This document shows positions 1-64,000 of a DNA stretch of 64,000 nt, piece after piece. This DNA comes from Candidatus Halocynthiibacter alkanivorans (lineage in GTDB: Bacteria > Pseudomonadota > Alphaproteobacteria > Rhodobacterales > Rhodobacteraceae): the NCBI RefSeq assembly GCF_003333265.1, contig NZ_QOLB01000079.1, positions 62,001 to 126,000 on the forward strand, in the 5' to 3' direction. Under the pieces are notes generated by a model, which saw only the letters and a list, made by a program, of their open reading frames with translations, ran no database searches and was not told the DNA's origin. Made by a program: the position numbers and the translations under genes. Each line of letters opens with the position of its first letter. The stretch's first letter is position 1.

Positions 1-248
1 GCTCAGGAAAGTTACATCCGGCCCATTTGTATGTGCGGGTACTGTTCACAAATGTTTTTTCGCATGTTCTCGGACCTAGCACATCTGTTTCCGGCCTGTT
101 GATCGACATGCGGGTCGTGGCCTCATTGGGGGTACGCCCGCACCGTGGTCTCATCAGTTGCAAGGTCAATTATGACCAAAAAGTCCGTCAGACTTTGTGG
201 GTGTAGTATTTCCGTTCCATGCTTTTGTCTTTTGCGATCGCCTTTGGA
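1..248. other. Left-edge stretch without a supported gene
   Basis: I see no ORF with family resemblance or a convincing ribosome-binding site. It lies just downstream (minus strand) of the IS110 transposase remnant and may include the remnant's decayed end, but no terminal repeat could be identified. Confidence 0.5.
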
Positions 249-575
249 TCACGGGGGGGAAACGCCCGTCACGACCTCGTCTCCGGGTGCACCGAACGTG
301 GTGCCGTGGTGCAGGACGCTCCACGCAGACCGGGCGAGTTTGTTCGCAAGTGCGACCGCCAGCTTGTTGCGATGCATTTGGAGCTCCGCCCGGTTCCGCC
401 ATTCGCCAAAGCTGAAGTCTGGCCAGTGATGAGGTTGCATCAGGGTCACTTTGGCCGCCTGAACAAACAGCATTCGCAGATATCGGCCGCCGCGTCTGGT
501 AATCCGCCGGGCACCGTTCGTCTGCCCGATCTCTATTGCCTTGGCACAAGTCCAACCCATGTCGCGAAGCCACAA
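249..575 (-). pseudogene. IS110-family transposase, C-terminal remnant
   Basis: The minus strand encodes the end of an IS110/IS116-type transposase (Transposase_20 region). A stretch reading RRITRRGGRYLRMLFVQAAK is followed by NRAELQMHRNKLAVALANK, the typical C-terminal helix region of these enzymes. Just upstream (about 571-536) the expected motif FATWVGLVPRQ sits in a different frame and runs into a stop, so a frameshift separates the two halves. The N-terminal DEDD catalytic domain is absent. This is a dead, truncated insertion-sequence gene. Family assignment is from motif memory and is fairly secure. Confidence 0.75.
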
Positions 576-902
576 CCACGGCTAAATGGGTCTACGCCGA
601 AGAGAGGCTGCAAGTGCGCCGCAGGGGCGGCAGAAAGCGTGTCTTGACCGCCCGGGAGCCTGGATGCTGCGCGATGTGTGAATGGCAGATTTGAAGAAGT
701 TGCACTGCTGCATCAAAGTGCAATGTGAAGCGCGGGAAAAGGGCCGGGAGCACCCGTCGGACTGATCCGGGAAAAGTCTTGAACGTCCGCTCAGCAGGCG
801 TTCAATCGATGCGCAGCGAAGTTCCGCTCAGATCCCAAACCGGACATTGTTGATCGCCCTCACTGCAACCAAATTGACTTGCGGACTTGCGGACTTGCGG
901 AC
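576..902. other. Intergenic stretch with dispersed and tandem repeats
   Basis: No gene is supported. Positions 787-819 match 13179-13211 at 27 of 33 bases, so this is a copy of a dispersed intergenic element. At about 876-905 the octamer ACTTGCGG is repeated about three and a half times immediately before the end of the next gene. Confidence 0.5.
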
Positions 903-905
903 TTA
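876..905. repeat. Short tandem repeat, 8-bp unit ACTTGCGG
   Basis: The unit ACTTGCGG recurs in direct succession about 3.5 times and runs up to the stop codon of the minus-strand membrane-protein gene. It may be a slippage-prone tract. There are no spacers, so it is not CRISPR. Confidence 0.7.
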
Positions 906-1478
906 CGCCTCGTAGCGGCGCAAGACCCGGAAAAAGAACATCAGCATTATCATAAGGACGAATAATCCGATGATGTCACCCACGAGATAAGCAAGGTAAT
1001 CTTGCGGACCGCTACCGAGAACGAAATTCGTAAGCAGTGAACTCAGGATGGAAATCGCAATACCCGCCGCCATGATACAAGGCCAACACGGCATTTGACC
1101 TGAACGTGGTGAAAGATTCCATTTCACGAGTTTGAAGGCGTGGAAAGTGGCTGCTGGTACGATGACAGCGATCAGGATTGCGATCAGGCGGCTTGGAGTA
1201 AACACCCCCAGTCCAGCCACGCTGAAAAACGCAAGGAACACACCAGGACCCAATGCAACCACAGAGCGCCACCCCAACAGCCAGGCGGCGAGCACCCGGA
1301 CGCCATGCGGCAGGAAGAGCAGGCTGGCGTGGCTTGAAAATTCTGGAAAATATCTGTCCTGAAGCGGAATCAGAAGTTCAAATGTCATATAGAAAGTGGC
1401 GAGATACGCGAACGATACCACCGCTGTTTCTTTGGCCCAGGCCTGTAATCTCATCGCTGCTCTCTCCTGGCCGAACAC
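903..1478 (-). CDS. Conserved hypothetical integral membrane protein
   Basis: 191 residues (183 if the second Met at 1454 is used). It is hydrophobic throughout, with about five or six predicted membrane spans, and carries a LPHGVRVLAAWLLGWRS stretch reminiscent of MASE1-like sensory membrane segments. No signalling output domain is attached. It lies 4 bp after the stop of the upstream winged-helix gene, so the two are probably co-transcribed and functionally linked. The role is unknown; a membrane sensor or partner of the small regulator is only a guess from the pairing. Confidence 0.65.
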   Translation of the reverse strand: MFGQERAAMRLQAWAKETAVVSFAYLATFYMTFELLIPLQDRYFPEFSSHASLLFLPHGVRVLAAWLLGWRSVVALGPGVFLAFFSVAGLGVFTPSRLIAILIAVIVPAATFHAFKLVKWNLSPRSGQMPCWPCIMAAGIAISILSSLLTNFVLGSGPQDYLAYLVGDIIGLFVLMIMLMFFFRVLRRYEA

Positions 1479-1482
1479 ACCA

Positions 1483-1773
1483 CTAGTCCAGCGGCTTCAC
1501 AATGTACTGGCCTCGTCCTGACGCCTGGTTCTGAAAGAGATACCCTTTGCAAACCAAGGATTTGAGAGCTCGGAAAAATGTGGGCCGAGACACGTTAACA
1601 ACGAGTGTGTGGTCTAGCAAGTTGGTGGTCTGTACACCACTGCGGGCCTCTGAAAGCTCGGTCGCTGCGTAGTAGATGTCCCGCTCCACTGCAGACAGGT
1701 CCTGAAGCCCCATGGAACGCTCCATTTCCAGCATCAGTTTTCGCAGTTCCGCCAATTTAGAAATCTCAGACAT
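1483..1773 (-). CDS. Small winged-helix regulator-like protein
   Basis: 96 residues. An N-terminal helix (ISKLAELRKLMLEMERSMG) is followed by a winged-helix-like segment: LSAVERDIYYAATEL, then VSRPTFFRALKSLVCKGYL as the probable recognition helix, then a short beta wing. The size and layout suggest a MarR/HTH-type DNA-binding protein, but no specific family was recognised. It is the first gene of a two-gene minus-strand operon with the membrane protein downstream. A DNA-binding role is inferred from the fold pattern only. Confidence 0.6.
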   Translation of the reverse strand: MSEISKLAELRKLMLEMERSMGLQDLSAVERDIYYAATELSEARSGVQTTNLLDHTLVVNVSRPTFFRALKSLVCKGYLFQNQASGRGQYIVKPLD

Positions 1774-2431
1774 ACATCCAGGTCCAGTACACCGTTTGCT
1801 TGGTGCCTATTTCATCACGACTAAAAGTTATTGCAACAGAAATTATTAAAGTCTCACATTGACACTTCAATAAAGCGCGCTAGTCTCAGATGTAGTCCGG
1901 TGGCCGTCGACGAGCGTGAGTGTGGGTATGACCGGTTGCAGCCGAAAAGTAATTCTATCTGGCGCGGTGCCTTCGGGTGCCGCGTCGTTTTGTTTTCGTC
2001 CCCTCCTATGGCAGCCCCGCTTATTAAGTGACCCAGGCGCATCCTGTTTTCTGTCGACCCGGTATGGATTTGACGACAGGGGAGTATGCACCCAATTCGG
2101 CTGCAGAAACCGAAACAGCTTTGGCTCGCACGGAGTATTCATCTGGGGCAACTCAAACTTCGCGCCGCCGCGTGGCAGGACTGTCCAGTCGCCACCATTC
2201 GTAACGATCGGGGGAGAAAGGTCCTTCGCTGCAGGCGCGACCGGGGTCCGCTGTGCGGGTCTTTGTCGATAGATTATTGTCCGCATCGAACTAGGGAGCG
2301 GGCAGCCCCCCCTACCAGTGACTACCCGGTTTGCGGGCAACACGGGCAGGTTTCCGGGGTGTTGGGACCCGGAGTAATACCCGTTCAATCGCAAAGGCGC
2401 CGTCCTCAAAAATGAAAGGGTGGACTTTTAA
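1774..2431. other. Intergenic region without a supported gene
   Basis: About 660 bp between a minus-strand operon and the TetR gene. A 180-codon open frame exists on the minus strand (1867-2409), but it is Pro/Arg-rich, has no family resemblance and no plausible ribosome-binding site. I read the region as non-coding or degenerate. The promoters of both flanking genes must lie here. Confidence 0.5.
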
Positions 2432-2453
2432 AAACGTTCGTTTATTAAATAGC
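2432..2453. promoter_or_regulatory. Candidate TetR operator upstream of the TetR gene
   Basis: AAACG and CGTTT arms flank a central TT at 2432-2443. The sequence at 2439-2453 (CGTTTATTAAATAGC) is the inverted copy of 3126-3140 (GCTATTTAATAGACG), with 14 of 15 bases identical. The site ends 4 bp before the TetR start, where binding would block its own transcription. Autoregulation is inferred. Confidence 0.55.
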
Positions 2454-2457
2454 AGCC

Positions 2458-3105
2458 ATGTCCAATGTCACAAAAATATCGCGACCGCGCGGCAGGCCAG
2501 CCAAAGATAAGGCGGAATACGCTGAAATCCGCGACAGGCTGATCCGAGAAGGTGTCGCCTTGTTGACTGAAAAAGGGTTTGCCTCCACCAACCTGGATGA
2601 AATCGTCAAAAAGGCTGGCGTGCCGAAGGGTTCGTTTTATGCCTATTTTGAAAACAAGGAGGCATTTGGCCTCGAGCTAATTGACGACTACGCCCGGTAC
2701 TTTGAGCGCAAGTTGGATAAATGCTACGGCAATATCATGCGCACACCACTGGAGCGTATCTCCGACTTTATGCTTGAGGCGCGTGAAAACATGGCACGGT
2801 TTGATTTCCGCCGGGGCTGCCTGGTTGGAAATCTCGGTCAGGAGATGGCCGTATTGCCTGGATCATACCGCCAACGGCTGGTTGACGTTTTTCGCGACTG
2901 GGAAGTGAAGACAGGGGCGTGCCTGAGGGCCGCGCAGGACGCCGGAGAAATTGACATCGGGATCGACTGCGCCAAGAAAGCAGAAGCCTTCTGGATCGGT
3001 TGGGAAGGCGCCATTCTTCGGGCAAAGCTGGGTCGTTCTGCCGGAGCAATTGATCGGTATTCCGAGGACTTTCTGGACGGTTTGGGGCCAAAATCGACCT
3101 TGTGA
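2458..3105 (+). CDS. TetR-family regulator, AcuR-like
   Basis: 215 residues. The N-terminal helix-turn-helix covers roughly residues 20-65 (LLTEKGFASTNLDEIVKKAG, VPKGSFYAYFENKEAFG). The ligand-binding half carries FRRGCLVGNLGQEM, a hallmark I associate with AcuR, the acrylate-responsive repressor described in Rhodobacter. A Gly-Arg-Pro hook (RPRGRPAK) precedes the HTH. It sits directly upstream of the GMC oxidoreductase/CoA-transferase/hydratase operon on the same strand, and related candidate operators lie on both sides of it. It probably represses itself and that operon until an acrylate-type inducer is present. TetR assignment is secure; the AcuR subtype is moderately so. Confidence 0.85.
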   Translation: MSNVTKISRPRGRPAKDKAEYAEIRDRLIREGVALLTEKGFASTNLDEIVKKAGVPKGSFYAYFENKEAFGLELIDDYARYFERKLDKCYGNIMRTPLERISDFMLEARENMARFDFRRGCLVGNLGQEMAVLPGSYRQRLVDVFRDWEVKTGACLRAAQDAGEIDIGIDCAKKAEAFWIGWEGAILRAKLGRSAGAIDRYSEDFLDGLGPKSTL

Positions 3106-3125
3106 GACAGATCTAAAAAAATTTG

Positions 3126-3149
3126 GCTATTTAATAGACGGTCAGTCAT
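3126..3149. promoter_or_regulatory. Candidate TetR operator between the regulator and the catabolic operon
   Basis: GCTATTTAATAGACG at 3126-3140 repeats, in inverted orientation, the motif found just before the TetR start. It continues into GAC-GGTCA-GTC, a short dyad typical of TetR boxes, flanked by TTTAAT and ATTAAA. It lies in the 222-bp gap ahead of the GMC oxidoreductase gene and probably controls the 3328-7130 operon. Confidence 0.55.
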
Positions 3150-3327
3150 TAAATGGCGGCGAAATCTGAACCCAGCCGGGTTCTTTAGGGAGACGATGAA
3201 TGAACTCTACTGCGATCAGCCATTTTGCAGCTACTGGCGTTGCCGGTGCGCAAAAATCCGTCGGTGGCACGCTCCGGGATAAGACCGGTTTCCATGGCGC
3301 GGAATTTTCAATGCAGGCTGTGAACTG

Positions 3328-4998
3328 ATGGACATGGTTTTCGATTATATCATCGTCGGTGCGGGAACCGCAGGAGCCCTGCTTGCCAATCGGTTGAGCG
3401 AGGACAAAACGAAAAATGTTCTGCTTTTGGAAGCTGGTGGTAAAGACAATTACCACTGGATACACATTCCGGTGGGCTATCTCTATTGCATCGACAATCC
3501 GCGGACAGACTGGCGCTTCAGGACAGAAAAAGAAAAGGGCCTGAACGGCCGTTCTCTGCTCTACCCACGTGGCAAGACCCTGGGCGGATGTTCTTCTATA
3601 AATGGTATGATCTACATGCGTGGCCAGGCGCGGGACTATGACCAGTGGGCCAACCTGACCGGCGAAAACGAATGGGCCTGGGATGCGAGCCTTGAAGATT
3701 TCAAGGCGCATGAAGACAGCTATCGCCTCGACGATGTTACCCGCGTCAATGGGGAGAGGGTCGAAAGCCCCGACGGCAAACATGCCGCCGGTGGTGAGTG
3801 GCGTGTTGAAAAACAACGACTTAGGTGGGAAATTCTGGATGCCTACGCGCGCGCTGCAAACGAGGCCGGCATACCGGATACCGACGATTTCAACGGCGGC
3901 GACAATACCGGAACAGCCTATTTTGACGTGAATCAGCGCAAGGGGTGGCGTTGGAACACATCAAAAGCATTTCTGCGCCCGGCAAAATGGCGCGACAACC
4001 TGGAAATCTGGACCAAGGCACACGTTACAAAGCTGGGCCTTGAAAAAGATACTGACGGCCAGCAGCGGTGTACGACTGTTCATCTGCGCATGGACGGGCA
4101 CGATATCAAAGTACGCGCTCAGGCGGAGGTTATCCTGTGTGCCGGTGCCATTGGCAGCCCACATATATTGCAGCTGTCGGGTATCGGCGCGTGCAAGCAT
4201 TTGTCGACACATGGCATTGAAGTGCAACACGATTTACCCGGCGTTGGCCAAAACCTGCAGGACCATCTTCAGATCAGAACCGTCTATCAGGTTGAAGGCG
4301 TCAAGACGCTGAATGAAATGGCGTCCACGCTTTGGGGCAAAGCGTCGTTCGCGATGGAGTATGCGCTGAAGCGCTCTGGTCCGATGAGCATGGCGCCTTC
4401 GCAACTTGGCATATTCACCAAAAGCGACCCCGCGCGCGAACATTCAAATATCGAGTTCCACGTTCAACCGCTTAGCCTGGAGGCCTTTGGGCAGCCACTG
4501 CACGATTTTCCGGCGATTACCGCCAGTGTCTGCAACCTGAACCCGACAAGCCGGGGCACAGTACTGTTGAAGTCACCCCGCGCCGAAGACGCACCTGCGA
4601 TCGCACCGAACTATCTCGATACCGAAGACGACCGGAAAGTCGCCGCCGACAGCCTGCGCGTTGTGCGCAAAATCGCCGCGCAACCGGCTTTGGCGCAGTA
4701 CAATCCAAAGGAGATCAAACCGGGGCCGCAATATCAGTCGGATGCAGATTTGGCGCGGGCGGCCGGGGATATCGGTTCGACGATATTTCACCCGGTGGGA
4801 ACTACAAAAATGGGCCGTGCAGATGATCCCAGCGCGGTTGTCGACAGCAAATTGCGTGTTCGCGGCATCCGGGGGCTTCGTGTCGTCGACGCCGGTGTGA
4901 TGCCGACGATTACAAGCGGCAATACCAACAGTCCGACGTTGATGATTGCAGAAAAAGCTGCGCGCTGGATCGCGGCAGACAACTACGGGAGGGCGTGA
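3328..4998 (+). CDS. GMC-family FAD-dependent alcohol/choline dehydrogenase-like oxidoreductase
   Basis: 556 residues, the normal length for GMC oxidoreductases. The N-terminal FAD-binding beta-alpha-beta motif reads DYIIVGAGTAGALLANRLSE. The GMC signature region follows (YPRGKTLGGCSSINGMIYMRG). The catalytic His is H488 in STIFHPVGTTKMG, and the second active-site Asn is at about 532-534 in SGNTNSPT. It would oxidise a primary alcohol with flavin. Its stop overlaps the start of the CoA-transferase gene (TGATG), so the two are translationally coupled. In acrylate/DMSP catabolic clusters a GMC-type enzyme (DddA type) oxidises 3-hydroxypropionate; the neighbours make that the favoured substrate here, but another hydroxyacid or choline-like alcohol is possible. 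Confidence 0.9.
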   Translation: MDMVFDYIIVGAGTAGALLANRLSEDKTKNVLLLEAGGKDNYHWIHIPVGYLYCIDNPRTDWRFRTEKEKGLNGRSLLYPRGKTLGGCSSINGMIYMRGQARDYDQWANLTGENEWAWDASLEDFKAHEDSYRLDDVTRVNGERVESPDGKHAAGGEWRVEKQRLRWEILDAYARAANEAGIPDTDDFNGGDNTGTAYFDVNQRKGWRWNTSKAFLRPAKWRDNLEIWTKAHVTKLGLEKDTDGQQRCTTVHLRMDGHDIKVRAQAEVILCAGAIGSPHILQLSGIGACKHLSTHGIEVQHDLPGVGQNLQDHLQIRTVYQVEGVKTLNEMASTLWGKASFAMEYALKRSGPMSMAPSQLGIFTKSDPAREHSNIEFHVQPLSLEAFGQPLHDFPAITASVCNLNPTSRGTVLLKSPRAEDAPAIAPNYLDTEDDRKVAADSLRVVRKIAAQPALAQYNPKEIKPGPQYQSDADLARAAGDIGSTIFHPVGTTKMGRADDPSAVVDSKLRVRGIRGLRVVDAGVMPTITSGNTNSPTLMIAEKAARWIAADNYGRA

Positions 4999-6275
4999 TG
5001 GCCGGTTCAAATGACATTCCACTGAAAAAAGGCCCGTTAAACGGGATCACAGTGCTGGATTTTTCGCGTGTGCTGGCGGGGCCATACTGCACCATGGTTC
5101 TCGCGGATCTTGGGGCGCGTGTGATCAAGGTCGAAAAGATAGGCACCGGCGATGACACCCGGGCATTTGGTCCCTTTGTGGAAGAGGAATCGGCGTATTT
5201 CACCTGCTTTAACCGAGGCAAGGAAAGCATCACGCTGGACATCAAGTCGCCGCGGGACCGCGAACTGTTGGAACGCCTGCTTGATACGTCAGATGTGCTG
5301 GTTGAAAACTTCCGCCCTGGCGTGATGGACCGGCTGGGATATGGCCCGGACCGGCTGGCCAAAACCCACCCGCATATCGTCTACGCCTCAATCTCAGGCT
5401 TCGGGCACTCCGGACCCTATGGCGACTTGCCGGGCTATGACATGGTCGTTCAGGCCATGGGCGGTATCATGAGCCTGACTGGCTGGCCGGATGGCGAACC
5501 GGCCCGTGTCGGCACCAGCTTTGGCGATCTGGGGGCCGCTCTTTTTGCCGCGGTGGGCATCGTTTCGTCGCTTTACAGCCGCACCAAAGATGCCCAGGGC
5601 ACACGCGTCGATATCGGCATGCTCGATTGTCAGGCCGCGTTGATGGAAACGGCATTGGCGCGCTATGACATCGAAGGCGTTGTCCCCGGGCGCACCGGCG
5701 ACTGCCACCCGTCGCTGGCCCCGTTTGAAAGCTTTCGTGCCAAAGACGAGAAAATCGTCATTGCCGCTGGGAACGACACCCTGTTCATGCTCATGGCGGA
5801 TGCGCTTGGCGCGCCGAAACTGGCGCTTGATCCACGGTTTATGAGCAACGATCTGCGCTGTCAAAACCGTCCTGAAATGGTGGTTGAGATGGAAAAAATC
5901 CTGTCTCAGCACCCGGTTCAGCACTGGATCGATGCGCTCAACGATGTGGGTGTGCCCTGTGCGCCAATTAACACCATCGACAAACTGCTTGATCATCCGC
6001 AGCTTCTGGCCCGCAACATGATCGTTCAGGTCCAGGGGCAAAAAGGCAACCCGTTCAAAACGGCCGGCAATCCGATCAAGCTGACCGGACACGAAGAAAT
6101 CGACGCCAATGTTCCGATGAATGCCCCTGGCCTTGGGCAGCACCGCGAAGCGCTGTTGGCGGAACTTATGGCAGGCCAGGGATCCTACGATCTGCCTGCC
6201 GCCACTGCCATCAGTACAGAAACAGAAGAAGAAAGCGCCCAGGCCGCGCCGCAGCGCGATTCCAGCGCCGCTTGA
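4998..6275 (+). CDS. CaiB/BaiF (family III) CoA-transferase
   Basis: 425 residues from the ATG at 4998, which overlaps the preceding TGA and has a GGGAGGG ribosome-binding site; a GTG one codon earlier is less likely. The family III pattern is clear: GITVLDFSRVLAGPYCTMVLADLGA near the N-terminus, and D177 in SFGDLGA as the probable catalytic Asp that forms the acyl anhydride. The enzyme transfers CoA between carboxylic acids. With the hydratase 12 bp downstream it resembles the AcuN-AcuK pair, which converts acrylate to 3-hydroxypropionyl-CoA. The last 35 or so residues are Glu/Ala-rich and look like a flexible tail. Substrate assignment rests on context. Confidence 0.9.
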   Translation: MAGSNDIPLKKGPLNGITVLDFSRVLAGPYCTMVLADLGARVIKVEKIGTGDDTRAFGPFVEEESAYFTCFNRGKESITLDIKSPRDRELLERLLDTSDVLVENFRPGVMDRLGYGPDRLAKTHPHIVYASISGFGHSGPYGDLPGYDMVVQAMGGIMSLTGWPDGEPARVGTSFGDLGAALFAAVGIVSSLYSRTKDAQGTRVDIGMLDCQAALMETALARYDIEGVVPGRTGDCHPSLAPFESFRAKDEKIVIAAGNDTLFMLMADALGAPKLALDPRFMSNDLRCQNRPEMVVEMEKILSQHPVQHWIDALNDVGVPCAPINTIDKLLDHPQLLARNMIVQVQGQKGNPFKTAGNPIKLTGHEEIDANVPMNAPGLGQHREALLAELMAGQGSYDLPAATAISTETEEESAQAAPQRDSSAA

Positions 6276-6287
6276 TTGGAGAAAGAC

Positions 6288-7130
6288 ATGAACAAGATTG
6301 CCAACAAGGTTGAAAAGACAAAAATGTCAGTAGCAGCTTCGTCAAAGACGACAACACCTGAGCCCGAAATGATCATTGTGGAACGGCGCGAACGGGTTGG
6401 TCTGATCACACTGAACCGGCCAAAGCAACTGAACGCCCTGAACCGGCAACTGGCTGAGGAAACTCTGGCGACGCTCAGGGAATTTGACGCGGATCCCGCT
6501 ATTGGCGCCATTGTCATCACTGGCAGCCCGCGCGCCTTTGCTGCCGGAGCCGATATTGCAGAAATGGCGGAAAAGTCTTTTTCCGAATTCTATATGGATG
6601 ATTTTCTGTCGCCCTGGGATGCGGTCAGGACAATCTCCAAGCCTGTCATTGCTGCGGTCGGCGGGTTCGCCCTGGGCGGCGGGTGTGAACTGGCTCTCCT
6701 GTGCGACTTCGTCATCGCTTCTGACGACGCGCAATTCGGTCAGCCTGAGATCAAACTCGGTATTCTGCCCGGTATTGGCGGCTCGCAACGGCTGACCCGC
6801 TCTGTCGGAAAGGCACTGGCAATGGATCTGGTCCTCACCGGTCGCAATCTCAGTGCACAGGAAGCGAAAGAATCCGGCCTGGTGGCGCGAATTGTGCCAA
6901 AAGAGGAACTGCTGCAAACGGCCCTTGAAGCCGCACACACGATTGCCGGATACAGCGCGCCAGCAGTAAAAATGGCCAAATGCGCGGTCAACGCAGCACT
7001 TGAAACACCACTGGCTGAAGGGTTGAAACAAGAGCGTCTGTATTTCCAGGCTGCATTTGCAACCGAAGGACAAAAAGAGGGCATGAATGCCTTTGTACAC
7101 AAGCGCGCGCCAGTTTTTCGAAACCGTTAA
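6288..7130 (+). CDS. Enoyl-CoA hydratase/isomerase (crotonase) family protein
   Basis: 280 residues from the ATG at 6288, preceded by GGAGAA; an upstream in-frame TTG at 6276 lacks a ribosome-binding site. The crotonase oxyanion-hole segments are present (AFAAGADIAEMAE and GGFALGGGCELALLCD), as is LGILPGIGGSQRLTR, which carries the region of the second catalytic acid. The first 25-30 residues are polar and not part of the fold. It is the last gene of the operon after the CoA-transferase. Hydration of acryloyl-CoA to 3-hydroxypropionyl-CoA (AcuK-like) is the preferred role; a general short-chain enoyl-CoA hydratase is the alternative. Confidence 0.9.
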   Translation: MNKIANKVEKTKMSVAASSKTTTPEPEMIIVERRERVGLITLNRPKQLNALNRQLAEETLATLREFDADPAIGAIVITGSPRAFAAGADIAEMAEKSFSEFYMDDFLSPWDAVRTISKPVIAAVGGFALGGGCELALLCDFVIASDDAQFGQPEIKLGILPGIGGSQRLTRSVGKALAMDLVLTGRNLSAQEAKESGLVARIVPKEELLQTALEAAHTIAGYSAPAVKMAKCAVNAALETPLAEGLKQERLYFQAAFATEGQKEGMNAFVHKRAPVFRNR

Positions 7131-7431
7131 AGTCCCGATAACCGTTATAAAACTCGTTGAGCATAAGGCGGGAATTTAAGTGCGTCCGGAAACAACCGGG
7201 CCGAAAACACAACGTTGGCAACAATCCATCCGCCAGGGAGGAAACGTCGCCAACTTTGCCGGCCAGACGGTTGTTGCAGGCGTGGCGACCGGATATTTTG
7301 TGGCATATAGTGTTGATAAAATCAGCGTGGTCGGTGCATGGGGCAGGGGCCAGACACCGGTCTCGGGTGCCATCTCAAAATCAGCATTCGGAATTCGGCG
7401 AACCGTCTGTAATTTGGCAGCCGCTTCGGCC
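7131..7431. other. Convergent intergenic region
   Basis: About 300 bp between the converging hydratase and methyltransferase genes. Short open frames exist on both strands (for example 7180-7557 plus), but they overlap the methyltransferase and resemble nothing. No clear terminator hairpin was spotted. Confidence 0.45.
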
Positions 7432-9102
7432 TCAATCTGGCCGGTTGGTGACATCCGGCTGCAATATCCCAAATTTGACCAGGATCGGCAAATTGCGTTT
7501 TGTAAACCGGCGGAATTGTTCGTCCAGCCAAGCTTCGGTACGAAATTCTGCGGCTAAGTTCAGGGCGGAAACCTGATCATCTGTCAACTGAGCCAATTTT
7601 GCTTTTACGCTGGTGCGGGCTTCTGACAACGTGTGACCATCCAACGCCAGCGTGAACAGGCCATTGATAAAGTTTAGCCGCAGAGACGTCCCCAATACCG
7701 GAGATTCAACATAGGCTTTGCCCTCCAAAATCAACCGCCGCGCCATGAACGCCCGGGTGGTATTCGAGACCAGTCTGTAGGTGCTTTCCCCATCTGATGC
7801 CTGTGGCTGCACGGGCTTTATCAACGGCTGAAATTGTTCACCGGCAATCAGGTCGTGCAGAGCCGACATAATTTTGCCGGCGCTAAATTCGCCCAGTTCC
7901 GGATGGTGGCAAAGCTCTGCAAAGTTATGGTCTCCGCCAGCGGCGATCCTGATCAGGTTTTGATACAGAGGACTTGCCAGATTTACGTGGCGGTAGCCAA
8001 GCTCCAGTTCGCTTTTCATCCGATATACCGGCACATTTGCCCCGAGATACAAATCATCAAAAAAGTGGTCTTGATCAGCCGCCGGCGCCTTGCTCCGGTC
8101 GCGAATATAAATGTCTCGCCGAAAGGACTCGTTGCGCATGAAACTGGCGCGGGATTCTCTTTCAAGCGCGTTTGGTGCCGCCTCCAGGTGAGGTTTTTGT
8201 TTGCGGCTGGTAACATTGTCAGGGTTGTTGCGCCGGATCTTAGCATTGCCGGCAAAGCTCAGCCCAATATCGGCCATTTCATATGCCACATCGCGAAAAT
8301 ATTGCGGTTCAAAACAGCCGTTGCAAAACTCATGCGCCACATAATGCGGATCGCGGGCCAGCAATTTGTCCAAAAACCGGCTTGCAGAAGGATTGGTACG
8401 AAAATAGCCCGCCCCGGCATCCCGGAGGGCCGCGATATTCTCAAGACCTATTTTGACCTTGGCAATCGAATCTCCTTCAACGGCGGTGATATATGACTGC
8501 ATCATTTTCCAAAGAGGCGTGAGAGTCGACCAGCCCGGGAGCGTGTTGTAGCTCAGGTAAACCAGACCGCCCGGATTGAGACATTGATCAATCAAAGATC
8601 GGATTTGTCCGCGAATCTCCACCCCGACCCAACTGTAAATTCCATGCAGGGCGATATAGTCGAATTTTGGTGGATTGCTTAGTTCGTATTGTTCAAATGA
8701 GGCGTTGATGAAATGGATATTGGTGAGGCCGGCCTCTTCCGCCATGGACTGGGCGTTTATGATATGCCCGGCGTTGAAATCTACCCCGTAAAAGGTTGCG
8801 TGCGGATAAGCTGCCGCCAGAAAATTCAGGCTGACGCCATTGCCGCAACCAAGATCACAATAGCTGAAAGGTTGCGCGTGTGGGGGCATGAAAAAACCGT
8901 TCAGACGGGCCACATAGGACAGCAGAACCGGGCTTTGGTAGGTGAAAAAACTCCATGTATACGGCACATCCAATACATAATCCGGAACTTTTTTATGATA
9001 TGCAGCATCGGGTTGTGCGCTGGTCCCGGTTGCCGGAGGGAGCTGCTGTTTCAACACTGGCGGGTGCAGGGATTGAAGACCCGTTGATTTTAAATCTGAC
9101 AT
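7432..9102 (-). CDS. Class I SAM-dependent methyltransferase with methyltransferase regulatory domain
   Basis: 556 residues. Motif I (YCDLGCGNGVSLNFLAAAYP, about residues 82-101) and the following TFYGVDFNAGHI acidic loop mark a Rossmann-type methyltransferase. From about residue 230 onward the segment including ARDPHYVAHEFCNGCFEPQY matches the methyltransferase regulatory domain (MethyTransf_Reg), and a helical C-terminal region completes the architecture. The start has a good ribosome-binding site (GAGGG). It stands alone, convergent to the acrylate-type operon. The substrate is unknown; proteins with this layout are usually annotated only as methyltransferases. Confidence 0.88.
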   Translation of the reverse strand: MSDLKSTGLQSLHPPVLKQQLPPATGTSAQPDAAYHKKVPDYVLDVPYTWSFFTYQSPVLLSYVARLNGFFMPPHAQPFSYCDLGCGNGVSLNFLAAAYPHATFYGVDFNAGHIINAQSMAEEAGLTNIHFINASFEQYELSNPPKFDYIALHGIYSWVGVEIRGQIRSLIDQCLNPGGLVYLSYNTLPGWSTLTPLWKMMQSYITAVEGDSIAKVKIGLENIAALRDAGAGYFRTNPSASRFLDKLLARDPHYVAHEFCNGCFEPQYFRDVAYEMADIGLSFAGNAKIRRNNPDNVTSRKQKPHLEAAPNALERESRASFMRNESFRRDIYIRDRSKAPAADQDHFFDDLYLGANVPVYRMKSELELGYRHVNLASPLYQNLIRIAAGGDHNFAELCHHPELGEFSAGKIMSALHDLIAGEQFQPLIKPVQPQASDGESTYRLVSNTTRAFMARRLILEGKAYVESPVLGTSLRLNFINGLFTLALDGHTLSEARTSVKAKLAQLTDDQVSALNLAAEFRTEAWLDEQFRRFTKRNLPILVKFGILQPDVTNRPD

Positions 9103-9322
9103 AATCCCTCACTCTGCAATTCGCGCCGTAAATGGCGGCTTCGATGTGAAAAACGTTATTAATTCCATCTGCTCCAGGCGGTATTAACATGCACTTGAGT
9201 GTGAATTTGGGCAGATAAAAGGCACATTGCAATCGGCATTTGTTGAGTCGGGTGGTCTGGCGCAATCTCCGGGCTGTTTTCAACCAATCAGCGTCGACGA
9301 ATTTGAACGGCATTGGCGGGGC

Positions 9323-9649
9323 TCAAGACCGCGGATACAAAATAAATAGCGAAGCGGCCCAGGCAAAAGCGAGTGACGCAGAGACCGCTACTATGGCGGA
9401 AATTTCACTTCCATAGGAAGCGGCGTGACCGACACCGTAAGAATGCCCCTCAATGGCTCTGGCGGTTTCAGCAAAGACCTCTGCCTGCCGCAGCGGTCCT
9501 TCATGTTGTGTCTGAGACTGTTGGGCACATTCTGGGTCTTTGGAAAACAACCTGACGTGCTTTGAGAAGGCCTGAGAGAAACGGTCCGTCCCCTTACCAT
9601 CGGCCTTGCGGTTATAGATTTGGCACAAAGCCAAGCTGGTTTTCAGCAT
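9323..9649 (-). CDS. Doubtful small hypothetical protein with a C-terminal membrane segment
   Basis: 108 codons. The N-terminal two thirds is polar and the end contains a plausible single membrane span (ISAIVAVSASLAFAWAASL). There is only a weak ribosome-binding site and no family resemblance. It could be a tail-anchored small protein or a chance frame; I lean to chance. Confidence 0.25.
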   Translation of the reverse strand: MLKTSLALCQIYNRKADGKGTDRFSQAFSKHVRLFSKDPECAQQSQTQHEGPLRQAEVFAETARAIEGHSYGVGHAASYGSEISAIVAVSASLAFAWAASLFILYPRS

Positions 9650-9743
9650 TTTCCACGAGCGCTTCCGCGCCGTCGCCGGCAGTGCCGGGCGTTTGAAGTT
9701 TCAGCGACAGATGATGAGTGGTCATCGGACGCTCTCAAACATG

Positions 9744-9783
9744 GAAACTGCCCCGCCATATGGCGCTACGACGGGGCAGTTTC
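9744..9783. repeat. Perfect 12-bp inverted repeat (hairpin)
   Basis: GAAACTGCCCCG (9744-9755) and CGGGGCAGTTTC (9772-9783) are exact complements around a 16-nt loop. In RNA this would be a very stable stem. The only U-like tract is the short TTT in the arm, so it is at best a weak bidirectional terminator. No adjacent gene obviously needs one. Other readings are a protein-binding site or the end of a lost element. Confidence 0.75.
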
Positions 9784-10019
9784 GACTAACGGTGGGTGTC
9801 AGAACGAACATCGTTGAGTTTTTCATGTCAAAAATGCTGTTCCGCTGGTCAACATAATCGCGACAGGCTTCATCGCTGAAGATACTTTCGAACATGCCTT
9901 CAGGGGTTTGTCACCGTCCGGACGTTCAACATATCTGCATACAGATCACCTGCCATGCTCTGCATCTGCAGGTGTCTTACGCTCCTGCAAGTGCGGCCGG
10001 TCGACAAAGAAAAACCGGA

Positions 10020-12788
10020 TCATGAAGCTTCGGCCCAGGTCTCAACTGGCGGCGTTGCCGCGTGCGCATCGGTGGAGAAGGCGCCAACCGTGCCGGACAG
10101 CGTAGTTGCCTCGGCGGCGAGAACCTGGCTGGCGGCGGTGGTTTCTTCAAACATCGCTGCGTTTTGCTGGGTCACGCTGTCAAGCTGATGGATCGCGTGG
10201 TTGATCTCAGTGATCCCGGTGGACTGCTCCTTGGCCGAGGCCGCGATCTCCGCGACATGGACTGAAATTTCCTCCACTTCCGTGACGATGGACTGCAGCG
10301 CAGTGCCGGCTCTGTCCACCAGGCCGACACCCCGCTGCACCTGGCTGCTTGAGTTGGAAATCAGCGTCGAGATCTCGCGTGCCGCATCTGAAGAACGCTG
10401 CGCAAGTGCGCGTACTTCCGAGGCCACCACCGCAAAACCACGCCCGGCATCCCCGGCGCGCGCCGCTTCTACCCCGGCGTTCAGCGCCAGCAGATTGGTC
10501 TGGAAGGCGATGTCGTCAATCACTGAGATGATTTTCGAAATCTGGTTTGATGAGCTTTCGATTTCCCCCATAGCTTCAACAGCCTCTCGCACGACTTCGC
10601 TGCTTTGTTCGGCACTATCGCGGGTTACGCTCACCAGTTGATCAGCGCGCAGGGCACCATCTGCAGCAGATTGCACCGAGGAGGTCAGCTCGGTCAGCGT
10701 CGCGGCTGTTTCGCCGAGAGCGGCGGCCGATTCTTCAGTCCGCCGCGACAGGTCCAGCGCCGCATGGCTGATTTCGCCAGAACTGCGGTCGATGGTCACC
10801 GCGCTGGACGAAATCGAGCGGATCAGCTCAGACAGGGTCTGTACCGCAATGTTGAAATCAGAACGAAGCTGTTCATAACGATCGGCAAAAGTCTGATCGA
10901 TAGTGGCGCGCAAATCCCCGTTGGCGAGTTTCTGCAACCCGGCGGCCAGGGAGTCCACGACCAGATCCTGTTGATCCATGAGCAGCTTTCGCTCTTCGTC
11001 GGCGGCACGGCGGATCGCATCACGTTCCTCAGCCTCGGCCAGTTCGCGTTGACGGGTTTCCTCACGACGCTCGGCCTCACGGGCAGCCTGGGCCTCTTTG
11101 CGCCCGATTTCGTCGCGTCGCGCCTGTTCTTCATCTTTGCGCTGTTGCAATTCCGCTTCAGCCTGTTCTGCTTCCATGCGTTCTTTGTCGACGAGATTGG
11201 AGCGGAACACGTTCAAAGCGCGGACAAGACTGCCGATTTCACCGCCCTGGCGTTTCAGCCCGGTCAGATCTGTCATATCCCCGGAAGCGAGGCGCTCAGT
11301 GGCCGCAGTGGCGCGGCGCAGCGGACGCACGATCATATGATAGGTTAACACTGGCGCAATCAGAAACAGGATCACGCTCGCAGCGCTGATCGCCTGCATA
11401 TAGGATGTTGCATCCTCAACACGTTGATCGAGCAGGCCTGCAACCTCGGAAATATTTGCAAGAGCCTGGGACCCGTGCGCCGCGGCACCAGCGGAAATGG
11501 CACGAACCTGGGTCGCCGCCTCGGCAGAACTGGCAGTCACCGCGTTGCGCGTATTCAGGAATTCGATCCGCGCCGCGACAATACCGGTTTTTTCATCCAC
11601 TATGCTGATAAGCCCTTCAGTCAATGCCTCCAGAGCCGCTCCTTTTCCACTGGCCATGAGCTGCAGACCAAACAATTGCATTGAGAGTTCGTCCTGCATG
11701 CTCCTGGCCTGTTTCACATCAGGGGCAACCGAACCTTGCAAGCCAGAAATAATGAAAGATTTCAACGCAGCGTCCATGGTGTTGAGCTCGATCAGTTCGA
11801 CAAGTTGCCATTCCAGCAGAAGATTGATCGCCAAAGCATTTGCGCTACTGGTTTCTGCCACACGTTTGGTCAGACGCTCAATGGTTCCGTTTATGGCGGT
11901 TTCAAGCGCGCTGTTTGAAATTTCCCGGCTTTTGATGATTTTATCCCGCAGCGAAACCGGTATTGCAGAAGCATTGGAAAAAGCAGTTTTGTAGACTGTC
12001 AGAGCTTCGTTCACCGGGCCACTGGCGTCAGAAAATTGTGATATTTCGGAAAATTGAGGCACCAGTTCGATCAGGCGGCTGGTGGACGCCAGGCTGATTT
12101 CTTTCAGTTCTTTCACCAGTTTCTGGTCCTGGGTTTCCGCAAGTGCAAGTGCAGTGCCAGACAGAAAACTTATCTCGGAACGCACAGTTAAGGCCAGCTC
12201 AAGCGCTTTGAAATCCTCATCAATCAGCCGCGATAAGGTGTCATCCACTTTCTGAATTGTATCCCTGCCGGCCTGGATCAGTTCTTCCCGGGCGGTGTTG
12301 GTCAACTGCTGCAACTGACGGGCGCCGTCTGCGCCCTGGAGTTTTAAAGCCTCGCCCGCTTTGGCAATCGTGTCCTGCGCAGAAAATTCAACGGCACGTG
12401 CATCCATCAATTGGTTCAGTGCCGTTTCAGTCGCAGCAAGCATCGGCAGCATCTGACTGCGGTTTTCAGCATCCAGGTCCGCCATCTGAACCTGGGTTGC
12501 GGCCACCACAGCGGCAACCTTCTCCTTCTTTTCCGCCAGCAGCTCCGGCGTTGACAGCAGCAAGATATCAGCCAGCGCGTCACGCAATTCACCGGTAAGG
12601 GATGCGACGGTCGCGGCGCGTTCCAAATTGGGCAGTTGTTTTTGGGTCAGCGGTTTCATTTCCGCCGCAATAGAGTTGAACACCATATTTCCGACGAAAA
12701 CCGCCGCCCCGGTCATTCCCGCCATCGCTATCAGCACAATCAGGAACTTACCCGTCACACCACCCAAAATCTGTAGAAACGCTTTCAT
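10020..12788 (-). CDS. Large methyl-accepting chemotaxis protein
   Basis: 922 residues, considerably longer than a typical chemoreceptor. Transmembrane segment 1 is at about 13-36. A long, purely helical periplasmic sensor (about 37-465) follows, and then transmembrane segment 2 (about 467-488). A HAMP domain (487-540) leads into a highly charged coiled coil (about 535-610, rich in Glu/Arg/Ala) and a second HAMP-like unit (about 610-660). The signalling domain (700-890) has its conserved tip at 757-800 (IDDIAFQTNLLALNAGVEAA). No C-terminal CheR-docking pentapeptide is evident. No che genes are nearby. The ligand is unknown; the long helical sensor resembles extended helical-bundle sensors, but I cannot name the family. 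Confidence 0.92.
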   Translation of the reverse strand: MKAFLQILGGVTGKFLIVLIAMAGMTGAAVFVGNMVFNSIAAEMKPLTQKQLPNLERAATVASLTGELRDALADILLLSTPELLAEKKEKVAAVVAATQVQMADLDAENRSQMLPMLAATETALNQLMDARAVEFSAQDTIAKAGEALKLQGADGARQLQQLTNTAREELIQAGRDTIQKVDDTLSRLIDEDFKALELALTVRSEISFLSGTALALAETQDQKLVKELKEISLASTSRLIELVPQFSEISQFSDASGPVNEALTVYKTAFSNASAIPVSLRDKIIKSREISNSALETAINGTIERLTKRVAETSSANALAINLLLEWQLVELIELNTMDAALKSFIISGLQGSVAPDVKQARSMQDELSMQLFGLQLMASGKGAALEALTEGLISIVDEKTGIVAARIEFLNTRNAVTASSAEAATQVRAISAGAAAHGSQALANISEVAGLLDQRVEDATSYMQAISAASVILFLIAPVLTYHMIVRPLRRATAATERLASGDMTDLTGLKRQGGEIGSLVRALNVFRSNLVDKERMEAEQAEAELQQRKDEEQARRDEIGRKEAQAAREAERREETRQRELAEAEERDAIRRAADEERKLLMDQQDLVVDSLAAGLQKLANGDLRATIDQTFADRYEQLRSDFNIAVQTLSELIRSISSSAVTIDRSSGEISHAALDLSRRTEESAAALGETAATLTELTSSVQSAADGALRADQLVSVTRDSAEQSSEVVREAVEAMGEIESSSNQISKIISVIDDIAFQTNLLALNAGVEAARAGDAGRGFAVVASEVRALAQRSSDAAREISTLISNSSSQVQRGVGLVDRAGTALQSIVTEVEEISVHVAEIAASAKEQSTGITEINHAIHQLDSVTQQNAAMFEETTAASQVLAAEATTLSGTVGAFSTDAHAATPPVETWAEAS

Positions 12789-13420
12789 ATTAACGACCTT
12801 GCATTGCAGTCCCGCCCCCCAGTGGCACGGGAATTTTTGCCAGGATAATGTCTCTGCAGCTGCTGTCCGTGTGACTGAGGCTTCGCTCAGATCGGAGGCG
12901 TGGTCACACGTGCTGCCGCGCGCCCCGAGTCAACCGGACATTAAACCGGCAAGAAACTCACCTCATCCAACTGCGCCAGTATCCTCAAAGGTCCCTAAAG
13001 AATGGTTTCCAAGGCCCGCATTTTGCAAAACGCCCCTTTGGTGTTGCAAAATGTGACAGCAAGGCAGTTTTGGATTGGCAGCCCTGCAAAAATGGGACCG
13101 CAGCGTGACACCTGGAGGCCATTGTCTGTACTTGCCGTGATCAGCTTTTTGATCAAAAAAATTTAAGGGCTGTAAAATCCGCTTAGCAGTCGTTCGAGCA
13201 AAGCGCAGCGAGCGGCGGTTCTGAACCTGAATTAATGTTTTCTGCATCACGCACATTTGGAAGCAATGGGGGAGAACGCAGTCGTAAGCTTCAACGGAAA
13301 AGTGACTCGAGGCAATTCCGCAACACGGTCGTTCAGGCGGGAAAATCGAGATTAGGCCAGCCCATGACCGGTGAACAGATGCTTGGAATATTCGGCTGAT
13401 ATTGACGCATAAATAGACAG
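12789..13420. other. Intergenic region with a dispersed repeat copy
   Basis: No supported gene. Positions 13179-13211 match 787-819 (27 of 33 bases). A 97-codon minus-strand frame (12963-13256) has no resemblance to known proteins and overlaps the repeat. Confidence 0.5.
13179..13211. repeat. Dispersed intergenic repeat, copy 2 (copy 1 at 787-819)
   Basis: Consensus CCGCTYAGCAGKCGTTC then GCGCAGCGA, 27 of 33 identical to 787-819. A weaker relative of the GCGCAGCGA part, followed by CCGCTC, occurs near 17782. All lie between genes. The function is unknown. Confidence 0.55.
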
Positions 13421-13469
13421 CGTTGCCATATTTTGAATGTCAAAATATTATACATTCGCAGTTGAGCAA

Positions 13470-13572
13470 TCTGCCCGGCCCCAGCCACCCGACGGGAGTA
13501 GAGATCAATCACAACCGCCAGATACGAAAAGCCCTCGCAGGTCTTGGAATAAGTAATGTCTGTGACCTGTTG
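13470..13572 (-). pseudogene. IS3-family transposase (orfB, rve domain) fragment
   Basis: The minus strand at 13569-13478 encodes QVTDITYSKTCEGFSYLAVV followed by IDLYSRRVAG, the start of the DDE integrase core of IS3-type orfB, in which the Asp of TDITY is the first catalytic acid. Both sides are non-homologous or full of stops. It is a short relic of an insertion sequence. Confidence 0.75.
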
Positions 13573-13642
13573 TTAAACATAGGGGCGGGCCACTTCAAAG
13601 GGGGAGGCTCATTTCCTGGTTCATCGTTAAGCCTCGACAGTG

Positions 13643-14317
13643 TCACGCAATTTTCTGAACCTCACGCGCGACATTTTGAAGCCGTTGAAACGCGTTAAAC
13701 CGCGCGGCGTGGTGTTCGGCCAGGCGACCTGAGGCGGGCCCAAATGCAGCCGTTGAAGATGACATTGTTGTCATTGCAAGGGTCATGTCGGGAAAGACAC
13801 CGCCCGCCAGGCCTGCCAAAATCGCCGAGCCCAGCAGAACCGGTTCTTCAGATGCCGTGGCGACCACCGGTTTGCCCGTCGTATCGGCCAGCAGTTGGCA
13901 CACCAGATCCTGTTGCCCGGCGCCACCGCTGATCATGATCCGTTTGACCGGCGCTCCGTTCGCCGCCTTCGCCTCATTAATCTGACGCAAGCCATAGCCA
14001 ATGCCGCAAATCCCCGCGATGTAGAGCGCAACCAGGCTGACGATAGCACGTTTTCCATACCAAGGCCTGCAATGATGGCCCTCAGGTATGTTGTTTATCC
14101 AGTTGTGGGGCAGGTTGGGGCCGGTCAGAACCAGATGCCCGGGTTCAAACTCTTCAATGTAATCGCCAACGTCGTAACGTCCTGACGTTTCGACTACATG
14201 ATGTAATTCGTACTCGGGGTGGAAATGCCAGCGTACTGTGTGGAAGAGATATCCGTGCTCCCAGGCTTTGAAAGATTCACTTTGTCCGATCTGAACGACT
14301 TCCAGGTCCGGTTCCAT
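13643..14317 (-). pseudogene. In-frame chimera: AraC-type sensor domain fused to FGGY sugar-kinase C-terminus
   Basis: 224 codons, open throughout. Residues 1 to about 80 match the cupin sensor half of an AraC-family regulator (VRWHFHPEYELHHVVETSGR, GHLVLTGPNLPHNW), but no helix-turn-helix follows. From about residue 90 the sequence becomes the last quarter of a ribulokinase-like FGGY kinase (SLVALYIAGICGIGYGLRQI, RIMISGGAGQQDLVCQLLAD, ASEEPVLLGSAILAGLAGG). The junction is near 14060-14050. Neither activity can be intact: the DNA-binding domain and the kinase N-terminal domain are both missing. The simplest explanation is one deletion that joined two neighbouring genes of a sugar-alcohol operon in frame. 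Whether the fusion is translated is unknown. Confidence 0.75.
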
Positions 14318-14991
14318 GTTTTTCTACCGACGCAATTGGCACCCGATGGTTTGGTGCCACCACTTTTTCGCGCGGATCCACGGTATTGTCTTCGCACTGA
14401 TATGCAGAGCAGGTCTTTTTCAGAGCCCGTTCTACTACGGATCGACGATATATTTGGTACGTTTTTAACCTGTTTCAGGCGATGTTTGACGGATTCGCCC
14501 AATGTTTGGCGGCTCACTATCCGATACAGCGATGCAGACCGGACCAACTTTTATATCTGTCGGCGTATGCAAGAGCCGGTCACAAATCGCATGCTGAGGG
14601 AATTCCGCAAGGAGGAATTTGGCCGTCTTGCGCGTCTGCCCGCGGCGGTGTCTCCCGCATACAGGCCCAGCAAGAATAGCAACTCGTCGTCTAAGCGTCA
14701 TTCAGTCAGTATCAGATTAACGGCGATCTGACGCCGGAAGACAGCCGGACAAAAGCGCTGCCCGCTACAATAATGCATTGGCCGCTGAGTCGTCATTTAT
14801 TGGGCGAACCGGTAGCATTAACGCCATAAAAGACAAAAAAGTATCAAGCATGCCTCCATAGCCTGGTAGAAAGGCTCTGGCGAGGCTCCTGGCATGAATA
14901 TCAGGCGGTGCAGGTCTGGATCTGAAACCGCTTTGAATAGTGACGTTACGCACCTGGTGCAGCGATGTTCACCCTACGGAGGAATAATAAC
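14318..14991. other. Degenerate sequence within the gene graveyard
   Basis: Open frames on both strands (for example 14219-14731 plus) lack recognisable domains. The flanks are all pseudogenes, so this is probably decayed coding DNA. Confidence 0.45.
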
Positions 14992-15515
14992 ATGAAAAAT
15001 AGAGAGCCTGAATCCCAGAAGAAGCTTAAGTACTTAACACACAGGCAATTGATGAGCCAGGTCGCACAGGTGCAGCGGTATTCGGGCTATCCCACATCCT
15101 TAATCCAAACCTGGCGCTGGCCAGTACCACCAATGCTGTGTCCGATATGATTGTCGGGCAAACCTCGAAAATGGGTGGCACGTTGGTCTATGGCCAGACC
15201 TATCCCAACTGGGCGCTGGGACAGTCAAACCGGGGTGAGCACGCATACCACCACCTTGATCTTCTGACACGTTCGATGTGGAATGCGCTGACCTGGGTCG
15301 ATGAAGACATGAATGTGCAGCTCGAGTTGGCCAGCGCTTTGACGTCCAATGACATGTTGGATGTGTGGGATTGCACAATCCACGAAGGGGTGATGTTCCA
15401 CGACGGCACCGAACTTACGGCCGACGATGGTTTTGCGTCGGTGACCCTGCATATGCAAGGCGGCGTCGGCATGATGAAGAACACGGTTGCCAGGATGAGA
15501 AGGTCGGGAAATACG
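14992..15515 (+). pseudogene. Peptide/nickel-type ABC substrate-binding protein (SBP_bac_5), N-terminal remnant
   Basis: It starts at ATG 14992 with a strong ribosome-binding site (ACGGAGGA). After about 20 codons a frameshift near 15065 moves the signal-peptide region into another frame (GAAVFGLSHILNPNLALAST). The mature N-terminus is then readable: GGTLVYGQTYPNWALG, LLTRSMWNALTWVDEDMNVQ, IHEGVMFHDGTELTADD. Similarity ends near 15515, where the sequence joins a PHP-hydrolase fragment. Only about a quarter of the usual 500-residue protein is present. It was once a Tat- or Sec-exported solute-binding protein for peptide-type uptake. Confidence 0.8.
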
Positions 15516-15524
15516 CCGTTCGTA

Positions 15525-15909
15525 TCCAGGGTAAGCGACTGGGTTGTATTGCAACGGATGACAGCCACTGGAAATCAGACGATGCGTTCGGCGGCTGGGT
15601 GATGGTAAAAGCAACCGCCGCCCACCCAAGCGCTGCTGGAGGCGTTGAAGGCGGGGTATTATTATGCAACCCAGGGCCCGCTGATCAACAACATCACGCA
15701 ACATGGTGGATCGGCAACACTGGACACCTCAGCGGCGCAATCGGTGATGCTTGTCGGGCCAACATCCCGCAGCGTTTGTACACATGGCAGATCACTGACG
15801 CGGGTTGAATTGCAACTTGAGCAGTTTCAGGCGACTGGTGCCGGGCCGTGGTTGTTGATGCCGCTGGCAGGCGCGCCTGGTCCAACCCCCTCTGGCTGGA
15901 TGCATAACC
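15525..15909 (+). pseudogene. CehA/McbA-type PHP metallohydrolase, C-terminal remnant
   Basis: The sequence GCIATDDSHWKSDDAFGGWV followed by MVKA matches the C-terminal metal-site region of PHP-domain hydrolases. After a frameshift near 15610 it continues LLEALKAGYYYATQGPLI and SVMLVGPTSRSV. A further frameshift brings in the typical end GRRAWSNPLWLDA and a stop at 15907-15909. At least two frameshifts and loss of the N-terminal part make it non-functional. It directly abuts the solute-binding-protein remnant, which indicates a deletion junction. Confidence 0.7.
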
Positions 15910-16008
15910 TGGAAGCCGGATATTATCGTTGTCAGCGGCGGTGCAGGTCACAAACGGTTGCAAAGTATGCTGCCTACGGATGCTACTGTCGTTGCTGACA
16001 TCGCTCCA

Positions 16009-16052
16009 CGAGGCTGCCACTTCGGTGCAACGAGGCTGTCACCTCGGCGCAA
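16009..16052. repeat. Imperfect tandem duplication, 22-bp unit
   Basis: CGAGGCTGCCACTTCGGTGC plus AA is followed at once by a second copy that differs at three positions. It is a two-copy local duplication in degenerate sequence with no apparent function. Confidence 0.6.
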
Positions 16053-16129
16053 CGATGCCTGATGCGGATTCTTGCGGGGCGATTGGCAGCATAGGTGAGG
16101 CGATGAAGCAAATGTCGTCCTTGGGCGAA

Positions 16130-16426
16130 TTACCTGTTCCCGCCTGTGGTTGGCAGGCCGGCCTCCACCGTGAACGCTACGTGGCTTAAAGGCACTTCAG
16201 AGCGCGGCAGTGAGGCCGTGTTGAGCATCCCGATATCCCCAGCCCTCTTCTCCTTTTCAAAAACTACCCCTGTCAGCCCGTCAATCGCCTGCCGTTTCCA
16301 GTTCGTTATCTGCGTCGGGTGAATGGTGTGCCTGGCTGCAAGCTCCAGCACCGTCTTGTCGCCAGGCAGGGTCTCAGGTGCCGCGGAGTCTTTGAATTCA
16401 TCAGAAAGTCGGCGTCTCGTCGTCAT
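16130..16426 (-). pseudogene. IS3-family orfA (HTH) transposase remnant
   Basis: It starts at ATG 16426. MTTRRRLSDEFKDSAAPETL, then GDKTVLELAARHTIHPTQIT and NWKRQAIDGLTGVVFEKEKR, is the helix-turn-helix protein of IS3-type elements. Similarity stops near 16235, and the following 35 codons are unrelated. No orfB follows directly; an orfB fragment in the same orientation lies 2.6 kb away (13478-13569), so the element is either broken up or represents two relics. Confidence 0.8.
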
Positions 16427-16837
16427 TGGCCTTTCCATCAGTCATGACAGGATACCCTTTCGCAGACCGCACATATGCACCGGACCAGTTCAAATATAGT
16501 CCGGTGTCCTGTCGCGGGTTTTGCAGATACGGCCCCCCCTGGCACAGCAACCCAAATCACGAAGCTCCGGCCCACTCCGGCCACTGACCCGGCTCCGGAA
16601 ACGACGCGCCATCGGGGGAGGAGCCGCCATTGATGCGTCATGCCGCAAAATTGCCTTCCGACTGGCGGCGGGGCGGGACAAAGCTGCAGCTGTTGCATCA
16701 CAGTCACGTTTTCCTGCGTCGCGACACACCAAAGCATTTACGACGGATGAGCCAATAGTATGATGACAATAGTGGCGTAACCAGCGTCACGCTCAACGAC
16801 ATAGCTTACGCAACTGACAACAACGGGATAATGACGC
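16427..16837. other. Intergenic region without a supported gene
   Basis: About 400 bp upstream of the hydrolase gene. Several Arg/Pro-rich open frames exist without resemblance to known proteins. The region may contain the upstream end of the IS3 relic, but no terminal repeat was found. Confidence 0.45.
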
Positions 16838-17629
16838 ATGGTGGAGTACATTTCGGCCAATGGAATAAAGATGGCCTACCGTTTCGATGGCCCGGAAGAT
16901 GCCCCGGTACTCGTGTTGTCAAACAGCCTGATGTCGACGCATCGCATGTGGGACCCACAAATGACCGCGTTTTCTGCCAACTACAGGGTTCTGCGCTATG
17001 ATACGCGCGGCCATGGGGCAACCGAGACCACTGACAGCGCATACTCCATCGGGATGCTGGCACGCGACGCGGAGGCACTGATCGAAACGCTGGGTGTCGG
17101 ACCTGTTCACTTCCTGGGCCTGTCGATGGGCGGGATGATCGCCCAACGAATTGCGGTAAACCGTCCTGATCTCGTCCGGTCACTAATGCTGTGTGACACG
17201 GCATCTGAGATGCCAACACCGGATATGTGGAACGAGCGCATTGCCACAGCAGAGAGCAAAGGGATCGAGGGGCTGCTGGCTGGGACCATCAAGCGCTGGT
17301 TTACCCCAGGGTTTATCGCGCGTTCGCCCGCTGCTGTGAGCTTTGTGGAAGGGATGATACGGGACACCGGCGGCCCGGGTTATATCGGGTGCGCTTCAGC
17401 AGTACGTGACATGAGCCAGACTGATATTCTGAAAGATATTGGCCAGCCCACGCTTGTTCTGGTTGGTGCCCAAGACCGAGCCTGTACGCCGGCACAGGCA
17501 CTGGTCCTGCACGAAAATATCGCCAACTCATGCCATGTGGTTCTGGAGGATGCGGCGCATCTGTCGAATATCGAAAAACCTTTTGAATTTAACACTGCGG
17601 TGCTGAATTTCCTTAAGGACGTGTCCTGA
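16838..17629 (+). CDS. Alpha/beta hydrolase, 3-oxoadipate enol-lactonase-like
   Basis: 263 residues, the normal length for PcaD-type hydrolases. The nucleophile elbow is GLSMGG with Ser96. Asp213 (GAQDRACTP) and His241 (DAAHLSNIE) complete the catalytic triad. The N-terminal part (LVLSNSLMSTHRMWDPQM, YDTRGHGATE) is typical of 3-oxoadipate enol-lactonases, which open a lactone in the protocatechuate branch of the beta-ketoadipate pathway. No other pca gene is in the window, so it may act on another lactone or ester. It stands alone between degenerate DNA and the HAD gene. Confidence 0.85.
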   Translation: MVEYISANGIKMAYRFDGPEDAPVLVLSNSLMSTHRMWDPQMTAFSANYRVLRYDTRGHGATETTDSAYSIGMLARDAEALIETLGVGPVHFLGLSMGGMIAQRIAVNRPDLVRSLMLCDTASEMPTPDMWNERIATAESKGIEGLLAGTIKRWFTPGFIARSPAAVSFVEGMIRDTGGPGYIGCASAVRDMSQTDILKDIGQPTLVLVGAQDRACTPAQALVLHENIANSCHVVLEDAAHLSNIEKPFEFNTAVLNFLKDVS

Positions 17630-17955
17630 ATCCTGCCCTTGTCTTGCCAGGGGAAACCAGCAGAAGCGTGCGGGCCGGTCACCTGGCCAGCATGGGTAAC
17701 CAAACGCAGCCCAATTTGTTGCGCAAAAACCCGTGAGCGTCCGCCAGGCGGATGATGACTTGAACTCCTGTCCGCGCAGCGAAGAACCGCTCGCTCATTG
17801 TGTTAATCATAAGGCTGCGACCGTATCTTTGTGGACCAATGCAGCTGCCGAATAATTTCGCCAGTATGGGGGAGAGCCGCGCGTGGCACAGGCCGCCCGG
17901 TCAGGCTTATCGCGGCGGATTTGACGATCCGGCTGTGGCCTGGCATGATCAGGTG
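17630..17955. other. Intergenic region with a weak copy of the GCGCAGCGA element
   Basis: GCGCAGCGA followed by CCGCTC near 17782 echoes the dispersed repeat at 787-819 and 13179-13211. The ORF of the next gene is open back to 17800, but that 52-codon extension has no resemblance to the HAD family. Confidence 0.45.
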
Positions 17956-18753
17956 ATGATCAGAGGTGTATTGCTTGATCTTTCCGGTGTGATCTACGTC
18001 GGCACTCATGTGTTGCCGGGCGCCAAAGATGCGCTGTCGCGCCTGCGCGATGCGGGGCTGGCAATCCGGTTTTTGACAAATTCGACGCGGGTGCCGAAAA
18101 AAGACATTCTGGCCCGCCTTCGCCAGATGGGGATTGTCATTGCCGGGGAGGAGCTGTTCACCCCCGCCGAAGTGGCGCGCGAATTGCTTGCCCACCGTAA
18201 ACGCTCCCCTCATCTGCTCATTCACCCGGATCTGATGGAAGATTTTCAAGGGCTGGCGGCGCATGCGGCCCGGGCGGTGGTGATTGGCGATGCCGGTCCA
18301 GCTTTCACCTTTGAGGCGCTGAATGCCGCATTCCGGGAACTGGTGGCGGGCGCGGATTTTCTGGCGCTGGCGTCAAACCGGTATTTCCGGGACGATGACG
18401 GCGGGCTCAGCCTGGACGCCGGCGCATTTGTAGCCGCACTGGAATTTGCCAGCCGCCGCCGCGCGGAAATCCTCGGCAAGCCGTCGGCCGGTTTTTTTGC
18501 CGCAGCCCTGGCCAGCATGAGCTGTGATGCCGCTGACGCAGTGATGATTGGCGATGATGCCGAGATGGATGTCTCTGGCGCGCTTGTGGCCGGGCTTGGC
18601 TGCGCGCTGCTGGTGCGCACCGGAAAATACCTGCCCGGTGCCGAGAAGGATGTTGACCCAGGGCCCACCGCGGTTGTGGATGATCTGCCGGCGGCGGTTC
18701 AATGGATCCTTGACCGAAGCGGGCAGGCGAGCCCCGGGGCGGCAAGGGCATGA
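17956..18753 (+). CDS. HAD superfamily (class IIA, HDHD2/LHPP-like) phosphatase
   Basis: 265 residues from ATG 17956; the frame is open upstream to 17800, but homology begins at MIRGVLLDLSGVIYVG. HAD motif I is DLSG, with Ser in place of the second Asp, as is normal in the HDHD2/LHPP subgroup. Motif II is FLTNSTR and motif III/IV is EILGKPSAGFF followed by IGDDAEMDVSGA. The IIA-type cap lies between motifs II and III. It probably dephosphorylates a small phospho-compound; the substrate is unknown. It is a single gene that is not obviously co-transcribed with the hydrolase upstream. Confidence 0.88.
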   Translation: MIRGVLLDLSGVIYVGTHVLPGAKDALSRLRDAGLAIRFLTNSTRVPKKDILARLRQMGIVIAGEELFTPAEVARELLAHRKRSPHLLIHPDLMEDFQGLAAHAARAVVIGDAGPAFTFEALNAAFRELVAGADFLALASNRYFRDDDGGLSLDAGAFVAALEFASRRRAEILGKPSAGFFAAALASMSCDAADAVMIGDDAEMDVSGALVAGLGCALLVRTGKYLPGAEKDVDPGPTAVVDDLPAAVQWILDRSGQASPGAARA

Positions 18754-18955
18754 CCGGTTAGGGCTGGTTGATAGTCGTCGCGATGCTGCACTCTATGGCG
18801 GAGAAGATATATTGCTCTGACGACGGACAGATGTCATCGGCGAGAAGTTTGGGAACGCGGCAAACTGGCATCCTCGGGGCTGGCCCGGCCTGTGGTTATG
18901 AGATCCGTTTCAGGTCGCTCGCTGATTGGGGACGCACAATTCCGCCGCTTGTCTG
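18754..18955. other. Convergent intergenic spacer
   Basis: About 200 bp between the HAD gene and the end of the minus-strand Mo-hydroxylase operon. No gene or clear terminator was seen. Confidence 0.4.
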
Positions 18956-21070
18956 TCAATCAGCGAATGCTTTTTGCATGATGGCGTCCGGGGTAAAAGG
19001 CATCCGGCGCATACGGATGCCGGTTGCATCGAAAACCGCATTGGCGATGGCGGCAATGGCAGGGCCGGGCGATGCCTCTCCGGCGCCGACGGATTTGTCT
19101 TCAGGCCGGTTCAGGATCGTTACATCAATCGTTGGGATATTGCCAAAACGGATCACCGGATAGCTGTCCCAGTCGCGTGACAGGATGCCGTCGCGGTCCC
19201 ATGTGACGGCCTCGTACAACGCCCAGCTGGCGGCCTGTATGAATCCCCCCTCCAACTGAGCGCTTAACCCCTCAGTATCGATCACCCTGCCTGCGTCGGC
19301 GACGATATTGGCCCTTGTCAGGTAGATATTTGCGCGATCATCGGTGTCGATATCTACGCAGATACCAACGCGGGTCATCTGATTTTTATATTGCGCATAT
19401 GCAATGCCGCGCCCGCCGGTTTCCGGCAGGTCCGGCAACAGCATTGTTTTGCGCTGCAGTTCGTCCAGCACGGCACGGTCGCGCGGGTCAGTCAAATAAG
19501 CTTTGCGAAAGGCAATCGGATCGGCGCCCTGGCCGCGCGCCAGTTCGTCCAGAAAACTTTCAAGGGCAAAAATATTGGCGGCGGCGCCCAAACATCGCAT
19601 TGCCGACGTGCGATGCGGCCCGCCCGTGACAAGATTTTTGACCAGACGTTTCTTGGGGAACGCGTAGATCGGATCAAGGTTGCGGTGGATGCCGGTGTGG
19701 CGGCCCATGTTGGGTTGCGGCGGCACAGGACCAATGGCATCGGCGCGAAGCCGGTTGGCAAGCAGTCTGGCAGGGCCGGCCCGGTTCGGACCCGGGCGGG
19801 GGCGCGCACCATGGGTGTCGCTGTAGGCCTCGGCAGAAAAGGCAGCAATTTTCCCGTCGGCGAGCTTTGCAGCAAGGTCGATGACCATAGCAGGGGCATA
19901 TGGCGCGTTGCTGTGTTCATCTTCGCGGCTCCATTTCAGCAGGATGGGCGTGTCGGGAAGCGCAATGGATATCAGGGCCGCCTCAAACGCGGCGTCATCT
20001 GCACCATTGTGGCCATAACATCCTGAGCCGGGCACATGGGTGATGTCGACTTGCCCGTGGCGCAGGCCCAGGCTGTCGGCAATACTGGTGCGCAAAGGAT
20101 AAATGCCCTGACTGTGGCAGTGTATCTTCAGTGTCTCTCCATCCCAATGCGCCATGGCGGCGGACGGGGCCAACGCACCATGCATCTGGTAGGGACGCTC
20201 GTAACGCGCATGCATGTCTGGTTTGGGCAGCGCGTCAGGCACGCCAGAGTTTTGCGGAACGCCATCGATGACTGGGAAACGGCTGGCGTTCGCGGTGACG
20301 AGCTGTGTGAAGACATCCGTTTCCGGCACGCCACCGCCCGGGTCCCAGCAGCAGGCTTTGGCCAGCTGAACTGACGCCTGAACCAGCGGCCATTCCTGCG
20401 ACCCGGCGATGGCCAGGAAACTGCCGTCCCGGATGATGTGCAGGCCCTCAACTCTCGACCGGTCGGTGGTTTTCAGCTCGATGCGGTCCAGCCGTGCGCG
20501 GGCATGAGGTGGGTGTATGGTCCTGGCGTGTAACATGCCCGGCGCTTCAAGGTCATGAACAAACGTGAATCGTCCCAGTACCATCTCTGACAAGCCCCGC
20601 ATGGCCGGTTTCGCAACAGTACCCGGCGGGCGCGTCAAAAATGGTGCATGCCGGTCGATTTCGGTGTCCGCGGGCACCTCGTCGATTAAGTTGAGGACGG
20701 AGATCTGGCGGTTGCTGCCCGGAACTCGCAGAACGCCACCGCTAATCCGCCAGTCTTTTGGCGCGCCGCCCAACCGTGACACGGCGAGCGCAATCAGCCG
20801 GGCCCGCAGCGTGGCCGCGGCGCAGCGGACCGCATGTCCCGATTGTTCGATGGAATTACTGCCCGAGGTCATGCCCTCGTCAGGCGCGCGGCTGGTGCGC
20901 ACCGGGGCGATGTCGATCTGGTCCGGTGGAATGGTCAGTTCTTCATGCGCGATCTCCGTCAACGCGGTCGATATTCTCTGACCGATATCGACTTTTCCGG
21001 TATGGACCAGCAAGCGCCCATCGCGTGTAGTGATCCAGTCAGCGATCAGGGGATAAGCATCAATGCTCAC
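18956..21070 (-). CDS. Molybdopterin-binding subunit of an IorB-type xanthine dehydrogenase-family hydroxylase
   Basis: 704 residues from a GTG at 21070 that overlaps the stop of the 2Fe-2S gene (GTGA). The frame is open further upstream but is non-homologous there. The fold begins with the IorB-like segment WITTRDGRLLVHTGKVDIGQ. Later come the cofactor-contact region TGGPHRTSAMRCLGAA and, near the C-terminus, GAGEASPGPAIAAIANAV with the catalytic Glu. There is no Tat or Sec signal, so the complex should be cytoplasmic, unlike the second hydroxylase at 41.4 kb. It would hydroxylate a heteroaromatic ring or oxidise an aldehyde with its 2Fe-2S partner. It is the last gene of the ten-gene operon. 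Confidence 0.88.
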   Translation of the reverse strand: MSIDAYPLIADWITTRDGRLLVHTGKVDIGQRISTALTEIAHEELTIPPDQIDIAPVRTSRAPDEGMTSGSNSIEQSGHAVRCAAATLRARLIALAVSRLGGAPKDWRISGGVLRVPGSNRQISVLNLIDEVPADTEIDRHAPFLTRPPGTVAKPAMRGLSEMVLGRFTFVHDLEAPGMLHARTIHPPHARARLDRIELKTTDRSRVEGLHIIRDGSFLAIAGSQEWPLVQASVQLAKACCWDPGGGVPETDVFTQLVTANASRFPVIDGVPQNSGVPDALPKPDMHARYERPYQMHGALAPSAAMAHWDGETLKIHCHSQGIYPLRTSIADSLGLRHGQVDITHVPGSGCYGHNGADDAAFEAALISIALPDTPILLKWSREDEHSNAPYAPAMVIDLAAKLADGKIAAFSAEAYSDTHGARPRPGPNRAGPARLLANRLRADAIGPVPPQPNMGRHTGIHRNLDPIYAFPKKRLVKNLVTGGPHRTSAMRCLGAAANIFALESFLDELARGQGADPIAFRKAYLTDPRDRAVLDELQRKTMLLPDLPETGGRGIAYAQYKNQMTRVGICVDIDTDDRANIYLTRANIVADAGRVIDTEGLSAQLEGGFIQAASWALYEAVTWDRDGILSRDWDSYPVIRFGNIPTIDVTILNRPEDKSVGAGEASPGPAIAAIANAVFDATGIRMRRMPFTPDAIMQKAFAD

Positions 21071-21522
21071 GATCGTGCCGCCTGATCCACAGCTTTCAAC
21101 ACTCTGGGATGCGATCCGCAGCGGCAAAGATGTGGCGACAAAGCGGTGGTCACTGCGGCGCGGTCAGGTGCCGCATCCCGGTGCAGCAGTGCGGTTGTCG
21201 CGACGATAAGACCCGCTGTGCAATAGCCGCATTGCGCCGCCGAAAACTCAACGAATGCCGCTTGAACGCGGCGGCCCAATGCGCTGTTGCCAATTCCCTC
21301 AATGGTGGTGATTTCACGGCCCGCAAAAGCCTGCGCCGCTGTCACACAGGACATTTCCACCTTGCCATCGACCAGCACAGCGCAGGCGCCGCATTGTTCC
21401 AGCCCGCAGCCCAGCTTGCTGCCCTTCAGTTTCAACTCGTCACGCAGCACATAGATCAACGGCGTTCCGGGATCTGATGAGACCCCGTAGGTCTTGCCAT
21501 TGATGTGCAACTTCAGTGTCAC
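21067..21522 (-). CDS. 2Fe-2S subunit of the IorA-type Mo hydroxylase
   Basis: 151 residues from the GTG at 21522, which overlaps the OsmC stop by 4 bp; a GTG at 21540 is possible but would overlap more. The plant-type ferredoxin cluster ligands are C39, C44, C47 and C59 (GCGLEQCGAC). The second cluster uses C98, C101, C133 and C135 (QCGYC and LCRC). It transfers electrons from the Mo subunit encoded immediately downstream. In IorAB-type enzymes the acceptor is a cytochrome or other membrane carrier rather than FAD, which agrees with the lack of an FAD subunit gene. Confidence 0.92.
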   Translation of the reverse strand: MTLKLHINGKTYGVSSDPGTPLIYVLRDELKLKGSKLGCGLEQCGACAVLVDGKVEMSCVTAAQAFAGREITTIEGIGNSALGRRVQAAFVEFSAAQCGYCTAGLIVATTALLHRDAAPDRAAVTTALSPHLCRCGSHPRVLKAVDQAARS

Positions 21523-21998
21523 GGTGTCACGCGCTCCCACCGGACAACGATGTTGACATCTGCCGACCTGAACAGGTTCATCACCGGGCAGCGGTATTCG
21601 ACATTCCGGGTCAGCCGCTCAAACCGGTCCTGGGTTTCGTCCGTGTGGACCCGGATACGCAGTTTGACCCAGTTAAAATAGGGTCGAACGCCAACGACGC
21701 CGCGGGAACCGCGCTGGTCGACCTCGCCATCAGCTTCCATATCCACGGCTGTGTAGGAAAATTGCATCGCCTCGGCGCAACGGTTGATGATGACACCTTC
21801 ACAGCCCAGCAGCGAAGAGAGCGCCATTTCCAGTGGCGTCGGTCCGGTGTTGGTGCCTTTTTCATCCGTGATGAGTACGTGATCCCGTACCATCATCACA
21901 GAGCGGGTCGAGGCCTCGTTGCGTGCACTCACGCGACGAATGCCAAGTGCCTTTTTGCCGGGATCGACACCAGGGGGCAGCAGGTCCGGTTCACTCAT
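21519..21998 (-). CDS. OsmC-family protein
   Basis: 159 residues. The two redox cysteines typical of OsmC/Ohr-like proteins are present, in SLLGCEGVIINRCAEAM and in NVEYRCPVMNLFRSADV. OsmC proteins act as thiol peroxidases or have less defined roles inside catabolic operons. The start overlaps the LVIVD gene by 4 bp (ATGA) and the end overlaps the 2Fe-2S gene (GTGA), so it is translationally embedded. A dedicated function in this pathway, such as protecting or maturing the hydroxylase, is inference. Confidence 0.88.
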   Translation of the reverse strand: MSEPDLLPPGVDPGKKALGIRRVSARNEASTRSVMMVRDHVLITDEKGTNTGPTPLEMALSSLLGCEGVIINRCAEAMQFSYTAVDMEADGEVDQRGSRGVVGVRPYFNWVKLRIRVHTDETQDRFERLTRNVEYRCPVMNLFRSADVNIVVRWERVTP

Positions 21999-23263
21999 CG
22001 CGGTATTTCCAAAATATCCAGACCGTTGTTGCGGTCGAGCAAATAGATCCGCCCGGCGTCATCCACGTCGACATCATTGGATTGCGCCGGTCCGCCGGGC
22101 CCCGGTTCCGGGATGAAATGCGCCACTTCCACAGGCTGCATGGGATCGGCAAGATCCAGCACCCGCAAGCCGCCGGCAAACCAGGTGGCATAGACCAGCG
22201 TGCAGTCGAGCTTTTCGCGGAACTGATGCGCCCCGAACCGAACCCCGTCCTGTCCGGCCCACGGGCTGGCGCGCTCAGACAGGTCCCAGGCCGCGACGGG
22301 CACCATATTGCCGATATCGGTGACATCAAGGATCCAGATAAACGCATGCAACCGGCCAGGTGAATGATTGTGCTCCTCATCAATGGCGACGGCGTAACGG
22401 CGGCCGCCAATGGTCTGTTCCAGCGGCATGACGGTATGGGTCGGTTCCGGAATGGCGGGCGGGAAACGATAACTTCCCTTCACCTTCGGCGCAGTCAGAT
22501 CGCGGGCATCCAGCACCCGAAAGCCAGCATGCCAGACCGCGGCCCATAACTCGTCACCACAGCGCATGGCATGGTGCAGGCGCACGCCGTAGCCGTCCCA
22601 GGTCGGGGTCTCTCCACCCGCAATGTGCTGACCGGGCAGGTGCCAGCGTGAGATTTCGACCGGGGCGGAGGGATTGGTGATGTCGTATGTGACGAGGATA
22701 TTGCCGATATACCCCTTCATCTCGGTCGAGATATAGGCGTGGCTTTTGTCCATGTCGAACCGGTGGACGCCAAACCCGTGTGTCCTGACATAAGACAGCA
22801 GCCTTGGCCGGGTCTTGTCCTTGATATCCCAGACCCGGAAACCGCCACTGTCATAGCCACGCTCTTGCGCGTCCTCCAGCACCGCGATGTCAGCGGGCTC
22901 CACCCCCAGTTGCGCGGCAATCTCCGCATCGGATGACCCAGCCCCCAGCCTGGCGCGCACTTCGGCGATCTTTGCGCCTTTTCGCAGGAAATGCCTTTGG
23001 TCCTGTTCGACATTGGTGATCATGATGTCACCGCAGACGCGAACCTTGTGAGTATGGGACAGCCCGTCAGGCGGAGGCACATGCGCCACCACCGTTGGGT
23101 TGGCCGGGTCGCCGATGTCAATAATGGACGTGCCCATCGGTGGTTTCATATGACCAATATAGGCATAACCATCTTGCACGACGATCTGGCCGCCGCCTGC
23201 AATATCCAGATGGCCCAGCTGGCGGATGTTCCGCATCAGCTCGTATTCGATTTCCTGTCTCAT
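21995..23263 (-). CDS. LVIVD-repeat beta-propeller protein
   Basis: 422 residues. Repeated blades of the LVIVD type are visible, such as GTSIIDIGDPANPTVVAHV, GGFRVWDIKDKTRPRLLSYV, FRVLDARDLTAPKVKGSYRF and GLRVLDLADPMQPVEVAHF. An unusual charged helical insert (RKGAKIAEVRARLGAGSS to EDAQERGYDSGG, about residues 95-142) interrupts the propeller. There is no signal peptide, so it should be cytoplasmic, whereas many LVIVD proteins are surface-located. The function is unknown. Its position between the transporter and the hydroxylase suggests an enzyme or scaffold in the same pathway. The start overlaps the TctA stop by one base. Confidence 0.85.
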   Translation of the reverse strand: MRQEIEYELMRNIRQLGHLDIAGGGQIVVQDGYAYIGHMKPPMGTSIIDIGDPANPTVVAHVPPPDGLSHTHKVRVCGDIMITNVEQDQRHFLRKGAKIAEVRARLGAGSSDAEIAAQLGVEPADIAVLEDAQERGYDSGGFRVWDIKDKTRPRLLSYVRTHGFGVHRFDMDKSHAYISTEMKGYIGNILVTYDITNPSAPVEISRWHLPGQHIAGGETPTWDGYGVRLHHAMRCGDELWAAVWHAGFRVLDARDLTAPKVKGSYRFPPAIPEPTHTVMPLEQTIGGRRYAVAIDEEHNHSPGRLHAFIWILDVTDIGNMVPVAAWDLSERASPWAGQDGVRFGAHQFREKLDCTLVYATWFAGGLRVLDLADPMQPVEVAHFIPEPGPGGPAQSNDVDVDDAGRIYLLDRNNGLDILEIPR

Positions 23264-24789
23264 TATCCCACCAACTTTCGCTGTTGTCCCATCAATTCCC
23301 GCCGCTTGCGCCGCCAGTCAAACACCGCTGGCAGCACCAGCGAAAAAAACAGAGCGACCCACAATACGTTGCCCAGTTTTGAGGAAAACAGCGTCATGAT
23401 ATCGCCGTCTGATTTCTTCAGCGCCAGCAGGAAGTACCGTTCCAGCAGCGGCCCGAGAATGACCCCGATCAGGATCGCGGCGACATGATAGCCAGTGCGC
23501 CGGGCGATATAACCCAACAGGCCAAACCCCAGGGCAAGATACATGTCGAACATATACTCGCGCGGCACGAAACCGCCGACCAGCGTGAAGGAGATGATCA
23601 TTGGCGCCAGATAGATCGTAGGAATGGTGGTGACGTGGCTCATATACCGGCTGAGCGGCAGGATGGTCAGGAACATCAGCAGATATGCGACCGCCATTGC
23701 CATGAACATGCCGTAGCCGATCTCGGGCTGGGTCTCAAACAGCGACGGCCCGAAACTGACGCCATGGTACTGCATCACCACCAGCATAATCGCCGCAGTG
23801 GCACCGCCCGGAATGCCAAGCACCAGCAAGGGCACCAGGGTTCCGGACGTCACCCCATTATTGGCAGATTCCGGTGCGATCAGACCCTGGGGATGACCGG
23901 TGCCATACAGCTCTGGAGTTTTGGACAGGGACCGCGACTGTTGATAGGCGACAAAACTTGCAATTGATGCGCCAGCACCGGGGATCACCCCGATAATCAG
24001 CCCGATGACCGAGGTCCAGACGATGTGCCACCAGTGCCGCAATGCAATCCGCACACCCTCAAACGTGTCGTGCCAGCTGCCCGTTTTGACATCACCCTCG
24101 TGGCTGACAATCACTCTCTTTTCGATAATGATGAAAGCTTCGGAAACAGCGAACAGACCGACCAGCGCAGGGATCAAAGGGACCCCGTCGTAAAGCTCCA
24201 GAAACCCGAATGTTCCACGCGGCGTTGCATAGACCACATCCGTGCCAATCGACCCTATCATCAGTCCCAAAAAGCCCGCGATCAGGCCCTTGAGCATATC
24301 CTGCGAGGCAATCGAGGCGATCAGAGAGATGCCGAACAGCATGACCACGATCATTTCGACCGAATGCATATAGAACCCGACCCGCGCCAGAAGCGGCATC
24401 GTCGCCAAAGCAATCAGCGTGGTCAGCAGCCCGCCGATGCTTGAAGAAACGAACGAGATTGCCAGCGCCTGCTGACCTTTGCCCGCCTTGGCCATCGGAT
24501 ACCCGTCAAGCGGCGTCGCCGCCGCGCCTGCGGTCCCGGGGATATTGACCAGAATGGCGGGGATGCCGGCGCCCATCCGTGCCGCGCAATAGAGCGTCAC
24601 CATGAAGACCAGGCCCGTCTGCAGGTCCATCGCCAGCGTTAGTGGCATCAGAATGATGATCGTATTGGCAGCGGAAAACCCCGGAATTCCGCCGACGATC
24701 AAGCCCAGGAAAATTGTTGGGATAATCACCCACCAGTAGCCGATTGTATCGATGAATACTTCGAACAGTATTGTGGTCGTTTCACCCAT
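23263..24789 (-). CDS. tctA: Tripartite tricarboxylate transporter, large membrane subunit TctA
   Basis: 508 residues with about eleven or twelve membrane spans. The TctA signatures are present (VGGIPGFSAANTIIILMPLT near the N-terminus and GVIPGAGASIASFVAYQQSR mid-protein). It forms the substrate channel with TctB and is driven by an ion gradient; TctC delivers the ligand. Its start overlaps the TctB stop by 8 bp. The cargo is probably a carboxylated aromatic or heteroaromatic acid, judged from the catabolic genes in the operon. Confidence 0.95.
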   Translation of the reverse strand: MGETTTILFEVFIDTIGYWWVIIPTIFLGLIVGGIPGFSAANTIIILMPLTLAMDLQTGLVFMVTLYCAARMGAGIPAILVNIPGTAGAAATPLDGYPMAKAGKGQQALAISFVSSSIGGLLTTLIALATMPLLARVGFYMHSVEMIVVMLFGISLIASIASQDMLKGLIAGFLGLMIGSIGTDVVYATPRGTFGFLELYDGVPLIPALVGLFAVSEAFIIIEKRVIVSHEGDVKTGSWHDTFEGVRIALRHWWHIVWTSVIGLIIGVIPGAGASIASFVAYQQSRSLSKTPELYGTGHPQGLIAPESANNGVTSGTLVPLLVLGIPGGATAAIMLVVMQYHGVSFGPSLFETQPEIGYGMFMAMAVAYLLMFLTILPLSRYMSHVTTIPTIYLAPMIISFTLVGGFVPREYMFDMYLALGFGLLGYIARRTGYHVAAILIGVILGPLLERYFLLALKKSDGDIMTLFSSKLGNVLWVALFFSLVLPAVFDWRRKRRELMGQQRKLVG

Positions 24790-25294
24790 TTCCCAGCACC
24801 GCCTTCATTGTGATCTCGAACCAGCCGCGCGGAAACCGGGTGTCAAAAGCCCAGATGAATATGGCCCAGCCGCCAAGCGCCATCGCTGCCGAAATCAGCG
24901 TGATGAAGACCGGGCGCTTGCCCCTGGACAGGATGATCATACTGAGCGCAAGGAACAGGAACGTCGTCAGCGTAAAACCAAACCGGCCGATAAATACGCT
25001 GTACCCGACTGTGGCCATCAGCAAGCCGATCCGGCCTGTTGTTATATCCTCGCGGCTGAACAGGTTGCCAAATCCCAGCGTGGCCTTCCCGTCGCGCAGC
25101 CAGAAAATGCACCGCAGGATAAAGATGCCGCAGACCAGAAGAAGGATGCCGCCGACTGCGAATGCACTCACCTGAGCCGTCCAGGGTGAATTCCAGATCG
25201 TGCTGAAGAAATAAAGCGTGAAAGCAATCGCGAGCACCGGGATCACCAGCTCGCCGCCTAGCTGGCGACCTGCTTCGTTGCGTTCTGTGGCCAT
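24782..25294 (-). CDS. tctB: Tripartite tricarboxylate transporter, small membrane subunit TctB
   Basis: 170 residues from ATG 25294, preceded by GGAAGG; the frame is open upstream but without homology. It has four predicted membrane spans (VIPVLAIAFTLYFFSTIW, VGGILLLVCGIFILRCIFWL, TVGYSVFIGRFGFTLTTFLF, ISAAMALGGWAIFIWAF), as expected for TctB. It pairs with TctA in the inner membrane. Confidence 0.9.
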   Translation of the reverse strand: MATERNEAGRQLGGELVIPVLAIAFTLYFFSTIWNSPWTAQVSAFAVGGILLLVCGIFILRCIFWLRDGKATLGFGNLFSREDITTGRIGLLMATVGYSVFIGRFGFTLTTFLFLALSMIILSRGKRPVFITLISAAMALGGWAIFIWAFDTRFPRGWFEITMKAVLGNG

Positions 25295-25335
25295 TATGCG
25301 CCCTTCCAACCTTGGAAAAATGTTTGTGAATTGGA

Positions 25336-25354
25336 CGGCGGGACTGTCCCGCCG
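25336..25354 (-). terminator. Hairpin between tctC and tctB
   Basis: CGGCGGGA (25336-25343) and TCCCGCCG (25347-25354) form a perfect 8-bp stem with a CTG/CAG loop. There is no U-tract. Such stems after a binding-protein gene usually protect the upstream mRNA or partly attenuate transcription, so that TctC is made in excess over TctB and TctA. Confidence 0.6.
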
Positions 25355-25368
25355 CTCCAAAAACCGCC

Positions 25369-26364
25369 TTATGCGCCGCTCAGAAGAGGTTTGTATTTTG
25401 CGCCAAGCTCGAGCATCGCAGTCATGAACGCACCGCATTCCTCAACGCCGCCGTAGTTCAGGTATTCCGGCGTGCCTTTTGATGCGATATAGGCTTCCAA
25501 AAGCGCCGGATCATCGAACGTGGCCTTAAATGTCGATGTCAGCGTTTCAAACCTTTCCGGGAAGTCATCGGCGGCTTTTTTGTGAATCGCAAAGGCGCGG
25601 CTCGACAACATTTCAGGCAGATCGGTCCCGTAAACGTCATTCATGCCAGGCGCATTGTGCAGCCGCTCACCGACCCGGTTTTCACCAAAGACCAGCAACG
25701 TCTTGACCGCTTCGCCTGCCGCAATAACCGACCCTGAAGTCAGCACCGAGAAATCAACCTCGCCCGTGACCGCGCCGGCGACAGTGTTCTTGCCACCCGA
25801 CAGGGGGATCAGGTTAAAGTCGGCACCGGTTTCTTCACCCAGGGCCAGCAGACCTATAGAGGCCGGATGTGCCATGCGGCTGGTGCCAACATTCAGGCGG
25901 CGCTTCTTGCCTTCGGCGATGACGTCATCGAGCGTCTTCAACGGGCTTTCGACACCGACAAACAGGCAACCCGGATCCGTGTCCACGCGGCCAAAGTAGA
26001 AATAATCGTTCACATCAAAGCTGGGCGCCTGCATGGCCCAGTTCAGGACTTCGGGGCCCATATTTCCGAAGATCAGGCTATAAGCATCCGGCGCTTTCTT
26101 ACCCATATACACTTCATAGCCGACCCGGCCCGACGCGCCCGGGAAAAAACCCGGCTCAAAATCTGCGTTGAGTTTATTTTTCCAGATGCTGGTGAACGCC
26201 CGGAAATTCCGGTCCGCACCACCGCCTTCACGTGTCGGAATTATCACGCCGATATTGCGGTCAGGATAGCCGGCGGCACGGGCAATCTGTGGCGCCGCCA
26301 GCGCAATGCCAGTAGCCACAGCACTTGTTCCCAGGAAAGTGCGACGGTTCAATGTTCGTTTCAT
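25369..26364 (-). CDS. tctC: Tripartite tricarboxylate transporter substrate-binding protein TctC
   Basis: 331 residues from ATG 26364 (AGGAG ribosome-binding site at good spacing; the ATG two codons earlier is too close). The signal peptide carries a twin-arginine-like motif (NRRTFLGTSAVATGIALAAP) and an AxA-type cleavage site (QIARAAG). The mature part shows the Bug/TctC fold features, including NIGVIIPTREGGGADRNF. It captures a carboxylate in the periplasm for TctA/B. It is separated from tctB by a 74-bp gap that contains a hairpin. Confidence 0.9.
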   Translation of the reverse strand: MKRTLNRRTFLGTSAVATGIALAAPQIARAAGYPDRNIGVIIPTREGGGADRNFRAFTSIWKNKLNADFEPGFFPGASGRVGYEVYMGKKAPDAYSLIFGNMGPEVLNWAMQAPSFDVNDYFYFGRVDTDPGCLFVGVESPLKTLDDVIAEGKKRRLNVGTSRMAHPASIGLLALGEETGADFNLIPLSGGKNTVAGAVTGEVDFSVLTSGSVIAAGEAVKTLLVFGENRVGERLHNAPGMNDVYGTDLPEMLSSRAFAIHKKAADDFPERFETLTSTFKATFDDPALLEAYIASKGTPEYLNYGGVEECGAFMTAMLELGAKYKPLLSGA

Positions 26365-26454
26365 AATCATGGTCTCCTCCCAGTCTTATTCTTGAGTTGC
26401 GCAGATATTTGTTCCCCCGCGCGGTTTGCGCATTTGCCATACGGGGTTTGCAAC

Positions 26455-27234
26455 TTATCCGGCTCCCTCCTGGACCGAGCGGGCAATAAACAAGGCGTTT
26501 CCCCCGGCATAGATCAACCGCAGTGCCAACAAGGTGAGAGTGATATTAAGGGCGAGGCCAAAATGTTTTTCGTCTATGCGCGTCAGGACCATCCGTCCGG
26601 CAAACGTGCCCAGAACTCCAAAAGCGACCAGCAACGCGATCAGTCCCGCCCATGCTGAAAAGGCAAAGCCTAGAAAACCAAAAGCTATGGTTTTGAGCAG
26701 ATGTTGCACCGTCATCAACATCGCATGGGTGGCGACATAGCTGTGACGCTCAAATTTCTGGGCCTTCACATAGGTCGCGACGAAGGGCCCGGTGCCCCCA
26801 AAAAACATCGTCAGAAAACTGGAAAAAACGCCCGTGACCATGCCCGAGCGGCGCAAAAACTCCGGTGGCTTTGACAATACTGACCACAGGATAAAACCGC
26901 CGACGCCGATCTGGATCCAGCCCGCATGCAATTGCACGACGAGTGATCCGCCCAGTAATATGCCGGCCACGGCCCCGACACTAAATCCGCCCAGAAGGTC
27001 AAGCCGCATGTATTTCAGCAGCAGCGCCGCGCGGCCGGTGTTTGAGCCCAGCTGCACCAGCCCGTGCACTGGCACGATGGCCGCTGCGGGCAACAATGTT
27101 GCAAGCACCGCCAGCATCACCGCGCCGCCGCCAATGCCGAACGCCACGGTGATGAACGAACTGGCAAAACTGACCGCCAGCAGCGTCGCTGCGATTGGCC
27201 ATCCCAGCCCGGCATGCAGCGCGTCCATCAGCAT
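26455..27234 (-). CDS. TauE/SafE-family membrane transporter
   Basis: 259 residues from ATG 27234 (or ATG 27228), just after the decarboxylase stop; the long upstream frame is a shadow of that gene. About eight hydrophobic segments are present, including the family's N-terminal repeat ITVAFGIGGGAVMLAVLATL and the second repeat TGVFSSFLTMFFGGTGPFVA. TauE/SafE proteins export or import sulfite and organosulfonates or other small anions. Here it may move a pathway product or a second substrate. It is co-directional and tightly spaced in the operon. Confidence 0.9.
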   Translation of the reverse strand: MLMDALHAGLGWPIAATLLAVSFASSFITVAFGIGGGAVMLAVLATLLPAAAIVPVHGLVQLGSNTGRAALLLKYMRLDLLGGFSVGAVAGILLGGSLVVQLHAGWIQIGVGGFILWSVLSKPPEFLRRSGMVTGVFSSFLTMFFGGTGPFVATYVKAQKFERHSYVATHAMLMTVQHLLKTIAFGFLGFAFSAWAGLIALLVAFGVLGTFAGRMVLTRIDEKHFGLALNITLTLLALRLIYAGGNALFIARSVQEGAG

Positions 27235-27235
27235 C

Positions 27236-28219
27236 TCATGTCTCCAACACGGTAGGATGAAACAGGGCCTCGGGCTGCAGGAGGGCTGCAGCAAGGTGCT
27301 GATCGTGAGAATAACGGCATATTGCCTCGATTTCAGCTCTGTTGCGGTTAAAACCATAGCTCCAGTAATCAGTTCCGAGAGCGGCCAGAGTGCGTTCCAT
27401 TGAGGCACCCAGCCAGGGCAGTGACAGCCGGTTGGCATTGCCCAACCATATCTCCCGCAGACGCTGCAGCGCCAGATCGCGGGCCGTGACAAAGCCGTCG
27501 TACAGCGCGCGGGCCAGCCAGGGGTGATCGTCGGCAATCGTCTTGCGCAGACCTATGAGATGCATGATCGGGAAAAACCCGGTGTTCCGGTGATAGGCCT
27601 GCTCAGCAGTCTCGAAATCAGGGATCAGCCGGATCACGTCAGGGTGCCCGTCCAAAAACGCTTTGGGCGGTTTCGGGGCCAACAGCCCGTCAATCTCACC
27701 GCGCAGCAGCAGGTCCTGCAGGGTATCGCCTGCGGCAATGGGCTCCACGACCATTCCTGGTGGCAGTTTCAACTCCAGCCGCTCGCGCCGCACTCCAGCG
27801 TCCAAAGCACCGGTGCACCAGTGAATGCCCGAACAATCGACGCCATATTCATCCGCCAGAATACCCCGCATCCACAGCGCGGCGGTCATCTGATATTCCG
27901 GAACACCTATCCGGCGCCCGGCGAAATCAGCAGGGCTATTGATGCCCGATCCGGCGCACGCAAAAAATCCGCTGTGGCGAAAAGCCCGGCTGACAAACGC
28001 TGGGATCGCCACATAGCCCGAGCCGCCACGCGACAGTTGCATAATATAGCTGGACACCGACATCTCGGTGATGTCAAAGCGCGCCTCCTGTACCGCCCAG
28101 GGGAACAGTCTGGCTGTAGGATGCAGCTCGCATTTCAGGGTGACGCCAGGGATCTGAACGCGACCATCATGCAACGCCATGACGCGGTCATGATCCCAGG
28201 TGCCAAGCGTGAGTTCCAG
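27236..28219 (-). CDS. 4,5-dihydroxyphthalate decarboxylase-like protein
   Basis: At least 314 residues from the internal ATG at 28180. The expected N-terminal strand (ELTLGTWDHDRV) is encoded upstream in the same frame, and a GGGAGGG ribosome-binding site at 28233-28227 points to a rare CTG start at about 28219. The protein matches the family of 4,5-dihydroxyphthalate decarboxylases, which share the fold of periplasmic binding proteins but act in the cytoplasm on aromatic acids (MALHDGRVQIPGV, FDITEMSVSSYIMQLSRG, RRIGVPEYQMTAALWMRG). It probably decarboxylates a dihydroxylated aromatic or heteroaromatic acid, or is a relative with a different reaction. The start codon deserves attention. Confidence 0.82.
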   Translation of the reverse strand: MELTLGTWDHDRVMALHDGRVQIPGVTLKCELHPTARLFPWAVQEARFDITEMSVSSYIMQLSRGGSGYVAIPAFVSRAFRHSGFFACAGSGINSPADFAGRRIGVPEYQMTAALWMRGILADEYGVDCSGIHWCTGALDAGVRRERLELKLPPGMVVEPIAAGDTLQDLLLRGEIDGLLAPKPPKAFLDGHPDVIRLIPDFETAEQAYHRNTGFFPIMHLIGLRKTIADDHPWLARALYDGFVTARDLALQRLREIWLGNANRLSLPWLGASMERTLAALGTDYWSYGFNRNRAEIEAICRYSHDQHLAAALLQPEALFHPTVLET

Positions 28220-28254
28220 TAGTCTACCCTCCCAAACCGGCGCGACGCGCCTTG

Positions 28255-28941
28255 CTAAACGACCTTCACTTCCATGCGGCCCAGGCCTTCGATACTCATC
28301 GCCATCACGTCGCCTTTTGCGACTGCGGCCACCCCGGCAGGCGTGCCAGACAGGATCACGTCGCCCGCGGCCAGTGCAAAATAATTCGACAAATAAGAAA
28401 TCATTTCAGGAACCTTCCAGATCATCTGGTTCAGGTCACCCTCCTGGCGGATTTCATCGTTCACTCTGAGCTCGACGCGCCCCTGATTGGGATGACCCAC
28501 CGCTGAAACCGGATGCACAGGGCCACAGGGCGCTGAACGCTCAAACGCCTTGCCGATTTCCCACGGCCGGCCCATCTTTTTCTGTTCGCCCTGCAAATCG
28601 CGACGGGTCATGTCCAGCGACAGCCCGTAGCCATACACAAGCTCCAGCGCCGAGCCGACCGGGACGTTGGTGCCCCCCGACTTCAGCGCAACCAGCATCT
28701 CGGTCTCGTGATGCACATCGTTGGAATGCGGCGGATAGGGAAATTCGCCGGACGAGTCGAGGTTGTTGGGGTTCTTTTGAAAGAAGAACGGAAGTTCGCG
28801 GTCCGGGTCGTGGCCCATTTCAACTGAATGCGCTGCGTAGTTCCGGCCGATGCAATAGATCCGTCGCACCGGAAAAAGCGCCTTGGTTCCGGCAACAGGA
28901 ATGCCCACAACTGACGGAATTTCGATCACGTAGTCAGACAT
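28255..28941 (-). CDS. Fumarylacetoacetate hydrolase family protein
   Basis: 228 residues. The FAH-fold metal-binding motif is HHETEMLVAL (His-x-Glu-x-Glu), with IYCIGRNYAAHSVEMG before it and GDVILSGTPAGVAAVAKGD near the end. Members of this size hydrolyse acylpyruvates such as fumarylpyruvate or cleave C-C bonds after ring opening. A GAGGTGATGG ribosome-binding site precedes the ATG. It is the first gene of the ten-gene operon and faces the GntR regulator across a 133-bp gap. Confidence 0.9.
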   Translation of the reverse strand: MSDYVIEIPSVVGIPVAGTKALFPVRRIYCIGRNYAAHSVEMGHDPDRELPFFFQKNPNNLDSSGEFPYPPHSNDVHHETEMLVALKSGGTNVPVGSALELVYGYGLSLDMTRRDLQGEQKKMGRPWEIGKAFERSAPCGPVHPVSAVGHPNQGRVELRVNDEIRQEGDLNQMIWKVPEMISYLSNYFALAAGDVILSGTPAGVAAVAKGDVMAMSIEGLGRMEVKVV

Positions 28942-29074
28942 CCATCACCTCGTTAATCCAAGGAATTTCGAATCGACCTTAGATCGGCATTGGTGAAAAA
29001 TCAATCCGGACCAATTTTTGCCGATGCAGCGTTATTGTTGCCAGGAGCCATAGATCGGTGCTAAAACGACCAAT
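28942..29074. promoter_or_regulatory. Divergent promoter region between the catabolic operon and its GntR regulator
   Basis: The 133-bp gap must hold both promoters. Two GACCAA boxes (CCGGACCAATTTTT and AACGACCAATATGG) and TTGATCAATC lie here, but I cannot define a clear FadR-type palindrome. Confidence 0.4.
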
Positions 29075-29803
29075 ATGGCGAAATTGATCAATCAATTTTC
29101 TGAACCTCTGGCATCGCTCGCCCAACGCGAACCTTCGGACCTGCAGCGGGCGATTGCGACGCTGCGCGGCTTTATCTCGGCGGGTTCCTACGCTTCGGGG
29201 GACCGGCTGCCGTCCGAGCGAGAGATGATCGGGACACTGGGGATGAGCAGGTCGTCGCTCCGAAAGGCGCTGGATGCACTGGAGCGCGAAGGCGCGATCT
29301 GGCGCCATGTGGGAAAAGGCACCTTCGTGGCCGATCATGGCGACGGCAATGGTACCGGTGTCCTCGCGGCGCTCAGCCATCAGATGACACCGATCAGGAT
29401 GATCCAGGCACGGCTGTGCATCGAACCTTCTCTGGCGCGCGAAGCGGCAATTCATGCGTCGCGTGAGGCTATCATCCGCATCAAACTGGCCAGGGATGCG
29501 GCCTGGGCTGCCACCAACTGGGCCGATTACGAGGCACAGGATGACCTCTTTCACCGCGCCGTGGCCGAGTCGTCGGACAACATCCTGCTGCTGTCGCTCT
29601 TCGATCAGCTCAACTATGTACGCCGCGCTGTGGCGGGCAGCGCTGTCGTACGTGGCTCTGCGCTTCCTCCGCGTGATCACTCCAGTTTTGCCGAACACGA
29701 ACAGATCGTCACTGCCATTGAGGCGCGCGATCCCGAGGCTGCGCAAAAAGCCATGCGTCAACACATCGGAGCGGTATCCACGCGACTCTTTGGAGAAGGA
29801 TGA
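29075..29803 (+). CDS. GntR-family (FadR/FCD type) transcriptional regulator
   Basis: 242 residues. The N-terminal winged helix (residues about 24-85) carries GDRLPSEREMIGTLGMSRSS and GAIWRHVGKGTFVAD. The FCD ligand domain (about 100-235) has the metal-site histidines in DDLFHRAVAES, EHEQIVTAIEARD and AMRQHIGA. It is divergent from the 28941-18956 operon and is probably its pathway-specific repressor, responding to a carboxylic acid intermediate. No good ribosome-binding site precedes the ATG. Confidence 0.9.
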   Translation: MAKLINQFSEPLASLAQREPSDLQRAIATLRGFISAGSYASGDRLPSEREMIGTLGMSRSSLRKALDALEREGAIWRHVGKGTFVADHGDGNGTGVLAALSHQMTPIRMIQARLCIEPSLAREAAIHASREAIIRIKLARDAAWAATNWADYEAQDDLFHRAVAESSDNILLLSLFDQLNYVRRAVAGSAVVRGSALPPRDHSSFAEHEQIVTAIEARDPEAAQKAMRQHIGAVSTRLFGEG

Positions 29804-30740
29804 CAACGGGCTGCACAAGCCTCATTGTCAGACAAACTTGCCTGGCGTGGTCAGGCCTTCATCTCGCGTCTGGCCATGACCAATCGCAACCCCTTTCGCC
29901 GCATGGAGACCCGCCCTGAGATCGTTCGTCCGGCGGGGAAATGTATGTCCGATTTTCGACCTTCACGTCGAATTGTGCTTGTTGCATCGTTGTTGACTGA
30001 GGGCCCGGAGCAGCCGTTTTTTGCGCCGGCCTGCAGGTCCGCTGAGCGGATAATCCTGCCATTATTTTCTCAACCCAACGTGGCGGGAACGGCCCGGAGC
30101 GGACCTTCATTCCGGCCGCACCGAGCTTCTTTCGCCATAGCTGACCTTGACCAGGCATTGCTCCTGGTCGCTCCAGGCCGATGTGGGTGGATGTCCGGCT
30201 CGCTCATGGGGTCGCATAAGAATTTCTAATCCATCAATTCCGGCCCTGATCTCTGCACCAGGCGTTTATTGGATTGCGCCTCGCTGCGCAGTCTTCCTGG
30301 CAAAACGCTCCGAATACGCCAATTGAGGGTGTAGCAAGTTAAAACCACAAAGTTACACATTGCGGTTTCATATGCAGAGTCTTCTGCATCAATGGAACGC
30401 GCATCTTCTCCCCAAAACCACAATCCGGAAAACGCGCCATGGCTGATGGCAGCTCGAGGGCGCATAGTCCGGGCCTCCGATCACTGCGCCTTTTGTATCC
30501 GCCGCTCCCGGGGCGAATCCTGGTCCCGTGCAGATGTTGAATACGTTCAATCAACGCGCTTCACGGGCGGTTCTGAGAAGAGCAGGTTTCGACCGGGGCG
30601 GCGAACCATGAAGCCAGAGTTTCATCGTCGGGTAGTTTAATTTTAGATGCCACAGACGGTTCCTGGCAGGAGGCGCCGGGCTATGCTGATGACGGGCGGA
30701 ATCCGGATGCGCGAGACGGCCGGTTGCTGAAGTTTTCCGG
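29804..30740. other. Large intergenic region without a supported gene
   Basis: About 940 bp between converging genes. Open frames such as 29859-30158 (minus) and 30392-30640 (plus) are Arg/Pro/Ser-rich and resemble no family. GCGCAGCGA-like sequence occurs near 30280 on the minus strand. I regard the region as degenerate or non-coding. Confidence 0.5.
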
Positions 30741-31652
30741 TTAAGCGTCGCGGACTTTCAACAGTTCCTGACCCAGGAAGTCAGCCAGCGCTCCCATCCC
30801 CGAGACATTCATTTTGGCTTCCGCGCGGCTGTTATAGTTGGTGTTGGTGTTGAGATCATAACTGTAAATTTCGCCCTCGGCGTCGCGAATGAATTCGATA
30901 GCGGCAACTTCAATGCCATTGGCGGCAAGGCAGGCGCTGTATTTGGTGAGCACGGGGTCGTCGAACTTCTGGAGAATCTCGAACCGCTCCCGCCCGTCCG
31001 GCAGGTCGCACGCATCTGCGGGGCACAGCTCAAAACCCAGGCTCGTATTTACACGCACAGCATAAAGGAATTGACCGCCAATGAATTCGCAACGGGTGAT
31101 GGCAGGTTCGCTTGCACGCACGTATTTCTGGACCAGCCAGAGACCGTCAAGCGGTTGTTCTGTGGCCGGATTATCAAGCAGCGCGGGGAGCTGGGCGATG
31201 GTCTCGATCAGTTGCACGCCCGCGCCGGCGCCGCCACGGTTGGGTTTGAGTATGAAAGGCAGCTGCCGCAGGTCGCGGGCGGCCTGGATCACTTGCTCAC
31301 GGCCTGTCGCGCCAATCGTGCATGGTGTCTGAATGCCATGGGATTCCAAGGTGGCATATTGCGCAAGTTTATCAATCTCAAGCCGCAAAGCCCCGGTGCC
31401 ATTGATAACGCGGCGGTCAAAAGACTCCAGCCACCGGAGAACCTGACTGGTCAATTCCGGCGCAAAGCGGTGGTCGCGTGTGTGTGATGATGCGCTCATG
31501 CGATTGTAGAAAATACCGGTGGGCGGGGGCGCCTGCGGATCAATACGGCCTGCGTCAAGATGCCAGTTCTCATATGGCAGTTCACGGGCGCTCAATTCCC
31601 TGAACAACGGCTCAGTCCAGGCCTCGTTCTCGTGAAGGACGTGGATTTTCAT
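30741..31652 (-). CDS. ATP-grasp family protein, RimK-like
   Basis: 303 residues. The ATP-grasp core is visible: lysine in LPFILKPNRGGAGAGVQLIE (ATP binding), GLWLVQKYVRASEPAITRCE, and the metal-binding end EVAAIEFIRDAEGEIYSYDL followed by NTNTNYN. The N-terminal part (KIHVLHENEAWTEPLFREL, GIFYNRMSAS) matches RimK/glutathione-synthase-type ligases. It would join a carboxylate to an amine or amino acid using ATP; the substrate is unknown. It is a single gene with a GAGGCGG ribosome-binding site. Confidence 0.85.
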   Translation of the reverse strand: MKIHVLHENEAWTEPLFRELSARELPYENWHLDAGRIDPQAPPPTGIFYNRMSASSHTRDHRFAPELTSQVLRWLESFDRRVINGTGALRLEIDKLAQYATLESHGIQTPCTIGATGREQVIQAARDLRQLPFILKPNRGGAGAGVQLIETIAQLPALLDNPATEQPLDGLWLVQKYVRASEPAITRCEFIGGQFLYAVRVNTSLGFELCPADACDLPDGRERFEILQKFDDPVLTKYSACLAANGIEVAAIEFIRDAEGEIYSYDLNTNTNYNSRAEAKMNVSGMGALADFLGQELLKVRDA

Positions 31653-31849
31653 ACGTCACCGCCTCAGCGTACGTTGTGTATAGTGCCACGATCATAGCAA
31701 ATAATGCGCATTTCCGGAAATCACACGAAACCCATTATCTGCACGCGGGGGGGCCAATGTATGTACATTCGGGCCGTGGCGATCACCGGACTGCTGGACG
31801 CGGCTTAAACCTGTTTGGGGCTGAACCGGCTGGCCGGGCGGGACGGGCA

Positions 31850-32100
31850 GGGCGTCGTTGCGGTTCGCTCCGAACAGCGAATATTGGCACTCTGTTTCAG
31901 AACAGTCTGTTGTTTCCCTGTCTGTCGGCCGGTTCCAGCCTGGCTTTTGGCCTGCGGCGCCCAACACACCGTGGCGCGCGGATCTGTGCCGCTCTGACCG
32001 GGATCGGCATTGAGGGGCCTGAAACAAGCGATCCTGCCACATTGTCCGGCGGCCAGAAAACCCGGGTTGCGTTGATGCGCACTAACGGAGGCGATCACCT
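31850..32100 (+). pseudogene. ABC transporter ATP-binding protein remnant (ThiQ/YnjD-like)
   Basis: In one plus frame the Q-loop region (ANIGTLFQNSLLFPCLSAG and SSLAFGLR) and the ABC signature (ATLSGGQKTRVALMRT) are recognisable at the right distance from each other. The Walker A part upstream and the Walker B/H-loop part downstream are missing or out of frame. This is a decayed ATPase gene. The flanking 31653-31849 and 32101-32266 contain no other supported feature. Confidence 0.7.
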
Positions 32101-32266
32101 GGACCCGGCTCATCGGGATTTTTCCTGGACAAAAGACTAGGGACGTTGACAGCCACGCCTGTGGAATTAGTCACTGGTAAAATTGACTGTTCGCAGCAAG
32201 GTTGTCCGCAGTGGCCGGATCATGTTTCCCTGTGACGGCTGAAACTGAGGCAGGCAAAGCATTGGC

Positions 32267-33073
32267 TCAGTTTACGCCTGCCCGGATCGTTTCCATGTTC
32301 CCGGATTCAGCTGGCGCGTTTGCGTTTGGCGTGTCCGTCAGTAACAGCGGGTCATCGGTCAAAATCTGTTGGACGCCTGCAGCAAGCAGCTGACTGGCCC
32401 GCACCGGATCATTCACTGTTGCCACCCCGAATTCCACAGAGGAGGAGGCGATGGTCTCCAGCGCGGCCTCATCAGTGAAAACGTCATTCACATGGATGAT
32501 CTGCACGCCGGTTTCTTCGGCAAGCTGATCGGGATTGCGCGGCACACAGGTCAGCGCCAGCGCCAGCGGCATCTTTGGCATTCTTTCAGCGACCCGGCGC
32601 AAACAGCGTTCGGAAAAGCCGGAGATAAAGATTTTGGAAGCGGTTTCGGCCGGCCAGTAGATCTCAAGCTCATCACACACCAGGTCAACCAGCTCGGCTT
32701 CACGCCCTTTGGTTTCTTTCAGCTCCAGCTGAAGATTGAGGCCGAGGTCGCAAATCATGCTGATGAATTCCCGCAGGGTCGGCACCTGCAGCCCAGAGAA
32801 TTCCGGCGCCATCCAGGACCCTGCATCCAGCTTGCGGATAGCAGCCAGATCGGCTTGAGTCACGTAGCCGCAGCCATTGGTTGTCCTGTCCAGTTCAGCA
32901 TCATGTATCATCACCAGCTGATTGTCGGCGGTAAACTGAACATCAGTTTCAATCCAGGACACCCCCATGCCGGCGGCCGCTTTCACGGATTCAAGCGTAT
33001 TTTCCGGCCAGTATTTTGAAGCGCCGCGATGGGCGATCAGACCTGATTGAACAAGGGGTAAGGAGGCTGTCAT
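32267..33073 (-). CDS. Glycerophosphodiester phosphodiesterase
   Basis: 268 residues from ATG 33073; an ATG at 33100 is the alternative. The GDPD catalytic elements are present: GLIAHRGASKYWPENTLES (HRG and Glu), WIETDVQFTADNQLVMIHD (Glu, Asp and the second His), and LNLQLELKETKG (Glu, Lys). The enzyme splits glycerophosphodiesters into glycerol-3-phosphate and an alcohol. There is no signal peptide, so it is cytoplasmic, like UgpQ. It is the last gene of the ABC-importer operon, so the importer probably brings in glycerophosphodiesters or glycerol-3-phosphate. Confidence 0.92.
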   Translation of the reverse strand: MTASLPLVQSGLIAHRGASKYWPENTLESVKAAAGMGVSWIETDVQFTADNQLVMIHDAELDRTTNGCGYVTQADLAAIRKLDAGSWMAPEFSGLQVPTLREFISMICDLGLNLQLELKETKGREAELVDLVCDELEIYWPAETASKIFISGFSERCLRRVAERMPKMPLALALTCVPRNPDQLAEETGVQIIHVNDVFTDEAALETIASSSVEFGVATVNDPVRASQLLAAGVQQILTDDPLLLTDTPNANAPAESGNMETIRAGVN

Positions 33074-33151
33074 TTTCACTGTATCCTGAAATGTGACCAT
33101 GTCGCTGCCATAGCGTTCCGCGACCGGTTCACCTGTATATTATCGGATCTG

Positions 33152-33233
33152 CACGCCGCCAGCATGCGCAGTCGGGAGTAACTGCAACTGGCGGCGTGTA
33201 GGGTGATCTTCGTCTCCCCTGGGAGGAGGGGAG
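33152..33233 (-). terminator. Two consecutive hairpins between the binding-protein and phosphodiesterase genes
   Basis: CACGCCGCCAG (33152-33162) and CTGGCGGCGTG (33188-33198) form an 11-bp perfect stem with a nested GCAGT/ACTGC stem in its loop. CTCCCCT (33214-33220) and AGGGGAG (33227-33233) form a second stem. There is no U-tract. In the minus-strand transcript they follow the binding-protein gene and probably act as an mRNA stabiliser or partial attenuator. Confidence 0.65.
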
Positions 33234-33253
33234 CTTGCGAAGACCGGCCTGTC

Positions 33254-34360
33254 TTAACGGTTGAGAACCACCTCTTCAATAAAGGTATCTTCAACTCTCT
33301 GCTTGAACGGCTGGCCCGGCCATGCCTGGCTGAAGGCGCGCTGCGAATTGGGCACAAGTGCTTTGGAATCATCAGCGTCAGCATGCATTGGCGCGGTGCC
33401 AAACCGCGCGTTGAAACCGGCCTGAACTCTGGCGGACGTCAACCAGTCGATGAACACCAGCGCCGCTGCCGGGTTGGGAGCGTTTTGAGGAATAGCGACC
33501 CCGTTGCCGCCGCCGGACATACCCATTTCAGGGATGTAATAGGCGATTTCCTTGCGCACTTCGCCCCGGTTCTGCAGGCCGGCCAAGTGATCTTCCCAGG
33601 CGGGAACCATCCACAGTTCGCGGTCGCTTACCCGGTTGATACTGTCAATGTTGGACGCTGTTATTACGTAGTTTTCAGCGTTGTCATTAAAGAAGTCGAT
33701 GCCGGGCTGAATGCCTGCCAGTTTTTCATCAACCGGGGTGTCGCCGAAATAATCGATGCCGGAAACCACGCGCAGAGTGTTGTGGAAGAAAGAGGGGCCT
33801 GAGCCGCCTTTGACGTAGTTAAAACCGAATTTTTCCGGGTTTGTCGTCCAGAAGGCGGCAAAGTCTTCCGGGGTCTGCGGCAGGTCAGCTTTGGCCACCA
33901 TATCCGGATCATAGGCGATGCCGGTCTGGTTGCCCCAATAGGCGAACACATAACCTTCGCCTTTGATGCCGGTCACATCCTGCGTGCGGCCAGAAACATC
34001 GGGCAAAGCGCCGTCAATCTTTTGGAAAAGCGTTCCCAGTGGCCAGATGTCGACATTCTCATAGCCGAACGCAATCACGTCGATGTCACCGGTTTCACGA
34101 TCTTTTTCGGCAATCAGCTTGTCAATATTGCCAGCGGCCGTGCCTTCGGGAATCGAGACTTTGATGCCCGTTTCTGCGGTGAATGCCTTGGCAACATCGC
34201 GGAACTCATCCTGGAAATACCAAATGAACCAGGTCAGTTCACCTTCGGATTTCGCCTGTGCGACGATCTCGTCCCACGACATATCATCAAGACTGGCCGA
34301 CATGGCAAAGTTTGCCGAGGCCACCAGGGCAATCCCGGTTGAGAGCAGTTTCTTTAACAT
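33254..34360 (-). CDS. ABC transporter periplasmic substrate-binding protein (family 1, PotD-like)
   Basis: 368 residues. A Sec signal peptide (MLKKLLSTGIALVASANFAM, cleavage near SA-SLDD) is followed by a family 1 binding-protein fold: GELTWFIWYFQDEFRDVAKA, FTAETGIKVSIPEGTAAGN, GNQTGIAYDPDMVAKADLPQ. A GGAGGA ribosome-binding site precedes the ATG. It follows the two permease genes and the ATPase gene. The ligand is not readable from the sequence; the phosphodiesterase downstream favours a glycerophosphodiester or glycerol-3-phosphate over polyamines. Confidence 0.9.
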   Translation of the reverse strand: MLKKLLSTGIALVASANFAMSASLDDMSWDEIVAQAKSEGELTWFIWYFQDEFRDVAKAFTAETGIKVSIPEGTAAGNIDKLIAEKDRETGDIDVIAFGYENVDIWPLGTLFQKIDGALPDVSGRTQDVTGIKGEGYVFAYWGNQTGIAYDPDMVAKADLPQTPEDFAAFWTTNPEKFGFNYVKGGSGPSFFHNTLRVVSGIDYFGDTPVDEKLAGIQPGIDFFNDNAENYVITASNIDSINRVSDRELWMVPAWEDHLAGLQNRGEVRKEIAYYIPEMGMSGGGNGVAIPQNAPNPAAALVFIDWLTSARVQAGFNARFGTAPMHADADDSKALVPNSQRAFSQAWPGQPFKQRVEDTFIEEVVLNR

Positions 34361-34399
34361 TATAGTTCCTCCAGAGTTGGTCGTTTGTGTGTTTGCGGG

Positions 34400-35227
34400 T
34401 CAGCCTTTGCCGGAGCTCAGGCTGGGGTTGGCAGATTTCAGAAGCCGCTCAAGGATCAGCATCATGATGACGTTCGGCACGATCAGGATCAGCGCCAGAA
34501 CTGCAGCATTCGGCCGGACAAAATCCTGACCCAGCGTTGAGAACAGCAGCGTCGGAACCGTCACAAAACTGGGCGAACCGACGATGAAAGCGATGGCGAA
34601 CTCTTCGATGGACTGAATGAACACGATCAGCAGCGCCGCCATGATCCCCGGTTTGAGAGCGGGCATGTAAGCAACCTTCCAGCGCTCGATGGTGGTGGCG
34701 CCCAGGTCACGTGCTGCATCAATATGATCCTGGCGCACCTGTTCAAAACTGACAGTCATAATGCGGATCGCATAGGGCATCAGAATAACGCTGTGGGCAA
34801 AAAGGATCGCGCCAAACCGCCAGGCGTGAAGCCCGAGCTGAAAGATGATCGACGAGAAGAAAATCGCGGTGACAAAACCCGGCACAACCAGCGGCAGCAG
34901 TGTAATCAGCTTGGCGACTTCGCGGCCGGGGAACTGGATCCGGCCCAGCGCATAGGCTGTCGGGGAGGCCAGAAGAAGCGTGACGATTGCTGCGCTCGGC
35001 GCCAGAACGTAGGAGTTGAACAACGCCGGTCTGAGCGACGAATTTTCCCACATATAGGCCCAACGGTAGGTCGACATGACCGGAGGCAGCAATTTGTCCG
35101 CCGTCCAGGGTTCGACCGGATCCACCAGAGACCAGAGCACCGCCATGGTGAAAGGGATGATAAGCCAGACAGCACAGACGGTTATCAGGCTGTACATCAG
35201 GATCTTGTTGATTGTTGCCTGTTTCAT
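34400..35227 (-). CDS. ABC transporter permease (PotC-like)
   Basis: 275 residues, six predicted spans. The binding-protein-dependent transport signature (EAA loop) reads HIDAARDLGATTIERWKVAY. The start overlaps the preceding permease stop by 4 bp. Together with the 35224-36081 permease it forms the channel of the importer. Confidence 0.92.
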   Translation of the reverse strand: MKQATINKILMYSLITVCAVWLIIPFTMAVLWSLVDPVEPWTADKLLPPVMSTYRWAYMWENSSLRPALFNSYVLAPSAAIVTLLLASPTAYALGRIQFPGREVAKLITLLPLVVPGFVTAIFFSSIIFQLGLHAWRFGAILFAHSVILMPYAIRIMTVSFEQVRQDHIDAARDLGATTIERWKVAYMPALKPGIMAALLIVFIQSIEEFAIAFIVGSPSFVTVPTLLFSTLGQDFVRPNAAVLALILIVPNVIMMLILERLLKSANPSLSSGKG

Positions 35228-36081
35228 TTGATTCGCCCCCCTTTCAGAATAATTCGGGTCGCAAAGGCAAGGAGAGCGGAGCCGATCAGCGCCACCGCCA
35301 TCAGAGTTACCCCGACAACAGCCGCATCATGCCAGCGGCCACTGTCTTTGAAGAACACCATGAACTGGGCCAGAGACTGCCGGTTGGTCGGTCCGGCGAT
35401 GACCTGAAAGGAAAAGTCCGCCACGGCACCGATAAAGATGATCACCAGAGCCGCCTGCATTGAAGAGATTGTCAGCGGCGCGATGATTTTGCGGAAACGC
35501 GCCATGGTGCCGGCGCCGAGATCGCGGGCTGCGTCCAGCACATCATCGCTGATGCTCTGCACTGCCCCTGTCAGCAGCAGCAGCGCAAATGGCATGTTTT
35601 TCCAGGTCTGCAACACCAGAATGCCATAGCCGTTCCGGTCGTTTTGCAGCCGGTGCGGTGCGTCCCAGAACCCGATCCACTGCATGAACTGGTTCAGGAT
35701 GCCGTTATAAGAAATAACATTGATAAACAGGAAAGCCGCCACCAGACCCGGCACCAGCAGCGGCGCCTTGAGTACCGCACCGATCAGCAGTGAGCCATTG
35801 AACGGTTTGCGCAGCCAGATCGCCAGCGGATAAGCAAGAGCGACCGAGAAAAGGGCGCTGAAAAACCCAATATAAATCGAAAACCGGACCGATTTATAAT
35901 ACGCTTTCCGTCCGAGCATTTTGTCCCAGAACTCGAAACTGAACTCGCTTTCGCCCATCAGACTGTAGTAGCCAAGCGACTGCGCCACGGCCATGTAGAT
36001 CACTGTCCCGATCATCACGGCGATCAGGCCGACACCGGGCGCCAGCAGCGCCAGCACGGTTATCCATTTTTTGGCGGTCAC
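35224..36081 (-). CDS. ABC transporter permease (PotB-like)
   Basis: 285 residues, six predicted spans, with the EAA loop VLDAARDLGAGTMARFRKII. Its ATG overlaps the stop of the ATPase gene by 4 bp (ATGA) and its own stop overlaps the next permease, so the three genes are translationally coupled. It is a heterodimer partner of the 34400-35227 product. Confidence 0.92.
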   Translation of the reverse strand: MTAKKWITVLALLAPGVGLIAVMIGTVIYMAVAQSLGYYSLMGESEFSFEFWDKMLGRKAYYKSVRFSIYIGFFSALFSVALAYPLAIWLRKPFNGSLLIGAVLKAPLLVPGLVAAFLFINVISYNGILNQFMQWIGFWDAPHRLQNDRNGYGILVLQTWKNMPFALLLLTGAVQSISDDVLDAARDLGAGTMARFRKIIAPLTISSMQAALVIIFIGAVADFSFQVIAGPTNRQSLAQFMVFFKDSGRWHDAAVVGVTLMAVALIGSALLAFATRIILKGGRIK

Positions 36082-37130
36082 TGGATGGCCTCCAGCAGGA
36101 TCAGATCCGACGGCTCAATCGAACAGTTGATATTCTCGCCGGGGTAGATACCCGGATCCGAAGTTTTCAACCGGTATCCGTTGCCGCCGATATCGACAAA
36201 CAAATCTGTGTAGCTGCCCTGGAACTGCCGCTCTGTGACTCTGGCGGTAAAGCTGTTGACCGGGGAGTCGACTAATTTAACCGCTTCCGGCCGCCAACAC
36301 ACTTTGATGTGTTTAGCCGCCGGAGTGCGGTCACTTTTGGACACCATTTCACCGATCGGGGTTTGTAGCGCCCAGACGCCGGGCTCTGTTTCGCCGGTCA
36401 CTTCGGCATTCATAATGTTTGCCCCACCGATGAAGTCGGCGACAAAACTGGTGCTGGGCGCATTGTAGAGAGTTTCCGGGGGGGCGACCTGCTCGATCAC
36501 CCCGCCGTTCAGCACCATCACGCGGTCTGACATCGCCAGCGCTTCGGACTGGTCATGGGTCACATAGACCGCAGTCAGATTGTTCTCTTGCTGAATGCGG
36601 CGGATCTCAACACGCACTGAATCGCGCAATTTTGCATCCAGATTTGACAGTGGTTCATCAAACAGAATGACGCCGGGCCGCATGATCAGTGCCCGCCCGA
36701 GCGCGACACGCTGTTGTTGCCCGCCAGACAGTTGGTTCGGCAGTTTATCAAGCTGTGCGTCAAGCGCCAGTTGCCCGGCCATGTCTTGCAGGCGCTGTTT
36801 GCGTTCGCTGCCGTTGACCCGTTTCTGCTTCAGGCCAAATTCAATATTATCTTTAATCGTCAGATGCGGAAACAGCGCGTAGGACTGAAAACAAAGCGCG
36901 GTGTCCCGGTGCTCAGGAGGCGTCAGCGTGACATCCTCATTGGCAATTTTGATAGTTCCGTTGGTGGGCTTCAGGAAGCCGGAAATAAGTTTCAGCAGCG
37001 TTGTTTTCCCGCAGCCGGAAGGACCCAGCAAGGTGACAAACTCACCTTCTTTGACACTTACCGAAATGTCTTTGAGCGCCGTAAAATTCCCAAAGCGCAT
37101 CTCCAGACGGTCAATATCAATCGTGCTCAC
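36078..37130 (-). CDS. ABC transporter ATP-binding protein (PotA/UgpC-like)
   Basis: 350 residues from GTG 37130, which has a perfect GGGAGGAG ribosome-binding site; the longer frame to 37301 runs through the operator and lacks homology. Walker A is GPSGCGKTT, the signature is LSGGQQQRVALGRAL, Walker B is GVILFDEPLSNLD, and the H-loop is YVTHDQSEAL. The C-terminal part (from about 240) is an MOP/TOBE-type domain, as in sugar and polyamine importers. It powers the import system and is the first gene of the operon under the ROK operator. Confidence 0.95.
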   Translation of the reverse strand: MSTIDIDRLEMRFGNFTALKDISVSVKEGEFVTLLGPSGCGKTTLLKLISGFLKPTNGTIKIANEDVTLTPPEHRDTALCFQSYALFPHLTIKDNIEFGLKQKRVNGSERKQRLQDMAGQLALDAQLDKLPNQLSGGQQQRVALGRALIMRPGVILFDEPLSNLDAKLRDSVRVEIRRIQQENNLTAVYVTHDQSEALAMSDRVMVLNGGVIEQVAPPETLYNAPSTSFVADFIGGANIMNAEVTGETEPGVWALQTPIGEMVSKSDRTPAAKHIKVCWRPEAVKLVDSPVNSFTARVTERQFQGSYTDLFVDIGGNGYRLKTSDPGIYPGENINCSIEPSDLILLEAIQ

Positions 37131-37176
37131 GTGGTTCTCCTCCCAAGACGCAAACGTTTGGCAGTCGCCCGTTCGC

Positions 37177-37199
37177 TTATTACCCATAATGTGTAATAA
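37177..37199. promoter_or_regulatory. 23-bp palindromic operator, probably for the ROK regulator
   Basis: Arms TTATTAC (37177-37183) and GTAATAA (37193-37199) are exact complements. Inside them CAT and ATG are also complementary around a central A, leaving one mismatched pair. The site lies 47 bp upstream of the ATPase start and between the divergent ROK and ABC genes. The AT-rich TTATT...AATAA form fits the Mlc/NagC style of ROK regulators. Confidence 0.75.
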
Positions 37200-37345
37200 A
37201 GGGATGACGCGAGTCAACGAGAATTTTCCGCGTCGACGTAAAGGACTGAAACTACTTGGAAATGATGAAGTTTTTTGATAGTGATGGCAGCGCATGTCCA
37301 ATCGGATGTGCGATCTGTCTGCGGATAGAACAAGGGAGTAGCGTT

Positions 37346-38461
37346 TTGAAAAGGGCAGACCGATTGTCGTTGAGCGAAAGCGAACGTGACATCATGAGCA
37401 TCGTACGTGCTCGTGGGCCGATCGCCCGATCTGATATAACCGAATTCACCACACTGTCGCAGCAGTCGGTGCACCGGCTGGTGGAAAACCTGACCGACCA
37501 AAAACTCCTCAGCAGTCAGAAGGCCGTCATCAAAGGCCGTGGCAAACCCAGTCCTCAGGTTGTGCTGGATGAAGCTTCAACCTATTCGCTCGGGGTCTCT
37601 GTACGCCCGGACAACGTTCAGTTGATAGCCGTCAGCCTTGCCGGCGCTGAGCTGCGACGGGCAACATTGCAGTCCCAGCCAAATGACCGCGAGAGCATCA
37701 TGGCGGAAATATGCCGTATCGGGTCCGAGTGGTCCAAAACGCCAGAGTTTCGCGCGCGGACCGCCATCGGGGTAGGGGTTTCGATTCAGGGCTATCGCAT
37801 TTCGAAAATGAACCAGTTCACAGTGCCGCTTCCGACCAAAAGCTGGTCAGGAATTCCGATTGATGATTTGTTCGCTGACGCTTTGGGCATCGCCGCATTC
37901 ACTGAAAACAACGCCACATGCGCCGCGATCGCAGAACATCACAACGCGCTTGGCGACAATTCTCGGAACATGGCTTTTCTCTCCTTCAACTTTGGTTTTG
38001 GCGCCGGGATTGTGAACAACGGTGCCTCAGTGATCGGCGGTTTTGGCAACGCAGGTGAGCTTGGGGTTTTGATTCCGGATGACGAGTTTAAACACCGCCC
38101 GGCACTCGGAGAACTGATCAAGCGGTTGAATGACAGTGGCGTGGAGCTTAGTGGCGTCCCTGAACTGCAACAGAAATTTGACCCTTCCTGGCCGGCTGTC
38201 GCGGAATGGCTGAAGGAAATCTCGCCCACACTCGATCTGACGATCAGAGCCATAAGGGCTGTTGTTGATCCGGAAGCAATTTATTTTGGCGGTGAAGCCC
38301 CTGCCGGATTGCGCAATCTGCTGATTGACACGTGCGAGCGCCCCAGAGAAAACCGCTACGGTGAAGTGCTGCCATTTCCAGAACTTTTGCCCAGCCGGTT
38401 CAATGGTGATGCCGCGATCTACGGCGCCGCCATTCTTCCGGCCAGACAACTGGTGTTCTGA
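37346..38461 (+). CDS. ROK-family transcriptional regulator
   Basis: 371 residues from a TTG at 37346 that has a GGGAG ribosome-binding site and places the winged helix at the very N-terminus (LSESERDIMSIVRARGPIAR, TLSQQSVHRLVENLTDQKLL). An ATG at 37262 in the same frame has no ribosome-binding site and adds non-homologous residues. The ROK sugar-kinase-like domain follows (AFTENNATCAAIAEHHNALG, SFNFGFGAGIVNNGASVIGG, GNAGELGVL). It lacks the usual CxCGxxGCxE zinc cluster after the GELG motif, so it is a divergent member. It faces the ABC-GDPD operon across a strong palindrome and probably represses it. Confidence 0.87.
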   Translation: MKRADRLSLSESERDIMSIVRARGPIARSDITEFTTLSQQSVHRLVENLTDQKLLSSQKAVIKGRGKPSPQVVLDEASTYSLGVSVRPDNVQLIAVSLAGAELRRATLQSQPNDRESIMAEICRIGSEWSKTPEFRARTAIGVGVSIQGYRISKMNQFTVPLPTKSWSGIPIDDLFADALGIAAFTENNATCAAIAEHHNALGDNSRNMAFLSFNFGFGAGIVNNGASVIGGFGNAGELGVLIPDDEFKHRPALGELIKRLNDSGVELSGVPELQQKFDPSWPAVAEWLKEISPTLDLTIRAIRAVVDPEAIYFGGEAPAGLRNLLIDTCERPRENRYGEVLPFPELLPSRFNGDAAIYGAAILPARQLVF

Positions 38462-38813
38462 GCCACAGCTCTCGGGGCATTCCGTCACCCGAGCGTGGGA
38501 TCGGACGACGTAACTGTGGACATGCCGGCGCGACGCTCAATGCGGCGGCCAACGCGTCTTTGATGTGAATTCACCTGCGTATCGGTTTGTTGTCCTGTCG
38601 GATCGTTTTTCGTCTCGGTCGATCCACTTGCGCTGCTGGTCCGGTTTGCCGCGGCCAACTCTGTTTGACTATGTAACACCGGCGGGGCGGTTCCATTCCG
38701 TGTTGCACCGACCCGTTGAAACCGTTGCCTATTGTGGGCTTTGGAGCTGGAAGCCTTGTATCGAACTTGGCGAATATTCAGTGGCGCGTTTTCATCCAAT
38801 CGGCCGCCGGAGG
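38462..38813. other. Convergent intergenic region
   Basis: About 350 bp between the ROK and AraC genes. No gene is supported and no clear terminator was seen; a 104-codon minus frame is Arg/Thr-rich noise. Confidence 0.45.
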
Positions 38814-39713
38814 TTAAGCTGGAAATCCGGCGGGCACCGGTACTGTTTTGTCATCGCGGGGAGATACGCCGAATTTACGTGCGTATTCGCGGCTGAATTG
38901 CGTGGGACTTTCATAGCCCACTTCAAAGGCCGCAAGCGAGACGGATTTTGTACCCGCCGTCAAAAGGCGGCGGGCCTCCATCAGTCTGAGATCCTTCTGG
39001 TATTGTAATGGCGTGGTGGAGGTAACTGCCTTGAAATGCTCGTGGAAAGCAGACTGGCTCATTCCCGCGGTTTCAGCCAGTTCAGCAACAAGAATATGTG
39101 TCGTGAAATCGCTGCGGATCCTGGCTATGGCTTTCGATATCCGGCTGGCCGGGCTGTCGCGCCACAGAAACTGACGCAACATGCCGCCATGGCGGGCCCG
39201 CAGCAGCCGGAAGTGGATTTCCCTCAGCACAAGTGGCGCCAATGCCTGTGTTTCCACCGGATCGTGCGAGATCCGGAAAAGCCTTGCCATGGCATCCACA
39301 AGCGCCGCGTCGGTTTGCGCCACATCAATAGACCGCAGCTCGTCGCCGGCCAGTTCGGTTTCGCCAATTTCGTCATAAAGGCCGCGCACCAACGCCAGAT
39401 CAAGCCGTAGCACCAGGGCGGCGTAGGGCAATTCCCGCGTTGCCTCTGTCACCCCGGCCACGACCGGGACGGCATGGCTGACAATCACTGACTCGCCGGC
39501 GCCATATTCGATACGTCGCCTGCCCAGTTGGGCCTCTTTGCGGCCCTGAAGGACCAGGCACATGATTGGCTCATACAGCGTTGCTGCACATGTGGTCGGG
39601 GCAGAGTCACAAAAAACGAGCAACCCATCGACACCGGTCTGGCACGGTTGCCCAAAGGCGCCACGGGTCTCCGCAAATTCGCAAACCTCAGAAATCAGCT
39701 TTTTTTCGACCAT
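38814..39713 (-). CDS. AraC-family transcriptional regulator
   Basis: 299 residues. The N-terminal AraC_N cupin-type domain (about 20-170) contains YEPIMCLVLQGRKEAQLG and AGESVIVSHAVPVVAGVTEA. Two helix-turn-helix motifs follow (about 200-290: FTTHILVAELAETAGMSQSA and VSLAAFEVGYESPTQFSREY). It is transcribed away from the SDR/hydroxylase genes across a 164-bp gap. Regulators of this type are often adjacent to aldehyde or alcohol dehydrogenase genes they control, so it probably activates or represses the 39878-43533 genes. Confidence 0.92.
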   Translation of the reverse strand: MVEKKLISEVCEFAETRGAFGQPCQTGVDGLLVFCDSAPTTCAATLYEPIMCLVLQGRKEAQLGRRRIEYGAGESVIVSHAVPVVAGVTEATRELPYAALVLRLDLALVRGLYDEIGETELAGDELRSIDVAQTDAALVDAMARLFRISHDPVETQALAPLVLREIHFRLLRARHGGMLRQFLWRDSPASRISKAIARIRSDFTTHILVAELAETAGMSQSAFHEHFKAVTSTTPLQYQKDLRLMEARRLLTAGTKSVSLAAFEVGYESPTQFSREYARKFGVSPRDDKTVPVPAGFPA

Positions 39714-39877
39714 CAGGCGCTTCCTTATTACCCGCTTTTTATAGGTCAGATCACGTCCTTACCGAAGAGAAAACCCGGGTCTCTGGAGGATTGGGCACGT
39801 CTTTCGGAGGATGAGGCAGGGCGATTTCAGCCGCCGTTGCTATTTGTTCTGACAGAGGCGCAGAGGAGTAAAGCGAC

Positions 39878-40699
39878 ATGACTAAGACTATTCTGATTAC
39901 CGGAGCCTCCACGGGGATCGGCAAATCAACCGCAAAGTTCTTTCAGGCCAGGGGCTGGAATGTGGTCGCCACCATGCGCCGCCCAAATGATGAAACGGAG
40001 CTGACCGGGCTGGAAAACGTGCTGGTCACCCACCTCGATGTCACCGACGAAAGCTCGGTCAAGTCGGCTGTCAGCGCCGGTCTGGAGCGGTTTGGAAAAA
40101 TCGATGCGCTTTTGAACAACGCCGGCTACGGCGCCTGGGGGCCGCTGGAAGCATTCTCTCTTGATCGTATCCGGCAGCAGTTTGAAACCAATGTGTTTGG
40201 GTTGCTGGCAACGATGCAAGCCGTATTGCCGCATATGCGTGCGGCCGGGGCGGGCGTGATCGTGAACGTCAGTTCGATCGGCGGCAAGATGACTTTCCCG
40301 CTTGGCACCATTTACCATGGCACTAAATATGCAGTTGAGGGCATCTCTGAAGCGATGACCTACGAGCTTGACCGGCTGGGTATCAAAATGAAAATCGTCG
40401 AACCTGGCGTGATCAAAACCGATTTTGCCGGCCGCTCTCTGGACTTTAACAATGACGAAAGCATGCTGGAATACCAGCCTGTCGTGCAACTCGCCAAGGC
40501 AAATATGGCCGCGGCCGCTAATGGCGGTTACGGCTCTGAACCGGAGCTCGTCGCCGAGGTGATCTGGAATGCGGTCACAGATGGCACTTCGACGCTGCGC
40601 TATCGCGCCGGGGCGGATGCCGTGGCCCTGCTGGACCAACGCGAGGCACAGGACGACGAGACCTTTTTAGGCGCCATGAAGCAAAACATGAGCCTGTGA
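39878..40699 (+). CDS. Short-chain dehydrogenase/reductase
   Basis: 273 residues, classical SDR. The cofactor motif is TGASTGIGKSTAKFF, the NNAG motif is LLNNAGYGAWGP, and the active site is Ser in VNVSSIGGK with YHGTK (Tyr-x-x-x-Lys). An AGGAGT ribosome-binding site precedes the ATG. It would interconvert an alcohol and a carbonyl with NAD(P)H. It lies 190 bp upstream of the IorAB-type hydroxylase and may feed it an aldehyde; the substrate is unknown. Confidence 0.92.
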   Translation: MTKTILITGASTGIGKSTAKFFQARGWNVVATMRRPNDETELTGLENVLVTHLDVTDESSVKSAVSAGLERFGKIDALLNNAGYGAWGPLEAFSLDRIRQQFETNVFGLLATMQAVLPHMRAAGAGVIVNVSSIGGKMTFPLGTIYHGTKYAVEGISEAMTYELDRLGIKMKIVEPGVIKTDFAGRSLDFNNDESMLEYQPVVQLAKANMAAAANGGYGSEPELVAEVIWNAVTDGTSTLRYRAGADAVALLDQREAQDDETFLGAMKQNMSL

Positions 40700-40738
40700 T
40701 TGCGCTTCACCGCAGGCACCATCCGAGGAGGCACATGA

Positions 40739-40855
40739 ATGAATTTCGAAACAACCAAAACAGATGGGATGGTCGATGTGAGTGTTGCTGCCATCGACGT
40801 GAGCAATGCGGAGGCCATCAAGCGTGGACCTGCGCAAACCTTAGAACAATCCTGA
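40739..40855 (+). CDS. Possible 38-residue small protein
   Basis: ATG 40739 has an excellent GAGGAGG ribosome-binding site (40724-40730) and opens a 38-codon frame (MNFETTKTDGMVDVSVAAID, then VSNAEAIKRGPAQTLEQS). It sits between the SDR and the 2Fe-2S genes on the same strand. The composition looks protein-like, but there is no family resemblance. It may be a small protein or the stub of a lost larger gene. Confidence 0.35.
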   Translation: MNFETTKTDGMVDVSVAAIDVSNAEAIKRGPAQTLEQS

Positions 40856-40889
40856 CAGATCCCGCCAGCCCCAACGGAGACCACAGATT

Positions 40890-41351
40890 ATGACGATTTC
40901 CTTGAACCTGAACGGCCAGACGCACCGCGTCACGGCCGAACCCGGCACGCCTCTTTTGTGGGTGATCCGGGATGAGTTGAAACTGACCGGCACCAAATTC
41001 GGCTGCGGCGTGGCTGCCTGCGGCGCCTGCACGGTTCACCTTGATGGTGAACCCGTCCGCGCGTGCCAGACCAATATCGAAGATGTCGAAGGCGCCGAAA
41101 TCACCACCATCGAGGGCCTCAGTTCCAGGGCCGCCGCCGCGGTTCAGACGGCCTGGGCCGAGCTGGATGTGGTGCAGTGCGGGTACTGCCAGTCAGGGCA
41201 GATCATGTCCGCCACAGGGCTTCTGAGCGAAAACGCCAGGCCCACTGTTGAGGACATCGACGAGTACATGAATGGCAATGCCTGCCGCTGCGCCACCTAT
41301 CAACGCATTCGGGCCGCAATCCTGCGCGCGTCTGAGATCATGGAGGCCTGA
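40890..41351 (+). CDS. 2Fe-2S subunit of a second IorA-type Mo hydroxylase
   Basis: 153 residues. The plant-type cluster uses C39, C44, C47 and C59 (GCGVAACGAC), and the second cluster uses C97, C100 and the Cys pair in NACRCATYQ. It closely parallels the subunit at 21.1-21.5 kb in length and cysteine positions. The stop lies 1 bp before the start of the Mo subunit. It relays electrons from the Mo site to an external acceptor. Confidence 0.93.
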   Translation: MTISLNLNGQTHRVTAEPGTPLLWVIRDELKLTGTKFGCGVAACGACTVHLDGEPVRACQTNIEDVEGAEITTIEGLSSRAAAAVQTAWAELDVVQCGYCQSGQIMSATGLLSENARPTVEDIDEYMNGNACRCATYQRIRAAILRASEIMEA

Positions 41352-41352
41352 T

Positions 41353-43533
41353 ATGACTGTGAACACTTCCCGCCGCGGATTCCTGCAAACCGCCGCCGCC
41401 GCTTCTGCCGTTCTGGTCCTGGGCGTTCGCCCGGACGGCGTGCTCGCCTCGGGCACCGCGGAAACCACCATGCTGACCCCATTTATCCGCATTGGCGCGG
41501 ATGGCCGGGTGACGGCGATCGTGAAACATTTTGAAACCGGCCAGGGGCCGGCTACGGGCCTGACCACGCTGATTGCGGAAGAACTTGGCGTCACGATGGA
41601 GCAAATCGGCTATGATTTCGCGCCCTCCGACCCGCAGGTCTATAACAACCTGATGTTCGGCGCCTTCCAGGGCACCGGCGGCTCAACCGCGATGGCAAAT
41701 TCCTTTATGCAGTACCGCCAGGCCGGCGCCGCCGCCCGCGAGCTTCTGATTGCCGCAGCCGCGCAGGAGTGGGGTGCCGATCCATCCGTTCTGATGATCG
41801 AGGACGGTGTGGTGTCCGGCGCAGGCAAATCCGCTCCGATTGGCGATTTTGTGGCAATTGCCGCAACCCTGGATGCCCCCGCAGATCCGCGTCTGAAAGA
41901 TGCCGCCGAATTTAAGCTGATTGGCAACGCGCAGGTGCGGCGCAAAGATACACCGCCAAAGATCAACGGCACCGCCAAATTTGCGATGGACATGCAGCTG
42001 GACAACCAGATGGTCGTTGTGATTGCCCGCGCCCCGCGTATGGGCGCGACTGTTACCAGTTTTGATGACAGCGATGCGCTGCGGATTACCGGCTTTATCC
42101 GCGCCGCCACGTTGCCAAACAAGGCAGGCGTTGCCGTCTATGCAGAACATACATGGGCTGCACTGCAGGCACGCGACGCTCTGGATGTGCAATGGGATAT
42201 CAGTAACGCCGAAAGCCGCAGCTCGGATCAGATCCGCGACCAGCTTATCTCGGCGGTGAATGCCGATCCGGAATATGCGATCACCGCCACCAGCAGGGAT
42301 GAAACCGCCGCAAAAATCGACGGTGCGGCGCAGATACTGGAGGAAACATTCTATTTCCCGCTGCTCGCGCATGCTCCGATGGAACCGCTGACCTGCACGA
42401 TCGAACCGCTGGCGGATGGTGGTATCATCCTGCATGATGGCGCACAGACGCCCACCGGTCCGCATATGGCGCTGTCGCAGATCCTGCAGCTGCCAATGGA
42501 GAAAATCCAGATCAAGACAATGTTTGCCGGCGGGTCTTTCGGGCGGCGCTCCACCCCCACAGCCGACTACCAGGTTGAAGCCGGCCTTGCTTTTGCGATG
42601 ACCGACCGCAGCCGAGCGGTCAAACTGGTCTGGTCGCGTGAGGATGACATTCGTGGCGGGTATTACCGTCCGGCCGTGGCGCATAAGGTGCGCGTCGGGC
42701 TGGATTCAGCGGGCGAAATCACCGGTTGGGATCACCGTATCGCGGCGCAATCCATTATGAAAGGGACGCCCTTTGAGGGTGCTTTTGTGCAAGACGGGGT
42801 GGACTTCAGTTCGGTCGAGGGGGCTGCCGACACGCCCTATCAGATCCCCGGCCGGTTTGTTGGGCTGAGCGATGTTGCCAAGGCCACGACGGTGCTGTGG
42901 TGGCGCTCAGTGGGCCACAGCCACACCGCCTTTGTGATGGAAACCATGCTGGACATTGCGGCCAGGGCTGCCGGGCGCGATCCGGTCGCATTCCGCCTGG
43001 CTTTGCTGGAAGGTGGCGGCTCTGATCAGGCCCGCCTGGCCGGGGTGCTGAAACTGGCTGCCGACAAGGGTAATTGGGGCAAGTCTGATCCGGGGCGCAG
43101 CCAGGGCATCGCTGTCCACAAATCCTTTGGCAGTTTTGCGGCCCAGGTCGCTGAAATCTCGCGCGATGAGGACGGCAATGTGAAGATTGAAAAGGTGACC
43201 TGTGCGATCGACTGCGGGTTGGCGGTCAACCCGGATGTGATCAGGGCGCAGATGGAAGGCGGTATCGGCTACGGTATCGGTCACGTGATGCGCGACGAAA
43301 TCACCCTCACCGATGGCGAGGTGGATCAGTCGAATTTCCCTGATTACGAGCCGCTGCGCATCGGCGACATCGCGTCAATTGAGGTGCATATCGTGTCGTC
43401 GGCTGAGGCCCCGACCGGCGTGGGGGAACCCGGCACACCGCCGTCGGCCCCCGCGCTGGCCAATGCCATCGCCGTCTCTGGCCCGAGGATCACCCATCTG
43501 CCGATGACTTCCGGCGACGTTGGTTTCATCTAG
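41353..43533 (+). CDS. Tat-exported Mo-binding subunit of an IorB-type hydroxylase/aldehyde dehydrogenase
   Basis: 726 residues from ATG 41353, after a GGAGG ribosome-binding site; the upstream open frame is a shadow of the 2Fe-2S gene. The N-terminus has a twin-arginine signal (NTSRRGFLQTAAAASAVLVL), so the folded complex should be periplasmic. IorB-type features follow: VTAIVKHFETGQGPATGLTT, MFAGGSFGRRSTPTADYQVE, LWWRSVGHSHTAFVMETMLD, and GVGEPGTPPSAPALANAI with the catalytic Glu. Enzymes of this class oxidise aldehydes or hydroxylate N-heterocycles and pass electrons to a cytochrome. A hairpin follows the stop. Confidence 0.93.
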   Translation: MTVNTSRRGFLQTAAAASAVLVLGVRPDGVLASGTAETTMLTPFIRIGADGRVTAIVKHFETGQGPATGLTTLIAEELGVTMEQIGYDFAPSDPQVYNNLMFGAFQGTGGSTAMANSFMQYRQAGAAARELLIAAAAQEWGADPSVLMIEDGVVSGAGKSAPIGDFVAIAATLDAPADPRLKDAAEFKLIGNAQVRRKDTPPKINGTAKFAMDMQLDNQMVVVIARAPRMGATVTSFDDSDALRITGFIRAATLPNKAGVAVYAEHTWAALQARDALDVQWDISNAESRSSDQIRDQLISAVNADPEYAITATSRDETAAKIDGAAQILEETFYFPLLAHAPMEPLTCTIEPLADGGIILHDGAQTPTGPHMALSQILQLPMEKIQIKTMFAGGSFGRRSTPTADYQVEAGLAFAMTDRSRAVKLVWSREDDIRGGYYRPAVAHKVRVGLDSAGEITGWDHRIAAQSIMKGTPFEGAFVQDGVDFSSVEGAADTPYQIPGRFVGLSDVAKATTVLWWRSVGHSHTAFVMETMLDIAARAAGRDPVAFRLALLEGGGSDQARLAGVLKLAADKGNWGKSDPGRSQGIAVHKSFGSFAAQVAEISRDEDGNVKIEKVTCAIDCGLAVNPDVIRAQMEGGIGYGIGHVMRDEITLTDGEVDQSNFPDYEPLRIGDIASIEVHIVSSAEAPTGVGEPGTPPSAPALANAIAVSGPRITHLPMTSGDVGFI

Positions 43534-43540
43534 ACCGCAC

Positions 43541-43573
43541 CCCGCACCTGGCGCATTTTTCGGCAGGTGCGGG
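43541..43573 (+). terminator. Hairpin after the Mo-hydroxylase operon
   Basis: CCCGCACCTG (43541-43550) and CAGGTGCGGG (43564-43573) form a perfect 10-bp stem with a 13-nt loop, 8 bp past the stop codon. There is no U-tract, so it is either a Rho-assisted terminator or a 3-prime-end stabiliser. Confidence 0.65.
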
Positions 43574-43940
43574 AATCATCAGGAGAACATCACCCCCCTG
43601 GGCCAAGAACGGCAACCTGTCCTGAAACTGGCCAGAGGCCATATCGCCCGCCGGATTGCCATTTGAGACACCCGATATGGCTTCCCCGGATCCGCTGGAT
43701 CAATCCTTATCCATCGAACGCGTCGCAACGCGAACCGCATCACGTCTGAATTTGCCGCTGTATCCTGATGCCATCTCTTGTCTCTTTCATTGCGAATATT
43801 GCTCCAGAGAGACCAGAACTATATCGGGGCAAAACCAGACCTCAGCATAGAATTTGACAATCCCTCCAAGATCGGCCCAACTTTCCCAAACGGTCCGGGG
43901 TGGCGTCGCCACCACCCGGGACATATTGATGTCTGATTTT
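43574..43940. other. Convergent intergenic region
   Basis: About 370 bp with no supported gene. Short frames (for example 43567-43749 plus) lack resemblance to known proteins. Confidence 0.45.
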
Positions 43941-44339
43941 TCACTCCGCTCCACGGTAAATTAGACCCAGCAGCATTGCAAAGAGGCCGAACTGGGCGAA
44001 GAGATATGCTGTTTCCATCACAATAAAACCGGTCGCATCCGGGACATTCTGCTTTGCCACCAGTGCCAGAACATGGGACGTCCAAAAAAACAGGCCCATC
44101 AATCCAGCGAACTGAAAGGCCCTCACAAAGCCGGCGCTACCAGTGTGAAACAGCGGGTAAATCAATGCGAGGGCCACGCCCTGAATGATGATCGTCGCCA
44201 ATCCGAGTGCCACACTGGGTTCACCCTCGAAATAGCCAAAATCCTGGTATTTTTCTTTAAAGACACCGAGGTGCCAGGCAAATGCCAGCGGGAATACGAT
44301 CACGATATAACCCGCTGCAGCCAGGAGTGTTTTTGTCAC
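43941..44339 (-). CDS. Small four-helix membrane protein of unknown function
   Basis: 132 residues with four predicted spans (LLAAAGYIVIVFPLAFAWHL, ALGLATIIIQGVALALIYPL, GLMGLFFWTSHVLALVAKQN, MLLGLIYRG region). It resembles DUF-type small membrane proteins often paired with VOC or HxlR genes, but I cannot name the family. It lies 11 bp downstream of the VOC gene, so the two form an operon controlled from the HxlR intergenic region. Confidence 0.75.
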   Translation of the reverse strand: MTKTLLAAAGYIVIVFPLAFAWHLGVFKEKYQDFGYFEGEPSVALGLATIIIQGVALALIYPLFHTGSAGFVRAFQFAGLMGLFFWTSHVLALVAKQNVPDATGFIVMETAYLFAQFGLFAMLLGLIYRGAE

Positions 44340-44350
44340 GGTTCAGATCC

Positions 44351-44701
44351 TCACATTCCTGGTGCGCGTTTCCAAAGCGCCATGGCACTGCCGCCCGGAT
44401 CGCGGATAAAACTTGCGTCACCTGCAGGGCCTTTTAGATTTTCGGCAATGACTTCGGCCCCATGCTGACGGGCATTTTCCACCGCAGCTGGCAGATCATC
44501 GACTTCAAGATAGGGCACCCAACCGGAAACGCCGTCCATTGCATCGCAGGTGGCTGAAAAGGGCTTGTCCTGGCCCTCTGCAGTCAAAAACGTCATGGGA
44601 CCGATATCTGCGGGGGCCCAGCCAAAAGCATTTTTTAGAAAATCAGTTGTCGCGGGCCGGTTCCCGCCAATGTTGTCGAACCAAACGAAGGGTGTGGGCA
44701 T
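44351..44701 (-). CDS. VOC (glyoxalase/bleomycin-resistance fold) family protein
   Basis: 116 residues, a single-domain VOC protein. The repeat pattern is PFVWFDNIGGNRPATTDFLK for the first half and WVPYLEVDDLPAAVENARQH to SFIRDPGGSAMALWKR for the second. The metal-ligand pattern of true glyoxalases is not obvious, so it may be a binding or resistance protein. It is first in a two-gene minus-strand operon that diverges from the HxlR regulator. Confidence 0.87.
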   Translation of the reverse strand: MPTPFVWFDNIGGNRPATTDFLKNAFGWAPADIGPMTFLTAEGQDKPFSATCDAMDGVSGWVPYLEVDDLPAAVENARQHGAEVIAENLKGPAGDASFIRDPGGSAMALWKRAPGM

Positions 44702-44749
44702 CGGAAAATTCCTCTTGTGATTTGCAAGTGTTTATCTGGTAAATGTTGT

Positions 44750-44766
44750 ACTTGCACATTGCAAGT
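44750..44766. promoter_or_regulatory. Palindromic HxlR operator candidate
   Basis: ACTTGCA (44750-44756) and TGCAAGT (44760-44766) are perfect 7-bp arms around CAT. A half-site TTGCAAGTG is repeated near 44722-44730. Both lie in the 90-bp divergent gap between the VOC operon and the HxlR gene, where one regulator could control both directions. Confidence 0.75.
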
Positions 44767-44791
44767 GAATTTTTCTGTGCTATGGAACAGT

Positions 44792-45232
44792 ATGAGCAAA
44801 GCACCAAAACCCGGATGGCACGGCTGCCCCACCCGATACGCTGCGGGTATCTTCGCGGATAAATGGTGTTTTCTTGTGCTCAGAGATGTTTTGCTACACG
44901 GCAAGCGAACCTATAGCGATTTTTATAATTCGCCCGAGGGCATATCTACAAATATCCTTGCAGACCGGCTGTCGCGATTTGAAGCAGCGGGTATGCTGGA
45001 CCGCCAAACCGACCCCCGCAAAGCAAGCCGGGTATGTTACTTTCCAACAAGAAAGGCCCGCGACATCCTGCCCGTTCTTATTGGTATGATGGTTTGGTCA
45101 ACCAAGTATGATGAACGCTCAGAGGCTCCGGACTCTTTTGCGGAGGCCTATCAAAACGATCCAGACAATACCATTGCGTGGTACGAGGCCGAAATTTCCC
45201 GTGTGGATGCGGAGATATTTCAAGCTCAGTGA
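44792..45232 (+). CDS. HxlR-family transcriptional regulator
   Basis: 146 residues from ATG 44792 (the frame extends upstream over the operator without homology). The HxlR winged helix is intact: FADKWCFLVLRDVLLHGKRT, YNSPEGISTNILADRLSRFE, and the wing AAGMLDRQTDPRKASRVCYF. HxlR proteins commonly sense electrophiles or aldehydes through an N-terminal Cys; here the candidates are Cys11 (HGCPTRYA) and Cys24 (KWCFLV). It probably regulates itself and the VOC/membrane-protein pair. Confidence 0.93.
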   Translation: MSKAPKPGWHGCPTRYAAGIFADKWCFLVLRDVLLHGKRTYSDFYNSPEGISTNILADRLSRFEAAGMLDRQTDPRKASRVCYFPTRKARDILPVLIGMMVWSTKYDERSEAPDSFAEAYQNDPDNTIAWYEAEISRVDAEIFQAQ

Positions 45233-46098
45233 ACGCCCGAATTCTCTGGCGACTTAAACGCAACGCCAGCCATGACTGGATTTCGACACATTACCCAACT
45301 GTTCGGCCAGGTTCAGCAATGTCTGACGTCAGCGCCAGCAGCGGTTACTTCATCGCGTGGAAACTTTGCACGAATATGAAAGCCGCAGACGTGACGGACA
45401 CGCGAGAACAGGCTTTACAGACTTCAGGATGCGCTCAGGGGCACGTCGTGCACATGCCGCACCTGCTCAGCAAGTTGCCAATGATTGCGCCACGGGTCCG
45501 CGACAGCCCCGGCGACCGTTCCAACCACATCGCTGCTGAACGGGTTGAATGGCTGGATGGCAAGGGCATGAAACACTCCCGGGGCGGACATTGCCATCCG
45601 CAAACGCAGCGCAAGATCCCCTCTCATTGACCGCTTTGCAATCGACTGCCCGGCAACGGATTTTGGCATCAAACGCCCAACAACCATTCGTCAGGACAGG
45701 CGCTGACGCCAGGAAGTTCTGAGAACAATGAGACAATCGTTTCTCCGGAACGCAACAAACAGAAGTTCCTGAGCCTGGCCTGTTGTTCGGACAATTCGCC
45801 CCGGGCTGGCGTAAGGCCAGTGTCCGGTTGCCCAGTCTACAGAGGCTGCTCTGCCCGAAGAGCCGCTGTTCTCTGCGCTGCGCCTGAGCGCCAGGTGAGT
45901 TGACAAAACCGACCTCCGGTGAGGTTCAGCGAAGTCTGCCTCGGGCACATTTCTGCAGCCTGGACGCCGTAGTTGGCGTCAATATTTGCCGCGCGTGGCG
46001 GTGCCACAAGTTGGTATCGCAGAGAAAATATGCTGTCGGTGGACCTCACAGCCCCGGTAGTATAGTGCTTGCATAAATTTCAGAAGGTCAAAGGCAGG
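45233..46098. other. Large intergenic region without a supported gene
   Basis: About 865 bp. Several open frames on both strands (45178-45630 plus, 45424-45687 minus, 45691-45948 minus) have no resemblance to known proteins. The region must contain the promoter of the isocitrate dehydrogenase gene. Confidence 0.5.
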
Positions 46099-48321
46099 AT
46101 GACGAAAATGGACAATCCCGATATCGTATACACCAAAGTTGACGAAGCACCGGAACTGGCTTCTGCGTCTTTCTTGCCGATCGTTCAGCGTTTTGCTGCT
46201 GCCGCCGGTGTCACTATCGGCACCCGGGACATTTCCCTTGCCGGGCGCATCATTGCCGCCTTTCCGGAAAAACTGACAGAGGCACAGCGCCAGTCAGATG
46301 ATCTGGCCGTTCTGGGCGAACTGGTCAAAACCGCCGAAGCTAACGTCATCAAACTGCCTAATATTTCGGCCTCCGTGCCCCAGCTCGTCGCCGCACTGAC
46401 GGAGCTGCAATCGCAGGGCTACGATCTGCCTTACTATCCCGAGGTGCCTGCAACGGATACAGAAAAATCCATCCGTGCGCGTTTTGACGGGCTCAAAGGT
46501 TCTGCAGTGAACCCGGTTCTGCGAGAAGGCAATTCTGACCGCCGCGCCGCAGTTGCGGTTAAAAATTACGCAATGGCGAACCCGCATTCGATGGGTGCCT
46601 GGGCTGCAGACAGCAAAACCACCGTTACAACCATGTCCGCGAATGATTTCCGCGCCAACGAAACATCGGCCACACTGACGCCGGCACAGGCTGGCGCAGC
46701 CCGGATCGAACTGACGGCTCAGGACGGCACTGTAACGGTGCTGAAAGACGGGCTGCAGTTTCCTGCCGGCACCGTTGTGGACGCGACCTTCATGTCGGCC
46801 AAAGCGCTCGGTGCGTTCCTGCTGGAACAGATTGCCGCGACAAAGGCTTCTGGTGTGTTGTTCTCGATCCACCTGAAAGCCACGATGATGAAAGTCTCAG
46901 ACCCGATCATCTTTGGTCACGCGGTCAAGGCGTTCCTGAAGCCGGTTTTTGACCAGTATAGCGACGATCTGGCGGCGGCGGGTGCCAATCCGAATTCCGG
47001 TCTTGGCGCGCTGCTGGACAGTGTTGCAGCCTCGCCAAAAGCCACCGAAATTCTGGCGGCTATTGATGCTGTGATGGCGGACAACCCGCCGCTTTACATG
47101 GTGAATTCCGACAAAGGCATCACCAACCTGCACGTGCCGTCTGATGTTATCATCGATGCCTCTCTGCCGGCGCTGATCCGGGCAGGCGGCAAAGGCTGGG
47201 GCCCCGATGGCAACGCGGCTGACACCAACTGCGTGATCCCCGACAGCTCTTATGCTGCCGTCTATGAAGAGGCGGTCAACGACTGTAAAACAAACGGTGC
47301 GCTTGACCCAACCACCGCTGGCACGGTGCAGAACGTCGGCCTGATGGCGCAAAAGGCCGAAGAATACGGCTCGCACCCCACTACGTTTGAAATCCCCGCC
47401 GACGGCACCGTGCGCATGATTGTGGCCAATGGCGACGTGCTGCATCAGCATGACGTCGAAAAAGGCGATCTCTGGCGTTCGGCCTCGACCCGTCAGGCCC
47501 CGATTGAAGACTGGGTGCAACTGGCGATTGACCGTCAGGCGCTGGTAGGCTGCCAGGCGATCTTCTGGCTTGATGAGAGCCGCGCCCACGATGCGGAGCT
47601 TCTCAAATATGTCACCTCGCTGCTGGCGGCGGCTGGCGTTGCTGACAAGTTTCAGATCCTCGCACCACGCGAAGCGACACGTGTCAGCTTTGGCACCATC
47701 CGCAAGGGCGACACCTCTATTGCGGTCACCGGCAACGTGCTGCGCGACTATCTGACCGACCTGTTCCCGATCCTTGAACTGGGCACCTCGGCCAAAATGC
47801 TGTCGATTGTGAAACTGATGAACGGCGGCGGCTTGTTTGAAACCGGTGCCGGCGGATCTGCGCCCAAACATGTGCAGCAGTTGCTTGAGGAAAATCACTT
47901 GCGCTGGGATTCACTGGGCGAGTTCTGTGCCCTGGGCGAAAGTCTGAAATATCTCGCACAGGTCAAAGGCAACGCCAAAGCCAAAGTGCTGGGCGACGCG
48001 GTTGATGTGGCGACCCAAGGCATTCTGGACCACAACAAGTCCCCGGGCCGCAAAGTTGGCCAGCCTGACAACCGCGACAGCCACTACTTCTTTGCCCGCT
48101 ACTGGGCCGAAGCTCTGGCGGCGCAATCGGCTGATGCGGAACTGGCGGCGCATTTTGCGCCAATGGCGCAGACCCTGGCGGAGAATGAAGCGGCCATTCA
48201 GGCTGAAATCGTTGCGACGCAGGGTGGGGCTGCTGACACCGGCGGCTATTACCACGGTGAGGCCGGCAAAACGGCTGCGGTGATGCGCCCGTCTGCGACA
48301 CTCAACCAGATCATCGGCTAA
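46099..48321 (+). CDS. icd: Monomeric NADP-dependent isocitrate dehydrogenase
   Basis: 740 residues from ATG 46099, exactly the size of the monomeric Azotobacter-type IDH; an ATG at 46108 is an equally spaced alternative. Recognisable blocks include [20 protein letters not shown] (N-terminus), [40 protein letters not shown], and the C-terminal [20 protein letters not shown]. It oxidises isocitrate to 2-oxoglutarate in the TCA cycle and makes NADPH. It is a single gene followed by a hairpin terminator candidate. This is unrelated in sequence to the dimeric Icd. Confidence 0.97.
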
Positions 48322-48336
48322 GCGCTGAATGTTCCT

Positions 48337-48367
48337 TCCCCCGCCAGAGCAATGATTTGGCGGGGGA
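48337..48367 (+). terminator. Hairpin after the isocitrate dehydrogenase gene
   Basis: TCCCCCGCCA (48337-48346) and TGGCGGGGGA (48358-48367) form a perfect 10-bp stem with an 11-nt loop, 15 bp past the stop codon. There is no U-tract. It probably marks the transcript end. Confidence 0.7.
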
Positions 48368-48940
48368 CACTGGCCGCCACGCGGCATCGGATCAGCTGTA
48401 ATCCCTGCTATTTTGCCGGGACGTTGCTCAGGTGCCAGCACACGACCGGGGCCCGGGACCGCAGCTTCTGCCAGCGATCAGCGGAGGTCGTTTTCAGGCT
48501 GTATTGTTGAGAACGCGGGCTGATTTGAGGTCATCCTGCGGGTTCAGATTCTGCAGCGATGGGGGTTACATCCGCAGTCAAGCTGAGCGTAGACTACCCG
48601 CATTCCGGCACCACATTTATCAGTGATCGTCTGACCACAGCACCCGCGTGACCAACTCGCGGTATTTGATATGGGCGCATTCCGGATCAGCGCGCAGCAC
48701 GGGTCGGGGGATGAGACGGGCAACCAGAATCGAACGTCAATCCGCTGGCAAGTTCGCCGAACCATCAGGCGTGTGACGCGCAGAGGGGGCTGATAAACCC
48801 CCCGGTTCAAGAGAGCGGGCGAACAGGATGCGGATCGCATTGGACGGGGAGAAAGGGCGAAGACAACATCGCCGCGCGCCTTCGTTGTGTTGAATCAAAA
48901 AAAAGGTTAGTCTCAAGTGGGTTTTTAAAGGTGAATTGTT
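48368..48940. other. Intergenic region without a supported gene
   Basis: About 570 bp. Frames on both strands lack resemblance to known proteins. An A-rich tract at 48896-48905 and GTTTTTAAAGGTG just before 48941 suggest that the promoter and ribosome-binding site of the small gene at 48941 lie at its right end. Confidence 0.45.
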
Positions 48941-49093
48941 ATGGCGCGGATTAAAAAACTTTTTGCAAAACTGTCGGTTGTGATGCTTGCTGCGTCATGC
49001 GGATTGAATTTGACCGCACCAGATGGTGATAACAGCGGCAAAACATTATACCCGGGCAGGAACACTGCTCCCTCTGACGATACTTCATATTGA
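48941..49093 (+). CDS. Tiny putative lipoprotein
   Basis: 50 residues. A basic start (MARIKKLFAKL) is followed by a short hydrophobic stretch and a lipobox-like AASC (SVVMLAASCGLNLTAPDGDN), then a polar tail of about 30 residues ending in SDDTSY. Cys20 would be lipidated; the -3 residue is Ala rather than Leu, so the lipobox is not canonical. AAAGGTG precedes the ATG at suitable spacing. Its TGA overlaps a TTG start of the glycosyltransferase gene (TTGA), which suggests coupling. No family was recognised. Confidence 0.6.
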   Translation: MARIKKLFAKLSVVMLAASCGLNLTAPDGDNSGKTLYPGRNTAPSDDTSY

Positions 49094-51288
49094 GCGTTGG
49101 CGGAGTGCAGCTTGACATCCTTTTCCTGGCAGACCTGAGGTTTCCCGGGGGGACATCAACGGCCCTCATCAACGAAGTCACGGCGGCAAAACAGGCCGGT
49201 CTGCGTGTTGCGATCTGCCCGGTTCAATCGTCTGTTCTGATCTCCCGCCGCCCGCCAAATCCGGATGTGCTGGCTCTTATATCCAAGCTCGGTGTGCAAC
49301 TGCTTTCGGCCGGGCGGGATATTCGCACGCGTCTGGCACTGATTTATCACCCGACGCTTTTCAACCAACCATCGCTGCGTAAAATCTCCATCCTGGCGGC
49401 GAAAGTAGCAATGGTTGCCCATCATCCTCTGACCGATCCGCTGGGACGGCTGCAATTCCAGTTTGAGAATTTTCTGAACGTTGTCCGCCACGAGTTTGAC
49501 CGGGAGCCGGTTGTGCTTCCCGTCGGGCCTGTGGTCCGGGACAGTTTTGCAGACAACGGGCATAGCGACACGCTCTGGCACAACAACTGGCACAATCTGA
49601 TCGACACAGAAGCGTGGCCGCAACTTGACCTGCGCCCCAGGATCGATCGCATGGTGATCGGGCGGCACTCCAGACCGGACCTGTTAAAATGGCCCGATGA
49701 GGATGGCGCCCGGCTGGTCTACCCAAACAGTGCAGAGTTTTCGTTCCGCATGCTAGGCGTCGACGAGAAAATCATGACCGCTTTCGCGCCCTGGGCGTCT
49801 AACTGGCAAGCCAGACCATTTGCGAGAGGGGCGGTGCAATCCTTTTTGCGCCAGCTGGACGCCTATTCCTATTTTCACCATGATCACTGGAGTGAGGCTT
49901 TTGGCTACAATATACTGGAGGCCCTGGCGTCCGGTCTTCCCACTGTATTGCCGCCGCATTTCAAACCTTTGTTCGGCGACGCAGCGATCTATGCTGAGCC
50001 CGCTGATGCGGTCAAAGTCTATCAGCATCTGCGACAGGATCCTGCGGCGCGGATAAAACAAGGCGACAAAGCACGCAAATGTGTCGAGGCGCGATTTGGG
50101 CTTGACCAATACGCCCGGCGTTATGCAGAGCTTGTCGGTGATGTGAAGACAGAAACTGCGGCCCCGCGCCACGTTTTCCGCGCACTCAATCCCACCCGTG
50201 TAATGACCATTACCTCAAATGGTGTCGGGGTCGGGCACTTGTCCCGGCAACTGGCCATTGCCAAATCGCAGCCACCGGATGTCGAAACAAACTTCTTTTC
50301 TTTGTCAAAGGCGGTGACTTTTGCCCAGGAAGCTGGGTTTTGCGCGGAGTACCGGCCGTATCACCGTCAGCTTGGTGTGGATCCCAAATCATGGAACAGA
50401 TGGTTTTACCAGGAGGTTCTGGAGGCGCTTGTATTCTACCGTCCGGAAACGGTCGTTTTTGATGGCAATGTTCCGTATCGTGGGTTGCTGGACGCGTTGG
50501 ATCTCCATCCGCATATCGCGCGTGTCTGGGTGCGCCGGTCTATGTGGCGGCACCGGGATAAAAAAACCGCTGGTCGGGCAAAGAAATTTCATCTGGTCAT
50601 TTCCCCCGGGGAGATTTGCGCCGCCGCGGACCCGCGAAATGACAGCGCAGACGATCCCTGGAGCGTCGCAGTGCCAACAATACTGCCGGTCCCGGTTGAC
50701 GAGCTGCTTGGGCGTAATGCTGCCCGGCGGCTGTTGAATTTGCCAGCGGATGCGGAAATCGCGCTTTTGCAGCTGGGCGCCGGCGCTAATTTTGATATGA
50801 ACCCGGCGCGGGAAATGGCGCTGGAAACTCTGTTGTCAGACCCCGACAGGCACGTTGTCGAAATTCTGTCTCCGGCGCGAACCGATAGCGTTGCACCAGT
50901 ACATCCCCATCATCACCTGCGCACCATCTATCCGGTATTCCAATTCCAGAAAGCATTTGATTTCACCATCAGCGCCGCCGGCTATAACAGTTTCCATGAA
51001 ATCATTGCGGGTGCCATTCCCTGTCTTTTTGTCCCGAATACCGCCTCTGAGATGGATCTGCAGGAAGTTCGGGCTGATTACGCTCAGCGCGCGGGCTGGG
51101 CGCTTTCTGCCCGGGTGAATGATACTTTTTCACTGCGACGCGGTTTAGACCGGCTCACTGCAGATCCCGAACTGCGCGCACAACTCACGGCCCGGATGCG
51201 GACCATAGACCATGACTGGGGCGGGGCGCAGGACGCTGCCAGGCTGATTTCTCTGATCGCTAAAACACAACCGGTAGTGCTCTCATGA
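49090..51288 (+). CDS. Two-domain glycosyltransferase (GT4-like plus GT28/MurG-like)
   Basis: About 732 residues; the start is taken as TTG 49090 overlapping the preceding stop, with GTG 49105 as an alternative. The N-terminal half (about 1-345) is a GT-B glycosyltransferase: DILFLADLRFPGGTSTALIN at the N-terminus and the nucleotide-sugar end HHDHWSEAFGYNILEALASG with TVLPPHF. The C-terminal half (about 375-725) resembles GT28/MurG-type enzymes: TSNGVGVGHLSRQLAIAKSQ (Gly-rich acceptor loop), VFDGNVPYRGLLDAL, and FDFTISAAGYNSFHEIIAGA with PCLFVPN. Two separate transferases are thus joined in one chain, perhaps adding two sugars in sequence. No transmembrane segment is seen. Confidence 0.82.
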   Translation: MSVGGVQLDILFLADLRFPGGTSTALINEVTAAKQAGLRVAICPVQSSVLISRRPPNPDVLALISKLGVQLLSAGRDIRTRLALIYHPTLFNQPSLRKISILAAKVAMVAHHPLTDPLGRLQFQFENFLNVVRHEFDREPVVLPVGPVVRDSFADNGHSDTLWHNNWHNLIDTEAWPQLDLRPRIDRMVIGRHSRPDLLKWPDEDGARLVYPNSAEFSFRMLGVDEKIMTAFAPWASNWQARPFARGAVQSFLRQLDAYSYFHHDHWSEAFGYNILEALASGLPTVLPPHFKPLFGDAAIYAEPADAVKVYQHLRQDPAARIKQGDKARKCVEARFGLDQYARRYAELVGDVKTETAAPRHVFRALNPTRVMTITSNGVGVGHLSRQLAIAKSQPPDVETNFFSLSKAVTFAQEAGFCAEYRPYHRQLGVDPKSWNRWFYQEVLEALVFYRPETVVFDGNVPYRGLLDALDLHPHIARVWVRRSMWRHRDKKTAGRAKKFHLVISPGEICAAADPRNDSADDPWSVAVPTILPVPVDELLGRNAARRLLNLPADAEIALLQLGAGANFDMNPAREMALETLLSDPDRHVVEILSPARTDSVAPVHPHHHLRTIYPVFQFQKAFDFTISAAGYNSFHEIIAGAIPCLFVPNTASEMDLQEVRADYAQRAGWALSARVNDTFSLRRGLDRLTADPELRAQLTARMRTIDHDWGGAQDAARLISLIAKTQPVVLS

Positions 51289-51728
51289 AGTTAATCCCCC
51301 CTCAGGTTTCCCGTCACCTGCAGCGTGCAATGCTGCTGTTGATCCGGAGCGCCAACAATAAACGCCGCCCCGGGAGTTCTGAGGCTATCCTGTTGGCATC
51401 GGAAAAGGTCTCTGGTGTTGTCGGTCTTATCTGGGCACTGGATATCTGCCCGGACAGCGCAGAGGTTGAGAAAGCGGTGACCTCGCTGGGCGCGCTGGAC
51501 ACGTGCGTTCTGGTCACTGATACGCTCAATTTCACCAAAGCGGCCGGACTGGGCTGCATGGTCGAGGCACTGCCTGGCAAGCAAATCTGCCAGGCTCAGC
51601 CAGCGCTGGACTGGCAAACATATCTGGAGCGGCGCATCGCCCGCATCCGCTACAGCTGGGCGCCTGATGTAGAAGTTGTTGTTGCGCAAAGCCCGGCAGA
51701 ATTTACCATTGCCGCAAAGGCGGGCTGA
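51285..51728 (+). CDS. Hypothetical protein coupled to the glycosyltransferase
   Basis: 147 residues. The ATG overlaps the glycosyltransferase stop by 4 bp (ATGA). The first 25 residues are basic and amphipathic (VSRHLQRAMLLLIRSANNKR). The rest alternates strand- and helix-like segments (SGVVGLIWALDICPD, LDTCVLVTDTLNFTKAAGLG) and ends with a region that includes DWQTYLERRIARIRYSW. No family was recognised. The overlap implies a shared function with the glycosyltransferase. Confidence 0.7.
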   Translation: MKLIPPQVSRHLQRAMLLLIRSANNKRRPGSSEAILLASEKVSGVVGLIWALDICPDSAEVEKAVTSLGALDTCVLVTDTLNFTKAAGLGCMVEALPGKQICQAQPALDWQTYLERRIARIRYSWAPDVEVVVAQSPAEFTIAAKAG

Positions 51729-51754
51729 CATACAGCAATGCCGCGGCCACTGGA

Positions 51755-52570
51755 TTATGGTCCAAAGTCTGCCGCTGTTACCGGCTGGCTGAATGCTTCG
51801 TGCAGCAGATCAGCTTTTTCCAGTTCCATCCGGAATTTTGGCCCATTTTCAATCGCATCAATTACATTGTCGTTCAGATCTTGCCTGAAAAAACTTGAAC
51901 CGATTTCACGCTTTGGATCACAGGTTGGAAACCCCAGTTCCGATTGCCTCAGCTCATTGAGAAGTGCTGATGATCCTTGCAGAACGTGTTGTTCATAAGA
52001 CAAAATTAATGGTCGCGGTGCTTGATGCTGCTTCAATATCGTGGCGACAGTATTGAACCAGGACCGGGCATGACGGGCTTCAGTAGCAAACTTCCGGACG
52101 TCTACCACCGGTTTAAACCCGGTGGTGTCCTGCCGTTTCCAGACGTTCAGCGATCGCGCTTTCAGCAAAGACACATAGCGTGGCAGTTGCGCGCGCGTCA
52201 GTATGACAACGTCTGTGCGGGGATGGCTCAACAGCGCTGCGACAGCCGGTACAGGCAATTGATCGGCGAACAGCGTAAATGACACCCGGTTCAGCCCATG
52301 TTCCCGCGCGCAATGCTCGAGTTCAGACAATGCCCGCAACGGATCCGCATGAATCCAGCTCATCAGGTTGCTCGAAGCTTCTTCCAGAGTTTGATCCTGA
52401 AGCACATTGCGCAAATGTTTCAGGGCAATGGAATTTCCTGTCCTGAGACCAAACGCTCCGCGCGGGTTAAAGATTTCGCGCAGCCCCAGGACGCCGGGGA
52501 TCTGGCTTACGATATCCTGCAGCCAGTTGGTGCCGCTCCGCTTCAGGGAAACAAGTAAGAGCCGTCGCAT
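51755..52570 (-). CDS. Sulfotransferase family protein
   Basis: 271 residues. The PAPS 5-prime-phosphosulfate loop is LLVSLKRSGTNWLQDI (residues about 4-19), and the 3-prime-phosphate motif is VVILTRAQLPRYVSLLKAR (about 121-139), in the order and spacing of bacterial sulfotransferases. It would move sulfate from PAPS to a hydroxyl or amine on a sugar, lipid or peptide. The start overlaps the radical SAM stop by one base (TGATG). Its acceptor could be the product of the neighbouring glycosyltransferases or a Tyr/Ser-containing peptide; that is inference. Confidence 0.85.
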   Translation of the reverse strand: MRRLLLVSLKRSGTNWLQDIVSQIPGVLGLREIFNPRGAFGLRTGNSIALKHLRNVLQDQTLEEASSNLMSWIHADPLRALSELEHCAREHGLNRVSFTLFADQLPVPAVAALLSHPRTDVVILTRAQLPRYVSLLKARSLNVWKRQDTTGFKPVVDVRKFATEARHARSWFNTVATILKQHQAPRPLILSYEQHVLQGSSALLNELRQSELGFPTCDPKREIGSSFFRQDLNDNVIDAIENGPKFRMELEKADLLHEAFSQPVTAADFGP

Positions 52571-54048
52571 CAGAGAAACAGTTGTTCATATTTTTGGCGG
52601 GACTGATCCACAAGAGCGGTCATGCTGCCAAGTTCGATCCCGGGTTGGCGCAGCCCTGGATCAGCAAGGTGTCTGAGCAACAGATCGTGCTCCGGATGCT
52701 CTTCCGAACATACGTCCATTTTGCGAAACTCATCGGCGGAATAATGCCCCCAATTGCGCAACCTCAGGAAATAGACCCCATCCGCCCCGCTTTTGACCGC
52801 CAGACGTACAAAATCGCCGATTTCGCAGAAATTCTGTTGCTGTACGACAAAATCGAGACGAAAGCTGTCGATGGATCCGGTGCGCCGCAACATGCCCAGG
52901 AATCCCAGGTTTTTGCGCAGTTTATCAAACTGTCCGCCGCGGCGGACGACCGAATAAGTCTCAGCGCTGGCGGCATCAACAGACACCCAGACGGAGGACA
53001 CCTGGTCCCAGAGATCCAGCTCCTCCCAGGCCCGTTCATCGGCCAACAGCCCGTTGGTGTGCAGTTGAATACGCCGCCCGGTTGTTCCCATTGAAGTCAG
53101 TTTTTTGAGAACGAAACGGAAATGGCGGCTGCCAAACGGGTCACCGGAGCCGGTAACCTTCACCTGGGACGCTTCCGCCACCAGAGGTAACAGCCGTTCT
53201 TCAAAGAGCTTGTCCAGCCGTTCGGATTTTCGATGCGCCAGGTTGATCAGTTTTGTCCGGCAACTGGGACACTGGATATTGCAGGACCGGTCATGGGACA
53301 GGATGACCCGGTCGGGGCCTTTTTCCACGTGGAGCGGATCTTCATCTTGCTGTGGCAGGTTTTTGTCCGGCTCCTTCGGTGGCAACCGCCGACCGGCAAT
53401 GGCAGGACAATTCCAACGGCTGCAATGGCTGAAATCGCCCTCCAGTACCGATTTCCGGATGGCTTTTGCGCGTTTCGAGTTCCAGAAATCTTTTTCTTTA
53501 TCACGCAGTGACCCGATTGTGACGGGTTGCCAGGCCGAACAGCAAAAATGAACACTGCCGTTGGTCCGGGTTTCGATTTGCCGGAACGGGGCAGGGCAGG
53601 TGCGGGTTTCAAGCCAACGGTCAACAGGCAAATGTAGCGAAGTGGACTGCTCCGTTGCCGCATCAGAAATCCGCTGCGCCAACAGGTCGTGGTGATCCCG
53701 GGCCACGACTTCATTGGTCAGATCCAGCGCCGCCTGCCAAGCCTGTTGCATCAGCGCGAACCATGCAGCAGCGTTCAGGGTCACGCGGCGCAGGCCAGAT
53801 CTGTTGCTGATAGCCCAGTGTAAAAACGGCTGCGTTTCGTTTTCGCTGAGCGCTGACGACAGTCTGTCTCTCTGACCCGCAACAAATTTTGCGGCCGTTC
53901 TGTCCGGCCCGTCCAGAAGCCCACGCGACCGGATATACCTGTTCTCTGTGGCGTCAATCGTGGCGGTCAGTGACTGGAACGCCTTCTCTGCCAGTGACGG
54001 GCATGTCAGCGCTGGCGTGTCAGCCGGGGAGTTGGGCTTATATGCCAT
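52570..54048 (-). CDS. Radical SAM protein with an N-terminal SPASM-like cysteine region
   Basis: 492 residues. The 4Fe-4S radical SAM motif is CNIQCPSC (C256, C260, C263), which lies unusually far into the chain; it is followed by VKVTGSGDPFGSRHFRFVLK and the strand pattern of a SAM barrel (RIQLHTNGLLADERAWEEL). Before it, residues 151-214 carry CPAPFRQIETRTNGSVHFCC and FSHCSRWNCPAI (C151, C169, C170, C209, C214), which look like a SPASM/twitch auxiliary-cluster region. The usual order is reversed. The first 140 residues are helical without recognised homology. It overlaps the caspase gene by 11 bp and the sulfotransferase gene by 1 bp. Peptide or sugar modification is the likely activity. 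Confidence 0.85.
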   Translation of the reverse strand: MAYKPNSPADTPALTCPSLAEKAFQSLTATIDATENRYIRSRGLLDGPDRTAAKFVAGQRDRLSSALSENETQPFLHWAISNRSGLRRVTLNAAAWFALMQQAWQAALDLTNEVVARDHHDLLAQRISDAATEQSTSLHLPVDRWLETRTCPAPFRQIETRTNGSVHFCCSAWQPVTIGSLRDKEKDFWNSKRAKAIRKSVLEGDFSHCSRWNCPAIAGRRLPPKEPDKNLPQQDEDPLHVEKGPDRVILSHDRSCNIQCPSCRTKLINLAHRKSERLDKLFEERLLPLVAEASQVKVTGSGDPFGSRHFRFVLKKLTSMGTTGRRIQLHTNGLLADERAWEELDLWDQVSSVWVSVDAASAETYSVVRRGGQFDKLRKNLGFLGMLRRTGSIDSFRLDFVVQQQNFCEIGDFVRLAVKSGADGVYFLRLRNWGHYSADEFRKMDVCSEEHPEHDLLLRHLADPGLRQPGIELGSMTALVDQSRQKYEQLFL

Positions 54049-56161
54049 TGAGGCGCCGCTGTTGTTCTACTCTGCGCTCGATAACCGCGATCTGTCCTTC
54101 AGTTAACTGATTGCGGGCGCGTGCGAGAATTTTCTCAATGTTTTTCACCTTGCCGATCTCCGCCAATCTTGCGTTGAAATAGGCCTTTATCGGATCTGCC
54201 GGCACAACCACCCCGTCAAGATAGAGGCGCGCGAGTTCGCGGTACCCGTCCCGGAAACCCCGGTCGGCAGACAGCTTAAACAGATCAATCACCCGGTCGG
54301 GGTCTGCTGATCCGGCACCTGTAGCGATCAGATCCCTGGCGAAAAACACCGGTGCAAACCGGTCGCCCGCCGCAATTGCCCGTTGAAACCAAAGATGGGA
54401 CTTGTTGCGGTCAGGCTCCACACCCCATCCCGCCAGGTAGCTGCGGCCGAGTGAGTTCATCGCCGCGCGCTGACCGTTGGCCGCGGCCAGATGATACAGC
54501 GCGGCAGCCGCGACCTCATCCTTTTTCACGCCGCGCCCTTTGCGGTACAGGTCCGCCAGCGCATTTTGCGCATTGGCCCATCCCATTCCGGAGGCCAGCC
54601 GATACCACAGCACACCTTCTTCCGGCACCGGGTCCATACCCTGTCCTTTGACAAACATTGTCCCGACATTGGTGCGGGCGCGCAGATTTCCCAGTTGCGC
54701 AGCCTGCCTGTAATAGGCCGCAGCGGTGTCGTAGTCGACATCTCCGCCCCTGCCTTTGATCGCCATAAAACCGAGGTTGGTGAGCGCCGCAGAATAGCCC
54801 TGGCCGGAGGCTCTCAAATAATAATACCGTGCTAAATCATAACGCCCCGCCAGGTCCAGGACGCGGCCGAACTGAAACAGGATACGTGGATTCTCCGGGT
54901 CCTCGTTCAGGCGGAAGCCGCACGCCCGGGCCGCCTCGCGTATGTTGACCAGCCCGCCCCTGATCGGCGGCGCAACCCGCTGCGGATCGGCCGGATCAGA
55001 CGCCAGCATATCACAGCGGGTCACAAGCTGTGCCAGCCCGTTTTCCACCCGGGGCAGGCGATCCGGCCAGATCCGGAACAATTCGGCCGGAATGTCTGTG
55101 TCGGGTTGAAACCCCACCTGGGTCTCAAACACCGTCCGGGCACGTTCCAGCTCGAGGATTGTTGCCGAGCTGACCGCCCCGTTTGCAAGAACGAGCTGCC
55201 GGCTGGTGTCCGACCTGACAATCTGAATGTCGCGCAACCGTTGCGAAGCCTGGTCAATAAAAGAGCTGCCGGGGAAGGCAGATATGAAATCGGACAGAGT
55301 GTTGGCAGTCAGTTCGTTGCGCAGAAACCACCACACAACATCCCCCAGCTTCGGGGCTCTCGCTGACACGGTTTCCCTGGCTATCGTGTCCGAAAAGGCC
55401 GGTTTGAACTGTGGGTCAGTTTCTGTGGATCCGACCACCCAGGGGATTTGCAGGCTTTCAGTCGCAATCCGCACGTCCCGCCGCACCGAGCGCAGCGCCT
55501 GAGACACGGTAATACCTTTGCGCCGCAACGCGCGGCTGAAGGCAAGAGCATAAGGACCGTTGCCGCCGCGCGGACCGTCAAACGCCAGCTCGCCCGCACT
55601 GGTCGAATAGGCGATCAGAGTCTGGGCATCGCCGCTTTCCTCAAAGGATAGCCCCTGAGAAAACGCGTCGTCGATACTGGAAAACGGATCATTGCGGCAG
55701 GCATCAATGATGATCAACCGCAGCGATGCAACGGAACCAGGATCATCCTTTTCAGGCGTTGTTGCCTCCAGGATACTGGTAAGCGGCACCCGTTTTTCAT
55801 TGATCGTCTCGGCGGTGAGCTCGTCGACATCCACAGCCAGCAACTGGTTCTGACCGTTGTACTGGAATGCATGCCCGGCATAATAAAACACGCTCAGATC
55901 AGCGCCCCTGAACTGCTCACCGATTTCGGCCAATATGCTGTCCATAGAAGCCCGCTCGACATCGAAGTAGGCGGAAACGGAAAAACCGGCCTCTGCCAGG
56001 GCCGCAGCGACAGAGCTTGCATCCCGCGCAGCATTGGCGAGCGGCGCCGCAGGATACCGCACATTGCCGATGACGGCGGCTTCAAACCGAGCTGCCTGTG
56101 ACGGTAGTGTGGATACGAGCGACGCAGCGACAATCAGAGTGGGCAGAAGTTTCAATATCAT
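54038..56161 (-). CDS. Exported caspase-like protein (peptidase C14) with Sel1 repeats
   Basis: 707 residues from ATG 56161; an upstream in-frame GTG is less likely. A signal peptide (MILKLLPTLIVAASLVSTLP, cleavage near SQA) leads into a caspase/metacaspase p20-like domain. The catalytic dyad is His97 (VFYYAGHAFQYNG) and Cys155 (RLIIIDACRNDPF). From about residue 430 on there are at least five Sel1-type repeats, such as SAALTNLGFMAIKGRGGDVD, NAQNALADLYRKGRGVKKDE and RAAMNSLGRSYLAGWGVEPD. It should be a periplasmic cysteine protease or a protein-interaction scaffold. It is the first gene of a three-gene minus-strand operon with the radical SAM and sulfotransferase genes, so it may process the modified product. 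Confidence 0.88.
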   Translation of the reverse strand: MILKLLPTLIVAASLVSTLPSQAARFEAAVIGNVRYPAAPLANAARDASSVAAALAEAGFSVSAYFDVERASMDSILAEIGEQFRGADLSVFYYAGHAFQYNGQNQLLAVDVDELTAETINEKRVPLTSILEATTPEKDDPGSVASLRLIIIDACRNDPFSSIDDAFSQGLSFEESGDAQTLIAYSTSAGELAFDGPRGGNGPYALAFSRALRRKGITVSQALRSVRRDVRIATESLQIPWVVGSTETDPQFKPAFSDTIARETVSARAPKLGDVVWWFLRNELTANTLSDFISAFPGSSFIDQASQRLRDIQIVRSDTSRQLVLANGAVSSATILELERARTVFETQVGFQPDTDIPAELFRIWPDRLPRVENGLAQLVTRCDMLASDPADPQRVAPPIRGGLVNIREAARACGFRLNEDPENPRILFQFGRVLDLAGRYDLARYYYLRASGQGYSAALTNLGFMAIKGRGGDVDYDTAAAYYRQAAQLGNLRARTNVGTMFVKGQGMDPVPEEGVLWYRLASGMGWANAQNALADLYRKGRGVKKDEVAAAALYHLAAANGQRAAMNSLGRSYLAGWGVEPDRNKSHLWFQRAIAAGDRFAPVFFARDLIATGAGSADPDRVIDLFKLSADRGFRDGYRELARLYLDGVVVPADPIKAYFNARLAEIGKVKNIEKILARARNQLTEGQIAVIERRVEQQRRLNGI

Positions 56162-56579
56162 GGGATAACCCCCGAAACTTTTGACTGAGCATAGTATGGC
56201 GACCATTTCCGGTCAATAATTCCGGAAACGTTCCGTCAACCCCCGTCGATTTATGACGCCGGTTTCGGCTCCCGGGAAGGAAACTGAAAACGACCGGGAA
56301 AGTATTGTGAATGTTCAAAGGCGGAATTCTGAGCCTTGTGGCCCATACTGCCGGGGAAATGTGGTGGCGGCTTTCCTGCGAATAATCAGCGTGTGTTCCG
56401 CGCCCGTCAACGGGCTGTGTCCCGGGTCACGCGCAACCCAGCAATCAATCCGGAAACAGTCGCAGTGAAGGACTGGTACGGCGTGCAGAGCTGGACGTTG
56501 CAAACTCTGTGCCGGAAGAGGCTTAATGCATCTGCTGCACCTGGCCAGGTCGCCACAGTTACTTCCGTTTGCATACAGA
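56162..56579. other. Divergent intergenic region
   Basis: About 420 bp between the caspase operon and the first Tat-leader peptide gene. No gene is supported; both promoters must lie here. Open frames on either strand have no resemblance to known proteins. Confidence 0.5.
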
Positions 56580-56608
56580 TTGAAAAAACGGCTGATATAT
56601 TGTACAAT
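56580..56608 (+). promoter_or_regulatory. Sigma-70-type promoter of Tat-leader peptide gene 1
   Basis: TTGAAA (56580-56585) and TACAAT (56603-56608) are separated by exactly 17 bp. The arrangement and the hexamers are identical to those before peptide gene 2. The predicted start lies about 28 bp upstream of the ATG. Confidence 0.72.
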
Positions 56609-56642
56609 TCCCTCATTCATTAATTGATTGTTGGGGGGACAG

Positions 56643-56873
56643 ATGGGGGACTCAAGGATTGAGCACCGTGTAACAAGACGCGATTTCCTGGCGCGGTCAG
56701 GCAAGATTGCAGGTGCAGCTCCGGCTGTCACACTGCTGCTGTCGACAACGAGCATTCCAAACAGCGCGGTTGCATCATACACGCATAATCACTCGGGTTA
56801 TAAGCCAAAGGGGGGAAACCGTTCGCACGGGGGCAGAAGAGGCCGCAGAGGCCGCAGAGGTCGCAGAAGGTAG
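56643..56873 (+). CDS. Short Tat-leader peptide 1 with a poly-Arg/Gly tail
   Basis: 76 residues from ATG 56643 with a GGGGGGA ribosome-binding site. Residues 10-44 form a leader with a twin-arginine motif (VTRRDFLARSGKIAGA), a hydrophobic stretch (PAVTLLLSTTSIP) and an AVA cleavage site. The remaining 32 residues are extremely basic: 12 Lys/Arg, 3 His and no acidic residue, ending in a repeated GRR pattern coded by a 9-bp DNA repeat (about 56842-56871). The leader is almost identical, residue for residue, to that of the next small gene, whose tail is acidic. It is probably an exported or modified small peptide; no family was recognised. It lies upstream of a PqqD/kinase gene, so it is a candidate RiPP precursor. 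Confidence 0.75.
   Translation: MGDSRIEHRVTRRDFLARSGKIAGAAPAVTLLLSTTSIPNSAVASYTHNHSGYKPKGGNRSHGGRRGRRGRRGRRR
56842..56871 (+). repeat. 9-bp coding repeat encoding Gly-Arg-Arg units
   Basis: The unit GGCCGCAGA (with a GGTCGCAGA variant) is repeated in frame at the end of peptide gene 1. Slippage could change the tail length. It is too short and lacks spacers to be CRISPR. Confidence 0.65.
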
Positions 56874-57028
56874 AATCGCGCTGCCCCGCAGCCTGTGGCA
56901 CAGGGACCGGGCGCGCGTTATGACCACGCAGTTGGCAGAGGCTATCGCAGAACCGCGCGGGACAGACACCGGTTTGGTGCTTGATGTTTCAGTCAATACA
57001 ACCGCAGGTTTTTCCCTTTGCATGTACA

Positions 57029-57057
57029 TTGAAAAATCGGCCCAAAAATAGTACAAT
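57029..57057 (+). promoter_or_regulatory. Sigma-70-type promoter of Tat-leader peptide gene 2
   Basis: TTGAAA (57029-57034) and TACAAT (57052-57057) are separated by 17 bp, the same elements and spacing as for gene 1. The surrounding bases are also related (TTTGCAT...ACATTGAAAAA versus TTTGCAT...AGATTGAAAAA), which shows that promoter and gene were duplicated together. Confidence 0.72.
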
Positions 57058-57092
57058 CCCCTTATTCATAAGGCGATAAACGGGAGGTACAG

Positions 57093-57314
57093 ATGGAGAA
57101 TGCGGAAAGCGAAAACAGCGTAACACGACGAGATTTTCTGGCCCGGTCAGGCAAGATCGCAGGTGCTGTACCTGCAGTCACATTGCTGATGTCGACCACG
57201 GTAATTCCTGGCAAGGCAATTGCGGGATACATGGATGGACCCATTATCCGCGACGAGTACGACGACGATGAATATGATGACGATGAAGAAGACGACGAAG
57301 AAGACGACGAATAA
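57093..57314 (+). CDS. Short Tat-leader peptide 2 with a poly-Asp/Glu tail
   Basis: 73 residues from ATG 57093 with a GGGAGG ribosome-binding site. The leader (SVTRRDFLARSGKIAGAVPA, VTLLMSTTVIPGKAIAG) aligns without gaps to that of peptide 1, with the cleavage motif AIA at 42-44. The 29-residue tail has about 19 acidic residues and one Arg (DEYDDDEYDDDEEDDEEDDE). It is thus a paralogue of peptide 1 with an opposite charge. A polyanionic tail could bind cations or the basic partner, or could be a substrate region (two Tyr) for the neighbouring enzymes. No known family was recognised. Confidence 0.78.
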   Translation: MENAESENSVTRRDFLARSGKIAGAVPAVTLLMSTTVIPGKAIAGYMDGPIIRDEYDDDEYDDDEEDDEEDDE

Positions 57315-57323
57315 GACGATTAG

Positions 57324-57348
57324 ATCATATGATAGTACGAATCGTACT
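57324..57348. repeat. Two adjacent palindromes after peptide gene 2
   Basis: ATCATATGAT (57324-57333) is a perfect 10-bp palindrome and is followed directly by AGTACGA-A-TCGTACT (57334-57348) with perfect 7-bp arms. They lie 10-34 bp past the stop. They could be a regulatory binding site for the downstream kinase operon; as RNA the stems are weak. Confidence 0.55.
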
Positions 57349-57728
57349 GGCCCGCGGCCTCAGGAAATATGTCCGTTTGCACATTACGTGAAATTTGTGG
57401 CCTGAAACGCCGTGGATGCCGAGTGTGTCGTGCCTGCGTCAGGGGGCGTTGTGCGGGCAGCAATTTTCAGCCTGTATCAGAGATACCCGGCAGGCTAACA
57501 ATAGTGCCGGTAAGTCTACGGAATAGAAGTCAATCCGCCTGAAATATTGTTCCGGGTGTGGCAACGAAACCCAGGCGGCATTGATCGCATAAAATGCTTT
57601 GGCTTTGATTACAATTGCCCGCCAAAGGCCCGTCAGATTGCAAACAAAACGGTGTCGAGAGTAGGGACAATCAAATATTTCGCCAGTACGGTTTTGGTCA
57701 GTTGCGTCAAACCGGTTTGAGGGAGCGC
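57349..57728. other. Leader region of the kinase gene
   Basis: About 380 bp between peptide gene 2 and the PqqD-kinase gene. The kinase frame is open back to 57615, but that part lacks homology. No other gene was recognised. Confidence 0.45.
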
Positions 57729-57737
57729 GTGTTAACT

Positions 57738-58958
57738 ATGGGATCAGCAATTGCGCCGCACAAAGACGTCACCATCCACCTGATTGGGAAAGACGCTCTG
57801 TTGCTACAGGCTGAACGTGGCGATCTGATCCGGCTCAATCCAGCGGCGGCGTATATCTGGTGCTGTCTGCAAGATGGCCAGGGACCTGAAGAGATTATTT
57901 CTGATTACAGTTCTGAGTACTGCAGGTCCAAAGAGCATGCGCGGAACGAAATTGACCTGACCCTCAAAAATTTCAGTGATCATGGTCTGCTGGCAGGGGG
58001 GGCAGATGAGGCTGTAGAGTCGCGTCCTGAGCCCGGGCAAACGCCGCTCCCACGCAGGAGCACCCCCCCTGAAAGGAGAGGCCCGCAGCACAGCCTTCAA
58101 ATTCTGGGCACAAAGTTCCATGTTTATTACCCCAGCGCTGATCTTCGCGACGCCGTGGAAGAGGTCATGGCGCAATTTTCCGAACCTGACAAAAGCTGTG
58201 ACGTTGTGATGGATGTTGTCCGGCGCGGCGGGGGCTACGGAATCCTCGCCGATGGTCAGGAAATCGAGTCGGGGCGGTCGGTCGACGAGCTGATCCCCCA
58301 GTTAAAAAGTGCATTGTTGGTGACCGCGATCAACCGGATTGAATTCGGCGCATATTTCCATTCGGCGGTTCTGAGTGTTGGTGACGAACTGTTGCTGCTG
58401 CCCGGACCGGCAGGGAGCGGGAAAACCTGTTTAACACTGGCGCTCTCTCTCAATGGCTTTGGCTATGTTTCCGACGAAACTGCCTTGCTTGAAATGAAGA
58501 CCATGCATATCCGCGCGGTTCCGCTGAGCCCCTGTTTAAAGTCTGGTGCCTGGGATCTGATTTCCACAATGTATCCAGCCCTGTCGAAAATCAAACCTTA
58601 TCAGCGAGTTGACGGCAAAGAAGTTAAATACCTTCCTGTGCCTGCCTGGCGGGGGAACGGATCGCGGGATACGGCCCGCCCGGCGCGGTGGATGGTATTT
58701 CCAACCTACAGTCCGGAGCAACCAACCGAACTGCGACGTGTTGAGCATATCGATGCGCTTCAAAGGCTGGTTCAGGATTGCAATGCATGGCGCGCAGATT
58801 TGACGCCGCAAATGGTCGACCAGATCATTGAGTGGATTTACGGTGTGACCTGTTATGAATTATGCTTCTCGTCACTGGATGAAGCTGTGAATGAAATCGC
58901 CAGTATATGCAAAGATGGACAGTTCGGGCACAGCAACAAGCGGCTGCATCTTCTGTAA
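57738..58958 (+). CDS. PqqD-like (RRE) domain fused to an HPr-kinase-like ATPase
   Basis: 406 residues from ATG 57738; GTG 57729 with GGGAG just before it is an alternative. Residues about 8-90 are a PqqD-like winged helix, the fold of RiPP recognition elements (ERGDLIRLNPAAAYIWCCLQ, NEIDLTLKNFSDHGLL). A Pro/Arg-rich linker (about 92-117) leads to an HPr kinase/phosphorylase-like domain: His208 in GAYFHSAVLSVGDELLLLPG, P-loop GPAGSGKT at 223-230, and YVSDETALL at about 243-251. HPrK-like kinases next to RRE proteins are known to phosphorylate lasso peptides; similar fusions occur in cell-surface glycan clusters. Here it probably recognises the leader of the small peptides upstream and phosphorylates a substrate. 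That link is inferred. Confidence 0.85.
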   Translation: MGSAIAPHKDVTIHLIGKDALLLQAERGDLIRLNPAAAYIWCCLQDGQGPEEIISDYSSEYCRSKEHARNEIDLTLKNFSDHGLLAGGADEAVESRPEPGQTPLPRRSTPPERRGPQHSLQILGTKFHVYYPSADLRDAVEEVMAQFSEPDKSCDVVMDVVRRGGGYGILADGQEIESGRSVDELIPQLKSALLVTAINRIEFGAYFHSAVLSVGDELLLLPGPAGSGKTCLTLALSLNGFGYVSDETALLEMKTMHIRAVPLSPCLKSGAWDLISTMYPALSKIKPYQRVDGKEVKYLPVPAWRGNGSRDTARPARWMVFPTYSPEQPTELRRVEHIDALQRLVQDCNAWRADLTPQMVDQIIEWIYGVTCYELCFSSLDEAVNEIASICKDGQFGHSNKRLHLL

Positions 58959-59042
58959 TCGGAAGAAACTGCAGAAGCCTGATTTCAAATCCGCCGGACC
59001 GGCTCATGTCCTGGGCCAGGCCGGTTTTAAAACCAGACCGGA

Positions 59043-60155
59043 ATGTCCCGACCGGTTCACAACACAAAAAGGTGTCTCTTGCCAGAAACCGATCCGGGAA
59101 TAGATTTTGTTCTGGACTGCGTAGCGCAGCACCCCGGCAATGCGCGGAAGGTTCTTGCGGCGGGGATCAACCTTGAATCCGCAATCAAATTCGCAATCGA
59201 CAATGAAGTGGTCGGAGAATTGCTTTTTGCGATTGAAAGCGAAAATCTCGACATCCCTGATGACGTCGTGCGGGCCATGCATATTTTTTTGCACCGATAT
59301 CCTGTCCCATTGCGGGCGGTCCGGCGTCAAACCCTTGAAATTGCGAGAGTACTGAATGCGCATGGCGTGGATTTTTTCATCGCGAAAGGAGTGGTGTGGA
59401 ACGTGCTGTACCGGGACGAGGGAGTCGTGCGAACAACCAAGGACGTAGATGTCTATCTCAGGAAGGAAGACATAACCTCTGTCGTAACCATGTTGGAGAA
59501 ACGGGGATACATCCGTCGGAATGTTTCGCTGCAAACATCCCTGAAGCACCTGCACCACTATGATATCTGGTCACCTGATTACGGCATTCATATTGAGTTG
59601 CACTGGAACCTTGCCCATCCGCGGCACAATTTGCGGTTTTGCATTGATCAGGCAATCTCTCGCTGTGCCAGTGCCTTGTTTGACGATCAGACGGTGCCGG
59701 TCCTGAGCGCCCGTGATGCAATCGTCTTTCTCGCACTGGAACTTTCGAAAGACTCATGGGAGAACCTGAAAAAACTTATCGATTTCTCCCGGTGCGTTTC
59801 AGCCGCGTCTGACAATGATTTGTCCGGCGCGGTGGAATTTGCCCGCAGCAACGGATGCGCGCGCGCACTGTCAATCAGCCTGGCGCTGTCACATCAATTG
59901 GGCCTGGCACAAAGAACGGAGCATACCCCTTCATTGCGCAACTCCAACGGCGTTTCAGCAAGGCTGGTCGACATATGCGAGCAACATTTCAGATCAAACC
60001 GTAGACATCATTCGCTCGTTAGCAGGATGGTCCGGGGCCTCACGCTTGCACAAAAGCATGACAGTTGGCTGGCCCGGTTATATCATATCTGGCGCATCAT
60101 CATCGTGTACAGATTTCACAGTTGGATCGGGTTGCGTGCAGACAAGTTTTGGTAG
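59043..60155 (+). CDS. Nucleotidyltransferase family protein (NTP_transf_5)
   Basis: 370 residues. The MNT/NTP_transf_5 core is visible: GVDFFIAKGVVWNVLYRDEG, then VVRTTKDVDVYLRKEDITSV, in which the DVD pair supplies the metal-binding acids; IHIELHWNLAHPRHNLRF follows. The N-terminal 90 and C-terminal 130 residues are helical. The start could also be the ATG region a few codons on. It lies 84 bp after the kinase gene on the same strand. Such proteins recur beside PqqD-HPrK genes in RiPP and surface-polysaccharide loci; they may transfer a nucleotide to a peptide or protein, but the activity is not established. Confidence 0.83.
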   Translation: MSRPVHNTKRCLLPETDPGIDFVLDCVAQHPGNARKVLAAGINLESAIKFAIDNEVVGELLFAIESENLDIPDDVVRAMHIFLHRYPVPLRAVRRQTLEIARVLNAHGVDFFIAKGVVWNVLYRDEGVVRTTKDVDVYLRKEDITSVVTMLEKRGYIRRNVSLQTSLKHLHHYDIWSPDYGIHIELHWNLAHPRHNLRFCIDQAISRCASALFDDQTVPVLSARDAIVFLALELSKDSWENLKKLIDFSRCVSAASDNDLSGAVEFARSNGCARALSISLALSHQLGLAQRTEHTPSLRNSNGVSARLVDICEQHFRSNRRHHSLVSRMVRGLTLAQKHDSWLARLYHIWRIIIVYRFHSWIGLRADKFW

Positions 60156-60178
60156 GTTCGGGAAATTGAACCGAACTT
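60154..60178 (+). terminator. Weak hairpin at the end of the nucleotidyltransferase gene
   Basis: AGGTTCGG (60154-60161) and CCGAACTT (60171-60178) pair with one G-U, overlapping the stop codon. There is no U-tract. It may mark the end of the kinase/nucleotidyltransferase transcript. Confidence 0.45.
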
Positions 60179-60279
60179 GAAGCCGGAGCAAAGGCAAAGT
60201 GATCATTTTAAATCACCATGCCATGCAATAGCCCCCTAAACCGGGCGCAAGCACGTTTCCAACAGAAAACCTGCCGCGT

Positions 60280-60531
60280 TCAATGCGGCTCGATGCCAAG
60301 CAACAGCAGTGCCGCGTGTAAGACGCTGAGTGAGTCGCCGTGACTGCCGCTTCCGTGCAGCATTTCACCCTCGTCCCGTAACGTCATGATCTCGGCCAGT
60401 TGCTCGGCTGTAAGCTCCGTGGTCATGGGAATAGCTTCATCAATTCGCTTTACATCCCTCGGACAATGCCCGGCGAAAGCCGGAGCCGAAAAGCTGATCA
60501 CCAGTGCGGTTGCGATGTAGAGTTTGATCAT
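60280..60531 (-). CDS. Small secreted protein of unknown function
   Basis: 83 residues from ATG 60531. A Sec signal peptide (MIKLYIATALVISFSAPAFA) ends at AFA before GHCPRDVKRIDEAI. The mature 63 residues contain one Cys, are helical, and end with SLSVLHAALLLLGIEPH. Short proteins of this layout, with CPRDVKRIDEA near the N-terminus and a two-helix hairpin, occur as conserved hypotheticals in marine alphaproteobacteria. The function is unknown. It converges on the nucleotidyltransferase gene. Confidence 0.75.
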   Translation of the reverse strand: MIKLYIATALVISFSAPAFAGHCPRDVKRIDEAIPMTTELTAEQLAEIMTLRDEGEMLHGSGSHGDSLSVLHAALLLLGIEPH

Positions 60532-60579
60532 AGCACTTACCCTTCTGTGTACGGCTGCCGGCGGATTGCCAGTGGCCAA

Positions 60580-61188
60580 TGGAATTCTGAAGGTGCGGAA
60601 ATTTGATACTAACTTAGCACATAGCTGCCTTTTGTCGACGTTGCCCCGTTTTTAACGCTGGATACCGGCCAATTTCGACTGTTGCAGACATCAGAGCGCC
60701 GAGGTCGGGGCAGCGACCTGTTTCGTGCAGAGGTTGCCCATCCCGGTTCATGCAGGCGCGGTTTTCGACACAGCGCTGCCATTTCGGCACCATGTGTCAT
60801 CACGCTCATCCTCTGGCCGGTGTGATCAACCGCTTGCGAACGGCAGAGTGACCGGACACAGATCTCCCAAAAAAACGACGTGCCAGACGCTTGCACCACG
60901 CCTTTGCCGTGATGCCTGCATATCGATGGAGTTGAAGTTGCGCTGGTTCATAGGCCAACACGTCAATTCGCCCGGGCAATCACAGCTCCTTACTTTCTGA
61001 TATGGGTCGCTCTGCTAGCTCCGACACCGCCGCGCAGTCCAGAGTGTCCGACCCGCGGCATTGCAAACCAGCTGAAAGCTGATCTGACGACCAGGTCGGG
61101 GCGTGGATCCCTTTCTCGTCAGATACTTAGCGGAAGAGAGCTGTCGCACTGGGCAAAAAGGCTTACATTAAAGTGCCAGGAGAAAAAA
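60580..61188. other. Intergenic region without a supported gene
   Basis: About 610 bp. A 96-codon minus frame (60609-60899) and a 91-codon plus frame are judged noise. The right end contains the promoter and the AGGAG ribosome-binding site of the nfeD-type gene. Confidence 0.5.
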
Positions 61189-62628
61189 ATGACGATTTTT
61201 CGATGGCTGGGTCGTCTCGTTTTCGCAGCGGTGTTGGTCTTTGCAGCGGCAACTTTGGCGTTCAGCCAGAATAGTGCTGGTGAGATTTCCCGGCCGGTGG
61301 CGATCCTTGCCGTTTTGGAAGGGCCGATAGGTCCGGCGTCTACGCGTCACATCGAAAGGGTCATCGGGATTGCGGCCGCCCGGCAGGCAGAGGTTCTCGT
61401 CTTGCGTATCGATACACCTGGCGGCCTGGTGGACGCGATGCGCGACATCATTCAGGAAATTATAGCCTCTCCGGTTCCGGTCATTGGTTATGTCGCGCCG
61501 CCCGGGGCACATGCGGCAAGTGCGGGCACGTATATTCTCTATGCCACCCATGTGGCTGCCATGGCACCGGGCACCAATCTTGGCGCCGCCACGCCGGTGC
61601 AGATCGGCGGCCTGCCCGGAATAACGCCGGCGCAAGAAGAAAAACCTGCGGACAGGACGGCAGAGCCGGACAGTTCAGCAAATGATACCCCCGGGGAAGA
61701 CCGGCCCGCAGCAGCGCCCGGAGCAAGTTCGACAATGACTGCAAAGGCAACCAACGATGCGGTTGCATTCATCCGCAGCCTCGCAGAAATGCGCGGTCGC
61801 AATGCGGACTGGGCGGAGCGCGCGGTACGCGACGCGGCCAGCCTGTCCTCTGCGCGCGCCTTTGACATGAATGTGATCGACCTTGTTGCCGCGGATGTCG
61901 GGGAATTGATAGCGGCTTTGGATGGGCGTACGGTTCTTGTCGGGGGCAAAGACCGCGTGCTTTCGACCCGTGATCTTGTGGTTGAGGCGATCGAAATGGA
62001 CACGCTCACAACCGTCCTCGCAATTCTGTCAAACCCAAATCTCGCTCTGGTGCTGATGATGATCGGCGTTTACGGGATAATTTTCGAGTTCTGGAATCCC
62101 GGTGCGCTGGTGCCGGGTGTTGTTGGGGCCATCAGCCTGACGCTTGGGCTTTACGCGCTCAATCAACTGCCTTTGAACTATGCCGGTCTGGCACTGGTCG
62201 GCCTGGGAATAGCCTTCATGGTGGCCGAGGCGTTTACGCCGAGTTTCGGCATTCTGGGTTTTGGCGGCCTGGCCGCTTTTGTGCTTGGATCTGCGATGCT
62301 GGTTGATACCGATTTCCCCGCCTTCCGTGTCTCCTGGTGGTTAATCGGAACCATGGCGGCTCTCAGCGCCGCGATATTAGTGGTCCTCCTTGGCTACACG
62401 ATGCGCGCTTACCGGCGTGCACCGGCGCTCAGCCAAAACCCCATCGTGGGGAAAAACGCAGTCGTTATCGAATGGTCTGAAGAGAGTGGCTATGTCTGGG
62501 CCGAAGGTGAACGTTGGCGCGCCAGCGGGATGAGCGGTCTCGCCCCGGGAACCGCCGTTCGCGTCCGGGGCATTGCAGGGCTGACGCTTCAAGTTGACGG
62601 CGCGGCCGGTTCAACATCCGAACAGTAG
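61189..62628 (+). CDS. NfeD-family membrane serine protease (long form)
   Basis: 479 residues, the full-length NfeD type (1510-N protease). A signal peptide (residues 1-26, ending in LAFSQ) is followed by a ClpP-like domain: VLVLRIDTPGGLVDAMRDII and the catalytic Ser in PPGAHAASAGTYILYATHVA. An acidic, Ala/Pro-rich insert lies at about 145-185. Four or five membrane spans follow (about 280-400), and an OB-fold NfeD domain ends the protein (GKNAVVIEWSEESGYVWAEG). These proteases act with SPFH proteins in membrane quality control. The slipin gene is 27 bp downstream, as expected for the nfeD-slipin pair. Confidence 0.95.
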   Translation: MTIFRWLGRLVFAAVLVFAAATLAFSQNSAGEISRPVAILAVLEGPIGPASTRHIERVIGIAAARQAEVLVLRIDTPGGLVDAMRDIIQEIIASPVPVIGYVAPPGAHAASAGTYILYATHVAAMAPGTNLGAATPVQIGGLPGITPAQEEKPADRTAEPDSSANDTPGEDRPAAAPGASSTMTAKATNDAVAFIRSLAEMRGRNADWAERAVRDAASLSSARAFDMNVIDLVAADVGELIAALDGRTVLVGGKDRVLSTRDLVVEAIEMDTLTTVLAILSNPNLALVLMMIGVYGIIFEFWNPGALVPGVVGAISLTLGLYALNQLPLNYAGLALVGLGIAFMVAEAFTPSFGILGFGGLAAFVLGSAMLVDTDFPAFRVSWWLIGTMAALSAAILVVLLGYTMRAYRRAPALSQNPIVGKNAVVIEWSEESGYVWAEGERWRASGMSGLAPGTAVRVRGIAGLTLQVDGAAGSTSEQ

Positions 62629-62655
62629 AAAACGCTAGAAAGGAGAGGTCTCACT

Positions 62656-63432
62656 ATGGAATTCATTATTTTCAATTCGATCGCCTACCTTCTTGGCCTG
62701 GGCCTCGTTCTCTGGTTCTTGTCGGCAGCCGTCTACGTTTTTCGCGAATACGAGCGGGGCGTTATGTTCACACTTGGCCGGTTTACCCGGGTGTGCGGAC
62801 CGGGGCTTGTGATCATCATTCCAATTATACAGCAGGTGGTGCGAACTGACCTGCGCATGATTGTCGAAGACGTGCCCAGCCAGGACGTGATATCGCGCGA
62901 CAATGTTTCGGTGAAGGTCAACGCGGTGCTTTATTACCGCATCGTCGACCCGGAAAGGGCCATCATCAATGTCGCGAATTTTGCCTCAGCCGTCAGCCAG
63001 TTGGCGCAAACCACGTTACGATCGGTGCTGGGCAAACACGAGTTGGACGAAATGCTGGCGGAACGGGAGAATTTGAACGTTGATATTCAGGCTATTCTCG
63101 ACCGGCAGACCGATACCTGGGGCATCAAAGTTGCCAATGTTGAAATCAAGCATGTGGACATCAATGAAAGCATGGTGCGCGCCATTGCCAAACAGGCAGA
63201 AGCGGAGCGGTTGCGCCGCGCACGCGTCATCAATGCTGAGGGAGAGCAGCAGGCGGCGGCAAAACTGGTTGAGGCAGGGAAAATGCTGGCCACGCAGCCT
63301 AACTCCATGCAGTTACGTTATTTTAATGCCCTTAACGATATTGCCGGGGATCGCACATCGGTTGTGGTTTTTCCCCTGCCGATTGATCTCCTGCCCAAAC
63401 ACCTTGGCGACAAGGACAATAAGCCAGAGTAG
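62656..63432 (+). CDS. Slipin (stomatin-like SPFH/band 7 protein)
   Basis: 258 residues. One N-terminal membrane span (SIAYLLGLGLVLWFLSAAVY) is followed by the SPFH domain: REYERGVMFTLGRFTRVCGP, NVSVKVNAVLYYRIVDPERA, LRSVLGKHELDEMLAERENL, and a helical end rich in Ala/Glu (AIAKQAEAERLRRARVINAE). It has an AAGGAGAGG ribosome-binding site. Slipins form membrane microdomain rings and are partners or substrates of the NfeD protease encoded directly upstream. Confidence 0.96.
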   Translation: MEFIIFNSIAYLLGLGLVLWFLSAAVYVFREYERGVMFTLGRFTRVCGPGLVIIIPIIQQVVRTDLRMIVEDVPSQDVISRDNVSVKVNAVLYYRIVDPERAIINVANFASAVSQLAQTTLRSVLGKHELDEMLAERENLNVDIQAILDRQTDTWGIKVANVEIKHVDINESMVRAIAKQAEAERLRRARVINAEGEQQAAAKLVEAGKMLATQPNSMQLRYFNALNDIAGDRTSVVVFPLPIDLLPKHLGDKDNKPE

Positions 63433-63769
63433 CTGTCCGACCGGTTGTTGTTCTGCCCCCAGCAATGCGTCCCGTTGTAAGGCAGAGTTCTCCCTTGTTA
63501 CTTTCCTGGCCGGGAGAACGGACAGGAGCGACAAAAGCATGCAAAATTACCGATGGGCACAGGCGGTTATTGTTGGGCAATGCGATGAGGGTCCTGGCGT
63601 CACGGAGATCTGCCGGAGTTGAAGAGAAAATAGACAGATCCGGTGAAGCAATCATAACGTCCAGCGGTAAGCACCGACCGGCAGGTTGTTGCGCGCAATG
63701 ACTGCGGGGAGAAGCCCGCGACGAACTGACAAGCCTCCCTCTGGTGAATGTTTTACATGTCACGGGTTG
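63433..63769. other. Convergent intergenic region
   Basis: About 340 bp with no supported gene or clear terminator. The open frames here are shadows of the slipin gene or chance. Confidence 0.45.
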
Positions 63770-64000
63770 TCAAATCCGGGGCACATCTTGAGACAGCTCA
63801 TCTAGTGCATCCGCCAGATGCCTGTCAGAAACATTCAAATCACCATTGGCAACACGCAGGCGATGGGCCCGTACCAGAACATCCGTGTGACTGAAGCCGC
63901 GCGGCGGGTCAAATTTGTAGCAGGCCAGTTCGATCAGCTGGCCAAGCGGTTCCCGGAAATAGAGTGAATCCATGAAGCCCCGGTCCACATCGCCTGAATT
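63770..64000 (-). CDS. VOC-family protein, C-terminal part (cut by the window edge)
   Basis: The last 76 codons of a minus-strand gene that continues beyond 64000; the GTG at 63988 is not the true start because the frame is open to the edge. The sequence DRGFMDSLYFREPLGQLIEL followed by ACYKFDPPRGFSHTDVLV is typical of the final VOC repeat, with the metal-binding Glu in LIELACYKF, as in glyoxalase/extradiol-dioxygenase-like proteins. The tail VSDRHLADALDELSQDVPRI ends the chain. The substrate cannot be judged from this part. Confidence 0.75.
   Translation of the reverse strand, partial: NSGDVDRGFMDSLYFREPLGQLIELACYKFDPPRGFSHTDVLVRAHRLRVANGDLNVSDRHLADALDELSQDVPRI

Follow-up and report, generated by a model that had tools for sequence, protein, structure and literature searches.

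A Tat-type leader with variable tails in a recurring kinase-nucleotidyltransferase cassette: candidate modified peptides of Candidatus Halocynthiibacter alkanivorans

The window analysed in this study, a stretch of 64,000 nucleotides from Candidatus Halocynthiibacter alkanivorans (Rhodobacteraceae), carries two short tandem genes, pep1 and pep2, followed on the same strand by a gene for a PqqD(RRE)-HprK-type kinase fusion and a gene for an NTP_transf_5 nucleotidyltransferase (Table 1). A G-rich stretch precedes the ATG of both peptide genes. The kinase and nucleotidyltransferase genes were absent from a preliminary description of this DNA, and they explain the peptide pair.

Table 1. Features of the peptide and kinase locus (positions within the window)
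Feature	Position	Strand	Remarks
Promoter-like element of pep1	56580..56608	+	TTGAAA - 17 bp - TACAAT; by eye
pep1, precursor peptide with basic tail	56643..56873	+	76 aa
pep1 leader	56643..56774	+	residues 1-44; RR motif, PAVTLLLS core, AVA site
pep1 predicted mature tail	56775..56870	+	SYTHNHSGYKPKGG...RRGRRGRRR; net +12; AxA cleavage is a prediction
Promoter-like element of pep2	57029..57057	+	TTGAAA - 17 bp - TACAAT; by eye
pep2, precursor peptide with acidic tail	57093..57314	+	73 aa
pep2 leader	57093..57224	+	residues 1-44; AIA site
pep2 predicted mature tail	57225..57311	+	GYMDGPIIRDEYDDDEY...DDE; net -18; AxA cleavage is a prediction
PqqD(RRE)-HprK-type kinase fusion	57738-58958	+	start 57738 is a guess
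RRE (PqqD-type) domain of fusion	57738..57992	+	Pfam PqqD E 2.5e-9, 37.7 bits (cut-off 23.4)
HprK-type P-loop kinase domain	58086..58922	+	H208, K229, D246, E247; TIGR04352 88.9 bits (cut-off 200)
NTP_transf_5 nucleotidyltransferase	59079..60155	+	start 59043 or 59079 is a guess; PF14907 E 2.1e-30, 106.6 bits (cut-off 31.2)

As the preliminary description had it, pep1 and pep2 are tandem paralogues with near-identical leaders: both open reading frames are in place, and residues 10-44 align without gaps at 29 of 35 identical positions. Over residues 10-46, likewise ungapped, the 37 codons comprise 17 identical ones, 13 with silent and 7 with replacement changes, and the leader dN/dS of the pair is 0.24 (Nei-Gojobori). 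The same genome holds four leader copies in all, the other two lying on contigs C63 (tail net charge -4) and C26 (net -8, near the contig edge), whereby a chance match can be dismissed; a fifth match reached E 1.31. Across the six pairs from these four copies, leader dN/dS is 0.14-0.30 at dS 0.67-1.84 (Nei-Gojobori), and the leaders are therefore old duplicates under constraint (purifying selection). A leader profile built from 14 peptides was run on 8293 six-frame segments: its best reversed-decoy match was no better than E 0.7, and kinase-adjacent peptides scored from E 1e-21 down to weak matches of about 1e-4.

The tails are wholly different and oppositely charged, again as first described. 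After the AxA site pep1 has 12 Lys/Arg and no Asp/Glu, pep2 19 Asp/Glu and one Arg. No similarity was detected between the two tail DNAs, their local score of 20 being reached by 83 of 500 codon shuffles. Alternative frames of either tail do not yield the other, which means that a single sequence translated in two frames does not account for the tails. A frameshift origin of the opposite charges, which the preliminary description had named as a possible objection, is accordingly rejected on the evidence of both the frames and the codon-shuffle alignment. The codons of both tails form short repeats. The mature pep2 tail is free of Ser and Thr and has Tyr as its only hydroxyl residue; any mark there would therefore have to sit on Tyr.

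An element of promoter-like appearance, read by eye (TTGAAA, 17 bp, TACAAT or TATACT), is common to pep1, pep2 and the C63 copy, about 50 bp 5' of the ATG. The pattern ATTGAAAAAWCRGC occurs three times in the 4.77-Mb genome, each time before a precursor gene (pep1, pep2, C63), and the backward control gave no occurrence. No such element was found upstream of the C26 copy.

The two-domain reading of the kinase fusion is consistent with its structure model (mean pLDDT 87, pTM 0.85, 23 aligned sequences). In Foldseek searches the modelled N-terminal domain matches the lasso RRE TbiB1 (TM 0.88-0.91 by target length), and the modelled remainder resembles P-loop kinases, with PEP carboxykinase first (E 4e-6) and HprK/P at E of about 1e-2. 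A sequence profile of the fusion, compared to solved structures, retrieved HprK/P 1ko7 (E 2e-6) and the RRE TfuB1 (E 5e-6). Among kinase relatives, the last two catalytic positions are mostly DD or DE (motif blocks).

The neighbourhood was scanned with Pfam in 10 window proteins, a selection of the ORFs between 41 and 63.4 kb, two of them without match. Caspase-Sel1, radical SAM/SPASM, sulfotransferase, glycosyltransferase-like, NfeD, Band_7, isocitrate dehydrogenase and molybdopterin-binding proteins were identified. None of the 10 is a SipW-like peptidase, an MsbA-like or other ABC transporter, a lasso macrolactam cyclase (asparagine synthetase-like) or a B2 protease. The sulfotransferase, the radical SAM/SPASM protein and the caspase-Sel1 protein lie back to back on the minus strand (window 51755-56206), adjoining the peptide genes.

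The kinase fusion, the nucleotidyltransferase and the leader peptide are a recurring cassette. Full-length fusions were defined by a kinase-profile match from position 23 or earlier to position 360 or later with at least 130 bits, limits that were chosen after the scores had been seen. A leader peptide (E<1e-3) lies near 27 of 33 such fusions and a nucleotidyltransferase near 31 of 33, within the fetched stretches; among held-out loci, unused in training the leader profile, a leader peptide is present in 16 of 22. Separate searches had given 28/33 (17/22 held out), and the combined search drops one locus, L134. Left out of the 33 were L040 (kinase in two frames), L128 (domain starting at profile position 104), L079 (contig edge), L081 (82 bits, second leader type), L082 (129 bits, lacking the catalytic His) and all loci with the kinase core only. 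Six full-length fusions are without a confident leader nearby (L076, L077, L130, L134, L135, L138). Weak matches are present near L134 and L138 (E 0.0024 and 0.02), and a leader lies elsewhere in the genomes of L076, L077 and L130; at E<=1e-3 no leader was detected in the genomes of L134, L135 and L138.

In the family of the window the kinase is rare (4 of 295 genomes, one per genus, E<=1e-5), and two of its loci there, L029 and L028, combine it with a short RR-leader peptide and a nucleotidyltransferase. A single-sequence leader search returned no match at E<=1e-3 in the 294 other family genomes (one per genus) or in plasmid records; such searches missed divergent leaders, which occur on plasmids and in two of the family genomes searched and were reached by way of the kinase. 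Kinase matches occur in 32 of 72,556 plasmid records. Ten of these 32 loci were fetched, and eight have an uninterrupted leader peptide; in L036 a leader peptide was not found. The replicons with the kinase include those of Sinorhizobium, Ensifer, Rhizobium and Leisingera. Further out, kinase matches were obtained in 141 of 385 genomes of the class (E<=1e-8), many of them to the kinase core alone, and in 70 of 398 genomes of the phylum (E<=1e-20); wider flanks were obtained for 40 chosen stretches. Two loci stand apart. On plasmid pCasidaAB of Ensifer adhaerens the cassette is decayed, with kinase and peptide each in two frames (L040:4477-7142), and is uninterrupted in the close relative L039. 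In another genome of the window's family (G216, L030:172-7082) an HprK-like kinase lies with an ABC transporter, an asparagine synthetase-like protein and a likely precursor, which by eye has the look of a lasso-type cluster.

Kinase and leader also go together at the level of whole genomes. Within the family of G638, six of 82 genomes have the kinase (E<=1e-30), and exactly these six have the leader (E<=1e-6). Among the 385 genomes of the class, eight have a strong kinase match (>=190 bits, a threshold set after the scores had been seen), nine a leader (at most 20 candidates scored per genome) and seven both (Fisher p 1e-12, relatedness ignored). The sole strong-kinase genome of the class without a leader match, G604, has a leader that is cut by the contig end; two genomes count as leader-only, namely G407, whose genus also includes the kinase genome G673, and G415, whose kinase match is weak (E 4.4e-9). 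A longer leader profile, A6 (36 ungapped columns), detected the leader in 22 of 27 kinase genomes (E<=1e-3), and the five others include G604 and G007, the latter with a more divergent leader (L029).

These co-occurrences bear on a sober alternative, namely that the peptides are ordinary Tat-exported small proteins, that the nearness of the kinase is incidental and that the tails are slippage-prone low-complexity sequence of little function. The short codon repeats of the window tails and the generic Tat motif agree with it, and the modification is here a prediction from the genes. The presence of kinase and leader in the same six of 82 genomes is against it, as is the conservation of a Pro-Pro core in the hydrophobic stretch and of Ser at mature residue 2, and we regard it as quite unlikely.

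Two further candidate patterns were not retained. Two leader matches, in a Phycisphaerae genome and a Prosthecobacter genome (65-71% over 24-26 residues), were set aside as probable coincidences or generic Tat similarity. Polysaccharide genes lie near L124, L132, L033 and L034 (family search), L034 and L038 (annotation) and L029 (by eye); as a constant feature of the cassette this linkage was rejected, other loci being flanked by housekeeping, transposase or unassigned genes (20 flanking proteins scanned for families, about half of them without one).

Across all stretches gathered, 48 distinct leader peptides were collected with a profile ending before the tail, and 47 with A6; leaders running off a segment end, tails under 10 residues and exact repeats had been dropped from the 48. 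The leader keeps RR, F/L, G, A, T/P-P and alanines at -3 and -1. Its distance from RR to the predicted cleavage site is 33 residues in 26 of 36 tabulated copies (undeterminable in four). Behind this one leader the tails range in net charge from -18 (pep2, the lowest of 48) to +18 (Leisingera, L038). The value of pep1 is the third-highest, and the next-lowest tails after pep2 have -8 (own genome) and -6. Most tails are far less extreme, 36 of 48 being within ±5, and 22 of 48 consist of at least 40% Gly+Asn. A conserved leader with hypervariable cores, one of two readings offered in the preliminary description, is what these 48 peptides bear out.

The other reading was a complementary pair, in which a polycationic and a polyanionic tail would come together extracellularly and form a complex or condensate. 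It would fit the fact that the two genes adjoin, have similar promoter-like elements and encode tails of net charge +12 and -18. In the relatives, variable tails and one to five copies per kinase genome were found, and a comparable acidic partner was seen in none of the stretches gathered. The basic relatives L038 (+18), L034 (+13), L031 (+11) and L128 (+10) are without an acidic partner in the fetched stretches, and the genome of L128 (G728) has a single leader copy. A single peptide is present in 23 of the 27 full-fusion loci with a leader, a count that ignores a second, RR-less match in L137. No other tail among the 48 approaches the acidity of pep2, and the two other copies in its genome are mildly acidic and located on different contigs. 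Clusters of copies whose tails differ do recur (L074, L132/L133, L161), and the largest charge spread in another genome is 11 units (G673: +7, +4, -4) versus 30 here, in the subset of copies tallied; a strongly opposite pair was seen in the window's own genome only. The complementary pair would, moreover, leave the enzymes of the cassette unexplained, and we judge it distinctly improbable.

Mature residue 2, whose conservation the preliminary description had missed, is Ser in 38 of the 48 peptides, Tyr in four and another residue in six; these peptides are related sequences, and p values derived from them overstate independence. With A6, whose last column is that residue, Ser is found in 37 of 47. 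Among the 32 peptides from kinase-reached or own-genome loci, the counts are 24 Ser, 4 Tyr and 4 other; in the rest of the tails Ser makes up 7.7%. The Tyr carriers are exactly the four peptides of the window's own genome. Its genus is represented by this single genome in the data set, from which alone Tyr at this position and the charged pair are known.

Outside the 48-peptide count, peptides with a second leader type, SRRxALxRLG... (L023, L080, L081), and with a third, RRKxxKxG...AWAxSSC (L083, L085), have by eye a Ser at or beside the same position. The third type lies upstream of more distant HprK-related kinases, where RR-leader peptides were noted at L083:6246-6911, L085:6265-6834 and L089:3777-4511, with AWAxSSC in two of the three. 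At L080:6114-6783 (G352) two tandem peptides of the second type, both basic-tailed, stand upstream of an HprK-related kinase. At L161:1432-2490 (G372) three precursors stand in tandem, their leaders almost the same and their tails rich in Cys and containing KY[IV]C; Tyr rather than Ser is near the core start there, as in the window. The window's own genome seems to hold two more systems: on contig C103 (L023:5916-7531) a Tat-like peptide with a long Gly/Ser tail is followed by a kinase with an apparent C-terminal PqqD-like part (by eye), and on contig C15 (L022:2566-9550) an apparently separate PqqD-like protein and an HprK-related kinase accompany two glycosyltransferases, NTP_transf_5 and radical SAM (mostly by eye), with no leader peptide recognised at that locus.

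Taken together, we think it likely that pep1 and pep2 are RiPP-like precursors with a Tat-type leader and that their mature residue 2 would be phosphorylated, with glycosylation perhaps to follow. We infer the whole course, from leader-RRE binding, phosphorylation and glycosylation to Tat export, cleavage and a final role, as follows. The adjacent fusion protein would bind the leader through its RRE (PqqD-type) domain and, with its HprK-type kinase domain, would phosphorylate the hydroxyl at mature residue 2 prior to export; in most relatives the acceptor would be Ser, in the window's own genome Tyr. A sugar or nucleotide may next be attached to the phosphate by the NTP_transf_5 enzyme. The RR-hydrophobic-AxA layout of the same leader would then direct the peptide to the Tat translocon and to signal peptidase. 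The tails would be free to vary, so that duplicate copies could diverge to opposite charge. The probable place of action of the modified peptides would be beyond the cytoplasm, with the envelope or exopolysaccharide as possible targets.

The leader is the first step at which this course may be questioned. Motif [Y/W]xxPx[LVIFA], the RRE motif of lasso and LPP (linear polyphosphorylated peptides) leaders, is absent here, and PPxVT may be the part of the leader that the RRE recognises. Concerning the Tat signal proposed for pep1 and pep2, the RR-x-F-L motif, the uncharged stretch and the AxA site stand, and the curated models all stay under their cut-offs: TIGR01409 gives 15.6 and 15.5 for the two peptides (cut-off 16.7), PF10518 gives 13.7 for pep2 (cut-off 22.7) and PF10399, the Rieske Tat-signal model, 13.2 and 18.1 (cut-off 24). 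These low scores would suit a leader that serves the RRE only and is no Tat signal, the peptide leaving by another route or staying inside. We deem this very unlikely in view of the fixed spacing of RR-x-F-L, uncharged stretch and AxA; besides, no ABC transporter and no SipW-like peptidase that could serve such a route turned up in the neighbour scan (10 window proteins, Pfam, two without match).

The second critical step is the acceptor. Tyr at mature residue 2 might reflect a switch in kinase specificity or a loss of marking. In the latter case the Ser-to-Tyr change in all four peptides would mean that they have been repurposed and that the kinase is idle or acts elsewhere. The distribution of the residue (Tyr in 4/4 own-genome peptides vs Ser in 38/44 others) could be read that way, and in LPP the S3T and S3Y variants remained unmodified (PMC13381572). 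Against a loss, H, K, D and E are retained at the catalytic places of the kinase, and Tyr has been kept in all four copies despite their leader dS, suggesting that it matters. The four old Tyr copies favour a switch, the S3Y result opposes it, and a loss of phosphorylation appears unlikely to us. As the cause of a Tyr acceptor, the D-to-E change in the kinase (D246, E247) was not upheld, DE relatives such as L083 and L085 having Ser-type peptides.

From the likely reading, a bolder proposal may be developed, which as a whole is rather doubtful. One and the same sequence would be both Tat signal and RRE leader, with marking before export; the change from Ser to Tyr would make the kinase here an HprK-fold tyrosine kinase; and the tails would be interchangeable polyanion and polycation modules, displayed on the cell surface or linked to it by a phosphosugar.

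If the neighbouring enzymes do, as is probable, add phosphate and perhaps sugar to these peptides, the pair would belong to a family of modified peptides in bacteria that has been overlooked. In Bacillota, RiPPs have been shown whose synthesis involves an HprK-type kinase and an NTP transferase, and the same enzyme logic would be found here with a Tat-type leader in Alphaproteobacteria. The Sinorhizobium, Ensifer, Rhizobium and Leisingera replicons offer genetically tractable hosts for testing the role of the peptides. The Ser-to-Tyr change in all four peptides of one genome would be a natural experiment on kinase specificity, and the span of net charge behind one leader, from -18 to +18, would test in nature how much change of the core a leader-guided system tolerates.

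The peptides are not covered by any model of Pfam or NCBIfam: for the pair in the window all matches stayed below threshold and were chiefly to Tat models, and six relatives had no match at E<=0.01. Text searches of the literature, with most subscription papers outside their coverage, returned no fitting Tat-leader or HprK-PqqD peptide system among the matches listed. With Tat signal peptides the leader shares RR-x-F-L, the hydrophobic stretch and AxA, and it differs in its scores under the cut-offs. A conserved PPxVT core and a nearly fixed leader length set it apart as well, these not being known as general Tat features. The kinase is homologous to HprK_rel_A (TIGR04352), and unlike that family it scores under the cut-off and is fused to an RRE.

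The closest likeness is to LPP (PMC13381572, Popov et al. 2026). There an HprK-like kinase adds one to four phosphates to the precursor, at core Ser3, deletion of the NTP transferase was without effect in a heterologous host, and the biological role is given as unknown. Both systems have a PqqD-type RRE, an HprK-like kinase and an NTP transferase. LPP clusters likewise contain one to three precursors with a conserved N-terminus and a highly variable C-terminus and often lie near polysaccharide genes, and the modified Ser of LPP is near the core N-terminus (S3 in LPP, proposed +2 here) (PMC13381572). In the same account (PMC13381572) LPP are restricted to Bacillota, whereas the present cassette is from Pseudomonadota, and their RRE is discrete, whereas here it is fused to the kinase. 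Their SipW-like peptidase and MsbA-like exporter are not among the 10 window neighbours scanned, and their leader, YxxPxVLxHQxIxFETxxS (PMC13381572), contrasts with the Tat-type leader here, which does not match that motif. Because that peptidase and exporter were not found in the neighbours scanned and the leader motif is absent, the window system is placed outside LPP.

The lasso peptides paeninodin and pseudomycoidin share the enzyme pair, a Ser kinase and a nucleotidyltransferase-like enzyme linked to hexose addition (PMC9266682). According to this source, PadeK and PsmK/PsmN carry out phosphorylation and hexosylation of a lasso Ser; for pseudomycoidin, the phosphate on the C-terminal Ser comes from PsmK, and the addition of one or two hexoses requires PsmN. 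The lasso kinase motif is given as His-Lys-Asp-Asp (PMC9266682), versus His-Lys-Asp-Glu here. A cyclase and B2 protease, as in lasso clusters, are not among the window neighbours scanned, and the acceptor, the C-terminal Ser there (PMC9266682), is expected at the core N-terminus here. The best reading is therefore that of a system which would work like LPP and paeninodin, and which would nevertheless be a distinct variant of the HprK-kinase/NTP-transferase RiPPs.
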